From: Rhyzopertha dominica | Taxonomy: Eukaryota; Arthropoda; Insecta; Coleoptera; Bostrichidae | Assembly: GCA_025024175.1 (NCBI GenBank) | Contig: QCXZ01000053.1 | Coordinates: 7,998,001 to 8,062,000 of the forward strand | Reading direction: 5' to 3' | DNA length: 64,000 nucleotides | Part shown: piece by piece, positions 1 to 64,000 of the stretch | Layout: each line of letters begins with the position of its first letter | Numbering within the stretch: the stretch's first letter is position 1 | Translations under genes and position numbers: made by a program | The notes under the pieces: generated by a model | The model's input: the letters and a program-made list of their open reading frames with translations, nothing else | Told to the model about the DNA's origin: nothing | Database searches by the model: none

Positions 1-94
1 CGAATTTATATACTGTCACAGCTGTTTTGTGGATTAGATGCTACCTATTAATATGCAATTTAATAAAATATAAATACATGGCAAATACCCAATT
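1..94 (-). mobile_element. Family A DNA transposon, terminal fragment
   Basis: The first 90 bases are the reverse complement of the 5' end of the element at 1535-2822, ending in TACCC followed by AATT. The copy runs off the left edge of the window. Its outer end faces the outer end of the next copy, so the two form an inverted pair around 95-1530. No coding capacity is visible. Confidence 0.9.
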
Positions 95-160
95 CCTTAC
101 GCAAATGATTTGCAAAGAAGTATCAAAAATAAGAAGAATTTGAGGAGGAATTTCAAAAAA

Positions 161-600
161 GTTTATGCATATGAGAACCGAGCTATGGAAACTATTGAAG
201 TAAAGCAGCAGAAGCTAGAGCTTCGTAAGTTCAATGGAGATTTATCTAAATGAAATTCATGTTGGGAACAGTTTCGGATAAGGCAGCTGCAACTATTACT
301 GGATTCAGAAGTTTGCTAAAATGACGCTGTAGAAATGCTCTAAAATCAGTTGGGTAATCAAAATAGAATTATTGATACCTCCGTGAATAAATTATGTAGA
401 CCATAAGCTACAAAAGTCGATTATCACAGAAAATTTCCTATTTAAACGAATAAAGTTAAGAATGAAATTGAACAACTCAGTAATTTTTTTAATAAAAGCT
501 GCACAGTCATTAGCTCTACTACACTAGCTAAAGTCTAGCGTAAACGCGAAGGTAATAAAGCAGAATACAAGAAAGTTCTACAAGAATATAAGAAATACGA
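161..600 (+). pseudogene. BEL/Pao-type LTR retrotransposon gag remnant
   Basis: Reading with stops and frameshifts ignored, 161-300 gives a segment around KLELRKFNGDLSK followed by NSCWEQF, and 320-405 gives NDAVEML and QLGNQNRIIDTSVNKL. Both resemble the central gag region of BEL/Pao elements (the leucine-rich K-L-x-L-x-K-F-x-G-D block and the later LGN block). A stretch at 540-600 (KAEYKKVLQEYKKYEE) could be the start of the pol region. There are several in-frame stops and no LTR, so this is an old fragment. The assignment rests on motif resemblance only. Confidence 0.5.
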
Positions 601-1530
601 GGAAGTTACGATAAGTTGTTGTCACATTGACACAATATTGTAATAATTATGGTTGTAATTAAAGTTCGATAAACGAAAAGTATAAAAAAGGATCACGCCA
701 TCGTCTTTTAAGATCGTTAGAATACAAGAACACAACCAATAGCAAGTGTGTATGCAGAAAAAACTACTAGTAATGGAATAAACCTTTACTTAATAATACT
801 CCATTTTTACTCTGAACATTAATTAAAGTTGTTGGAAGTCATGATCTTCTTTTTATTTTACAGTTTAGTAAAATTAATTCTTATCGATGCATTCCTGGAA
901 AATTTGCCCACTAAGTTTATTTTCAACACAAGCCAAATGTGCATCAGATTCCATCTTTGTCGAGTTTGACCCCGATAAGCAATCCATCGCAATAACGCAC
1001 CATCTGGTCTCACCGCGTGGTTCCACTGACCTCTCCGGAAACGTATAAGGCACCTTACACATCTCGCCATAAGACCGGCAATAAATCATAAGTGCTGTAC
1101 ACACCTAACGCCCATAATTCTCCATTTCAGTAAATATTTGAATCCCGATTTCTCACGTCATGTGTGGTACAAGTCGCGGCCGGTAGTTCATCCGCCCGAG
1201 ATGGGGTTATGTTTACGGTGAGCCTAACAAGAGCGCATTCATCAGGTGTGTGTGCCAAAAAATTAGTGTTAACCGTTAATGACGAAAAACGGAGAGCAAA
1301 TTTGTTTTGGAATTATCCCACGCTCGCTCCTATTTGAGTTTGCTACTTCCATGGTGCTCGTTTTAATGATCATTGGCTCTGTAAACAGTTTATGAATAGG
1401 GTTGAGGTTATCTAGGTCAGGTTTCATTATTATATTTTACGTTTTTTCTAAGATGAAAGCTTAAACAACTTCCAGCGTCCCTCATAGTGGCTTATATCTT
1501 TCACGTTCATTTAGTCGCAGTGTATTGGAT
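601..1530. other. Unassigned sequence between two family A ends
   Basis: No coding, RNA or terminal-repeat signal recognised. Short overlapping antisense frames at 858-1104 lack any familiar motif. GC rises locally around 940-1250. Confidence 0.4.
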
Positions 1531-2826
1531 AATTGGGTACTTGCCATATATTTATATTTTATTAAATTGCATATTAATAGGTAGCATCTAATCCACAAAA
1601 CAGCCGTGACAGCTTATAAATTCGAAAAAATGGATCGTAAGGTGTATTTTTAATATTAAAGATGTGAATATTTAAAGGGACCGCCAAAACGCGAACATAT
1701 TGGCCGTGACGTCAGGTGTCTTGTAAATGGCCGCTTGATTACATCTGGGGTCAGCGCGTCACGCGTTAGCCTCAGCCCGTCAATTTATCAGTTTGTTGTT
1801 TGCGTTCATTTTGTGACAAGCGAATTAAAATACGCCAAGAAAAAGTGAAATACTTATGAGTTATGACTTCTGAAGGCATCTTCATTGTTATGGAATTTGT
1901 GTACAGCGACGAGCGGTTCATCGCGGCGGAAATGAGGGACGTAAAAGCAACAGCATAAGTGAACTTTTTAACAAATTAACGTAGCATTGTTAATTTGATG
2001 ACAGTGCGTTGTTGGAAACATACTATTTGTAAAGATAAAAATGTAAGAATCAAAAATGTACCCTAAACTTGACATTTATTTTAGAGGTCAGAATAAATAT
2101 AAATTGCCATTTATTTTCGAGGCTCTTGCGGCTCGTTTCCGGTCTGGCTAACAGTCGAATATATGGGGAACAACGTCGTTCTTTATTAACATTTCCCTCT
2201 ATCAACTTAAAACGCATATAATTTTTCATATCCTCTTCAAGCTATAACAAAATTGAAACTAAATGGTAAACACTTATAACCCCAAAAAGAATAATAAAAC
2301 TTTCAGTAAGAATTAAGATGATCTTCACAACAGAAAAACAAACTTTGCGATTTCGTCATATCACGTCTAGGGGCCTTAAACAACTTTTTCATACGTTGAT
2401 AATCTCGAGGAACGGTTACAAAAATTGTGTTAGCTGTACTGACTGAAGTACTTTTAGAACCATGTACAAAATAACACTTGTTTTGTTTTCCATACATAAT
2501 AGATGCTTGTAAAACTACACAAATAACTTTTGGTGCGACCTCTTACACCGTCCTTTCAATAAACACCACACAAAAGCTTTTCCAATACAAGAATGATACT
2601 ACACCATTAAACAGCACGCTCCTCGGTAATGTTTACATGACACTTGACGTCACGAGTTGAATAACCTTGGATAGAAGCGTTTTGGCGGTGACTCCTAAGA
2701 TTCGAAATTCAGACCTGAAATCTTCTACCTACAAATATTTTTTTGTTTTTTTAATATGGCGTACGATATATATGCACTTCAAGATTCATTTTACGTAATT
2801 TAAAAAAAAAGTGATAATACCCAATT
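1531..2826 (+). mobile_element. Family A non-autonomous DNA transposon, full-length copy
   Basis: The copy is 1288 bp (1535-2822), bounded by GGGTA and TACCC with AATT on both sides, and highly similar along its length to 17505-18780. About 150 bp in from each end lies a second inverted motif: ACCGCCAAAACGC (about 1682) mirrored by GCGTTTTGGCGGT (about 2680), and CGTGACGTCAGGTGTC (about 1706) mirrored by GACACTTGACGTCACG (about 2640). Nothing inside resembles a transposase, so it would move using proteins supplied by another element. The AATT target duplication is shown by the second copy. I cannot place it in a named superfamily. Confidence 0.85.
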
Positions 2827-3387
2827 GACTACCACATTTTTTCGTTCTCCGGGAGACAACCTGGAGGTATTTGCTCAATAAATTGCTGATCAGCTCAGTG
2901 CCTTAGCCTATCATCAACAGCAGAAAATTTTAGTGAGCATATTTTGAAGTACTTGAACTTCAGTATACTACTACTACTACGGTACAATACAAACATTATC
3001 TAACTCATATACACGGACTTAATAGAACGGATACTTGATGTAACTCTAGAGAATGTTAAATCTTCCATTTGGGCAACTAATGCATCCTCTTCCGATTCAT
3101 CGCTCAGAAAATCTGTACCTGGCGAGCAAAAGGTACGCCTACGGACCATAAGGTACTATCTAGCAAAACCGGAGGTCAATTTGATGCTTAGAAGCCAAGA
3201 AAAGAAGGCGGAAAATAAAGCTAGCACATTTGATGGATTGCGCTAAAAGAACTACATAAAGTAAGCAAGATATATGTACATTTCTGTATAATGCATATTA
3301 TATATCTATCTGTTATCAATAAAAAACACGAGGGGAAGTAACGGTCGATTACTACGTAGAGGCTTGAAGCAATTAAGGGTATGGCGA
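2827..3387. other. Unassigned AT-rich sequence
   Basis: Only a short TAC microsatellite at about 2967-2980 is visible. No coding signal recognised. Confidence 0.4.
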
Positions 3388-3415
3388 CCTGGGTTTGAAG
3401 ACAAAGAGCACTCTT

Positions 3416-3474
3416 TTTACTTAGCTAAGCTTTCGACTTCATTTCAAAGTCTTCTTCAGAGCGTCTACAATAAA
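3416..3474 (-). ncRNA. Hammerhead ribozyme-like motif in left PLE repeat
   Basis: This is the reverse-strand counterpart of the motif at 4164-4224. The core CTGAAGA, the GACTTC/GAAGTC hairpin, GAAA, and the short AGC/GCT stem with a TTA loop are all present. Outer stem I pairing is weaker here (TTTA with TAAA). Cleavage is predicted after the A pairing to T at 3422. Confidence 0.45.
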
Positions 3475-3541
3475 CATAATTGTAACATTTTTAAAAATAA
3501 CGCAATTAAAGGCAAAAACTCCGATTAAATATAAATCCAAC

Positions 3542-3811
3542 GTAGTATACAGTTTAAAATGCAGTACTTGCGATAACATTTATGTAGGGCAAACATCCCA
3601 GTGGATTAAAAATAGAATATCACTACATAAAGGTGACATAAATAGGCTGGGATGATGTCAAATTTTAGATGTAGAACTAAATACTGACAAAAGGCTGATC
3701 CTGGAGATGTATCACATTACCGGGACCAACAATGCTATTAATAAAATGTCTGATACGCAACAACTGAGTAATATTTACACGTATTTGCTGTCGCAAAACC
3801 AGTACACATAG
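3542..3811 (+). pseudogene. PLE GIY-YIG endonuclease domain fragment
   Basis: One frame reads VVYSLKCSTCDNIYVGQTSQ, with the V-Y and Y-V-G pairs that define a GIY-YIG nuclease, followed by NRISLHKG. After one stop codon (3653) the same frame continues with ILDVELN, KRLILEMYHI, NNAINKMSDTQQLSNIY, the C-terminal block of Penelope-like proteins. The usual segment between these blocks is shorter than in complete elements, so an internal deletion is likely. In live PLEs this domain nicks target DNA for reverse transcription. No reverse transcriptase domain remains here. Confidence 0.8.
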
Positions 3812-4163
3812 GACTACAAGAAGTAGTATTCAATCGGTAATTATTGCATATGAGAATTTGAAAACTACAGTTTTAAGCATATATTTTCGAAATTTTTAAT
3901 GTTGGTACCATATTTGATGAAAGTTTTTGCAGCTTTGACATATGTAAAGTTTTGTGACTGAAGGATATTTAAAGTGTTATGTAATTTCGATGAATGTAAA
4001 TTGTATCTTCAATCACCCGACTAACAAACTTTGTTCGTGAGGAAGACAACACTATTAATATTGTTGTTAAATACCTTCATATGTATTAACACTATGTACA
4101 CTTAATCTCAAATTTCTGTAAGTAGAATTTAAAACTTTTATTTTTAAAAATGTTACAATAGTG

Positions 4164-4224
4164 TTTATTGTAGACGCTCTGAAGAAGACTTTGAAATAAA
4201 GTCGAAAGCTTAGCTAAGAATAAA
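4164..4224 (+). ncRNA. Hammerhead ribozyme-like motif in right PLE repeat
   Basis: The + strand has core CTGAAGA (4179-4185), one extra A, a 6-bp stem II GACTTT/AAAGTC with loop GAAAT (4187-4203), GAAA (4204-4207), stem III AGC/GCT with loop TTA (4207-4215), and cleavage base A at 4216. Stem I is CT/AG next to the core, then a 7-nt bulge, then TTTATT (4164-4169) with AATAAA (4219-4224). Hammerheads in PLE terminal repeats are an established observation. Whether this one cleaves is not known; the extra A beside stem II weakens the case. Confidence 0.5.
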
Positions 4225-4245
4225 GAGTACTCTTTGTGTTCAAAC

Positions 4246-4268
4246 CCAGGTCAGGTCAGGTCAGGTCA
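4246..4268 (+). repeat. Short TCAGG tandem tract (beetle telomere-type unit)
   Basis: CCAGG is followed by three perfect TCAGG units and TCA, directly at the right end of the PLE. TCAGG is the telomere unit in many beetles, including Tribolium. The tract is short, so chance or template slippage cannot be excluded. Confidence 0.6.
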
Positions 4269-4316
4269 TACAGGACATTGTTTGGAAATATCATTTTGCA
4301 TCCATTTAAAAAAAAG

Positions 4317-6217
4317 CAAGATTTTCGGAGTCGTATAGTTGGGCCAGTCTACCTATCTAACCCTTCTCTGACTGAGCGGGTCAACTAATCCCGCAATATA
4401 GTTGGACCAAGAATCTGCTTTGCCTGAACAGCGGGTTATGGACCATTATTAGCAAATTAGGAAAGACCTTAATTTATGTAATGTGTGTAACTTATTAATC
4501 TGATTGCTACGGTTTTTTTTCTTAGCAAACACCCTTAAAGGAATAAAATAAAACAATTTTCAAGTTTTAATACAAACTTATATTTATACGTTACAATAAT
4601 AACATGTATGTATGTACAGTAAAGTATAAAAATATTTACAAATTTACAAAAATACGAACCTATATTTATACGTAATAACACAATATTAACATATATGTAT
4701 GTACAATAAGGTATAAAAAATATTTGCATATTTGGCGCGTATTTAAATGAAACACTTTTTGCAAATGTCAGCCTGTCTATGAGATTTTGTTTGTAGTTAT
4801 TAATTTTGACTTCAAGATAATCTTGCTTTAATTTCACAGTACGCCTAACAACTTTTTTAATTTGTTGGATGTGTTTATTTTAACATAAACTTCACTTTGA
4901 AAATTCAACAAACTATCAACAAATTGAAAAATATTTGGATGAGGCGAATAAAAACTTTTATTAAATCTTGAATGAAATGACTCACACGCATTGGTTGTTC
5001 TGCAAGAGGAGGCAGATGAACTTGCCCAAATATTTGGAGTAAATTTGGCATTTTCGCTGATGTAATTGTCCACTAAATAGTAGCAAAACTCTTGAAGTTT
5101 CGAATGTTTTGGCATGATTGGAATTAAATCGAATGCGAATGCGTCACCCACTTCATCACAATCAAGAAACTGAAGTCCAAAACAATATCTTAACATTTTG
5201 CCAACTTCCGTGTGGTTTTTATAATCTTGTGACAGTCCAAGCGAGTAAATTTTTCGATACCATGCCTGTGAAAGATGGAATCGACATCCTCCCACGTATC
5301 CATAATAGCATTGTGGATTGCAGTTTCAAAATCAATCACGACACTTTTAGGATAAAATTGTAAGTCACTTTCACTGCACTTCTGACACAACATATTCAAA
5401 CATGTTTGATATGTGGATTGCTTTTTTATCCGGAAGCAAACAAAATACCAATGGAACGTAATGTCCATTATTGTATCCATGAATTGTAAAGAGTTGTGTA
5501 AAAAATTTCGGACAAAAATCAAATGTGCCGTCCATATACACAGTTTCAGTACAACATAAAAAGTAAAGATTGCTATAAGGAGCAAAAATGATGATACCTT
5601 GGTCTGCATTATTTGTCAAGGCAAATGATTCCTCTTTATCTGTCATAGGTGCCAAAGTGTTTACTGCTTCGAAAACGTCTTTTTGCGTTTTGGGTAGATT
5701 TGGAGTTAACTTCCTCCTGCACATCCATATATTATGCCTTACAAGCTCCATATCGTAAGTCGTTATGTTACTGCTTATGCCAGGGTTAGACCGAAGTTCC
5801 GTGTGCGCTAATTTGGCAGGTTTTTCGTGTACATTTTCTAGAGCTTTCCTTTTCACACTGTTGTTGTGCAGGTTTATGTCTTCTTTGTGATTGTGAGATA
5901 ATTCGGAGTACAAGATCTCATTTCCAGCCGACGTGTAGATTTTTGCGGGACTTTCGGAGTTTTATTTGTACACCTCCATCGCACAGTTCCGTTTTCAGCA
6001 CGTTTACGATCTATTGGGTCCACAGGCACAAAATGTTTGCGTTTAAATTACATACTTTTCTAAGTAGTATCAGGTAGCAGGATCTGATAAGGATTTGTTA
6101 TCGATAACTATCAGCGGGAGGTTCATAATCCACCGTCCGCATCCTTCTGGCCCAACTCAATGGCAGATTAAAGAGCGATAAAGTTTTTGGCCCAACTATA
6201 ATGCGCCCCAAGATTTT
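4317..6217 (-). mobile_element. MULE (Mutator-like) DNA transposon, complete ends
   Basis: The same 9-bp word CAAGATTTT stands at 4317-4325 and 6209-6217. Immediately inside, the ends read CGGAGTCGTATAGTTGGGCC (left) and, on the other strand, GGGCGCATTATAGTTGGGCC (right). A 9-bp target duplication and a FLYWCH/MULE transposase inside define a MULE. The TATAGTTGG motif recurs just inside the left end (about 4397) and a GGCCCAACTC motif inside the right end (about 6150), possible transposase binding repeats. The element is 1883 bp (4326-6208). Confidence 0.9.
4834..6050 (-). pseudogene. FLYWCH zinc finger / MULE transposase, broken
   Basis: The frame enters near 6050 with a FLYWCH-type finger: GTVRWRC, then after a frameshift ILYSELSHNHKED (W...C...H.H). 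The MULE DDE core follows: VYMDGTFDFCPKFF (first D) and YVPLVFCLLPDKKA near 5500-5540; VVIDFETAIHNAI (second acidic cluster) near 5330; GCRFHLSQAWYRKI with the C..H pair near 5290; ACESFHSRFN (E) near 4990. At least three frameshifts separate these blocks (in the finger, near 5380, near 5290). The protein would excise and insert the element in the nucleus; it cannot be made now. Domain order and spacing are normal for insect MULEs. Confidence 0.88.
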
Positions 6218-8314
6218 ATTAAATCATTTTAAAAAATTGTGTTAATAGCTGATATATTGAAAATAAACCTAACAATGTGTATTTGCTTAATTAGGAAAAT
6301 ATTATTGCCGAAAAATCTAAGTTTGAGACATATCTCAAAATACTTCACTACAGCTTTAAAATAAAAGCCATTATAAAATCGGCGAATTACGATTTAACTA
6401 ACAACAAAAAGGTGAGAGTAATGTGCACACCGCAATTCTCCAGTATTACAGCGTATTTCAACCCAGAACCGCATATCCCACCACTTCATCCAGCGCGATG
6501 ACTTGCTGTTGTTTACCACTGCTTGGAAGTAGGGATAAATGTTACTCAGCGTTCCACAGCGAAACGTGTTGCAGTACGCCAAAATGATCCGTAACGACAG
6601 GTTTAGACACAAACTGGTTTCTGCGCAGATTGACTTCAAGTGCGGTTCTGGGTTGAAATACGCAATAATAGTTATCGAGATATCCTGTAACTACAACGAA
6701 AATTGGACACCTTGTACCACAGATGAATTAGTTCATCTATGCCTGTACACAGATAAGCAATACTTGCAAGTATAGTAAATACGACTATGAATGGGGGTTT
6801 TCAAAAAGAATTTCACTAAACCTTGGAGTATTTGAACCAAAATAAAATCAGATATGCTATAATTTCTATAATTGTCGTACTTGTATTTCTGTGCAAGAAC
6901 TTTGGATAATTATAGTTGATATCAATTCAACACTGCCTCACCTTTGAGCATATAAGATATCAATTTTTAGTTATCATCTATGCAATACTAGTAACATGTA
7001 TATACCAACAAGTTGACTCTTTCAAGCCTTTTAGTTTCTAAAGTCGCCATATCAATATGACCTTTAACCTTACGTCCCCACAAAAACAGTTTTATTAGAA
7101 ATAGTAAGGACATCACAGTTATACTAGTATTTTACAGACAAAATCAGTCTGCCTGCTCTTTGAACGGCAGGATACAAATCGTACCCAAATAAGAAATTCT
7201 CCGTTCTAGAACATCCACCCTGGTACGGAAATTTATTGTCCCAAACTAGTAAGTGAGCGCAATAAATGCAGGTAGTCCTGGTGGGTGGACCCTAATATCT
7301 GAGGGTTTGTCTAAACCACTATTAGACCGAAATACGATGAAAATAACCGGTGGCGCTCCCTAGTGGAATTTGAGTTTCGGATTTACCTACCCTACCCTCT
7401 TAAAGTAAGAAAGATCTTGAGAAGAATATATTTGGTTCTCAAAAAGAGAACAGGAAAATAAGATTGCTGCAGCACTGGATGCAATATCCAAAGTGAACCG
7501 TAAGAAAATTCAAATGCGTCCACCGTTCGCCGCATGGGAACTACCGCCGAGGGCCGGTATCTCGAGTGATCTACGAGTGAAATTAGCCAAGTTGGCCGAT
7601 AATCGAACCGTTTAGAATTCCGTGGTAGCAGCAGTTCCTTATAGGTACTTGTTAGTCGTGTAATAATGAACAGTACGTGCCCGGCATCCGTTGTTCGGTG
7701 CAGCGAATTCCCGCAACTGTGTGCGCTTTTGCGGCCGATAAGTACAAGTATGGCGAGGCATTTTAAAAGCACCGCATTCCCGGCAATGCCGAAGAAGTGG
7801 CGCTATGCGGCTGCACACGATTACTCAAAGTCGCGTAGATGTGAGGGACCTGCGACTGGAGTTTTTCATCTTTTCCAACAATGATCGCGCCAGTTGAAGA
7901 TTGGGATGAGTGGATGCTACTTCCGTCACAATTACCGTCAGAAACATTTTTAGTTATTTAATTCACTATTAACGTTTTGTGGTTATTTAATGAATAGCAT
8001 ATATAATTAAGAGTTTGCCATGAGAGCAGGGCCATAGAGAGGGGGGGAGGGTTATTTCCCCTAGACCTGTGCATTTTGGAATATTTAAAATGTAATGGAA
8101 CATATTTGACATTTTTAACAACCTGAATCGAACCTGAATTTTTTTTTACCAAATTCACAAGTTCCTGTTCCCCATCAGGCTGTGAAATTATCTCCACAGC
8201 AGGTCACTTCCTTTTGGAAGTAGTTCCCATACTGGCAGCTAGGTGGCTTTGTCATCGTGTCAATGTAATACTGACAGATGGCATTGCCATCTAATTTATT
8301 ACTTACATCATACC
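6218..8314. other. Unassigned region with a GC-richer island
   Basis: No coding or transposon signal recognised. About 7480-7890 is richer in GC and CpG than its surroundings and not seen elsewhere in the window. The overlapping opposite-strand frames there (7392-7772 and 7666-7884) look like chance frames. Confidence 0.4.
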
Positions 8315-8357
8315 AAGCCTTTCGTATATAGGCAAAACCAATTCTGTGCCATGATGT

Positions 8358-9157
8358 GGAAAGACCCAAGTTGAGGGTATTCCAGTTTGCGGATGACACG
8401 GCGCTCGCCATCGAAGGAAGGACTTGGGAAGTAGCGAAGAACAGGATGGAGGAGGCAACGTACCGGCTGAATAGGTACTTCAAGAAGTGGAAACTGACAA
8501 TGAACGAGACGAAGACCGAGGTAATACGGAGGGGCAAGAAACGAACGAGGGAGAAAATGAAGATACAGGTCTGTAACAGTATGGTTCCTGTGAAGAACAC
8601 GGCGAGGTATTTGGGGATACAATTTGATAGCAGATTGGACTTCGGAAATCATGCGACGATGAGGAAACACGTGGAAGAGAAAAACATAAGGAGATTTTGG
8701 TGCCTTACCAGGCACAACAGTGGCTACCACCAGAGAGTAAGGCTGAGGATAGTCAAGGCGATTGGAATACCAGTGCTGACGTACGGAGAGGAGATATGGA
8801 GCAGAGGGTCCAACAAAGCAAAGGAAACGATAACTACGGCGCAAAATAAAATGTACAGAAGGGTATTCGGAATACCCTGGTACACCAGGACCGTGAATAT
8901 CCGGAAGGACTTAAAATGGATAATCTATTGCAAAGAGCAGAATAGAGAAGGGGAAAGATGAAAGAGAAGATTGCACAGCACGAAGATCAGGAAATCGCTA
9001 GAATAGCAGAAATTTTATAAACACCGATTAATGCGGAAATATATATAAAAGAGGATCAAAAAATCTAAGAGCTTTTCACCTGTAAAAGCACCCAGCAGGA
9101 CTCTCCCATATAGGCACCCCCTGAAAGCAGAGTAAAAATAAAAATTAACAAAAAAAA
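8358..9157 (+). mobile_element. 5'-truncated LINE with target duplication and A-rich tail
   Basis: TGCCATGATGT occurs at 8347-8357 and again at 9158-9168. The 800-bp insert between begins in the middle of a reverse transcriptase and ends in an A-rich tail with AAAAAAA at 9151-9157. A variable-length duplication, 5' truncation and an A-rich 3' end are the marks of target-primed reverse transcription. Confidence 0.9.
8362..9027 (+). pseudogene. LINE reverse transcriptase C-terminal part (jockey-like)
   Basis: The frame opens inside the reverse transcriptase with FQFADDTALAIEG, the catalytic A/DD box, then KWKLTMNETKTEV, ARYLGIQFDSRLDFGNH and the thumb-like region RLRIVKAIGIPVLTYGEEIW typical of jockey-type LINEs. 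It stays open for 200 codons to 8961; a related tail follows. The N-terminal half, endonuclease and ORF1 are missing. The apparent start ATG at 8356 comes from the duplicated target site and is not a real start. Long openness suggests a fairly young insertion. Confidence 0.85.
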
Positions 9158-9184
9158 TGCCATGATGTCTGCACTAGACCTAAA

Positions 9185-9216
9185 CTGCAATGAGAGCGAA
9201 ATAGATCCATCTGCAG
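9185..9216 (+). ncRNA. Decayed hammerhead motif in family B copy 1
   Basis: Stem I CTGCA (9185-9189) with TGCAG (9212-9216) is perfect, and GAAA (9198-9201) is followed by a short stem III with loop GATC and cleavage base C at 9211. The CTGATGA core and stem II have collapsed to ATGAGAGC by deletion, so this copy should be dead. It is useful for covariation of stem I. Confidence 0.6.
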
Positions 9217-9426
9217 ATGGTTGCGGTGCAAACTGCATAGTATAGATATGCATTTTTATTTGAATCGAAGTTTAGACAACCGCATGGTAAATATTTATAG
9301 GTTTAGTAGTCTTCAAGCCACTAGGTTTTTTCTTGATTTTATCGAAGGAGCCTTCAGAAATAAATGTAAAGTATATTGATCAGTACGTATATGGCACAGC
9401 TTTAACCCTGACATGGTCCAAAAAAT

Positions 9427-9780
9427 TTGACAACCATTCAACAGTTGGCCTTTAACATTGGATACGACACAAAAATTGTGCACCGAATACTTAAAAAAAA
9501 ACGGTATAAAGATAGAACACTAATAGTGTTGTACAATGCTAACAAAAATAATAAAGAACATATTTTCACTATAATAAAGTATATCGGTATTTACCAACTA
9601 AAATGCAGGTAGAGCCATTAAGAATAGGAATAAGAAACATGTTTTGCATGTAAATAAAGGCGCAACAGATTTTGCTGGCCATTGCATCAAATATACTAAT
9701 TATTGCTTAGAAGAAACATGACATTGCGAAATTAATGGTAAAAAAACTGAACTGTTGAACATTTAGAAATTAAAAAAAAA
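9427..9780 (+). pseudogene. Penelope-like protein fragment
   Basis: The frame from 9427 carries TIQQLAFNIGYDTKIVHRIL, resembling the linker after the reverse transcriptase in PLE proteins (I-x-x-I-A-x-x-x-G-Y). Frameshifted downstream pieces read IYQLKC, RAIKNRNKKHVLHV, ATDFAGHCIK and LHCEINGKKTELLN-like text, as in a GIY-YIG nuclease and its C-terminus. The Y-I-G portion is damaged. No terminal repeats are recognised at either side. Confidence 0.6.
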
Positions 9781-9889
9781 CAGAATATTGGAAACATATA
9801 GTGCCAATACGCAAAATTACTTGCCAAAGTTATGAAATCGACCTTCAATCCTAGGCTACAGATTTTTACAACTAAATTACTTCCACATC

Positions 9890-10660
9890 CAACGGATAGG
9901 AAGTATTGTATCGTGAAAAAAATTTTCAAATATTTTTATTTGCTCAAAAAAAAACAAAATTTGTGCAAAAAAATTTCTTGTCTGTGTGTCTGTGGTATTG
10001 TTTGTGGACACGATAACTTTCGAAAGACTTAATATATGAATTTGAAATTTGGCAAACGTATAAATCTCAACTACCCAAAGCGACCTATTGTTTGTGGGAT
10101 AAGTAGGGTATCTGGAAGGAGGCAAAATTGAGGGGTAGCTACCCTTTATGCAAATTTTTATTTTTTATATTTTTTTCGTTTTAGTATGTAATTAGTAGTA
10201 TAACTGTGAGTATTATTCGCTGTTATAAATTTTCGGTGCAGCAAACTGTTTAGAAGATATTAGCAAAAAAAGCAAAAAAATTTAATATATTCAAAAACTG
10301 AGAATGCCATCAGATAGCAAATAAAATTTCTCACAAAAAGTGTCTTAAGAAGATTTATTCAAAAGTTTGACATTTTCGAAATATTTCCAAAAAAAACCTA
10401 TTTTGGTCTCTACTCGTACGATTTTTTAATTTTTTTTATTATATAGAAAATCAAATTTCTAATCAGAAATCACTGTTGTAATTTTTTGTTAAGTTAATAA
10501 TTTTCGAGTTATTTGGAAAAAAACCGATTTTAAAATATATATTTTTGCTAATATCACGAGGACTTTGTCTTAGAAAAAATGTGTAGAGAGACAAAATGCT
10601 CAAAATCTGATTACTAATCGTACAGTATAAGAAATAAAAACGTAAATGTCATTTTGACAA
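9890..10660. repeat. AT-rich block resembling a common insect dispersed repeat
   Basis: The stretch around 9985-10065 (TGTCTGTGTGTCTGTGG, then ACGATAACTTTCGAAA and ATTTGAAATTTGGCAAACGT) resembles non-coding text that recurs in many insect genomes. The following 500 bp is A/T homopolymer-rich with repeated phrases of the type TTTTCGAGTTATTTGG. There is no second copy in this window, so repeat status is from recollection only. Confidence 0.35.
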
Positions 10661-12144
10661 TTGGAAGTGGAAGTATTGATTCAATTTGCAGCGGTTTTTG
10701 TTATTTGTGTGAGTTAGTTAAGATGGTCTGAGAACTACTACATCTTCATACAAATCATCAATTGTCGTTTGTATTACGTGTGTGTTTTTGCAGTCGTTGT
10801 CATACATTGTTATTGCGTAAACACAGTAGCATTATTAGAGGTCCTTGTAGTTTTTTCTTTATTAATATGTCATCTTACAGGATAATTGTCGGTGCCGTCA
10901 TTTTTTGATTAATGACGGTACCATTTGCAGCTACCAGTCTTACCTGGAATGCAAATAAAGATTCGTGCTCGGAATTGTTGTTTTAAATTACGAGATGGGC
11001 ACTTCATCAGTCCTCAAAGTCGTACACCTCGCTTATGTTTGATTACGCCCACGTCGCCTATACCACCCCGTTTTCGGTGGAACGAACCTTTGTAAAAATA
11101 CACTCGAACACGCAGGATAAATATTTTCCCATACACGACATGATTCAAAGCCAATATTTGCGTTGCTCTAAGTTCGTACACGCACAGGATGTTTGACTCC
11201 TACATCGCGATTTTTAATGTGCATATTTTAAGGCCGACCTCTTATTATTGGCCGTCATGAATGGACGGTGTAAACTACGCGGTCAGGTGCTAAGAAGTTC
11301 GCTAAATGTCCTCGGGAAACGATACTGTGTGAATGGGAATCGAGGAAGTGTCGTAACCAGCTTGTGGCTTGCCCCGAAGGAGAAAGGCCGACAGTGATGA
11401 TGATTAGTTTCTGTGGGTGTTGTCCGACTTTCAGCTGCTATTAAAACTTTGATAGCTTAGTATAGGTAGCCCACAACGCCCCGGCTGTCTTGTTTGAGAA
11501 GTCAAGTAATTGTTAACATTATATCTATTTATTTTATATTCAAAACATGAAGCGTCTAAGGAACTTTTTGAGAAGGAGCTTATAAAGATCTGGAATGTAG
11601 AGCACGAAGGTACAAATTAGATATTCTACTGGCACAGGAAATAAAACAAAATTACAATTCACAGGTTTTTTTAACAGCTTTTCTGGCGAAAAAAGTTAAA
11701 GATCAACTAAAAGAATTTCGAATGTACAGCGTGATTACTGTAAAAAGATACGGAACCGCAGTATTTTGAAGCACTTCACGATATCGCTTTGAAGTGTATG
11801 TACCAAAGAAATTTACTACAAATTTAAAAAAAGGCGACGTTAGAACTGCAATACCTAAAGATAATAACTTAATTCAATCGATTTTATTCATCTTAAGCGG
11901 GTCTTAGGTCATTACAAAAATGATTACATTTTCAGGCTAAAATAATGAAGTTGCTCGAACTTTGTTATGGTTAGATTCGTTGAAGGTGATCAATATCCTC
12001 TTGGGGCAGTTGATTCTAGGCAATAGTAGTTTCTCCCTTCAAACGAAACAAAGTTTGTCGAGGAGGTTGCAAATTCTTTAGTCTTTTTGCGATTCACATG
12101 TTGTGTGTGTTGTGTGTTCTATGAGGTTTAATTTAAAGCGGTTT
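10661..12144. other. Unassigned sequence with one small hairpin
   Basis: No coding or transposon signal recognised. A 12-bp stem, GGTGCCGTCATT paired with AATGACGGTACC around an 8-nt loop, lies at 10891-10922. GC is moderately raised at 10940-11420. Confidence 0.45.
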
Positions 12145-12146
12145 TA

Positions 12147-13561
12147 TACAGGATGTTTCACGAATGATAATGACCCTGACGAAATTAAAAATGCAACCCA
12201 AAATACATTTGCAGAGGTAACATTGATAATTGTTCATCGTCTTAAAAAATATAAAACGTAGAGAGCTGTATAAATTCGTAAATTTTGACATAAACTTCAA
12301 TCATTTGCTTTAAGTAAATTCGGTATTGTAAAACAAATTTTATTTTTGTAAAATGTTTATTCAATAACACTAATGTCGCCCTCCGCTCTTTTCACAAGCT
12401 TGAATTCGTGCCCAAAACGGTCTTTTAACATGCATCAATATTTCTGGAGTGATGGATCCACATGCATCACGTATTTTATTTTCTAAATGTTCTACACTTT
12501 CAATTGGTGTTTGGTATACTTGCTCTTTTACCATTCCCCACAGAAAAAAATCCAAAGGAGTAAGGTCCAGACTTCTCGGTGGCCAAGGATTAATTGAACC
12601 TCTTCCTATCCATCGGTTAGGCAAAACCAAATCAAGATGATTTCGCACTATTCTATGATAATGCGCAGGTGTCCCATCTTGTTGGAACCATAGATCTTAT
12701 CTTACTTGTAAATTTACATTTTGGAGTACCGGTAAAATGTTTCTTAAAAAATTTAGATAAGTATTGCTGTTTAGACTATCGCGAAAAAAATACGGCAATT
12801 TGATTCCCTAATACTCCGCACCAGACATTCGTCGAGTAGATAGTTTGAATATGGCCTTCGCGAATCCGTGGATTTTCTTGCGCATAATAATGCATGTTTG
12901 TTAACTCCACCATTATTAGAAAATCTTGATTCATCTGAGAAGCAAATGTTGTCATAAAATGTCACATTCAAATTTTGGTGTTTCCGAAAAAAGTTACAAA
13001 AAACCATTCTTTTAGGATAATCTGTCTCCTTTAAGGCCTGAACCAATTGCAAGTGATACGGATGAAATTGATTGCCTTTAATTATTCGGTATACTGAAGA
13101 CAGACTAATACCGGTTGCTCTTGAGACTACCCTTTGACTAATATGAGGATTTTCGTCAATCATTTACAATACTCTAATTACATTGTCAGGGCCTGTTGCT
13201 GTTCTTTCTCTTGACTTTTTCAGTGGTGGCCAGTTTGTCCTTAAAGTTATTTCAAGTCTCTTGAAAACGATATCGGCAGGAGCTCTTCTATTTGGAAAAC
13301 GTCTGTATAAACGGCCAGCAGCGGAAGCATTTTTCTTGCATTCACCATAAATCAAAATCATATCTGTTTTTTCATCATTTGAATACATTTTGACTTTTAA
13401 TAAATACAGTGACAGGAACCATAGCGCATAGCCGTCATGGATTCCCAAATTGTTTTTAAAATAAAACCATTATGTAAAATAACCACATTGGCTATGAGAA
13501 TGTATTTTAAGTTGCATTTTTAATTTCGTCAGGGTCCTTATCATTTGTGAAACATCCTGTA
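12147..13561 (-). mobile_element. Tc1/mariner element of DD41D type, complete ends
   Basis: Inverted ends of about 62 bp start CAGGATGTTTCAC at 12149 and end in the mirrored sequence at 13559, each flanked by TA (in TATA). The right arm differs from the left at a handful of positions. Inside is a broken transposase on the - strand. The size (1411 bp), TA target and DDE protein place it in Tc1/mariner. Confidence 0.92.
12370..13409 (-). pseudogene. DD41D mariner transposase, broken
   Basis: The protein would start near 13391 (MYSNDEKTDMILIYGE, first helix-turn-helix) and run through SQRVVSRATGISLSSVYRI (second HTH), NICFSDESRFSNNG (first D), FQQDGTPAHYH (second D) and WPPRSLDLTPLDFFLWG (third D). 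By my count 41 residues separate the second and third D, the spacing called DD41D (rosa-like). Damage: a nonsense codon at about 13161-13163, frameshifts near 12890 and 12785, and a stop near 12690. The gene is dead; the order and length match the family. Confidence 0.85.
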
Positions 13562-14392
13562 TATACCTTTCTAATTGTCTGCTCTGGGTTGCTGTTTTAG
13601 AAAAATTGTAGAACTGAACTACAAGAAACGTCAGAATAAAAGGTTAACAAAAAACTAGTCCAGCGACCTTAAACTAATCACTATTAACGTAAGCGCCACT
13701 TCTGCACTACATTCTTCGTCCAGATTAATAATCAAATCCGGTACCAATCTAGTTCAACACACATCTTCACGAACAACACACTATGCACTGGTAGATGATT
13801 CCGAGTTAGTTAGCTCGTCGTGGATGTGATTGTCTCCGAGCGAATACAAACTTTATAACGTCGAAAGAGTACCATGTTTTGAATCATTTAAAGTAAAGTA
13901 AAAGGATGTTCATCATCAAGAAATTCAACATTATCATCTATCACAATTTTAAAGTCTTCATCCATCTCGAAGATGTTAAAAGCTAAAAATCTTTTATTTT
14001 AACAAAGCAATAATTTATTATGGTACATTCCTCCAAGAAAAATGTTAAGCGGAATCTTGAGAAAGACTCTTATTTTATAACTATCAGTTGCAAGTAATTT
14101 ATCTTGAAGACCTCAACACTCCGCCAGTTTAAGGAAAACTCTTTTATCACATTCGCATCCAAGTACTTATAAACGGTTTACTGATTACCTAGTTACTACC
14201 TAACTCTAGAGTCCCTGTATTATCAAATAGAAAAAGTTTTGGAAATACCCGCTACAATTCATAATCTTTTACCCAAGTACCAGTAAAACGGCTGCTTATC
14301 TCTTTCTAAAGATTTGTTTTGAATTGTTCTAGTCATCTGCCTATCACGGAGTCAACGAATTATTTTTTAAAGTCCCAGGTAAGCTGTTTTAA
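13562..14392. other. Unassigned sequence
   Basis: No coding, RNA or repeat signal recognised. Confidence 0.4.
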
Positions 14393-14500
14393 TTTCGGTA
14401 GCATCCGTCACTATGTTGATGAGCTGTAATGACGAAATATATCTATCTGTAGTTGGTTGCGGTTCATACAGCATAGCATAGACATGCATTTTTATTAATC
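14393..14500 (+). mobile_element. Family B hammerhead-bearing repeat, copy 2
   Basis: From GATGAGCTGTAATGAC (14419) through GTAGTTGGTTGCGG to ATAGACATGCATTTTTATT (about 14478-14496) it matches the other family B copies. The upstream TATA-like part is not recognisable, so the copy is probably 5'-truncated. Confidence 0.75.
14410..14454 (+). ncRNA. Degenerate hammerhead ribozyme, family B copy 2
   Basis: The core reads TTGATGA (14416-14422), with the first C changed to T. Stem II has lost three bases (GCTGTAATGAC). GAAA is at 14434-14437, then a 3-bp ATA/TAT stem with loop TATC, and cleavage base C at 14447. Stem I still pairs ACTATG (14410-14415) with TGTAGT (14448-14453), two of the pairs being G-T. 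Likely inactive. Confidence 0.6.
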
Positions 14501-15980
14501 GGGCAACACTGTAAAATATAAACACGGTATATCTTTGAGAGAACTTTATATGGGCAGCTTATAGGTTGCTATGGAAATATCTGAATACTTGTAATGTTAC
14601 TTACAGAACTTTTTGTACTTTGGGTGTTGGGTTTGCTCTCAAAATTTAAAAAACAGCTGACAATAACGACTTTCAAGCAATATTTGCATTAGGCATGATA
14701 GAGATTTATAGATTTAATCGTAATCCTAGGCATAACTCATAATGTTTCTATGTTATGAAATTGTTTTGTATTGTTTTGACACCGTTTAGGAATACGCTCA
14801 GTGGAAAGTTTTAAGCAATACCATAATTTGTTTCAGTCGTGTATACAGATTAGGCCTTCACTTATCACTTATTTACACTTATTTATTCCAAAACTTTTTA
14901 ATGGCCCATAACATGAAAACATGTTGTAAGTCATCAATGAAAAGCAATTTGCATCAGAGTAAAAGGTTTTGAATGTTGCTAGTTAACAGTAGTGATTATA
15001 AGTGCAATACTGGACAATGGATAAGAACGAGTTTTTGCACGGTTAACGTTACGACATTGTTGGCTTTAAAAAATCAAGTGCCCGGGCAAATGAGGGCATT
15101 CCTCATACAATAGAGACACATTACGTTACGTACAGTATGTTCTAATGCTATGCACCGTGAGCGAAAAGAAAGGAGTGTTTTGTGAGAGCAAAATACTTGG
15201 AAAGGTCGTTTACGCTCGGAAAGGTTAACTTTAATTGTTTCAATTACTACATTAGCCAGCGTGTAATTTTTTAAATTATACACTTACGTTCTTTGTTACG
15301 GGTATTGATGTCGTTTGTCCGTTGCCTAAGGTTCTATTGCGAAAATGGGTTGTTAAAAAACAGCAATCATAATTCTTGAATTGTGCTGGACTACTAGCTT
15401 ACTGTGTAGTCTGAATCCATTACACTTGACATGCGGTGTTGCGTTTTGGAGGATTAACCTAAAAAATATGTTCATTGTTTGATTTCTTTGATTGTAGGGC
15501 AACGAAGGCCGAGCTTAAATTTTTCATTACCAGACAATGTCTTTAGTTTGTTATGTATGATATAAAAGACCTGCAACCATTTTCACTTTTTCGCTGTTAG
15601 GGTGATGAATAATTAAAGGTAGCTTTTTTAGACAGTTGGTTCCAAGTACTTATAGATATTATTATGTAATAAGAAACATTCAACGAGAAAGCTTCCAATG
15701 CAGTTGAGCTGTGAGTACAGTTTAAATCTTGGAATCTTTTAAACCTACTCAGTGTTGTCAATTGCGAAAACATAAATAGGTTCTATGTCACAGGGCCAAA
15801 TTAGGGCAACCGTCTCAAAAAGGGGCGAATGACTACTGCAATAACTGTAATATTAAAAAGCTCAGCCTAGCAGTTTATTTGCACGAGCCAGGAATCATAA
15901 TCATCAACTTTCAAACACGCATTTACAAGATTACCAACATCTATACGGTCAATGCATTCCACGGTTGAACCAGACATATA
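14501..15980. other. Unassigned sequence
   Basis: No coding or transposon signal recognised. Short frames at 15074-15283 and 15867-16049 lack known motifs. Confidence 0.4.
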
Positions 15981-16974
15981 CAGGGTCCGCCACCTAAAAC
16001 TTTCCAGGCTCCTTTGTTTTTTTAGGTATAACCTTAAGTTATATGTCAAATTATAGGTCTTTTGAACTCTTTAAAAACAGCATAGTGAGTATCCAAAACA
16101 TTTTTTGCAGATTGGTGATATTTTGCAAATAAAGTTTAATTTTTGCAAATATTTTTAACCTTACCCGGATAATAAATATTGCTTCATAGTTGGATGCCGA
16201 TTTTTGTCTTCTTCAATTTGTGTCATTACCATGTATGCGTAATTTTTACTCCTTCTTAGTGAAAAACAAGGAAAAACTGTTCGCCGCCATGTTATGTTAT
16301 AGGGCTGTTCACAATTTTTTAAGTGTTAGTTTAGTAGCTTATTATGGTACAAATTATGCCTACATACCCATCGCTGCACAAAATCCCAAAATTTAAAGTA
16401 AGTTTTAAATAAATCAAGTACAAAGTTCGTTCTAAAGAGAGAGAGGCTAGTTTGGTTTTCTAGATCGCGCACTAGCCTTGTCGCAGGGGTTCATCATCTA
16501 GCCTCTCTCTCTTTAGAGGGAACTTTGTACTTGATTTATTTAAAAGTTACTTTAAACTTTGGGGTTTTATGTGCAGCGATGGGTATGTAGGCACAATTTG
16601 TACCTTAATAAGCTACTAAAGTAACACCTAAAAATTCTGAACAACCATATTTAAAGAACATGGAGGTGACTAGTTTTTCTTATTTTTCACTAAGAAGGAG
16701 TAAAAATTACGCATACATGGTAATGATACAAATTGAAGAAGACAAAAGTTGGCTTTCAACTATGATGCAATATTTATTATACGGGGTAGGGTTAGAAATA
16801 TTTACAAAAATTAACTTTGAATACAAAATATAATAATCTGCAAAAAAATTTTGTGGATACCCACTAAGCTATCTTTAAAGAGTTTAAAAAGACCTACAAT
16901 TTGACATATAACTTAAGTTTTTACCTAAAAAAATAAAGAAATTACGAGGCTGGGGAGTTTTAGGTGGCGGACTT
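15981..16974. mobile_element. Family C foldback transposon (near-palindrome), copy 1
   Basis: The element begins CAGGGTCCGCCACC and ends with the mirrored GGTGGCGGACTTG, flanked by TATA on both sides. The whole 994 bp is two inverted arms of nearly 490 bp around a loop of about 20 nt at 16451-16471. A second copy lies at 47381-48408. The left arm lacks about 25 bp near the loop that the right arm keeps. The TA-type target and CAGGG ends suggest a non-autonomous Tc1/mariner-mobilised element. The frame at 16190-16396 sits in an arm, has no known motif and is probably not a gene. Confidence 0.85.
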
Positions 16975-17019
16975 GTATATGATAACTTGTTCTTGTCGTA
17001 CTAAACCTTATNCAGCCAT

Positions 17020-17250
17020 GCTGGAGTGATATGCTGTATTGTTCTTATTAATTTCAGTTCATTCAAAAATACGCTAACCTTGGAATTCATAAACACCTTG
17101 AGAACGTCATTTATGAAGAGAGAAAATATCACAAGCCTCAACTGCGATCCCTGTGGCACCCCAGATATAGACAGAGCTGTGATTCGTGACAGCTTTCAGC
17201 ACTTTAACCATTTGTCTCTGTTCACTAAATTAGAACAAACATCTAGGTAA
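17020..17250 (-). pseudogene. LINE reverse transcriptase fragment
   Basis: The - strand reads GVPQGSQLR followed by VIFSLFINDVLKVF and a hydrophobic stretch, matching motif B and the start of motif C of LINE reverse transcriptases (G-V-P-Q-G-S-x-L-x-P). The A/DD box is not visible. Very short and old. Confidence 0.6.
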
Positions 17251-17292
17251 AATATTTATTTAAAATTCAAAATTATGTGCAATGCCTAGCAA

Positions 17293-18815
17293 TTAATCCA
17301 TATTGTCTATTCTACCATAGCATTCTACGATATTTTTTATCCGTGAGACTGTTTTTTGTAAATTATTTATAAAGTGACAAGTATTTGGAAACGCATTACC
17401 ACAAGTGCTCTGAAAACCGCGAAGCCATTCTTCAATGTTGTTGTTTATCTTACGGTGATCATTTAAAGTTCTGTTGTTCGCATTCCACATTTCAATAGGA
17501 AATTGGGTATTTACCATGTATTTATATTTTATTAAATTGCATATTAATAGGTAGCATCTAATCCACAAAACAGCTGTGACAGCTTATAAATTCGAAAAAA
17601 ACGGATCGTAAGGTGTATTTTTAATATTAAAAATGTTAATATTTAAAGAGACCGCCAAAACGCGAACATATTGGGCGTGACGTCAGGTGTCTTGTAAATG
17701 GCCACTTATTTACATCTGGGGTCAGCACATCACGCGTCAGCCACAGCCCGTCAATTTATCAGTTTGTTGTTTGCGTTAATTTTGTGACAAGCGAATTAAA
17801 ATACGCCAAGAAAAAGTGAAATACTTACGAGTTATGTTTTCTGAAGGCATGTTCATTGTTACGGAATTTGTGTACAGCGACGCAGCGGTTCAACGCGGAA
17901 CGTAAAAGCAACAGCATAAGTGAACTTTTTATCAAATTAACGTAGCATTGATAATTTGATCACAGTGGGTTGTTGGACACATATTTTTTGTAAAGATAAA
18001 AATGTAAGAATCAAAAATATACCCTAAATTGACATTTATTCTAGAGGTCAGAATAAATATAAATTGCCATTTATTTTCGGGGCTGTTGCGGCTCGTTTCC
18101 AGTCTGGCTAACAGTCGAATATATGGGAAACAAACGTCTTTCTTTATTATAACATTTCCTTCTATCAACTTAAAACACATATAATTTTCCATATCCTCTT
18201 TAAGCTATAACAAAATAGAAACTGAATGGTAAACACCTATAACCCCAAAAAGAATAATAAAACTTACATTAAGAATAGATTATCTCCACAACAGAAAAGC
18301 AAACTTTGCGATTTCGGCATATCACGTCTAGGGACCTTACAACCACTTTTTCATACGTTGATAATCTCGAGGAACGGTTACAAAAATATTTTGTTAGCTG
18401 TACTGACTTAAGTACTTTTATAACCATGTACAAAACAACACTTGTTTTGTTTTCCATACATAACAGATGCTTGTAAAACTACACAAATCACTTTTTGGTG
18501 CGACCTCTTACACGTCCTTTCAATAAACACCACACAAAAGCTTTTCCAATACAAGAATGATACTACACCATTAAACAGCACGCTCCTCGGTAATGTTTAC
18601 GTGACACTTGACGTCACGAATTGGATAGAAGCGTTTTGGCGGTGACTCCTAAGATTCGAATTTCAGACCTGAAATTCTCTATCTACAAATATTTTTTTTG
18701 TTTTTTTTTTAACATGGCGTACGATATATATGCACTTCAAGGTTCATTTTACGTAATTTTCAAAAAAAGTGATAATACCCAATTGACGAGCTCGTCTTTG
18801 CCTTCTTAACGTACT
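17293..18815 (-). pseudogene. MULE transposase C-terminus, split by family A copy
   Basis: At 17293-17510 the - strand reads FPIEMWNANNRTLNDHRKI, NNIEEWLRGFQS and FPNTCHFINNL, the C-terminal block of MULE transposases (F-P-I-x-x-W-N, then T/I-N-N-x-x-E-x-W). The frame continues across the inserted element: removing 17505-18780 and one AATT joins TLRRQRRARQ (18781-18815) directly to FPIEMWN. The residue text on both sides is what the family has at this place. This is an old MULE relic unrelated in position to the complete one at 4.3-6.2 kb. Confidence 0.75.
17501..18784 (+). mobile_element. Family A non-autonomous DNA transposon, copy 2
   Basis: 1276 bp (17505-18780), GGGTA to TACCC, flanked by AATT on both sides and inserted in a MULE coding relic. 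It is very similar to 1535-2822 over its whole length with small indels (for example loss of an 8-12 bp stretch near 18620). The same subterminal inverted motifs (CCGCCAAAACGC and GACGTCA) are present. Confidence 0.92.
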
Positions 18816-18819
18816 TCAC

Positions 18820-20340
18820 CCCTAGTATTGTACTTGAAAGAACAGCAGACCGTAGCGCATTAACATAAATCTTGTTTTTGCTCCTCAAATGTAACTAATT
18901 TCTTCATATATGTGTTTGTGTTAAAAAGTTATCGTATGCCGATTAATTTAGCTTTTAATTTTGGATTCTGCATGTCTTAGAAGAACAAATTGAAGAGCAA
19001 AAAGTAAGTATGTAGGTATCTAATGTCTATCGTGTCTAAAAGTTTTCCGACATGTAAAAAAAGATCCAAATAGGTATTACATTTCATTTCCTGACATCGG
19101 CTTATTTTGAGTTAATATTTGTCAGTATATCTCTCGTTGATTTTAGATACTTATATAATGTTTATGTATTTGCTGTTTTTCGAAATAACATTTGAATTAT
19201 TTATTTTCTTATGTGATTAAAAAATATCCCAACCTTATAAAGAAGTGGACAAAAAAAACACCATGTTTTTTCCGCAACAATAGGATTGACATTATGAGTA
19301 ATGTCTAAATATTTTTCAAAATTAAATTAAATAAATTGAAATTTTGATGAGAAACACGTGAGAAAATTTACTATAGAAGTTGTAAACCTGGTACTGCTAC
19401 CGATAAAACTTTTGCTGCTATTGTGGCTACAATAATGGAAAAAGACTAAAAAAACTAAATCTTCTCTTCTCTAAGTATATTTTTAGTAGGAGATGCATGA
19501 TATTCAAGTACTGAATAAACATTTACATATATTGACGGCCCCAATAATACTCTCGCGGGCTGTGCTCTGACTCAAACGCCTCAGTGATGTAAAGAAACGC
19601 ACCAGAGATTAGTTCTGGTGAGTTCGGAATCGAGTCCCCTACCGAAGTGATTTGCTTTTTCTATTTAAATTAGCCCGTTTACGCAATATTTTAGTAGCTT
19701 ATAAGCTGACTTATCACACATATCACGACGACACGAATGAATTCCTTGATAAACCCCTGAAGCTTTCTCTCATCCTGCGCTGAGCATGACACCTTAATTG
19801 CCCAGTTTACAAATTAATTTTCATGTCCAAAGCGTTTACCATCCGATCATTTACCACTGATCAAAATTGTCGCTATAAACCAGTAAACACGCAGTGATAC
19901 CTATCGATCAGCTCGATCCAATTAGAGCAGCCAATTGACAGGACTAGAAATCCCGGAGCGTGGCGATCGACGTATTCGATATACACGTCGTTTCCTTGTA
20001 CGAGGCTGCTGGAAATCCATGAGAAACTCTTCTTATCTCGCGGTCCTTTATTAATTGGGTATTACGATGTTAATAACGTTATTAATTGGGCTCAATTACA
20101 GCGAGTGCAGGTTCTTGCAGTCTCGCGGTCTGGCCGTCGCGTCGGCCTTGGTTTCGCCAGGTACACTGTTTTCTACTGTTGACACCTGTTGCATAAGTCA
20201 TCGTACATGGAAATTGGAATTGGAATTTTCCTTGCGGCAAACGTCGGGTTAAGGTGGAAAATGGTAATCGTGTGTTGTGTACAATTTCCTAGAAATGCGT
20301 TACAACGAAAAAAGAATTTCTAATGCTAATCGCGTAATCA
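18820..20340. other. Unassigned region with a GC-richer island at 19840-20260
   Basis: 18820-19500 is AT-rich without signals. From about 19840 to 20260 GC and CpG rise and homeodomain-type words cluster, notably TTATTAATTGGG twice at 20048-20084 around GTTAATAACGTTATTAA. No coding motif. Could be regulatory DNA. Confidence 0.35.
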
Positions 20341-20375
20341 ACAAAAAGGAGTGTTCTGTTAGATGACGTTAAAGT

Positions 20376-20660
20376 TGACGGCTCTAAAGCTATTGGAGAG
20401 TCCACGTCATAATCTTGTTAAATTAACCCTTCCTCAAATTAAAAAAAATCATTAATACAATTTTTTTTCTTCCGGCCGTTATGCTGTTGTTCAGTATATT
20501 TCTTATCCTCAAACGTTTTACTGTCTTTCGCTGGGAGCACGTTCAGTAATATAGTATCAAGCAACAATCTATGAGACTGACTGGTCGGCCGTCGTAAGCT
20601 ATTGTATTGTAAATGAGGGTTTTTACAACCTTATAGTCGGCCGTCCTAAACTATTGGGAT
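20376..20660 (+). repeat. Four spaced copies of a CGGCCGTC...CTATTG motif
   Basis: Related words occur at about 20379 (GACGGCTCTAAAGCTATTG), 20474 (CGGCCGTTATGCTGTTG), 20586 (CGGCCGTCGTAAGCTATTG) and 20638 (CGGCCGTCCTAAACTATTG). They lie upstream of the IS630-like transposase relic and may be subterminal repeats of that element. Confidence 0.45.
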
Positions 20661-21027
20661 TAATAGCACGCTTTAAAGTTCCTAAATGGGCCATATTCAA
20701 AAAAATCTTGTTGGCTAAAATTTTAACTTTTCCAGTATAAATTTTTGAAAATTGTTAGTTGTGACAATTTTGCAATCAATAACATATAGAAGCTTTTATA
20801 ACAAATTTTATTTAATGCAGACCTTATGCTAACTGGCGCGACCCGCGATCTATTTTTATGTGATACTTTATTGGGTTTAAATTCTCTGATGTATAAAATA
20901 AAAGCCTTTGCATGTCATAACGAATTTATACAGATTTAATATAAAAACATACGAATTAGTAAGTACACGGTATCGATTATGTTCATTACAGCATTAAGCA
21001 CATTACAAGAGTCAAAAACTAAAAAAA

Positions 21028-21486
21028 ATTACTCACTGTCACTTTTACTGCTAAAATCAAGATTAACTTCTATTATTAATTCTTGTACATGATTCGCTCT
21101 GTACCGATTTTCAATGTCCAGTACATGCCGCACTGAATTTCTCCATGCATCGACACTTGTTATTTCAGCTTCGTGTCTAATTTTTAGCAGCATATCATTG
21201 CTAAATTTTCCACCGGTGTTCCCTCGTCAAATTCCTTGTTTCAACTGCCCCATATCATTTCAATGGAGTTGAAAATGCACTTCCAACACTTGTTTTTTGT
21301 GTAGTCCTCTTCGAAATATAAATCGTCTCTTCTTAAAAACTCTTGAATGGTTGCCCTATTAGTTGTTGTATTTGGAATTTTATCCAGTTGCTCCGAATGG
21401 TAACTAGCGTTACTATGACGCTGTTTGGTGGTAATTGGGCAATAAAATGTTTTTGAATCAATTTTCAAACACACTGCATTCATATC
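21028..21486 (-). pseudogene. IS630-like DDE transposase remnant
   Basis: The - strand begins NASYHSEQLDKIPNTTT, RATIQEFLRRDDLYFEEDYTK, then jumps to IFNSIEMIWG; after a frameshift near 21240 it continues FSNDMLLKIRHEAEI, DAWRNSVRHVLDIENRYRA and ends in SSKSDSE with a stop near 21037. This is the C-terminal half of the insect DDE_3-type (IS630/Tc1) transposases, where N-x-I-E-M-I-W-G carries the last catalytic E. About 40-50 residues normally before that E appear deleted. Clear family, dead copy, no ends found. Confidence 0.75.
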
Positions 21487-21489
21487 AGA

Positions 21490-23122
21490 ATGATAAGCGG
21501 TTTAAAATCAGCAATAATCTGTTTGACCAGTTGCCCTACGAAATGTATTTGTCACAAACGCCTCTTAATAAGTGGCTAAATGTAAGCATATATGTAGGTA
21601 TGACTGAATAGGTAAAAAATATTACACTTGGTACGCTTATATGCTGTAAAACTTTAAAATACAGGTAAACACATATGCTTTCAATATCGTTTAAAGTAGG
21701 AGTAGAATAGTTCCGATTTCTTCTTATTATTATTATTAAAAAATATACAGATAGAAACTTTGTTTATGACCCTCCAGATTAAAAGAAAATTTTAACCTGT
21801 GAAGAAACCGGGCAGAGGACGATTGCTCACCGCGATCAAAAATTAGAAAGTGTGGGGTGCCGCATTGAAATTGGAATGTTTACCATTCATGGTTATAAAA
21901 AGAGGTACTACTCATTAAATTAAGAAAGAATACGATTTAGTCATAGATTAAAAGCTATTAGATGAAAAATATTTGTACTTCAAATAATAATACTCATTGA
22001 TTTATGTGTACCGAAAAAAATCTAAAAAAGCCTAAACACAAATTTTGGATACGGACCACTCCGCTGCAAAACAGTGGTACGTGCCGAACCCGTCAGCTTC
22101 AGGTAATACTTGTAAACCATTGTGAGCGGTAATCGGCTGTTCGTATAATGAGTCTCAAGATTGTTGCTTGCAACTATACGTGTTTTTATTTTATATTGAT
22201 ATATAATGTTGAATCAGTGAATGTTTTATACTAAGACGTATTTTAAACATACCTTATATCCCTGCTCATTACATCATGATATTTATATAGATATAGTATA
22301 AAAGCGTATAATCAATGTACAACTTTCCTCATTAAAAATTATTGTTTTCAGTTAAATGTACTGCCTTTTAGGAAATTATTTGATGTACATTCGTCTATAG
22401 ACAACCTTTTTTGTTGAATTCTTTTAATCTATTTTAAATATATTTTTGAAATTGATGACGATTTATAGTTCTATTTCTTCATCTACGCCTAAATCTACCC
22501 AAAAAGAATATCAAGGATTTTTAAACCAATCTATTACCTCAGTGTTCAATTTTCCGTGGTATATTCAGAATTACCATTTTTTATGTCTGCATCTTGTTAA
22601 CCGTTATCTGTATTTATGATCTTATGGCCGCTTTTATTAACAATTAATTTAGGAAGAACTCAGAAGTCAATCAAAATTTTAGCCAATACCTTTCTGAAGT
22701 ATATTTTGACTAATATTATTACCCTAACAATATCCAAATCCAAAGAGTGAATAGCCGTTTTATAAAATTACGTTTCATATTTTTGCACCGTTGCCGTGCA
22801 ACGCAAAACACTAAAGAGAACTTCTACGAAATTTCCCGACAAGCAATACCTCTGTTCCTTCCTCGGATGAAATATCCCCAGCCAGCACATCTGTTTCTAG
22901 AAAATAAAGCTTCAACACATGACAATCATCATTCTAGCACCCTTGGTGACCAATAAAATTTCTCATTTGAACGGTTGGTATTGCCCTAAAGGACTATTTG
23001 TACCGCTTTACACCCTCTCTATTAACCGAGCAAAAACGTGTTTCACCCCTATTGAGCCATATCGCCCACATCTGGAAGCCATAAAAGTTCTGACTAACTA
23101 TACGGAATGATCCCAAGCCCCA
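21490..23122. other. Unassigned AT-rich sequence
   Basis: No coding or transposon signal recognised. 22740-23110 is slightly GC-richer with short open frames on the + strand that show no known motif. Confidence 0.4.
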
Positions 23123-23452
23123 GATTTTACGACTTTGGTTTGTTCGGTTCGTGATTTTATACAAATGGTGTATTTAAATGGCAGAGAAGAAAATAAATTT
23201 ATTCAGATAAATGTGTTTTGAGACAATATCGCATGTGGTTTGAAACATTTATGTTAACTACAGTGTTTACAAATTTCATCGCTCAATGATTTTACGACTT
23301 TGGTTTGTTCGGTTCTTGATTTTATACAAATGGTGTATTTAAATGGCAGAGAAGAAAATAAATTTATTTAGATAAATGTGTTTTGAGACAGTATCGCATG
23401 TGGTTTGAAACATTTATGTTAACTACAGTGTTTACAAATTTCATCGCTCAAT
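23123..23452 (+). repeat. 165-bp perfect-phase tandem duplication
   Basis: Unit 1 is 23123-23287 and unit 2 is 23288-23452, starting GATTTTACGACTTTGG and ending ATCGCTCAAT. I count only about three substitutions between units, so the duplication is recent. No coding signal inside. Confidence 0.95.
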
Positions 23453-23639
23453 GAATATAGTGCTGTCATTAAACATTAAATGTAACGCTCATTTAACAAA
23501 ACACCCACAAGTATCTAGCTATTTACGAAATACGAACATAGTTCAACAGTTACTGTCATAGCAGAGTTTGCGTTAATTAACAAACGAATTTGAACGGAAT
23601 TTTATCAAGAGCGATAATATAGTACCTCTGCTAAAAGGG

Positions 23640-23905
23640 CTTATCACCAGAAGAAATTTATAGATTTAATAGGATAAATGGTAATCAAGAACTTGTCAGG
23701 CACAGGAGCCCCAAAAACTGTGGGCACACAANAAAATATTGANATAGTCCGTAGTATGTCATAGTATTAAATGACAAAAGAATTCAAGTTGATAATATAG
23801 ACATGTAGGATTTCTGCTGGAACCGTTGAAAATTTTTCGCATAAGAGGTTGGGTCTAAAAAGCGCCACTGCACGTTGATTTGCAAGAATGCTAGCGGCAT
23901 ACTAG
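23640..23905 (+). pseudogene. Tc1/mariner-type transposase HTH remnant
   Basis: The + strand reads LSGTGAPKTVGT, NI.IVRSMS (about 23694-23763, with two N bases), then after stops ISAGTVENFSHKRLGLKSATAR (about 23813-23880). This matches the linker and second helix-turn-helix of mariner-type transposases (G-R-P-x-T-x-x-T-x-E-N-I; T-V-x-x-I-L-x-x-x-L-G-L-x-K). The catalytic domain is not recognisable. Confidence 0.5.
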
Positions 23906-23909
23906 AAGC

Positions 23910-25740
23910 TGCTGAGACAAATTTGATTGGACAAATTTAGGTGAAAATTTCTTACAATTTGGTCCATATTCTAAACAGGAATTCTGAACTTTTCTCAAGA
24001 GTAGCTGTCGCACCTCAATACTGTTAAAGTGCATTATGCAGTGGAATGTAATGTATTATTTTATTATGCTCAAACACAAAATTATGTTGATCAAGAAGCT
24101 AAAATGTCATCTTTTGACGTGAAAATGACATCGTTCGTTTCCAAGCAAAGTTATCATCAATCATTTTAAAAGTCAATTTCATGTTTTTAATAAATAAATT
24201 TTGATGTGGTAAATTATGTAACGTACTTTGAGACATTTATTTTCTATCAAAGGCAAAGTAAAATAGCTCGCTTATCAAAATTAACAAGAAAATTTGAATG
24301 ATGGTTTAAGTATAACAATCACCCTTCAGTAAACAAAGTGATTGCAGGATTAAAGAAATTACAAATTGTTAAACATGTGTCGCGAAAAGGTCTGCCTGAA
24401 ATAGATGAAATAGATAGCTTTAAATCACAGCAAAATCATCCTTACGTTGTACGATTATTAAACAAGCATCTTCTATAAAAAATGCTACTGTTACAAGAGT
24501 TAAAGGACTTTTCTGAAGGGTAAGTGTTACGACGAAAATATTGATGACGTCGTTGCTATGAATTCAATCACGTTATAATAATATTTCGCACGTTAACAGT
24601 TGAAATTTTAAGAAATAAGATTGACTTTTTTAAACCCATCATTTTTTTTGAAACTTTCATGCTTCTAGGTTCAAAAATAACTGTTGTTTATGTTATGTTT
24701 ATGTTAGGAAAAGAACCTTACTGACCAGATTTCGTGTGGTTCTAGCTTCAGTAGTTTACTTTTGGCGATAATGAATCAGTCAGGCAGTCAGGAACTGTTA
24801 TTTTATATATAGAAGATAAACAATATATAGATACAAAGAAACCAATGATTAATAGAAAAATATGTAGAAGCGCTCTTTGCAGATATACTTTTCATTTAAT
24901 TGCGAAACAAGCATTTGGCTAGATGGTAGTCTTCATTGTTGTGAAATATATAATAATTACTGCAAGAACACTTGATGAATAATACCTCTGTACTTTCTTG
25001 GTTATTACAATTTCCCTGAAGCTGTAGCCAATCAAAGTGCAACACTAAAAACCAACTACGAAAAACTGGCGGTGTCAATTACTTAAAGCAAAAGAAAATG
25101 AAATCAAACAGACGCCACCAGGAAATAAACACGAGCACATCGCAGCTACCTGTGTACGTCTAATTGGATTTATCCGATTCGCGTACAGGGCGACGACGTC
25201 ATATAACCATGGGAATCCTCCGCGAGTTCCTGCATCATTAGAGACGGCGACAATTAACACGTTACGAGGAGCGCGCAATTTGATAGGATCGAATTATCGC
25301 GTTTAACGGAATATTAACATGTTGCCGTTTCGCTCTCAATCTTTCTTTCAGATGGTCACGCTTTGCGGAAAATGCCGATGAAGAAATCTGACGGTCGTCG
25401 CAATCGTTCTTGGAATAAGACGTATAAAAAGGATTATACATTAGTGCGCATTCAATCGACACAAAAATTTGATTGAAGAGTTTACTTTTAATTGTTTTTT
25501 TTTCGTTAATTTAATAGTACTTTTATTTGTCGTACCTGAGGATAAGCGACTTGATGACCTGTTAGTAATTATTTCGGCGTTTTACTAACCTTTTTTATTA
25601 AATTATTCTTCTCATTGGACTGTTAACGTCCAATGCAATACATTAATAATAATATTTATTGACCTTTATAAAATACACATAATATCGTAAACGTAAGTGA
25701 GAAATATAAGTAATCACAGATTAATTGAAGAAGACACAGA
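23910..25740. other. Unassigned, with a GC/CpG-richer island at 25060-25460
   Basis: No coding or transposon signal recognised. The island contains many CpG and mixed-sequence words and overlaps chance frames on the - strand. Confidence 0.4.
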
Positions 25741-25779
25741 ATTGGCGCATTGGAGCACATAACAATAATAATAAAACAT

Positions 25780-26955
25780 GTAAAACATCTACCTATTATA
25801 GTACATATTTAAAAAGTGAAATCAAGAAATTCCTGGATGGAGTAGAAAGCATTGCACATAAAAAATTTTTTTAGATACGTTTTATATTGAAGAGTGTTCA
25901 TTTGCCTAACATGTGAAGCCTATGAAAATCATTAATTGGCAATTGTTTAAATCTGATGTGATATTCATGGTCTATATATCTAAATGTAAAGCAACTATCT
26001 TTAACATAAACTAGACAGTTATACATGTATAAACTTGGAAAACTAATAATTTTAAGTGTTGTAAAACTTTTGCGGCAGCATTCTCTATATTATAATCCGT
26101 TCACGACGCGTACACATCGCCGCTGTAGAGCAAATAGAACCGATGTATGAACTGAGTGACTCCATACTAATACACCATAGGAGAGCAAACTCTGGATGTA
26201 CGCGAAGTAAGCCGTCCACACGACCCCTGTTGATACTTTGGTCTTCAATTGTCTTATGGCATACAATCTCGAAGAGATCCTTTTGGAAATATATTGAATA
26301 TGTGACTTCCAAGTTAATTTTGAATCGATTTGTACACCTAAAAGTTTAATTGGTTCGCTTTCTTCAAAAGTGTTTCTTAATGAAAAGATTATATGATGGG
26401 TTTTGTTGCTATTTATGCATAATTTGTTTGACTCAAACCATTTTTGAACCTCGTTGTCAGCTGAATTTATTTGCTCTTTTAAAAAAATTGAGTTGGCGTG
26501 ACTTCCTACAACCGTTGTGTCATCAGCAAACAGAACACTTTCAAAGTGCAAGTATTCCGGTAAATCATTAATGTAAATTAAAAACAAGGTTGGACCTATG
26601 ACCGACCTTTGCGGTACACCGTGCTGACAAACAGGTGGAATTTTCTTTATTGTATGTTACATATTGATATCGATCACTAAGGAAACTATTCATCAAATTT
26701 ACTCTGCCCTCATCGAAACCGTATGATGAAAGCTTCTCAAGCAAAACTGAATGTGATAAACAATCGAATGCTTTTGTTAGATCATAGCAAGAGATAAACC
26801 CGTGTTCTTTATTTTCAAAAGTTTCAATGATTCTGTCTGAAAGCTCTAGGAGCGCCTTAGAAGTTGATTTGTTGTCTCTAAAACCAAACTGACTAGTACT
26901 GAAGAGATTATTATTTTCAAAGTAATCATTTATTTGCCCCCTAATTATACAGTAC
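25780..26955 (-). pseudogene. LINE reverse transcriptase, 5'-truncated
   Basis: On the - strand from 26955: FENNNLFSTSQFGFRDNKST, ALLELSDRI, FISCYDLTKAFDCLSHSVLL (motif A), a frameshift near 26640, VPQRSVIGPTLFLIYINDLP (motif B), VLFADDTTVVG (catalytic A/DD), WFESNKLCINSNKTHHIIF, LLGVQIDSKLTWKSHI, and LLSYGVLVWSHS. Beyond 26085 the tail IISFPSLYMYNCLVYVKD and HEYHIRFKQLPIND continues to about 25780. This is a jockey-superfamily LINE missing its endonuclease. The 165-codon run 26587-26090 is open; the rest carries frameshifts and stops. Confidence 0.88.
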
Positions 26956-26959
26956 TGTT

Positions 26960-28510
26960 AATTTCATTCGACTACGGTCGACTTTCATAAAAGCCTTGAA
27001 AGAAAAAAATCTTCTCAATCAACGATAAGAAATCTTGCATTTGCGCTCTATCTGGAATAGATACACACATCTATTCTGAATAAAGTAGAAAAGAAGAAGA
27101 AAACTCTTAGAAAAACTCCAATCAGATCTCGATTGACTTAAGACAATTTTCAACACATTCATCAACACGATGGATCGAGGCAAAACCACCAAACCATGCT
27201 GTACGGGGGCATCTGTTGACCATATGTTCAATTGTTTGTAAGGAGTCTCCACATTCACAAGAAGGGTTGATAGATGGATCCCATTTATTTAAAAAAAAGT
27301 TGCATTTCCCATGACCAGTGCCAAGCCCATTCAGAATGACCCTAAGACTTTCTCAGGAGGTCAGTTCCTGCCACCTTTTCTGTAGGATCGTCTATAAACT
27401 GTTGATTGAGTATATAAAATTTCTTAAGTCGCCAGTCAGAACTGTTTTCTGGAAGTTAGCCGATTTGTAGGAAGCTCTTGCAGATCTGAGGAAATCATTA
27501 CAGTATTTAGTTGAACGTTAATTTTGCCTGTGTGATGACTATTTTTCCGGACAAGAGAGTGGTACTCAGCAGTGTTATAAAGCAAGGCAGTTGCATTGGC
27601 ACCCCAACTTGTAACCAGCATTTTTTCACTGATGTTTTCTAAACGTTTGTTGTACGTTAGAGGCGTATTTAGGGTCACTCCAAGGTATTTTGGCGAGGAG
27701 TTATGTCTGAGAATTATGTTATTTGACATAACTTGAAGTTGTTTTGTCTTTTGATGATTGTCTTCAATGGATTAGGGCACAAGCGCCAGGCTTTGGAATA
27801 GCAATTCATAATCTCGATGTCTTTTGAAAGGTTTGGTTCAAGTACAAAAAAGCCAATGCCATTTCATCTGCATGCACAAATTTTCTCGATTAAGTTAGAC
27901 GACAGAACCGATCCTTGTGCAAGACCATTATCCAAAATCCTGAATTTGCTACTTTTCTCTCCCAAAAACACTCTGAATTAACGTTAGGACAGCATTCGTT
28001 CGATAAGCTTCACAGTCTTTCCACATTTTGGAGTATTAAATTGTTTGAGGATCAATCCATCTTTCCACACAGTATCATCAGGCCCCGATAAGTCTATATA
28101 CACCACTCCAGTTTTCAGTCGTTTCTGGAAACCAGCTTCAGCATATGTGGTCCCAGCAACTTCTGTTCTTCCTAAAACCTGCTTGTTCCTTCGGGAGTGA
28201 ATCTTCAATAATAGGTTCTATTCTCTGATAGACGAATTTCTATAGTAACTTGTAGCAGGCACTCAGGGGGGCAATGGGTCGGTAACTTCCTGCTTCATTT
28301 GTAGGTTTCCTAGGCTTTAAGACAGCAATCACCTTTGTTTTCTGAAACAAACTTGGAAGAGTACGTGATCTGATGGCTTATATAGCACAAATAGCGCGCC
28401 GAAGTTCTTCCAATGAGAACGTTCGCATCTTTTCTTAACCGAGGAAGCTTTCCCTTCATCTTTTTCGATTCCTCCGTAGATATTTGAACAGAATTGAAGA
28501 TATGATCCAT
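26960..28510 (-). pseudogene. LINE family D, copy 1 (- strand)
   Basis: From 28510 downward the - strand shows SKFVSENKGDCCLKA (start of the RT), AGFQKRLKTGVVYIDLSGPDDTVWKDGLILKQF (motif A region), CGKTVKLIERMLS, NIILRHNSSPKYLGVTLNTPLTYNKR, ATALLYNTAEYHSLV, and near 27190-27260 a C-terminal C..C...H...C-like knuckle. It has many frameshifts and lacks the A/DD box region in frame. It is clearly homologous to 53625-55245 on the other strand. The 3' end reads ...GAAAGTCGACCGTAGTCG near 26965 and abuts the truncated 5' edge of the neighbouring LINE. Confidence 0.85.
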
Positions 28511-31500
28511 ACTCGAGAAGCTAAAACTTTAGGCGAAATTCATGATGTTTGTTTATGTGTTTCATTATCGGTTGGTTCGAATTTTTTAAGTAGGTTCCAA
28601 CTGCTGCGACGGCAGTGGGTGAAGTTCATGTTCTGCGTTAGAGTATTCATTTTTCTTCCGAGATTTATACCCAAGTTATGTCTTGAACATAGATACTTTT
28701 CTTTGTGGAACAAGATGTACTTATCGTTGTTCGAAAGGTTCAGAACCAGAGAGAACATTTTTCCAGTACTCGAAAAAAAAATATTCTTTAGAATGTTCAA
28801 GTACATGGTTAAATCTCTGCAGTGTACCACATGGTTCCCTTTTATCATTACAATCAGATACAGAAAACATATCGGAGACTGACAATTTTGCATGCCAATA
28901 AATTGATATCGATATTAATAATTAAGTTGTTGAAAACTCATGTTTTATCTATCTATATTTTCCCCATAAATTGTGTATGCTAGCTAGTGCATCTTAGTAA
29001 AAAAAACTTTTAGGAAACATTTCCACATTGTAAACGCCGTCACAGATTTTTGAACCTGTTTGAAGAATAGTAGAGTAGTAGTAGAGTATTACATTGAATT
29101 GCAGTTCCTAAATAATACAACTTTTACTATAATTGATGGTCGTAATATGATCAGAATTGTTGATGGAAATGAAAAATCTGGAAGGTCAAATAGATTACAA
29201 TGTATAGAAAAAAAACACCTTGAATACGGTGCTGTTTTCTACTTTGTCCTGAAAAATTTGAAAACGCTGTCCCTACAACACTATACAGATATATCACACT
29301 AAACTGCTTGATGAACAAAAAAACTATTCTAGAAATATAGTTTAAGTAGCTGTAAATCAAACTCTATTATACTGTTTGAGTGTATTCTTACTGACACGCT
29401 TTTACGTATATAAATGTGTCGAAGAGTACTAGCATATTATACTTACCATAATTTTAAGGTAAATTTGAACTTGGAAATTTCCTAGACATATGAATATATG
29501 TTAAGTGGAAATTAGTGTCGATCAAGGTAATAATTAATGCAATATTCCAACTTGTCATTGTGTTTGTTGCGCGAACAAAATACAAAAGAAAGTCGAAACA
29601 GCTGCGCTAGGTAATATTTATTTGTTAATTAATTAAAAGGTAATTATCGCAAAAAAGTAGAATTTATAAACGTGGGAATGCTATCAAACGTTATAGTCCA
29701 CAAGAAAAAGCAAGCTACCGAGAAAAGAACTATCGTCGTCCTCTTAAAATGCAGACGACGAGTACGGGTCTTATTTTCCATTTAAGGACGTACTCCTCAT
29801 ACGGCGGTTATCTATTGTTCCGTCGAACAACAATGCTCTCTGGTTTTGGACGTAAATTGAACGGTCGTGCAAAATAAATAAGATAGCTGAGACCGTAAAT
29901 TGCACAAAGGGGCAGCAGTCGAGATATAACGACCGCGATAGTCTATAATCTTGTAAACTTGGTTGCACTTTTTATCCTAACGTTCCATCATTTATTAATA
30001 TTTGTTAAGGAGAATCAAGAATCGCAAGAACCCAAAAAACTTGTATTGCTTTTTGAAATTGTACGCCTTAAATACCACAAATGGTGTTGTGTTACAAAAT
30101 AAGAATAGGTGTTTGCGAAATCCTTTTCGAAAATAAGAGCCTCTGTTAACGTTACGTTTTCCATTTACAGATCGTTGCGCTCATATTTCAGTGATCTGGA
30201 AAAAGCCAAATATGTCCAAACGTACAAAATATAATTTGCATATTTCTATAAGATATAAGAAGGTTAACTATTGCATCAAACATTTCAGATTCGTTGAAAA
30301 GGATTCGTTTTAACTAACTAAACATTTTGCATTTTTTGATGATGAATAAATAATTTCATTCCAATTTATGGAACGCTATATTTACTTCTACGCCATTAAT
30401 AGCTTACTGAAGTAACTGTTCTGTTGATGCAGGATTGTACGTTATTTATCACTATCATTTTTAAGAAAACCGAAAAAAGTAAAATTTTCAAGATTTTTTT
30501 AATATCACTTCACATTTGCTTGCTGATGGTTAGTTGTTTTGACTCCTTTGTTTAAGACAATAGTTTATAGGTATGTATTATTTTAAAAAAGAAAAAACAC
30601 CAGAAGCGTGCCAAAAATACAAATCCCTTTCAGCGAATATAAAATGTTTACCATACAATACAATAGTTAAAACCTTTTTATGCCCTACCTGAAGGTGAAA
30701 ACCGTTTTTTATATTTTTCTACTTTTTTCAAAATGTTCAAGAAACATGAAATAGTGTCGAAACGGTATAAAACGAAACATGTGTGTTGTTAACAAGGCGG
30801 GCTTTATTTTTGACAGGAATTGAAAAAAAGAACTAAAATATCCAGGGTGTTCTATTAAAAAAAATGTTTGGTAACACCCAGGAAAAGGGTCACCTTCATG
30901 CTTTTAACGTAGAGAGGCTGATTTGCTATAACTTTTAATTCTAACATATTTTGAAATTTTTAATATTTATTATATTATAGTTTGTCCCGCCTGTCTTCGA
31001 TTATAGATTATTAATCTAATTTAAGGTAATTTAGGAGATTTTCAACTTTGTATCTACCTCAAACTTCAGTTTTATAGTGGTCATTGGATACTAATACTTA
31101 TATGTAAGTGTAATATAAATTTAATTAAATAATAATCGGCATTTAAACACATTTTTAATAATGATGATAAGTAAGCTGTTAGGAAGAATAAACGGAGTAG
31201 AAAATATAATTATTTTTCAGCAAGAAATGCAAATTGTAACGGCAATAGTAAATTTTTTGTGTGTTTAGATAATACTGGTTGAGATTACATTAGATTTAAT
31301 AATAATAATAAAGTGTTTACGGTTTTGTGGGTCGATACGTTTTTAATGCAAAAAATACATTATCTATAGACAAATTTTTCGACCGATTATTTTTACAGTA
31401 CCATCTAGTATAAAATTTTCTATAACTTATAAAAAATACTTTAAGTAAACATCCCTATAAAATATCATTACTAACATACAAAATTCCTTACTAGCGAGTA

Positions 31501-33419
31501 GCCTCTATGGTTTACTGATTTATCAACCTCGGAAAGAATAGTATGTTAAATATTAAGAACCATTCGACGACAACGTTCGTAACACAATTTTTAATAAATT
31601 TGAAGCAGATTTTGCTGAAATCTATCGATGATTGATGATTCGAATTGATGAAATTGACAATTCTAGAACCGGAAACCATGGTTTTATTTATTAAGAATTT
31701 ACGACGCGTTGTTGCATTTGCGAAAATTTAAAAGAGCAAAATGAAGTGTAGGGCAGTCCACTCTAATTTCCGATAAATTAAGACAGCGATATGAAGATAC
31801 ATACATACATATTTTCAAGAAATGGTGCGAAACAACAAACATATCGAGAATGGAACAAAAAATTAAAAGCTCTGGGAAGGTTATGACCAGAATTTTGTTC
31901 ACAACTCGCACGACATTCTAAAGTTTTAGTCATTAATTGAAAAAATCTTGGTTATAAACCCAAAAAGTCCATTATATTTACTAAGAAAGTCATGTACCGG
32001 TAAATTTTGATGACTTACATGTAGGCACTTGATATATGCGCAAAAGCAAACAAAATATTTTAATACAATATGACCGTGCAGTACACTGCCGATCAAGGAA
32101 CATTTTTTGTTGTTAAAATACATAATTAGAGAATTAAGATTATTACAGTTATTTAGAAATTTGTCGCAAGAATGTCAATTTTCAATCAAACATCTTCGCC
32201 TGTATTTTTAAATTATCATAATGGAAGGTGCTACAACCAGGTAGTGGAAACTGGCCGCTGAGGAAACCGAATATTTAAACTATAATAGAAGTGTGGTTTG
32301 GGTTTAAAAAGCATGGGGATGGGAATCCTCGACCTGCTACGTTGAAGGTTCCACTCAAAACGAATGGCAGTATGCAGCAAAAATTTATCACGTTAATATG
32401 AACACATTATTCTGCAACATTACGGAATCAATACAATAGAAATGTAACTGAAGCCGAAATCCAAAATCCAATTGTTGTTAGTAATTATTGTACTAACTGT
32501 ACGTTTAATTGCAGTATCAATAAATACATTTAATTTAAGCATGATCTGAAGAAAAGTATCACAACGTTGTCAACTTAACGTCCTTTGCTTCCATAATCCA
32601 CAATCATGTTTTTTAATATTGAGCAGCTCTTGTATTTTTGCTAAATACCTTAATAATATATTGTCTTAAGGTAACGCATCTGACTTTACCTATTGGACGT
32701 CGCTGCTGTAATTTTGGATGGAATGGAATCTTACCATAAAGCAAAAAAAAACTATTGCCCAACAATTGATTGAGACCGTGAAGCGCGAGCAGGTGAGCGA
32801 CTGTTTATAAAAGTATTAAGATGGCCGAAATAAGAGAAACTTGACGTTAGAGAACTAATTTAACGCCGGATTATACGAGAAAAAATATAATCGAAGACCG
32901 GACTGTGACCGGGCACGTAGCAATCACTGGAACCAGTGACTCGAATTAAAGAATTAAACGAAACCGTACGTTAATTTCCCATCTTTTTCCAAATACCGAC
33001 ATCGAACTGCCTTCTCGGACGGGTCGGTAATCCACGATTTTATCTTCGTCAGCTGTCACACGTCCCTTATAAGTCTTTATGCAAGCAGACGCAACAGGTT
33101 GCCGTTCGCACACAATTCAACGTTCCCGATACGGAAACTGCTGCGGGAGTTTTCCTTGAACCGAAGCCGATGCAAAAACTGGCAGACAGCCTCGGTCGTA
33201 ATTTTCCCCCGTTTGGTCAACGCTGGAAATCCTGATGCAGACACGGCAAAAGCTTTATTATTATACTCGGCTGTACGTCGCAAGCCAGATGGGCTTTGGA
33301 AAATACATCCTGATGGTTTAATAGCAGTAGGAATTATAACAGGTTTTCAATTAAGAAAGTCATCAAGTGGCAGNTGAAGACGGCGCAAAAAGGGTGCTTT
33401 TTCTGTAAGGGTGTATATC
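28511..33419. other. Long unassigned AT-rich stretch
   Basis: No convincing gene or element. GC/CpG-richer islands at 29690-29960 and 32860-33290. Overlapping opposite frames at 28484-28901 (132, 117 and 72 aa) share the same DNA and have no known motif. A lone CAGGGTGTTCTATTAAA at about 30846 resembles a mariner end but has no partner. Confidence 0.4.
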
Positions 33420-33439
33420 AAAAATAAAAACTACAACTA

Positions 33440-34190
33440 AAATTCACTAGCTCTCCTCTTTTCTTGACTCTCGCACCTTCTTAACTTGTATCCCAACCAA
33501 CCGATTTGTCTCTGTTTAGGATACTATTTTATTGCTTGTATGTTAAATTCGTCCCTTATTTTCTCTTTTCTTAGTCTATCCGTTTTTGTGACTCAGGCTT
33601 TTCTTACAGGTACTCAATTTCGGATGCTCTGACGTATTTTCTTGGTCTGATTTTATCTCATTTTGTTTTCTTCTGTGCTTTCTCCCTTGTATTTTTGTTT
33701 TCTTTTTAATTTTTCTGTTATTTCCCTACTTTTATTCTTTGTTGCCTTATCCTTCCACCTCTGTTCATTTCCTCCATTTGTTTTTGTTTGTTACTCTTCG
33801 TTTTCTTTTCCAGGTTGAGTTTGGTACATCCGTTTAAGGTGCTGCTACTTTTTTTTTAATGGTGTTTCCTCCAGTCTTTCTCTATTCTTTTTCCAACCCT
33901 ATTCCCGTCGATTAACCGTTCTTTCTTATTTTTTCTGTTCTTCCGCAGTTTGCCTCATTTGTTTTTGTTCTAGTTACTCCCTTTTTGTCAGATCCTTTCT
34001 GTCTTACATTCTTTTAGTTTTGATTTCTTTTGCATCACTCTTTTTTGTCTCGATTTACTACATTGTTGCTTTTTTCGCATCTTTAGAGGCGTATTTGGTA
34101 TTTAAGTGAAGTATCTACATCTGTTCAGCACGGTTTCCTAAAGTTGCCTTTTGTTTCTTTTAGTAGTGCGTTGCCGTTTACCTACGGTAA
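33440..34190 (-). pseudogene. LINE 3' region, purine-rich sense strand
   Basis: The + strand is strongly pyrimidine-rich, so the sense strand is -. There, about 33590-33450 reads TDRLRKEKIRDEFNIQAIK then KQRQIGWLGYKLRRCE, which matches the post-RT block R-x-D-x-I-R-N-E-x-I-R-x-E-L...Q-x-x-W-x-G-H-x-x-R of several LINEs. The 500 bp upstream is A-rich and frameshifted without clear RT motifs. Confidence 0.5.
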
Positions 34191-34199
34191 ATGTCCATT

Positions 34200-34899
34200 T
34201 AGTATTACTACTACTTCTATCATTATATTTATTTGAGTAAACAATACTAGTATGGACCAATTAGACGATATGTGTGTAACATTGTTAACTAGTTTCCCTT
34301 CATCCTGTCATGGAATTTTACGTTTTACGTTAGAGCGCTGAATAACTGTTTTGTTATTAGTATTGATCACCTGAAATCTGTAGCCGCAGTGACATTTGCA
34401 ACGGAAAGCTTTAACCTCGACCGAATAGTTTCCCTCTGTTCATTCATCCTCTAAACATCCGCCGCATTAGCAGCTTTGTATGACGATTTAACTAGTGCAC
34501 ATAACTTGCTATTGCCGATGTCCTCGAGGAAACACTAGAAATCGAACTGGAATGCAAAGACAAATGCACAAAGGAGAATCCTGTTCGCGACAAAGGCCGT
34601 CCTTTGTCGATGTGCTATCACAAGAGGTCCTTTTGTCGTGTGCTGCATGAATCTAAACCGAATGAAGCAATGCACACAGTGTACAGAACAAATGTCGGCA
34701 ATTCCCACGCTGCTGGTCATTGGAAAATTATAGTATTACTGTGATAATGGAGGACGTTTTTTCTTCATGAGTAATAATCGCAACGGAACGCCCTCGGATT
34801 TGTATAAACACTGGCATTATTCTGCTGGAAACTGTTCGTTGAGATAATTGTTGGGTGTTTTGGTGAGTAGGCAGAGTAAGAAACGGCATTCTTTTTAAT
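34200..34899. promoter_or_regulatory. Unique island with clustered HMG-box (SOX/TCF) words
   Basis: No coding motif. Within 34550-34645 lie ACAAAGG (34568-34574), an inverted pair ACAAAGG/CCTTTGT (34590-34607), and further ACAAG and TTTTGTC words. Such clustering is a feature of enhancers bound by SOX or TCF proteins, but the words are short and the call is only suggestive. Confidence 0.25.
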
Positions 34900-34900
34900 A

Positions 34901-37135
34901 TACAAGGTGATTCTTTGAAAACTTCACACCTTAAATAACTTTAAATAGAGGAAAAATTTAAAATTTTGCAAAAACAGGTAAACTTTTGTTTGCAGGGGGA
35001 CAACTTTTGAGTTAAGTTTTTAATGGATAGCGCTTACCCTCTTAGCGGGGTAGATGCCCCTTCAAAAATTTTAAATGAAACTACCCATCTTACGATACAT
35101 CATTTAAAAGCTTATTACACAAGGAGTCTTGCCATGTAATTAGTTTTACTATTTTTTACCCATTGACGGGGTAGTGGGTCAAAAAGTGCATTGTAGCAAG
35201 TGGCTTATAAAATGGAATATTTTGGACTTTTTTTAACAAAATTTATTGTCTTGCAGTTACAATAAAAATTGTCCTTACTTAAGCCTAAAAAAACTTGTTA
35301 AAAAATAATTGTTACACCTAAGCAAAATNCCAACAATACTTAAAATTTTCTTTCGACATTACTTNATATTGCAACTCGACAGTTAATACTGAATTGGCTA
35401 AATAATTATCTACTTTGTGTTTCCAATTTTTTGTTTCAACTTTTTGNCTACTTCTTTAGCACGACCATCTTTTTGTTCACATTCCTTTTTATAAATCGCG
35501 TGAAATTTTAAAGTGAGAGTCCAAGTGATAATGGTTTATTCAACTGCCGAAAGGGTAGAAATAATTTTTATTTACGGTGCTGAGCATAGCTGTGCTCGTG
35601 CGTCATCAAGGGTGTTTAACGAACGGCACCCCGATAAAAATGTTGACGCTAGGTACATTCTCGATCTCGTGCAGAAATTTCAAGACACTGGATCTGTAGT
35701 AAACAAAAAAAGGGCAGGGAATAGAGTCGTTGATGAAATGGCCCAACTTGAAGTACTTGGTCATTTTGCAATGGATCCAACTAGCACTTTGCGTAACATT
35801 TCTACAGCCACTGGACTTTCTTATTCATCTGTAAGGAAAGTTACAAAACTGCACAAATTCCATCCCTATAAGATCAAAACTCTCCAGGAACTCGGCGAAG
35901 ATGACTTCGATAGAAATATCTGCTTCAGTGATGAATGCACATTTTTTTGAACGGCTCTGTAAATAAACATAACGTCAGGTACTGGAGTGACGAAGATCCT
36001 TATATTTTTCGAGGTCATACACAAGTTCCTCAGAAGCTGAACGTCTGGGCTGGAATACTTGGCAACGCAATTGTAGGTCCAATTTTCATTGATGGGACGC
36101 TAAATGGGGGAATGTATTTAGAATTACTTGATAACGTTATTGATCCTTTAATCACAGAGCAATTAGAAAACCAACGTGACCCTGAAGGAAATCCAATGTT
36201 GAATGAATACGAATTGTTTTACCAACATGATGGAGCCCCACCGCATTACGCCATTAATGTGCGAAATTGGTTAAATCATAGATTTCCTCTTCACTGGATT
36301 GGTAGGCGTGGAACAATTGAATGGCCGCCACGATCACCCGATTTGACTGCTTTAGATTTGTTTCTATGGGGTCATTTAAAATCTGTGGTTTACAAAACAC
36401 AACCTACTAGCCTGGACGATCTGCGAGAAAGAATTATTAACGAGTGCAGGAGGATTCCACCTGAATCTTTCCGAAAAGTGCAGCAGGAGTTCGAGAACCG
36501 TCTGTATTATTGTATGGAAAGAGGTGGTGCACATTTTGAGAATCTATTGTAAGGTTTGAATTTCTATGGTTTTGTTCGCACTGTTTTTGGAGTTACAAAT
36601 AAATAATTTTTCTTTTTCGTGGACATGGACTTTCTAAAAAATTACATGATAAATACTTTAATGTTAATAATAATGTTAAAAGAAAATTTTCAGTATTCTG
36701 GGAGTTTTTTTTAAGTGTCATATTTTTTACAAGTTGTTTGTTTAAATTTTGGGTTCTCGTAAGGGCAAATTTTATTTCCGCTCTAAAAAAAATACATTTT
36801 GTTGAAAAGAGTCCAAAATATTCAATTTAATAAGCAACCTGTTTCGTAGGCACTATTAATCTATTACCCCGTCAATAAGTTAAACGTGGTAAAACTAATT
36901 ACATGGCCAGACTCTGTGAAATAAGCTTTCAAGTGATGTATCACAAGATGGATAGTTCCATTTAAAATTTTTAAAGGGGTGTCTACCCTGCTCAGAGAGT
37001 AAGCGCTATCCATTAAAAACTTATCTCAAAAGTTGTCCCTCTGTAAACAAAAGTTTACCTGTTTTTGCAAATTTTTAAATTTTTGCTATATTTAAAGTTA
37101 TTTAAGGTGTGAAGTTTTCAAAAAATCACCCTGTA
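34901..37135 (+). mobile_element. DD41D mariner with ~400-bp terminal inverted repeats
   Basis: The ends CAAGGTGATT (34903) and its mirror AATCACCCTG (37133) are flanked by TA. Inverted similarity continues inward for roughly 400 bp on each side (to about 35310 and from about 36705), with indels. The 2231-bp element carries a transposase at 35531-36552 on the + strand. Such long inverted repeats are unusual for mariner, whose ends are mostly about 30 bp. Confidence 0.9.
35531..36552 (+). pseudogene. DD41D mariner transposase, one frameshift from open
   Basis: Start ATG 35531 gives MVYSTAERVEIIFIYGAE (first HTH), TLRNISTATGLSYSSVRKV (second HTH), then NICFSDE (first D). The frame shifts within a run of seven T at 35942-35948, after which NGSVNKHNVRYWS, LNVWAGILGNAIVGPIFIDG, YQHDGAPPHY (second D) and WPPRSPDLTALDLFLWG (third D; 41 residues between by my count) are open to the stop at 36550-36552. 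Between DDFDRN and ICFSDE about 20 residues usual for the family are missing, an apparent deletion. The best preserved transposase here; the T-run shift could be an assembly error. Confidence 0.88.
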
Positions 37136-37930
37136 TGTAAAATAATTTTTCTCGCACAGATACCTTTAACTGATGCAAAAAACGCGCATTAGACCTAAAT
37201 CTTAGCGGAGTCAGCTGTATCTGCTGATACTATGAAGCTATTTGTGTCTTTATAAAGCTTATTCTTATAAATAATTTCTTGTGATTTATGCATGCCCGTT
37301 TCTAAGACAACTTTCTATAATAAAATTTTCTCGAGCTCATGTTAACAACGTTTCAGCATTTTTTCCCCTCTTTTGCAGGCGACCGAGTTAGATTATACTA
37401 AACCTTAACACTGGAATTGTGTTGGATTTGTTAAAGTGACGCCTTCAATAATCAGAATATGTGTTCACCAGTTATTTAGAAGCCTGTTTGTAATTGGCAG
37501 TTCCTATCTTTATACTAATTGTTGCATATTACAATATCATCTCCAGATGCTGTAATATCAGCCCATTGTATTTACTTAGATGGTTTATTATCTTTGCGTT
37601 ATGGTTCTGACCGTCTTCTTTCTTTTATTTGTACAGGGTTTCTATAAATGATTAATGCATCCAGGGCGCTTATGGAAATTATCGATTAAATTAGTTTGCC
37701 GCCTCTCAGGAAAGTGAACAAGTTTTGACGTATACTTGTCATCTGTCGATTGTTGAATTATTTGATATATTTTAATATAAGAAACCACGCGTGAGTTTGT
37801 ATTTTCAACATATGTGGTGTTTTGTACAATAATCAACTTTAAGGTTGCAAAAAACCCATATTTGGGAGCTGTGGGGTGACACGGTTTCGTTATCTAGCGT
37901 ATTTGCAAGATTTTAGCTACAGTAAGTCTA
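37136..37930. other. Unassigned sequence
   Basis: No coding or transposon signal recognised. Confidence 0.4.
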
Positions 37931-37935
37931 TTAAA

Positions 37936-39160
37936 TAGTGGGGTCGTCCCAAAATTTTTTTATTTTACATTTAAAATGCACATAAAAATTGATGCACAAA
38001 GATATTTTTTGCGATTTTTTCCTGTTCTTCTTTGCCGAGAAAAAAATGTGAAAGTATGTATTTTTCAATATCCGTTTCAAATGCATCGATATTCCGCCAC
38101 GGAGATGACGTAAAAGGTTCGCATGCTGACGAAAGCGAGAAACACCAATAATAGCCAGTGCTCTAGCGGCATCGCAGGTAATATTTGTTTACATTCTTTT
38201 TGAGCTGCGTCGCGTTGCCAATGTGGGCAAATTTTCGGGAAACCGTGAGGAATGTACTCGTAAACAGGCATTGTGACATTGATACCTAGGTCAGCTTAAG
38301 GCGTATTTGTGAAAATAACTTAAATAATCCTTCAGTCAGTTTATTCTATATAATGAGCACATTCACTGGCCTTTTGCTAAAATACGAAAGCACTTTAACC
38401 ATGGAACCTGCTTTAGAACGAATGTTTTTATTATGAGGAATTAAACGACGCTTGAAGCTTGATAATGATTAGTTTGTATACTTTCGTATGACGTATGACG
38501 ATATGATAAATTTTGAAACTGTCAGGACGATCTCTGACCGTCGTTCGGAAGAAAACCGTAAAGTATCGCTAACAACATCGCACGTGCTGCATGTGCCACA
38601 TGTGTAACGAATAACCCTAACAACGCTAGCCATGCGTTTTTGTTTACATAGTTTGGTCAAACTTTCGAGTTTCGTATTTGTCAGATTAAGTGGTGGAGCA
38701 AGATGTTGTCGAAGTATTTGGGTAATCTTTTGTTTTTTAATGTCAGAATGGCTTACGTTAAGAACTGTTTTGTCCAGTGTTGTAAGAATACTACTGCTGA
38801 TAAACAGTTACATTTTATTCCTGTGTTTACATTATAATATTGACGTTGTCGGTTATACTTATACCTTCGCCCCTCTCTCTCACTCCCATTGCATTATTTG
38901 TATTTCTCTGGCTATTTATAAAACTGACAACAGTGAGCACCTAGTTACCTAGGGAGCTGTAACAGTGCGCATGACGGAAATTAGGAACCTTTTGCGTAGT
39001 TGTTGGCGGATTTAAGAAAATGTTTGAAACAGGGTAATTTTTCTACCGCCGTTGAATTAATCTGAAAGCAAAATAAATGCGTGGCACTAGTATTCATGAT
39101 GTAAGCAATAAAAGGCATAGGTTAAAACTATCAAATTTTAATTTGCGGGACGACCCTATT
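37936..39160 (+). mobile_element. P-like (THAP) DNA transposon remnant
   Basis: GGGTCGTCCC at 37941-37950 is mirrored by GGGACGACCC at 39147-39156, and the bases just inside are AT-rich on both sides. A THAP-type protein start lies between. I could not find an exact 8-bp target duplication. The size (about 1.2 kb) implies an internally deleted, non-autonomous copy. Confidence 0.5.
38748..38837 (+). pseudogene. THAP zinc-finger N-terminus
   Basis: The ATG at 38748 opens MAYVKNCFVQCCKNTTADKQ and continues LHFIP before a stop at 38835. The start M-x-Y-V-x-x-C-x-V-x-x-C and the following H-F-I-P match the THAP domain that binds DNA in P-element transposases and related host proteins. The second half of the finger (C..H) and any catalytic domain are missing. 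A host THAP gene exon is a less likely alternative, given the flanking inverted ends. Confidence 0.6.
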
Positions 39161-39799
39161 GTACTATGATGGACTGAAAGATGTTTTTAGCCTGCCACAA
39201 TGGTAAAAAAAAAGTGGTAGTAACCTTAGCTGCACTACACAAAGCTTCCATAATGCAAGGGTGTAGACTGTAGAGGTTACCACAATTCTATTATACTAAT
39301 TTTATTGTTATTTTTTATATTTGAAAGAAAAATAGATCCGTAAATTGTTGGAAAATCTTTATAAAACCATCAGTTTCGTGACTCGAAGTTGATTTGCAAC
39401 CTTCAGTACTATCATGCTCATTGATGTTCAGTGATCACCGTGCATCTGTAGCTTGGCAGCAGTTATAAAAAGGCGGCACAAAGAATTCAGAAATCAGCGA
39501 GAAACCCGTACAATATATTAATAATTTCATAATGAACTACAAATTTTTATACTAAGTGGACAATAATCTATATTTAACAGTTTTATTTTTAATTTCTAAA
39601 CTTCCACAAAAATACTCATATTTTTTGAATAAAGGTTACAAAATTCCCTTTCGCGTCCATTAAAACAACTGTTCATAGTACTACTTTGAGGCTGAATAAG
39701 GTATAATCCACATCACATGATAGCTTATGGATATGGACTGCGAGAGGCATAAACTGGAAAAATATTTATCGGACATGAAATTCTAAAAGTCGGAGTGCC
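39161..39799. other. Unassigned sequence
   Basis: No coding or transposon signal recognised. Confidence 0.4.
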
Positions 39800-40600
39800 T
39801 TACAGTAACATAAATTAACAGAAAAGAAAAGGAAAAGGGTATGTATTGTACTGATCAGGAGTAGAAGTAACTAAAAGAGTAGCTGAAGAAGTAGGACTTA
39901 ATAATAATAATAAAGTCAGCCATATTAAAAACACAGTAATTGATAAATTCGTGAATGAGAGAGAGATTAATAGATTTTTATTAAAAACGATAATGCAAAA
40001 CAAGATCAAGAACTGTATCAAAACAAATAATTAATATTGTTTAAAAGCAAGCATGGAAAAAATTATATATTATATTATAGTATGTACATAGGAACAACTG
40101 AGAGAAAATAAAAAGATAAATAACAAACAACGAAATGTATTAACATAGATAAATATACTTAACATGTGGAAACAGCATTTGAAAGAATTAGCGGAAGAAA
40201 GTTATATTGTAAAATAACGAGGGAGACAATAAACAAAGAATAACCGAAAGTGAAGTTAAAATGGCAATAAAGTAATTGCAACTAAAGGGCCTTAGAGTAG
40301 AATGAAATAGATGCAGAAATGCTGAAGTGTGTAAGTAACTACGGCTTAAAGGAATGTACATATTATTAAGCCATATTGTACAAGAAAACAAGATATTGAA
40401 AGATGGGGAGATAGGAATAATTACGCCAATGTAAACAAGGGGGACAATACTGACAAGTATAACATACAAAGTACTAACAATAATACTAAAAAAGACGAAA
40501 CCGAAGAGACACTGGAAGAATGACAGCATGGATTTAGAGTAGGAGGAATACGAAGGCTTCAATTGCGCAAGTGTACTTTACAGAATTACTGATGACATAA
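39800..40600 (+). pseudogene. LINE reverse transcriptase, outer element, first part
   Basis: The + strand is A-rich and, ignoring stops and shifts, reads ITESEVKMAI-like text (40240-40270), NEIDAEMLKC (40300-40330), a helix ending ILYKK, EIGIITPM (40410-40430) and HGFRVG (40530-40545). This is the N-terminal fingers of a LINE reverse transcriptase (…APGxDEIxAEML…W…xIITPxxKKGD…). Opposite-strand frames at 39815-40021 and 40188-40562 are its shadows. Confidence 0.65.
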
Positions 40601-40604
40601 TTAA

Positions 40605-41760
40605 AGTTCATATTGCTTGTTCTGTTGGACTTTTACCAAAGTACTCTTAACTTGAGACTTTATTTGAGTTATTATTATTCTGCCTCGACGCTACTAGTGT
40701 GGAATGCTTTGCTTCGTATTTGAGTGATAGTAAACGGGCTGTATGTCGTCATAACTAGCAATTAGATGTCGTGCCGTCGGTGGATATGGTGTCCCGCAGG
40801 GATCAATTCTGGGGCCATTGCTGTTACTGTTTGTTAGGTTAACGGATTTTTAATGCCTTTGTCATATGCTCTATGACTTTCCATTCTAGTAAACAGTTTT
40901 CTGTCTGAATTCTGACATAAACAAGATATATGTGCTGTCGCCGAAACATTCACTTACGCTCAATGCTGATAAGTGTTTTTTTAATGTTATTTAGTAGTGA
41001 ATGTGTTAGAAGCACCGTAAAACCTCAAAGTACAATCTTGTTGGATAATACTATGCCGAGGTGTGTTTAGGTTTAGATCTCAAGTTGATGCAACGGCTAA
41101 GAAGGCTTTTTGTGCACTTAAAATGATTTATGTTTACCGCAGTTTTTATATATTAAAACTAAATTGCATTTGTGAAACGCATTAGTTTTATCACATTACA
41201 ACTAATGTGGCCCATGCACTGATTTCAGCTGCTAATATAATATGCCGTCAGCATGTATCATACAAATAGAATGTCAACTGGTTGAGTATAGATAGACGAA
41301 GATTACTGCTCTTTTTATTATCTATTTCTATCGTTGTAGGCATTACGGGTAGTGCAAGATTTCGTGCGGATGTTCACTACATGAGTATTAGGCGTAAGGA
41401 TCTGATTGAGATTCCTAAGCATAAAACCTCTCCTTCTAAGGGTAGTTTTAATTACAATTTTGCTTGTTGTAGGAATACGGCACCACTAAATCTTTAATAT
41501 TGCGGCTGAGTACAGAAGTTACCGCTGACATTGTTTTCTTTTTATTTTCGTTTTTCGAATTTTTGTAGAAACAGTTGCATATTATGCCAGCAGTTTTCTT
41601 TTGTTTATTCTCAATTTAGGTTAGGGGTCCCAATGAAAGACTACTGGTTGCCTCCAGCCAACTGAATCTTTTGACACAAAAATGCTACTTTAGTTGATAA
41701 TCAATGTTTCTTAATACCTGTATGATAACTACATGCATTTTTGTGTCAATAAATAATTTA
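40605..41760 (+). pseudogene. LINE reverse transcriptase, inserted element (different family)
   Basis: In order, with frameshifts: LVLLDF (40615, motif A), CFASYLSDSKRAVC (about 40710-40750), GYGVPQGSILGPLLLLFVRLTDF (40777-40845, motif B, P-Q-G-S-I-L-G-P), SLTLNADKCFF (about 40955), and the C-terminal ORF 41282-41497 with RRRLLLFLL, IRRKDLIEIPKHKTSPSKGS. The P-x-H-K-T-S-x-x-x-G-S-F end is typical of CR1/jockey-like LINEs. The A/DD box is not readable. It separates two parts of another LINE. Confidence 0.75.
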
Positions 41761-41769
41761 TTATTAAAA

Positions 41770-42140
41770 CTATGTTATATTCACGATATATTTAATATTG
41801 TCCATAAGACGAAAGGAAGAAACAAGATTTACTTGTTTTTTTGCCTTACAAAAGACTTTTGATAGAATAAAGAGAAGTGACGTTTGAAAGTAGCTAGAAA
41901 AGGAAGGAGAACGAAAATAAATGGTAGAATCCTTAAAAGCGGGGTATAAGAACAATATTTAAAATCAATTGACAGTAATCATCGACTAGGCAATAAAGAG
42001 GTGTCAAAATAAAATTACAAAGGTGCGTATATATAAATAGAAGACGAAAGGAGATGGTAGGCTCCCTAGAAACGTTACAAAAGCTAAAGAAGATAATTAT
42101 GGAAATACACTCGCAGACAACAAGAACTACAGTAGTTGTA
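41770..42140 (+). pseudogene. LINE reverse transcriptase, outer element, second part
   Basis: The + strand reads EETRFTCFFALQKTFDRIKR (41818-41877), motif A of a LINE reverse transcriptase (F-I-D-x-x-K-A-F-D-x-x-x-R, with both D changed or displaced), followed by SLKAGYKNN and an A-rich tail. Order and style continue the fragment at 39.8-40.6 kb. Confidence 0.55.
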
Positions 42141-43560
42141 AATAGAAAGACATAGTAATTCTTATTGCAAAATGCTAGGTTTGGATCGTTTTTTCTCCAC
42201 TTTGTCGCCTAAAAAGGTTGGAAGGACGACCACTTTACTCGGAAATCCTAGAACGTGATCGCCGACGCAATCTTTCAATTAGGGGTACAAATATTGACTT
42301 TGTCGGGTCGTCTCCCCCAAATCTGGGATTTCTTTAAGTTCCGAGACGTGGCCATCGGATTTTATATGGCTGAAGATGTTTACAGATGTCTGACACTCAC
42401 CACCGCATGCTTTTGACGACGGCCCTGTTATTCTAACGACCCTCGAAGGATATTTATACAGGCAATCTGAAATAATAACCTTTCGGGGTGAACGCCAACA
42501 CGTGGTGAGGGCTGGGAAGCTGGGCAAAAAAAGTAACGGTTGCTAACAGATTTATCCTGCCTTGAAAGAGAAATGTGGATTCGGTTGTGCATTATAATTT
42601 CGAATATTTTTGAGAAACAAGTTCAGGATTATTTTTTTAAACAGAGTGCAGAAAGACGCCGNCAGAGAAGGACTTATTTATTACACGTGTCAAAGGAAGA
42701 ATAATAATATATTTACCCAGTTTTTAAATTAAATTATTTGGTATACTGTCGTATCCGCGCGAATTTTTGGGTTTTAAGTTAGAAATTGAGTTTTCTTCTT
42801 CTAGTACAAAAAATAACTGTAGAAAGCCTCGACTAATGCAAGAGGATATTCCATTAAATTTCCGTGATTTCCAATTTTATCTAGTTTATGATTTATTTTT
42901 TATTTTATTTTGGAATTTATAATTTTTTATACTTTCAAAATGACATCAAAATTCGTCAATAACTAAATCTAAAAGATATATTAGGCAGGACAGCGTTAAT
43001 AAAGTTGGTACAACAAGCTAAATATTCAAATTATTAAAAGACAAAAAATGTATCTACATACTTCATGTATGTAGTGTAGTTTCGCTATATAACTTCCATC
43101 CAGTTTTTCTTCGACATTTTCTAATAAAATTTCTTAGCAGTTATTTGAAAGCAGTCATATAACACCGGATTACATTATGAATTTGAATAAATTACAAATT
43201 TGTTTTGCTTACGACAAAAAATAAAAAGCATCATGTAAAAACCATTCCTATAGTTCGAATTGTGTAAGTTGATGGGACACTTACAATAAAATCGGAAGGT
43301 TAAGACACAAAAATCTACATTCATTTTAGAGACAAAACTCACTCTTTCTCTTAATAGATTATTTAATATAAATAAAATTGAGTTTAGAAACCAACAAGCT
43401 CTATTAATGGAGCCCCATAAAGAGCTCAAACTACACTGATTAAAGATTCGTGAATTGTTGAGTGTTATTCCAGTATTCAAAAGAATTACTTAAGATAATT
43501 TGTGTTTTAAAGCAACTGTTCAAGATAAAAAATCCAAAAAAAAATTTGTGTTGTCAAAAA
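42141..43560. other. Unassigned, with a GC-richer island at 42180-42540
   Basis: No coding or transposon signal recognised. The island has several CpG and palindromic words; a chance - strand frame covers it. Confidence 0.4.
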
Positions 43561-43574
43561 ATTCAGTAATGGTT

Positions 43575-43735
43575 AAAATTAAAATGCATGTCTATGCTGT
43601 GCTGTCTACACCTCAACCAACTACAGATAGTGCTATTTCGCTGTCATTACAGCTCATCAGTGCAGTTTAGGTCTAGTGTAGACAACACCGCATAGAACTG
43701 GTTTTGCTTATATACCAAAGCAATGGTTTCAAGTA
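43575..43735 (-). mobile_element. Family B hammerhead-bearing repeat, copy 3 (best preserved)
   Basis: On the - strand: TATATAAG (43715-43708), CGGTGTTGTCT (43689-43679), CTAGACCTAAACTGCA, the ribozyme, then GTAGTTGGTTGAGG and ATAGACATGCATTTT. All blocks recur in the copies near 9.2, 14.4 and 56.1 kb. Non-coding. The TATA-like box 45 nt upstream of the fold suggests its own promoter. Confidence 0.8.
43619..43667 (-). ncRNA. Hammerhead ribozyme, type I, family B copy 3
   Basis: On the - strand: stem I 5' strand AACTGCA (43667-43661), core CTGATGA (43660-43654), stem II GCTGT-AATG-ACAGC (43653-43640), GAAA (43639-43636), stem III ATA/TAT with loop GCAC (43636-43627), cleavage base C (43626), stem I 3' strand TGTAGTT (43625-43619). 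Stem I has 7 pairs including one G-T; stem II has 5 perfect pairs. All invariant core bases of the hammerhead are present. Cleavage is predicted between 43626 and 43625. The 3-bp stem III is the minimal form reported for PLE and retrozyme hammerheads, which may act as dimers. Confidence 0.8.
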
Positions 43736-46059
43736 ACGTTCTTTTGATACAATTGCTAGTTTTATTGTACAAATCACTGATAAAACTTAAAATGGATAAT
43801 GAGATTTTAATAAATAGTTTACATAAATTGTTAATGAGGAAGACCTGTAGCAGAGAATGAAGTAGGTAGACAAACAAGTAGAATAAAAACTGTATTTTAA
43901 AAATTTTTTGCGGATATTGGCGTAACCCATCAAGCTATTGTTTATTTTTGTGCAAATTGCAAGCTTGCGTGAGTAAAATACTTAGCGGACGACTACGCAT
44001 AATTAGGTTTACTTTCATGACAATATACCGAAGTAAATGGATTACAAATATGCCGCAACGCGCGACATTTAAATGAACATTCGCAACTTCTGTTAAAAAT
44101 TCACCGCCAACTAAGCCTAACTAAATTAGGCCACCTTGCCAGAGATTGAATAATGTAACACGTTGGGCAATAAATAATGCAGTTTTCTTATACCTAGTCA
44201 TCAAACTGAATCAATTATTTCTAAATATAGCTCTGCAGAGAAGGCATGCAGCCTCCGGTTGTCATCTGGAGTTGAATACAATGCTCGAATGTCGCTGTAT
44301 TTAGCGACCGGTAAAAAAGCCTCTGTTGCCTTACACGTAAGTCTAGTTATGCAGGTTGGTTACCCGGCAACGTGCAATTGACAGACAATTGCATTGCTCG
44401 CAGGGCTGCCAGTTTCGAATTTCTTGCAACACAAAGTGAGCACTACTGGTCTGACTAATGTAGACTTATTAAATCATTTCAGTAGCAAATTTTTTTCATA
44501 ATTTAATATTTTCTTTTATTTTTGTAATGTTAATAATAATTGTTTGATTCAGATTTTCTCAAGGCTACAATGTCGCCATTTTTGGTGACTTTATTCCACC
44601 AGCTCCTTATTGGATTAAGGATCACAGTAGAGAAATACATAGTTCCACCTACTATGTCAACTGTCTTCAATAAGTCCAAATAAATTCTGGAATACATCAG
44701 ACTCACTTGAAGTACGCATCAAAGTCAAATGGAAATCTTAAATATGTACGAAATAATAACTTTACCGGTTGGATGAGAACTAGCTCCCAACTCATCTAAA
44801 CAAAATCAAATCAAAACAATGAATGCTGTTGTAGAGAGATTGGAGACATCAGTCATGTACTTTATAATCGTTCACTTAATTAAACTTAATTATCGAGACT
44901 TATCTTTCTGCATTTGGCCAACCCCACTAAATGCAAACTGTTGTTTGCAAACCTGTAATGAGCAGCTAAAACGATTTTCAGTTTCCTATGCAAGTCCAAA
45001 ATCTAGTAAACAATATTTATTATTTATTTTTTATTTTTATTTTTTATTTATTTTCTTATTTAGCTGTAGAAGATTTAAAAGACCACACTCGCCTCTTTAA
45101 AAGAAAAGGAGCAAAAACGTAATCAAACACAGCAAGACACAACCCCAAGAAGGTATGACCTAAGCACTAGGATACCGAAAACCGGAATAGCTGTATCAAG
45201 ACCGAGGCTGTCTATCTGCACGGAACACATAATCGTATCAAAGACCAAGTCCCAAGTCTTAAAGGCTGCCTAGAAGGCTCTGTCAATGACATATCATAGG
45301 AAATAATTATTTGATTTACAAACATTAAAAAGTGTTCCTTTTATGCGAGTATGCGGTAAACACAAGCCATGAAGAGAGCTCTTCATACGACTAAAACACA
45401 TGTATTTTTCCTAAGGCCTGGTGTTAAATATAGAAACAAATAAAAAATAATGGATATAAAGCTTGCATTAAAAAATTAGGTACTTTTGTGAATATGTATT
45501 TTTCATCTAGTGGTTCTTCTTCAGGACTTATTGCTTTAGACGTTTTTTATTTGCTTCCCCGGCATAAATTTGCGGTACGCATCTGGGTAAAGTTTTTCCT
45601 TTGTTTTAGGTAGCAGCAGATTACCAACTGCCAATTCTGCTTATTGTTTTATTTCTGGTGAGATACTAGAAAATTCTCGTTCGCTTACTATTAAACACAT
45701 TAATCGCTGAATACAACTAAATTTGTTTTTTTATAAATGAAATACTGACAAGTCAACTACCAATGATTAAGTGAAATTTAGCCCTTTAATTTGTGCCAAA
45801 GTTTACTTAATATTTCATTTCCAGCAGATCTGTCGCTTTTAATTTGAGTTTCAAGGTACACTACCCAGGAACAACGTTGTTTTATTCGCTTCTTGCAGAG
45901 TGAAGGCCCCTCCGATATTCCTCCTAGAATGAAGCTGCAATATGAAAATTGATGTTCATCATACCAGCAAGTGTATGAATGGAACAACAAATGTCAAAAC
46001 GGACTCAATTCCGTAGCTAAATCTCACCGACTTGACCAGGTCAGGTCGGGTCAAATCGT
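43736..46059. other. Unassigned sequence
   Basis: No convincing gene. 44230-44450 is GC-richer. 45018-45060 is a T-rich simple-sequence tract. A - strand stretch at 45780-45870 (VVYLETQIKSDRSAGNEI) faintly resembles the end of a LINE reverse transcriptase but is too weak to call. Confidence 0.4.
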
Positions 46060-46640
46060 GTTGTGACGTCTGAGTCCATTTCGACAGTTGAAGCATTAGT
46101 GAAAGAACATCGTCGCATTATCCTAGATGAAATCGATGAAGTTTTAAAATAAGTCGTGGTTCTGTGTGCCACATTATGCGATATCCTCCATTTTCCTGGA
46201 GTGTCTGCAAAATGGATGCCAAAGCATGATATCAAGAGAACAAACAAATGTCGCCAAACCCAAAAAAAATTGGTACACAGCTCCCGGCAGGAAAAGTTCT
46301 ACTAACTAAGGCACTACGTGTCTACCGGGCTTATTGTTATAAGTATCACATACTCAGAAGTCCTGAAGAGACGATGATCTCTAAGTGAAAGTATTATTTT
46401 GCAACAAAACGCGCCACCACATACTGGGCGTGCAACTAAGACGACCATCCATCATTTGAAGTATGAGTCTTCAACACCCTCTTTGTTTCCCTGACCTCAC
46501 CCCAAGCGATTATCATATATTTGGTCAACTTAGTAAGGCACTAGGTGGGAAGAAGTTTCAAAATAATGATGAAGTAATCCAGCGGTACACACGTACACTG
46601 GATTTTTTTCTATTGAAATACTACGGTGGAAGCTTTGCTT
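46060..46640 (+). pseudogene. Mariner (DD34D-type) transposase remnant
   Basis: In order: HRRIILDEIDEVL (HTH region), ISRGSVCHIM-like text, AGKVLLTKALRVYRAY (about 46290-46340), QQNAPPHTGRATKTTIHHL (about 46408-46460) and FPDLTPSDYHIFGQL (about 46485-46530), then KKFQNNDEVIQ. The second catalytic D expected before N-A-P-P-H-T is replaced by Q. The spacing to the final D is 33 by my count, one short of DD34D. Several frameshifts; no ends found. Confidence 0.75.
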
Positions 46641-46934
46641 AGAACTTTGCTTTAATAAATTTTATCTAGCAGCGGTTTTATTAAGGTTTTCATGTGACCC
46701 TGCCTCGTATGTAACTTTATTCGGAAATGACATCTTTTGTTCGTGTTTTTTCGTGGTGTAACGCCGACATTGTTTTTAAATGCAAACCATTTTTTTCCAA
46801 CGAATTTCCATTCCTTCTTCTTGTACAGATAGACAACCCATTCCAAGTTGATCTCTTTCATGCTTTTTTCTGTTTTTCTCTTCCACTCAACTGACAGGGC
46901 AGTTTGAAATAATATAGTACCATACCAACGCATA

Positions 46935-47290
46935 TGTTAACTGTTTCTTGTGCTGAGTGTCGAAAATTTGTTTTAGATTTCGAAATGTTCACCGGACAAA
47001 ATCAAATTGATTTGATGAATAAAAGGTAACTTAAAATCCACTTCAACACCTAAATTCCTAGCCCTAGTTACAATTTCAACTGGTTGATTAATTTAAATAA
47101 AGGGAATACACTTTACCAACTTAACAGAAATTTTTCCAGTAGAAGATTTGATATTATGTGTGTAATAATGACATTCTCTGCAATTTATTGATAACATAAA
47201 GCCCGACTTGTATAGACAAAATAGCAGCGGCCCCAATATTAATCCTTGTGGTATACTGGTCCGTACATCATACTAACCTGAGAAACAATT
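46935..47290 (-). pseudogene. LINE reverse transcriptase fragment
   Basis: The - strand reads IPQGLILGPLLFCLYKS (motif B, about 47258-47205) and, downstream with stops, ITRARNLGVEVDFKLPF-like text (about 47075-47020), the post-catalytic block R-N-L-G-V-x-x-D-x-x-L-x-F. The A/DD box is lost. Old jockey/CR1-like relic. Confidence 0.65.
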
Positions 47291-47380
47291 TTACGGAACT
47301 TTATAAGCTATTTACTTTAAGTAAATTTACTGAGAAACATCAGCAGGGCGTTCGACTCAGCTCAAAGTAATACTCGTATA

Positions 47381-48408
47381 TAGGGTCCGCCACCTAAAAC
47401 TCCCCAGGCCCGTATTTTCTTTATTTTTTTAGGTACAACTTTACGTTATATGTCAAATTGTAGGTCTTTTTAAACTCTTTAAAATGGAATATTGGGTGTC
47501 CAAAATTTTTTTTTCAGATTATCATATTTTGCAAATAAAGTTAATTTTTGTAAATACTTTTAACGTTACCCCGTATAATAAATATTGCTTTATAGTTGGA
47601 TACCGGCTTTTATTTTTTCAATTTGTGTCTTCACCATGTATGCGTAATTTTTACTCCTTCTTACTGAAAAACAAGAAAAAGTAGTCGCCGCCATTTTTGT
47701 TAATAGGGTTTGCTCAGATTTTTTTAAGTGTTACTTTAGTAGCTTATTACGGTACAAATTATGCCTACATACCCTTCGCTGCACACAAAACCCCAAGATT
47801 TGGAGTAACTTTTAAATAAATAAAGTACAAAGTTCGTTCTACAGAGAGAGAGAGAGAGGCTAGGAAACGAAACCCTGCGACGAGGCTAGTGCGTGATGTA
47901 GAAAACCAAACTAGCCTCATCGCAGGATTTCGTTTTCTAGCCTCTCTCTCTGTAGAACGAACTTTGTACTTTATTTATTTAAGAGTTACTCCAAATTTTG
48001 GGGTTTTGTGTGCAGCGATGGGTATGTAGGCATAATTTGTACCGTAATAAGCTACTAAAATAACACTTAAAAAATTCTGAACAACCCTACTAACAAAAAT
48101 GGCGGTGAATAGTTTTTCTTATTTTTCACTAAGAAGGAGTAAAAATTACGTATACATGGTAAAGACACAAATTGAAGAAAGTAAAAGGTTGCATGCAACT
48201 ATAAAGCAATATTTATTATACGGGGTAAGGTCAAAAAATATTTACAAAAATTAAGTTTATTTGCAAAATATAATCATTAACAAAAAAAATTTTTGGACAC
48301 CCAATATTCTACTTTTAAAGAGCTTAAAAAGACCTACAATTTCATATATAACTTAAGGTTGTACCAAAAAAAAATACGAGCCTGGGGAGTTTTAAGTGGC
48401 GGACCCTG
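47381..48408. mobile_element. Family C foldback transposon (near-palindrome), copy 2
   Basis: Ends TAGGGTCCGCCACC and GGCGGACCCTG with TATA on both sides; two arms of about 500 bp around a 21-nt loop at 47890-47910, with short stem words AGGCTAG/CTAGCCT. Highly similar to 15981-16974. The loop is in the opposite orientation to that of the other copy. A single-stranded form would fold into a very long hairpin. Confidence 0.88.
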
Positions 48409-48412
48409 TATA

Positions 48413-50469
48413 TGTAAAGACTAAAGCAATATAATATAGCAGATAATCCAGTGCTAAAAAGGGAAAACTTGTACTTGTGTAAAACTAAGTATCATTTACA
48501 TGCAGTTCGATTGAATCGTATGTAAATGGTACTGATGATAGCTTTATATTAGCCTTAAGTAGATAATACTAGGAGCTGTTTAATATACAAGAAAAGCTGT
48601 GATCAGTAACACCCACTATAAAACTTGCCAGTATTCAAGGGTTGTGTTGTATTGTTTGTTATATTCAAAAGATCAAAAAGATATCACTCATAGTGCCATA
48701 TAACACAAAGCACTGACTGTTCTGAAGAAAATTACTCACTTGGAAACATACTTTACAACGATTTTAAATGCGATAAAGCAAACTGACGAGCTTTTGCACA
48801 TCCTGCTACAATTTTTGTTTTTGTGTTTTAGTTTGAAACTTTTGTAACATATAACGATCTTAAGCAAAATCATCCCCAAATAATTCGAATTTATTCACTT
48901 TTTTTCTACAACCGGCAACGTAGCCAATGTGCATCGAATCTAAATGCAAGCTAAACGTTCGTAGGCTGTGAACCGTGAAGTTCAGGGCTAGGGTCAAGTA
49001 TGCCATCAATTGCGCGTATCACACGGTATGTGTCAGATTGTTACAACTGCTGTGAGTCTCGATGTATATACATATAATCAGGATAATGCCGGGGTAATTT
49101 ATCCTTATGCAATATCTCTTCTAGATAAACTACGAAGCACCCAGCGTTGCTGTGAATAAAGTACATAATGAATAAAACGTCATCCTTGAAGATATTTACA
49201 AATTAGAGATGTTGACCGACTGTTATTGCGAACCAATCTAATCTGCCATAACATAAAAAGTAAAAAAAGGCTATGAATAAAAACAATCGAAACATGTAAG
49301 AGGTATTAATTAAGCGGAATATCTGTATTTGTGTGAAGTTCTAAAATTTTTAATTTAGAGAACAGGTATTAGAAATTAATTTCCTGGTAAATTCTTGATT
49401 ACAGCTCAGTTATGGAACAGGATATTTGTAAATTCTTTAATGTCATTTCAAAATATATATGGTGGTCTTATGGTTGCTGCATTATATTTTCAGTTCCCGC
49501 TCATAATGTGCTATATTGTTCTTCAATAATAGTTTTCTACTGAAACATCGTTTTTGTGAAAAAGAATAGTAAACAGTAAAAAATTTAGTACACTTTTACT
49601 GAACAGCTTAATCGGACCCCCAATGTACCTACACTTTTTGTTATACTTTGACTTCAGGAATACATACCAAAATTTAAAGTGGATCGTTGAAAAGCACCTT
49701 ATTTACAAATTGATTTCGATATCAAAGTTAAATAAAATAGTCTAAATCTGAGAATTTGTTTGTTTAGTTTTAGATTATGAACCCATTATTTAACATAGCA
49801 TCCTGTGTTACCGGAAGTAAACACCGACTTTATTATTTTAAATAAATACGCCGTATATTATTTCATATTTTTAAATAAATTTGCTCTCACCTTTACATTA
49901 TATACATGTATTTTGTTTCTTATTGAATTGTAAAATTACTTTGTTAACAACAGTATAGGTCACAATCAACGAACTAACATAGAAGAATACTTTTGTCTCA
50001 AACAAAAAATTGAAACACATAATCATAATCAACAAACGAATTTCAATTGCTTAAAAACTTTTCTATGATTGTTAAAAACGCATATATAGGCACAAAATAA
50101 ATAAAGCATGGTATTAAAGAAACAAACTTCTAATACCATGCTCAGCCTGAGACACTCTGTAAGGGTAGTAATGCAAATCCTTAGGATTTGGTTCAGTTCG
50201 GACGTGTTTCTCGCTTTAAGTTGCACCAAACTCCCTGAATATGCCTCTTATAAGAGCGGACGAAACGTGTGTCCTGTCTTCTAATCGGACGCGATCAAAC
50301 CCAAAAAGACCAAAACTTCGATCCCACTCTATCTGTAAAAGAATACGTTCTCACAAGAAGATAACTGGTTTATATTATTTGGAGCAATAAAGCAATGTTA
50401 ATTGCTGAATTACTGATACGAGTGTATAAACAACTGAACGATTATGTGTGTTTTTTAAATATAATTCCA
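48413..50469. other. Unassigned AT-rich sequence
   Basis: No coding or transposon signal recognised. Confidence 0.4.
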
Positions 50470-51000
50470 TTTGTGCAATCTAGATTTGGCAAGGCACACA
50501 GTACTTTAACTGCTTGATCGATTACAAATGAGATAGTTTCAAATATGGACATAGCAAATGTAACATCTTGCACTTTGTTAGTCTATTTATTAAAAAACTG
50601 TAATTTTTAACCCAGACTTGGATTGGTTCCAGAATTACTTGTTTAATCGCAAGCGGATATGGCACACAGCTCATGGTCTTATCAAATGTCAGAGAGATAG
50701 AACAGTTGTGTCTCAAGGATCTGTGTTGTGCCCCAGCATGCACCTAAATATTGCAAAATACACTTATTTACTGACTATATTCTACTGTACTTCAACCTTC
50801 TAGAAATTCACAATATTGAAAACTGAAATAGTAATGATCTTAATTAGATACATAAATGAACCCAATGAAATATATTTGAATGCTACGAAATATAAGAACT
50901 TTCTTATCAATGATGTTGAGGTCTTTCGGAGACTAGTTAGAAACTTTGGCGTTACTTTGGATTCTCAACTTCCTTTCTCTTTTTTAATGTTAAATTGACC
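50470..51000 (+). pseudogene. LINE reverse transcriptase, highly decayed
   Basis: The + strand gives FVQSRFGKAHSTLTA (RT motif 1-like Q-x-G-F-R-x-x-H-S-T), LDWFQNYLFNRKRIWH (about 50615-50660), VVSQGSVLCPSMHLNI (motif B-like), and NDVEVFRRLVRNFGVTLDSQL (about 50905-50970). The order fits a CR1/jockey-like reverse transcriptase with deletions and stops throughout. Confidence 0.65.
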
Positions 51001-51699
51001 AAACGTTGTGAAGAACACTAAGGTCTACGGTTCGTAGATAGTATTTTTCACGTCAAAAAATGTTTTTCCTTTACAGTTTTGAAATAAAATCAAAGCTAAA
51101 ATGTTTTATTTCATTGCATTACTTCTATACTCGAACTCTGTCTTAGATATTGCTTTATAATAACTGCACCTGACCGTTAAAACTTCTCAATCAAAAGAAT
51201 CCGTAACCTTACAAACGATTTTCCGCCGACAGCGAAGCCACAAAAAGCTCCAACGTCCACAACAGCTCGAGCAACTCATCCCGACTTTACAAAAACGTCG
51301 GGCATCCGTGTCGTTAGAATGCTGGAAAAGGATCGACGTCGGTTCGAAAAGAAACAAATTAAAGGCGCCTTTAAAAACCCACCGGGCGGCACTGGACGCA
51401 TGAGGCGTCATTAACAATAACACGAGCGATGTTAGTGTGATTTTTGTAAAATACAAGTTTGTTGACCGGCCAATGTTTGAGGTTTTTTCGCATCGTCGAT
51501 TACTGCTCGGTAACGTTCGATATCTGTATGTCACAACCGAATTTTTCGGATAGCAGCACGTAGCCGAAACAAAAAAAATGCTTTGGCGGTTAATATTATG
51601 GGCTTTTTGAGCACCTGGAATGGGACAAAAGGGAGTAGTTTTGATAACTTCAATTGATTTATTCGACGGCGTCAAATGAAGCATTTTTTCTATAATGTA
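51001..51699. other. GC/CpG-richer unassigned island
   Basis: 51180-51560 is distinctly richer in GC and CpG than the flanks. The 165-codon - strand frame here (51684-51187) has no known motif and unusual composition; I treat it as chance. Possible conserved non-coding DNA. Confidence 0.3.
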
Positions 51700-52340
51700 A
51701 TAATTACAACACTTGGTAATGTTTCAGTTTTAATTGAGTTTAGTTTGTTACATGTTTCGGCTTAGTAGATCTTTCTGAAAGACTTTACACAAACGAAAAT
51801 GTGGTTTAAAGGTTCATATAGATCCCATCGACCCACTATACCTACCAGCAGGTGACACTTATGGCAGCGTTTATAAACAAACTAGGGGAATTCTACTTGA
51901 TCGTTCCAGATATTTTTATAACTGTTACATTCTTCAGAATTAAATTTCGTACACATCACTGTTGTTACTTTTGCTCATCTTTATTGTTTACTGACAATAA
52001 TCCTAAGTTCGTTCTATTCACGGCAATAAACCGTTATTGTCATTAGAGAGATATATATTGCCATTTTCTTACTAACATTGCCTATGTAATTTATTGATTG
52101 TCAAATTTTGACTTCAGTTGAGCTTTGAGAATAGTACAATTTGGACGTTATTAGTTTTGATTGTTTAATACTGATCATCTTTTCAATCATTTTCGTGTCG
52201 TACCCATATTTTATTGCCAGTTGTTTAATAATGTATAATTCCTTTTCAAAACCTGCTTTACTTAACGGAACGTAGATAGTAAAGCATATTATACCTGCAA
52301 TAAATACCTTCCAGTCGTCACCTCCATTCACTCCAAAAGT
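51700..52340 (-). pseudogene. Penelope-like protein fragment and end
   Basis: The - strand frame 52331-52101 contains PLSKAGFEKELYIIKQLAIK and YGYDTKMIEKMIS, the linker typical of PLE proteins (E-L-x-x-I-K-x-I-A-x-x-x-G-Y), followed by NYIGNVSKKMA (about 52085-52053), the S/Y-I-G-x-x-S-x-K block. The GIY-YIG part is not readable. Near 51790-51740 a terminal-repeat-like text CAGAAAGATCTACTAAGCCG with GAAAC follows, echoing the hammerhead region of PLE ends but with the core damaged. Confidence 0.6.
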
Positions 52341-53624
52341 CTGTTTATTATAAGGGTACGCGCGTTCTCGCTCGGATTATATATAAAAGGTTGGCTCGAT
52401 TAAACCTAGGTCTAACGTACTTGTTCGATCTTTTATTTAGCTTATTTATCATCTTCATTATTCCATCTGTAACGCGGGTGATATTCACTTTGACTCTGTT
52501 CGTCAACTTTTGTCTGGCTTAAAATACTTTTCTTGTAAGTTTTTTTCACTTTGTGTAAATTATTAGACATATTAAAATATTGTATGTCGTTTTTGGTTAT
52601 AGATTTGTGTATATTGCATATTATCATTTTCTTTTTATTATGTTGGAAATAAATTATTTTTTAATTGTTATTTCATTGCCTTCTGCAAATGTTTCACTTC
52701 AAGTCTTTTGCAAATATTAGTTAGTTTTAAATGGTTGTAATAATTATGGGCATAAGATAAAATACCACAATTCTAAACTCATTATTAAAGAGGTTGTGTT
52801 ACCAAGTTGCTCTTTGACACATTCGATTTCTCCTGGTGGGGTGAGTTGATGACGAGTAACAAAACTTTCACAAATCCCGGAACTGATCGTAATCAAATGT
52901 AGCAAATTAGAAGCAACCCATTTAGCAGATGTAAATACAATTTATTACTCTAGTGTGTACGTTACAAATTTTCGGCGCCTCAAAAGAAAGTCCACCTAAC
53001 AAAATCCTCACGACCCGCCCATATCCGATTGAGCAAAAAAACACCTACGCTTCCTCTCGTTAGCGCCCAATCCAGTAGGAAGTTATTAAAATCAGCTAAT
53101 TTTCTCGCTAATCCCATCGGGAGGTCGACAGTCGTCGCGGGGACCGGAGAGTTTTGCAACAATTATCGACGACATACAAGAATTCCTCGTTCGTTACCCG
53201 GTTTCCGAGGTGTTAAACACTAGGTGTAATAAACATACAAGGACCCGTCCCGGTTTTTTTAATATGCCGGCCGCTCGCCGCTTTGTTCCTCTAACCCGTT
53301 CATTTATCATCCATCCTAATAATGGTTGCGTTGTCGCTTTTTTTGCTCGTGAGGCGCCATACTTACCACTCGCCGAGGTATTCGCATAAATTCGTACCTG
53401 GGCGACTGACACTGTCGAAATTTGATTATATTGGGTGTGAAAAAAGTTAATTTGTTTTTGCGAAGGCGCACTCTAAGATTGCAAACTGGGAGGATGAACG
53501 TCATTGGTTTATAAAACTTAACAAATACACAGAAGTCTTCGAAAATTCAGCCTGTGCTACGATTCATTGTTTCAAACGCGAAAGTAACGGGATTGGTTTT
53601 TGTTATTGTTTTATAATCATATTT
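52341..53624. other. Unassigned, with a GC/CpG-rich island at 52970-53420
   Basis: No coding motif. The island is one of the most CpG-rich parts of the window and produces chance frames on both strands. Confidence 0.35.
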
Positions 53625-55245
53625 TAGATACATGTACTATTCCAAGTTTGTTTCCGAAAACAAAGGTGATTGCTGTCTTGAAGCCTGGAAAACCTCCAAA
53701 TAAAGCAGGAAGCTACTGCCCTTCTGAGTGTCTGCTATAAGCTACTAGAGAAATTACTCTATCACTAAATAGGACCTATTATAGAAGACTCACTCCCGAA
53801 GGAACAAGCAGGTTTTAGGAAGAACAGAAGTTGCTGCGACCAAGTCTTGGCTCTAACAACGCATGCTGAACTTGGTTTCCAGAAACGATTGAAAACTGGA
53901 GTAGTGTTCATAGACTTATCAGCGGCCTATGATACTGTGTGAAAAGATGGATTAATCCTCAAACTATTTAATACTCTGACATGTGGAAACGTTGTGAAGC
54001 TTATTGAACGAATGTTGTCCCAACGTCAATTTAGAGTGTTTCTGGGAGAGAAAAGTAGCAAATTCAGGATTTTGAATAATGGTCTTCCACAAGGATCGGT
54101 TCTGTCGCCTATTCTTTTCAACCTTTACATAAGTTACCTTCCAGTAACTCATTCGAGAAAATTTGTGTATGCAGACGACATGGCATTGGCTTTGCAAAGT
54201 AAAGACTTTTCTGTTTTTGAACAAAACCTTTCAAGAGACATCGAGATTATGAATTTTTATTTTAAAGCCTGGCGCTTGTACCCTAATCCGTTGAAGACTG
54301 AAGTAACTTGTTTTCATCTCAACAATCATCAAAAGACAAAACAACTTCAAGTTATGTCAAATAACATAATTCTTAAACATAACTTCTTGCTAAAATACCT
54401 TGGAGTGACCCTAGATACATCTCTAACCTACAAGAAACATCTAGAAAACATCGGTGCAGATGCAAGTGTACTCCGTACTTCTGCAACTGCCTTGCTTTAT
54501 AGCACTGCTGAGTACTGCTCTCCTGTTTGGAAAAATAGTTATCACACAGGAAAGTTGACACTCATCTGAATACTGCAATGCGACTAATCACTGGAACAAT
54601 TACGTCAACTCCATGACCTTGGCTTCCGATTCTTTCAAACATTGCTCCTTCGGAGATTCGCAGACGGTTTGCTACATATAAAGCTTGGCAAAAATATCAA
54701 TCAGCTTCTAATGAGTTTCTGATTTCCCGAGATCTGCAAGAGCTACCTACAACTCGGCTAACTTCCACAAAACCTCTGTGGACAGAAGATTTTCTTCGTG
54801 CGCCTTATACCATTGAAGATGGGTGGTATTCTGCTTGGCAACTTAAGAAACATGATATATTTAATCAACAGTTTATAGACGATCCTACAGAAAAGGTAGC
54901 AGTAACTGACCTCCCAATAATGTCTTGGGTCGCTCCAAATCGCCTTCGCACTGGTCATGGGAAATCCAACTTTTTTTCTTAATAAATGGGATCCATCTAT
55001 CAACCCCTTGTGAATGTGGAAACCCCCTTCAAACAATTGAACTTACGGTCAACAGATGCCTCCATGCAAACATGGCCTGGTGGTTTTGAGTCTATCCATC
55101 GTGTTGATGAAGATGTTGAAGATTGGCTTTAGACAATCGAGATCTGATTGGAGTTTTTCTGCGGTTTTCTTCAATACTCTATCCAGAATAAATATATCTC
55201 CTATCGTTGAATAAAAATATTTTTATTCCATCGCTATTATAAAAG
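53625..55245 (+). pseudogene. LINE family D, copy 2 (+ strand)
   Basis: Reverse transcriptase in order: KVIAVLKPGKPP, EDSLPKEQAGFRKNRS (53790), KTGVVFIDLSAAYDTV (motif A) followed by a nonsense codon at 53940, VKLIERMLSQRQFRVFLGEK, LPQGSVLSPILFNLYIS (motif B), VYADDMALALQ (catalytic A/DD, about 54165), FKAWRLYPNPLKTEV, LKYLGVTLDTSLTYKKHLEN, ATALLYSTAEYCSPVW. After a frameshift near 54560 the C-terminus continues to a C-x-C...H...C knuckle around 55010-55070. The run 53994-54567 is open for 191 codons. Endonuclease and ORF1 are absent. The 3' end (GTCGACTGTAGTAGTCG, about 55247) matches copy 1. Confidence 0.9.
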
Positions 55246-56021
55246 TCGACTGTAGTAGTCGCACGTGTACGGAACAAACATCTTAGAGAGCAATTTTAAT
55301 CGCCCTCTCCCGCCTCAAAACAGTGAATTTGAGAACTCAAAAATAATAAACGATCTTTTTTATCTGATCTTTAGGGAAAATTCGCTACTAACAAACAAAC
55401 ACTTTTTTGCTCATACGTAGCTCGCAAATTTTGAGCTAAGTTTTAAAAATCCGTATAAATTATCACATTTTACATCATATCTAAGAAATTATAGGTTGCA
55501 GAAAAGACCACTTTAAAAAAAGCGGGCGTTTACATTATATTTAGAACTATTTTACGACGCGCGGTACTTTTCGTACAGTGCGTAGTGCCGCATTCTCCTC
55601 TCCTATGCATTTGCACTAAGCATCGGAGACGAGCAACCTAGAGTTACCCCGATATGATGTATTGTAAAGTATTATCTAGATAATACGCGAATTTCCAAAA
55701 ATTAGCCCAAAATTTCCGAGTTGAGTATTCTTAATAACTAAACAAATATTTTTACTTCATTTTATTTAGTCATATGCAGTTTAAGCCTAATCCAGCTGTA
55801 AACCACTTTGACAATTGTGACAATTTTAAATTACATGCAGATAGAAATGCATTTTCAAAGTTGATTTCTTTTTCGTATTCACCTCTTATACATATATTCG
55901 GGTTTTCTTTTTCTTTTTTTACCATCAAGTTTTACACTCAACAATAACAATTATTTAACGATTTATGTTTGTTACATTATTGAGTAACTTTTTACTTTTA
56001 AACTACATACCCATTGGAAGA
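55246..56021. other. Unassigned sequence
   Basis: No coding or transposon signal recognised. Confidence 0.4.
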
Positions 56022-56029
56022 GACGTATT

Positions 56030-56180
56030 AAAAAATACAAAATTACATCTATGTCATGTCGCCTGCGTCGAAACAATCTGTAGACATCTGTTTCGGCTTA
56101 TAAAACCTCCTCAGCACAGCTATAGTTCCAAGGCAGACAACACGGTATAGATCTGGCTTCCCTTATATATGCCAATGTAG
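56030..56180 (-). mobile_element. Family B hammerhead-bearing repeat, copy 4 (divergent subfamily)
   Basis: On the - strand: TATATAAG (56169-56162), CCGTGTTGTCTGCC, the ribozyme, then ATTGTTTCGACGCAGG and ACATAGATGTAATTTT. The order of blocks equals that of the 43.6-kb copy, but identity is clearly lower, so this is an older or separate subfamily. Confidence 0.65.
56078..56119 (-). ncRNA. Hammerhead ribozyme, type I, family B copy 4
   Basis: On the - strand: stem I CTGTG (56119-56115), core CTGAGGA (56114-56108; the seventh core base is free to vary), stem II GGTTT-TAT-AAGCC (56107-56095), GAAA (56094-56091), stem III AC/GT with loop AGAT (or ACA/TGT), cleavage base C (56083), stem I TACAG (56082-56078). 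Stem I and stem II have different bases from the 43.6-kb copy but stay paired, a sign of selection on structure. Confidence 0.75.
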
Positions 56181-56850
56181 GCGATGTGTATGCGAGAATT
56201 ATAATGTAAATGAGGACACCATGCCATCTAGTGGTGATACGCTACCATCCACCCGTTAAGATGTAGGCATACAAACATTAAGTCGTGACTCAAATGTTTG
56301 CATTTCTGACTACTGGCACAAACGCTGGAAATTGTCGTTAAAAAACAGGAGCAGCATACTCAGGGTGCAAAGAAAGTAGTTCATTTACAATCAATTGCGA
56401 TTTCTGTCGAAACACCATTTTTGATTGGCATCTTTCAATTTTCGATTACAAAATTCAAATAGCGATTCAATGCAAATAATTGAAGAAGTTGGTTCAATTT
56501 GTATGGTGCGAAAAAAGTCAGGAAGACACAAAAACGCGATCAAAATGGTGACCGATTAAATTCTTTCACTTTTTAATGCTCGTTTTTTATGTGAAATTTT
56601 ATTGGAATTTATTGGATTTCTCTTTACCAAAAACGCTGGTGAGAATCTAGTTAACAAAACAATTATTAGCAGTTTGATAAGATGCTATCTGATGTATACA
56701 TATTCTTGATTGCTCAGTTATAAACTAAAACAGTTCCACAAATTGAAATCAGAACGTCCCCTGAAAGATGCAGTTCCCAAACTCTGTCCAATAATGTTCA
56801 ATGTTTTATTTACAATTAGTTATTTTGTACAACTATATCTAATAATTATT

Positions 56851-56872
56851 TTTCTTTTTGTTTCAGGTAAGT
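56851..56872 (+). promoter_or_regulatory. Candidate recursive splice site (ratchet point)
   Basis: TTTCTTTTTGTTTCAG is followed directly by GTAAGT, joining at 56866/56867. A strong polypyrimidine tract and CAG fused to a perfect 5' splice consensus is the signature of zero-exon recursive splicing in long insect introns. It would place the window in an intron of a + strand gene. No flanking exon is visible. Confidence 0.45.
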
Positions 56873-57209
56873 CGACAACTGGCTGNCTCCTGTCAAACAC
56901 ATCAGTAAGTCGTAATTACAACCAGCTGTATATTACTTAATTTAAGAAACTCGCCATACATTTTCTTATTGTCTAACGTATCGTAAATCTTTACACCTAA
57001 AGCCTAAACACTGGAATTTCGAATAATAAATCCTATACCTGGAAGCATTCCTTCTGCACATACATGTACGGAATGCCACCTTGGGTATGTTTGTACAATT
57101 CTGTACGCTGCTGAGATTCGAAGATAACGCGTTTACATTCAAAGAAACGGCATTACCTTGGTAGATAAGACACGTAAAGTAAGCTGTCTTTTTAGCTGAC
57201 ATTTTGCCA

Positions 57210-59470
57210 CCAGTACAAATGTTTGATTAAAAAAGATAAAATTGTGTATAACCAAAGCCAGGGGTGTGGTTAAATAACTTCCGGTTATACTGTATGAAGG
57301 ATTTCAAATATATTTCTAAGCAAAACTAATGTTCATTAGTTGGGGCTAATCTCGAGAAATAACAAATAATCTTTAAATTCTAAATAAAGTGCTCTTATTT
57401 TGGAACGTTGCCAGAAAATGTCGGGTTGAAAATCAGCATTTTATTAATTAAATTTTTTNGGGCAATTTTTAAATGTATTTAATTCAGAAAACTTTGTATT
57501 TGAAAGTGGTTATAATTAATAATAACCTACCTGTTTTGTTTAAGTGTAGTATAACAAGCTGACACAACTCTATGGCATCAGTTCATAATTACTTAACTGA
57601 ACAAGATAACGAAAAATATTTTGTATAAATTTTTTTTATTCAAATGCACTGCAACGTAAGAATAGTTTTGTGTGTAAGTATATGATGTGCCTCTACAGTA
57701 CATCACAGGCGATAAATTACTCTATTATTTTAAATGGAACGCACAATTATGTTAAAGTTATTAGGCTAATTTAAAATAAAAAAATGTTTCGAAACATCTA
57801 CTTAAAATGAGAGCAAAATTTCTTTCTTATTATGGTTACATTCAAAATTCTATGTTTTGTATAAATTTTATTATAAATAAACTTGTACGAACTTGTACAA
57901 AGACAGTGCTAAAACGTTTAGTCTCGAATTTGTGTGAATTATGAGAAATACTATTCCTGGTCCTATGACCTGTCCAACAGGTGGCAGATGTACAGTTACC
58001 CCTTTCAGACTGTAGAACGTAACCTCTCAGATTAGAATATATTAAATAAACAAGAACGTTTCACATAATCACAAAATTTAAACTGTAGTAACAAAAGCTG
58101 CAAGCATTGAATTCTGTAAAAATTCCCCATTAACCATTGTCTTTCTTCTGTAATAACCAATATACCATCGAAATGTAGACTCACTGTATACAAATATATG
58201 TACCTAATTACGCAGCAGTACTAAAAATTTGATTGTAAAATATATTATGACGGTTAACAGCGTAACGGCATCCCTAAAAAAGGATTGGCACCTGCTTTGC
58301 CCTTCCAGAAGCATTTCCTGTATATTCCGTTGTTATATTTTCTTTAATACCAGATATTAGCAACGACGATTCTTGTTTGCCTCTAGGTAAGCTACACGTC
58401 TGAAACCATCATGTTTTGTACCTAATTATTATCATAAATGCCTAATAGGTTATATAATATAGATACATGTGTATACCTGGGTTTCGTGGCTTACCCGTTC
58501 ATCGAAATCACCATCTCGTCGAATATACATGACAATGGCTGGAGCATATTTCTCGTCTACGGGCAATTTAGATAACCATAAATCGTTATTAAGTCATTTG
58601 TTAAGCCCCGAATTCATGCCCGCATAAAAAAGAGACCAAATCGGATTAAGCGAGAGTGGATATCAAAACTCGTAGACTAGACCGTCGATAAGTTATGGTC
58701 TTTCTCAGCGGGTTGGACGGTCCGCACCACCTTCCCGACAGCCCGGCGGGGCCCTCTGTGACCCCTCGTATACGGACGTAGAGATGGGAGTGTTAATATG
58801 GATGGTTTTTAAACAGCTAGACGTCTTGCATTATGGATTTGCATCGATAGACCCCGACTTAACGTTTATCTCACCGTAAGGTTTTCTAGCTATTGTATAG
58901 GGTTGATGATTTTTTTTCTCATGGATTTATCGCATGTTTATAAAATAACTTTTATTTTAAAATTCGCCGAGACTCGTCGACTGATTCTAATTAAACTTGA
59001 CTTTTATAATGATGATGACGTGCCCACATTTTTAATAGAAACCCTACTTTTTTATTACTAATATGAAATGATCAAATTTTGAGGTACATGACATAAGAAA
59101 TTTTTGAGAAAATCTGTACTGAACTTACTAAGTTCTTTGCAACAAGAAATATGTCATCTTAGATCTTATAGCATTTAAAATATTTTGTCCCAATTTTTAA
59201 TAAAAAAAAAGGATTCTGTCTTTATTGCTGAAGTAATGTACATAAAGCTTTCTTTTGATAGAATTTGTTTGTTTGGTTGTATGATTGAACCAGCGTACGG
59301 TTAGCATTTCTGCTACTCCAGGTATACCGCACGACCGGCCGTCTATGCTGGGTTAGAGGGGCACTGCTACGACTGCCTAGCGCATGTTAAGGAAGTATGA
59401 TGACCGGAGTGGGAATGTTATAAGGATACATTCACATTCTTACAATGTTTTCTTGTTGCTGTTGACATCA
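57210..59470. other. Unassigned, with a weaker splice-like motif and a GC-rich island
   Basis: No coding or transposon signal. TCTTGTTTGCCTCTAG joined to GTAAGC at 58386/58387 resembles a weaker recursive splice site. 58480-58800 is GC/CpG-rich and unique in the window. Confidence 0.35.
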
Positions 59471-59479
59471 TTGATCCAT

Positions 59480-60850
59480 TTCAGAGTCGCGTGATTAATT
59501 TCTTATTCGTTGTCATGTCCAGCCATTATTCTTCGTTCTTCTCTGACGTCTGGATTATCATTTCTATAGTTATTTTTAGTGTAAAGCGCGGTCTTCTTCT
59601 TCTTTTTTCTTTGTGTCAGATTTGTTCCTAGGTCTTCCTTAACACGTGGTCTGCCTCTCTCCTTTAGATGTGTCCCTAGTATTTTATCACGTGTGTCTCT
59701 ATTCTTTTTATGATCATTCTACCATCCATGAGTTCTGCTGTTGCTGCGGGGTTGGTTGGTTGAAGGAAATTTTTGCCTTCGATATCATTTTAGTATTTCT
59801 TGTGTTATTTGCCAAAGCATTGCGCTCGCGCTTCTGTTAGTTAGGACGTTATTCGTGTGGTTTAATTGTTTACTAGTTATTTTTTTAGCTTGGAGTGTGG
59901 TGTCAGTGTAATTTTGTTGTTATTCCTCTTATCTTTCGTTATTTGTTCTTATACTTATATGTATTTCCATCCCTATTGCGTAGGTCTTTTTCAGTTTTTG
60001 TAGAATTATTGCACATCATGGTTTCTTGTCCTTCCTTATTTTCTGTATACTATATTTTAGGAGTACGGGTTCGAAAGCTGCGGATACCTGATTTAACTTC
60101 TTTTATTTTAATACCAGAAGAAATACACTAAATTTCAGCTCGAGGAGTTCAAAACACTACTACTGTACCACTACTAATTCATTAGAGCACTATTGAGAAT
60201 ACTATATTGCATTCACTAGCACTTAGAACATTAAAATACCTGGTTTGCTCTGTTTGCTGGGTTCTTGCTTGCGTCACTTTTTTTTTTGACCAAACTTCAG
60301 ACAGCCTGCACTTTATGTAGGGTAAACTTACGCCTACGCCATCTTTTTAGATGTTTCTTGGCTATTCCTGTGTTCTTCTAACCTTAACATTCCCAACCAT
60401 TTTTATGTTGCTAGCATTGCTACCTAATGAATTTTTTTTACTCTCATCACATCATTAGCCGACACGTACGCATAGCAATATTTATTTCGTCCGCTGCTTC
60501 CCCGCTTTCTCCATTATCAGAAGGGCGATATTTTATGGTGTTGCCATCCTACTTGTGAACGGCGATTTTGCAATTTATTATATTTACTGTACAGGCTATT
60601 ATTTATCCTCCTCCCCAGAATTTCTCTCTTACTAAGCCGTTTAGGGGTGAGATTCCTTTTCTTTGTCCCGTTTCTTGATATTTTAACTGTAGTTTCTTCT
60701 AAACTACTTTCAAATTTTCGGAGGTTTTGTCTATGTAACTTATAGTTGTAGCTCTTAGCTCTCTTTTGTTTATGTGGTGCACTTATCGTGTGACGTTCTC
60801 ACCATGTATTTGAAGAGCAACAGCATTGAAGACAGTTCCGTCTCCTAGAA
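59480..60850 (-). pseudogene. Probable LINE 3' region, decayed
   Basis: The + strand is T-rich, as at 33.4-34.2 kb, so sense would be -. Near 59730-59640 the - strand reads MDGRMIIKRIETHV and, in another frame, KERGRPRVKEDLG, resembling the tail of LINEs that end in an R-M-x-x-x-R-I-P-K and G-R-P-R block. The rest has no readable motif. Confidence 0.35.
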
Positions 60851-60949
60851 TTATATGCCCTAGAATGGTGTGCCATTTTGCTTTTACTGTTTCCTTCTAT
60901 TTTATTACTTCAGCAATTATATATTATATCTGAAAAAATGTCTATAAAA

Positions 60950-61330
60950 GGTGAGTATTTTGTTATAACATGTGTAATATTTCTCAAGCTTTCTTTTGAG
61001 ACAGCTCCAGAAAAAATCTAGTGATATTAAATCGGGTGATCTCGCACAGTAATCGATAGACCCTCTCCCCCCACTCCACCGATTGGGAAAATTTTAATTT
61101 AAATAATTTCTCACTGCAGCTGCGAAGTGAGGAGGTACACCTTCCTGTTGGAAAACAAGGCGATCACGTGAGGGTTCGGGTTTAGTTGATTTTTATAAAT
61201 AATGCTGCAAGGGTGGAAATCAGACTTTAACTGAAGAAATTCAAGGTAGTTGTTGCCAGTCATCAGCATTTCCTCAACAATACCACACCACAAACTAACT
61301 TTTTGAAGATATGTGCTTATACTTTTTCAC
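60950..61330 (-). pseudogene. Third DD41D mariner transposase remnant
   Basis: On the - strand: SLWCGIVEEMLMTGNNYLEF (61300-61235), LVFQQEGVPPHFAAAVRNYL (61155-61095), a stop, NFPNRWSGGRGSIDY, CARSPDLISLDFFWS (about 61050-61005). This matches the region from the first D to beyond the third in DD41D mariners. The second catalytic D is E here. By count 41 residues separate it from the last D. It differs from the two other mariners in the window. No inverted ends found. Confidence 0.78.
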
Positions 61331-61339
61331 TTCCGACTG

Positions 61340-62229
61340 TTAACTACAAGGATATAACTTATTTTGTATTATCTTCGAATGTAACGTATCAGAAATTTCT
61401 ACTCATACAATATCTTCGTATTAATAAATCAGTGAGTGTTCAACCTGTTGCCCATCTCTAGCAGGTCGGCATAGCCGTTCGCGCTTGGTAAGGTGCGAGA
61501 TGTAGGAGGCGACCACAGATGTTCTTTTGTTACCCGTCTCCTTTGTAAACCCAAAATGCCTGTGCGCCCGGTCGTTTTGTNATGTATTCGTCTTTATGAC
61601 ACCGGTCCGGGCGTAATATTGTTATTTATGTGATTTTTTTGTGGATTTGACGTTTATTCTCTCGATCTATTATGACGTTTAATGCTTCGTCGTATATGCC
61701 AGCGCTTATGCTAATGTTGGTCGCAGAGGAGGAATTCGAGTTAGCGTGATCGACCGTGGCCAGGAGACAAAGTGACCAAGGTTATTGAAGTTTTTTTTTA
61801 AAAAAAAGGTGTGGAATGCAACGTGAAATGAGTAATCGTGTACCTTTTTTCATTGGCTACCAAATGTTGTTAAGTGTTACTAATTAAACAGACGAAATGC
61901 GCTAATGATATTTACATATTTTTTATATATTTTCTGCCTCACCAGTGTTCCTTCTGTTCCATGATTTTTATTGTGCTATGTAATGTAAATGTAACTCCAC
62001 AATACTTGTTAGTTAAATATTTGACGCGGGATAGGGAAGTTTTATTGCCATATATTTAATATTTCTTAACTTTTATTGCAATAGGGGATGACCCTAGTGT
62101 TCTTCGAAGAAGATCTGATGCTCCCTTTGTTCACCAAGAAACGGAAAATTAAGCTATATAATATCATTCTCTCCATGACTTTTCTTGGTTTCTCATTTTA
62201 GTCGATTAGTTTAGATCTCAAAAAGAATT
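61340..62229. other. Unassigned sequence
   Basis: 61440-61760 is GC-richer. No coding, tRNA-like or transposon signal I can support. Confidence 0.4.
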
Positions 62230-62234
62230 GTAAC

Positions 62235-63125
62235 AGATCACAAATTTAGTTTTTTGTCTAGAAGAATCCATATAACTTTGATATCAACTTCACACGAAAG
62301 AAAGATATGGCAAAGCATTTATTTAAGGTTCAACAGCAACTGATCGTTTTCACACCACTCACTTAAAGCATTTAAGTGACATATGTGACCCATCAGAATC
62401 GATGCAAGCATATGATTTCAGATCGTTGGCGAATAACAAAGATTTACACCTTAGCTTCAGGTCCTTGATAAAAAAAAACCTATTAAAATGGGTCCCGCAT
62501 GTGATTCGTGAGAAACGGCCACTAGCTATATGAAACTNTCCGAATAAGAATTTGAAAACTTTTGAGATATGATGATATGAAGCTAGCCATCATAAAAATG
62601 GTGGCTTTACATCATAACCAAACAATTTTTAAATTAAAATCAACAATATCAAACACCTTACTAACAGCTGCACCACCATACTCTTATCCATAGCAGTTCG
62701 TCGTTGTAATATATTTATGAATAATAAAAACACTACTGGAACTACAACCTTNCGAACACTTTCGAGTTTCGACATTAGGGATTGGTCTGTAATACTTTAC
62801 ATCACGTTTTTCACCATTTCTATAAACTAAGATCATGAAAGACGTTTCCAAAACAAAATAAATATTCCCTTGGCTAAAGAAGCGTTAAAAATAAATTGTA
62901 TGTGTTCATACAAAGAGCCACAACGCTTTACAAAAAACAAGTTAGATATGTTGTCGGGAGCAGCACCTTTGTTTATATTTAAATCATTAAAGCGCCGTAA
63001 ACCGTTGTATGACTAATAAATACATTAGATAAATCAACATTTGCACTGTCCTTTCAAATTTAAGAAAACATTATTATTAATCACAGTATTGCGATAAATT
63101 GATTTAAAATGTTCAGTAAATAAGT
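62235..63125 (-). pseudogene. LINE reverse transcriptase, heavily broken
   Basis: On the - strand with frequent frame changes: FTEHFKSIY (63120), LNINKGAAPDNISNLF (about 63000-62955), GIFILFWK, VYRNGEKRDVKYYRPI (about 62830-62780), GSHMSL / DLKLRCKSLLFANDLKSYAC (about 62465-62400, the A/DD box altered to A-N-D), LNALSEWCENDQLLLNL (about 62365-62320). This is the order of a jockey/CR1-like reverse transcriptase (N-K-G-x-G-P-D, Y-R-P-I, F-x-D-D, W-C). No frame is open for long. Confidence 0.75.
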
Positions 63126-63129
63126 TTGC

Positions 63130-64000
63130 TGTCAACTGACTAGGAATGAATTCCATCAGAATATACAGAACTTACAAAATCGATATTACCTATTTTCTTA
63201 TCACTTCGAATATTCTTCGTATGTCATTTTCTGGAATTTTTACATATATCTGTCACATAAATCTCTTAACAAGTAAAGCAGTTTGAAACATTTTATGTAA
63301 CATTTCATTGCTAGAAGTAGTTGCATTATATCGAAGCTGTCAGTGGAAATGCATCGTTGTCAAAAGTTTGTCAAGCCGATCAATTGGTTGCAATGATTGG
63401 CTGGGCATTTTGGACAGACAACGATTTTTTTTCAATATGTACTCCACGAACTGTATTTTAGGCGTTAATCACAAATCAATTTCTCAATCATTTAATTTTG
63501 ATAAGATTTTCAAGTAATGTTAAAAATATGCATTTTTCAAATGTTGNTTTTATTGATGGTTCAGATCGCCCATTTTTATTATTTAAGAACCCCTAAAACG
63601 ACCAAGTAGATTCAATAACAAACTTGCACAATGAGTTGGTTTATCACATGTGAAAATCTAATTCTAAACCTAGTGCTTTTTACGACACTGGCAGTTATTA
63701 AAAGATATTCAACCTTAATATCTTATACAATGAACAGACGGACATGATTATTGTGTGTATGAGAATGGCTGTTTTACGTTTGTGATGAATTGAATAAATG
63801 GTACAACGTTCGTTATAATGAGTTTATTGTGTTTTTAGAAAAACTCTGTCGTTAATTAAACAATAACAAGACATTTTATCGATCTGATGTTTTTATTACA
63901 CCTGTAATTTACGGCAAAGAACAGAACTTGCAAACCAGCCTAAGTTAATTATTAAAAGATGCTCTCCAAAAAGCTCTGGGGTAATTTATTTTTCGTAAAA
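63130..64000. other. Unassigned AT-rich end of window
   Basis: No coding, RNA or transposon signal recognised. The LINE at 62.2-63.1 kb may extend somewhat into this stretch. Confidence 0.35.

Follow-up and report, generated by a model that had tools for sequence, protein, structure and literature searches.

A repeat unit about 160 bp long carries an intact hammerhead on the minus strand of the 64-kb window, the whole stretch of Rhyzopertha dominica DNA analysed here (copy A; Table 1). Four homologous copies of the unit lie on both strands of the window, with an intact core in two of the four (A and D). Direct reading of copy A recovered every invariant hammerhead base that the initial annotation had named on the minus strand, and its three stems (7, 5 and 3 pairs) and tetraloop GCAC were borne out as well. 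Copies A and D have the invariant core and three stems, with stem I as the open one, and are on sequence assigned to the type I hammerheads; copies B and C are not.

Table 1. Positions of the hammerhead repeat copies and their parts in the 64-kb window.
Feature	Positions	Strand	Basis or remarks
Copy A, whole unit (~161 bp), intact hammerhead	43575..43735	-	blastn; flank comparison with copies C and D
TATATAAG box, copy A	43707..43714	-	11 nt before CTATGC; spacing equal in C and D
Rod extending stem I, 5' arm	43668..43696	-	inverted repeat, folding, pairing analysis
Hammerhead, copy A	43619..43667	-	direct reading (stems I/II/III of 7/5/3 pairs); Rfam; descriptor search
Stem I, 5' strand (AACTGCA)	43667-43661	-	direct reading
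Core CTGATGA	43660-43654	-	direct reading
Stem II (GCTGT-AATG-ACAGC)	43653-43640	-	direct reading
GAA	43639-43637	-	direct reading
Stem III (ATA-GCAC-TAT)	43636-43627	-	direct reading
C17	43626	-	direct reading; predicted cut 43626/43625
Stem I, 3' strand (TGTAGTT)	43625-43619	-	direct reading
Rod extending stem I, 3' arm	43591..43618	-	inverted repeat, folding, pairing analysis
Two TTTT runs behind the rod, copy A	43575..43584	-	possible Pol III stop, from sequence
Copy B	14412..14497	+	5' half missing (truncated near core); C3 to T; stem II shorter by 3 nt
Copy C, 5' part	8300..8357	+	TATATAGG at 8325-8332
Copy C, 3' part	9158..9264	+	13 nt missing, C3 to A9 among them
Copy D	56030..56199	-	divergent; core CTGAGGA 56114-56108; TATATAAG 56169-56162; predicted cut 56083/56082

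The hammerhead and the rod beyond stem I

The hammerhead reading stands because homologous copies carry compensatory changes; Rfam alone is insufficient to settle it. The initial annotation had looked to a hammerhead covariance model for confirmation, which Rfam did not supply: no match reached a gathering threshold, and copies A and D matched only below threshold. Copy A matched Hammerhead_HH9 at 23.8 bits (threshold 52), with an E value of 0.0039 when 1.4 kb was searched and of 0.18, in row 7 of 12, when the whole window was searched. Copy D matched Hammerhead_3 at 18.5 bits against 48.5 (E 0.16, 251 bp searched) and was missing from the sub-threshold rows of the whole-window search. A type I descriptor shaped once copy A was known (CTGANGA, stem II of at least 4, stem III of at least 3 and stem I of at least 5 pairs) found copy A as its single match on both strands of the window and none in 124 Mb of Markov-1 random sequence. 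Having 2 pairs in stem III, copy D falls short of this descriptor. A chance motif was rejected on the empty random sequence, the covariation and the agreement of the A and D cores, in keeping with the earlier view that the motif is more than chance. A miRNA hairpin was also considered and rejected, as MIR860 reached 15.7 bits of the 89 at its threshold, with an E value of 8.8.

Stem I of copy A is prolonged by a rod of 27 more pairs, largely preserved in copy D; neither the rod with its inverted repeat nor the other copies in the window had figured in the initial annotation. The inverted repeat around the core has 30-nt arms that are 80% complementary, and a 116-nt stretch of copy A folds at -51.1 kcal/mol, compared with -31.07 in shuffles (z -5.84). 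The unconstrained fold of copy A (-51.4 kcal/mol) is more stable than the fold with the hammerhead imposed (-47.8 kcal/mol). Similarity between copies A and C begins about 20 bp before the TATA box, which is the 5' limit of copy A, and fades beyond, while that between A and D begins at the TATA box, with the sequence farther out at background.

Four copies and what they conserve

A blastn search of the window with 43400-43900 as query returned B at 14417-14496 (E 1.6e-18), C at 9157-9264 and 8303-8357 (E 1.1e-17), D at 56032-56169 (E 4.5e-9) and the query's own inverted arm, the E values being those obtained from copy A alone. Identity to copy A is 84% for B (82 aligned columns), 82% for C (97) and 63% for D (113). 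The initial annotation had proposed a search for further copies with the fold kept, and within the window the three relatives comprise one intact copy, D, and two broken ones, B and C. A covariance model built from copies A to D recovered its four members, as it necessarily would, along with two weaker reverse-strand echoes of the A and D palindromes, and found no fifth copy in the 64-kb window. Weak rows from blastn (38365-38434, E 0.005; three others, E 0.091) and nhmmer (E 0.16 to 8.2) were taken as chance or palindrome echoes. No copies were found in viral contigs (three patterns) or genome contigs (one pattern), from which little follows because these records are viral, bacterial and archaeal.

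Copy C is interrupted by a LINE fragment with an A-rich tail (8347-9168), lying between two copies of TGCCATGATGT at 8347-8357 and 9158-9168. The fragment encodes a piece of RVT_1 scoring 24.5 bits, under the Pfam cut-off of 29.6, and its position inside a hammerhead copy makes it a datable nested insertion. The window holds other repeats and transposon-like features. At 35513-36552, two ORFs in different frames look like the parts of a frameshifted Tc1/mariner-like transposase. For the second, 834 relatives reach an E of 0.001 or less, and the named ones among the matches listed are from beetles and hemipterans. A second protein search likewise gave beetles and hemipterans among the named matches listed, with a turtle and a fish in addition. 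A palindromic hairpin at 47830-47965, perhaps a MITE, matched mir-1329 (35.7 of 101.2 bits), mir-9201 and snoR125 below threshold. Inverted copies of another repeat lie at 54829-55172 and 27096-27441 (85% over 348 bp), and a 65-bp stretch at 13499-13563 recurs inverted at 12145-12209 with 94% identity.

Pairing across the copies was assessed on a MAFFT alignment of all four, with the structure model taken from copy A with the hammerhead imposed and with shuffles that ignore relatedness. Overall, 113 of 126 pairing cells pair, and 71 of 84 do so once copy A, the source of the structure, is left out. In seven pairs both partners have changed, and each of the four helices has at least one such pair; shuffles gave 3.3 (the observed number was reached by 4 of 500) and slid versions 1-2. 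The count of further pair types was unremarkable (60 of 500 shuffles). Between A and D, 35 of the 42 pairs are kept (P 0.0034) with six double changes (P 0.012), against 11-20 pairs and 1-3 double changes in slid versions, and the compensatory changes in D fall in stems I, II and III. Taken alone, the comparisons of A with C and with B did not exceed the shuffles (P 0.17 and 1.0, respectively). All 12 invariant core bases are identical in A and D (P 0.0026), and the sole core difference between them is at N7, a free position. Given that A and D keep their pairing, with double changes, and agree at every one of the 12 invariant core positions, selection probably acted on both ribozyme and rod during the life of the family. 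Ribozyme and family identity are well supported.

The TATA box, the T-run and the promoter question

The TATA-type box that the initial annotation had put about 45 nt upstream was found as TATATAAG, 46 nt before CTGATGA. It recurs as TATATAGG in C and TATATAAG in D, so that all three copies with a 5' end (A, C and D) have a box, each 11 nt before CTAT or CTGT. The pattern TATATARG occurs seven times on both strands of the window. Internal tRNA-type A and B boxes are not conserved between A and D by eye, and no tRNA genes were found. Upstream of the promoter part, AGATGGCAT was seen by eye in C (8277-8285) and D (56220-56228) at differing distances, and was not seen in A.

With a T-run 3' of the rod in all four copies, the layout of TATA box and T-run resembles that of a type 3 Pol III gene, as far as sequence can indicate. 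In the chief rival to the retrozyme-like element favoured below, the unit would be a small-RNA gene like that of U6, present in several copies, in which an upstream element of snRNA type (PSEA) and the TATA box drive Pol III, the T-run is the stop, and a hairpin RNA of about 105-125 nt cuts itself once at its tip. The fixed TATA distance and the T-run favour this reading, as does TAATTCTCGCATACACATCGC in copy D, which matches the Drosophila U6 PSEA at 13 of 21 positions (the Drosophila sequence may not match the host PSEA) and lies 11 bp before the TATA box; the Drosophila U6 spacing is given as 12 bp in PMC4227766. Scored against the Drosophila sequence only, however, the best PSEA windows of copies C and A reach 9 and 7 of 21. 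Sites scoring at least 13 of 21 number 105 in the window, and copy D's had been noticed by eye beforehand, so the match is suggestive at most; copy D's is one of six sites on both strands of the window that combine a PSEA match and a TATA box. Nor is it proof, because insect PSEAs are lineage-specific, as described in PMC9841428. The T-run, moreover, is shared by A, B and C through common descent, and TTTT is frequent in the window (0.021 per base). Overall, we consider a U6-kind gene unlikely.

Mobility and relation to known hammerhead elements

The initial annotation's proposal of a non-autonomous retroelement stood in part: the hammerhead does lie in a dispersed TATA-headed repeat, with four copies in 64 kb, but no convincing target-site duplication or tandem unit speaks for retrotransposition. 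The copies sit on both strands amid unrelated flanks. Copies B, C and D have no target-site duplication of at least 11 nt with at most one mismatch, and the single 12-nt near-match at copy A was set aside because its 3' member falls inside the shared tail; the retrozyme criterion applied was that target-site duplications, if present, exceed 4 bp. No convincing poly-A was found at the copies, and no tandem unit lies beside copy A (42500-45000), the four copies in the window being separate. The 5' truncation of copy B fits an outcome of target-primed reverse transcription, a single case that proves little.

The main difficulty for simple retroposition is the upstream promoter travelling with the copies, because simple retroposition of the unit's own transcript leaves that promoter behind. 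A tandem or read-through source, or movement at the DNA level, would resolve it. Joint movement of promoter and body is simply explained by the last of these. A transposase would then move a DNA element of the foldback or MITE-like type, and the hammerhead would be in its long inverted repeat by coincidence. The inverted arms of copy A suit such an element, but the shared TATA box, with about 20 bp more in A and C, lies outside them, no target-site duplication was found, and copy D keeps a core and stem II that a passenger would not need. We consider a foldback element quite unlikely.

The initial annotation had also entertained a solo end of a Penelope-like element, which goes unsupported here. 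Penelope-like elements bear type I hammerheads in pseudo-LTRs, many of them dispersed, according to the review PMC7761336, and their short dispersed ends resemble our copies. As described there, however, their motifs are minimal and usually have no real helix III, and copy A has three pairs and a tetraloop. The GIY-YIG domain is absent by Pfam from the five ORFs chosen, three of which have RVT_1, and no Penelope protein was found in those five. No larger element is shared around copy A, whose flanks match nothing else in the window except repeat copies B and C. A solo pseudo-LTR is the least probable of the readings.

We favour, at a probability of about 0.5, a dispersed, non-coding, non-autonomous retrozyme-like hammerhead element of about 160 bp with its own putative promoter and solo copies. 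Animal retrozymes, insect ones included, are described in PMC7229834 as short tandem repeats with type I hammerheads and a weak helix III. As in the metazoan non-LTR retrozymes of that account (Cervera and de la Pena 2020), the unit combines a type I hammerhead and weak helix III with a short repeat, under 50% GC, many copies and a highly self-paired RNA; unlike them, it is solo and about 160 bp, whereas theirs are tandem and about 170-400 nt. Plant and metazoan retrozymes seem promoter-free in the account of one review (PMC7761336), and later work reports a promoter within the LTR of a plant retrozyme. Solo copies, the two dead copies among four and the free fold that beats the hammerhead fold weigh against the retrozyme-like reading.

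Other hammerhead repeats share parts of this architecture. Interspersed hammerhead repeats of Aedes aegypti are by description (PMC3088659) similar in being from an insect, interspersed and endowed with a loop III palindrome able to give a 10-bp dimer stem; a related Aedes hammerhead RNA was inactive as tested there. Schistosome SMalpha, described as a high-copy SINE-like element (PMC8490949, PMC2770079), likewise has a type I hammerhead, and PMC8490949 does not speak of a TATA box, in contrast to its presence in three of three copies here. Newt satellite 2 and Dolichopoda pDo500 by description also hold hammerheads in repetitive DNA, but as tandem satellites. Newt satellite 2 is driven by an snRNA-type promoter. 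Among the titles and abstracts listed from open-licence papers, no description of the present hammerhead family was found. We regard it as new as a family, unusual in its TATA box and solo copies, and most likely retrozyme-like.

Transcription generally starts about 30 nt downstream of a TATA box. For the retrozyme-like element, we infer promoter activity, cleavage and retrotransposition: TBP would bind the TATA box, transcription would start about 30 nt downstream, within the 5' arm of the rod, and the RNA would fold to a hairpin capped by the hammerhead. A cut after C17 would leave a 2',3'-cyclic phosphate and a 5'-OH. The element may have spread via RNA copied by the reverse transcriptase of another element (a LINE or a Penelope-like one), the route suggested for animal retrozymes. 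Two molecules might also pair into a dimer for cleavage, which has been reported for hammerheads of amphibians and suggested for those of Aedes, because stem III is weak and AUAGAUCUAU, the majority sequence of copies A, B and C, is by eye a perfect 10-nt palindrome (no single copy being perfect). In a further reading, which is distinctly unlikely, this is an insect element built as a U6-type (Pol III) hairpin gene whose tip is a self-cleaving ribozyme. Its promoter, rod, hammerhead and T-run would then together be one self-contained unit of about 160 bp. Such a unit would produce and cleave its own RNA, would differ from retrozymes in using no tandem arrays, and would take its promoter along as it spreads.

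For the transcription of animal hammerhead repeats, a family with a conserved TATA box, rod and T-run would make promoter, start, stop and cut testable in one small unit. Diverged copies within one genome reveal which of its parts selection has kept.
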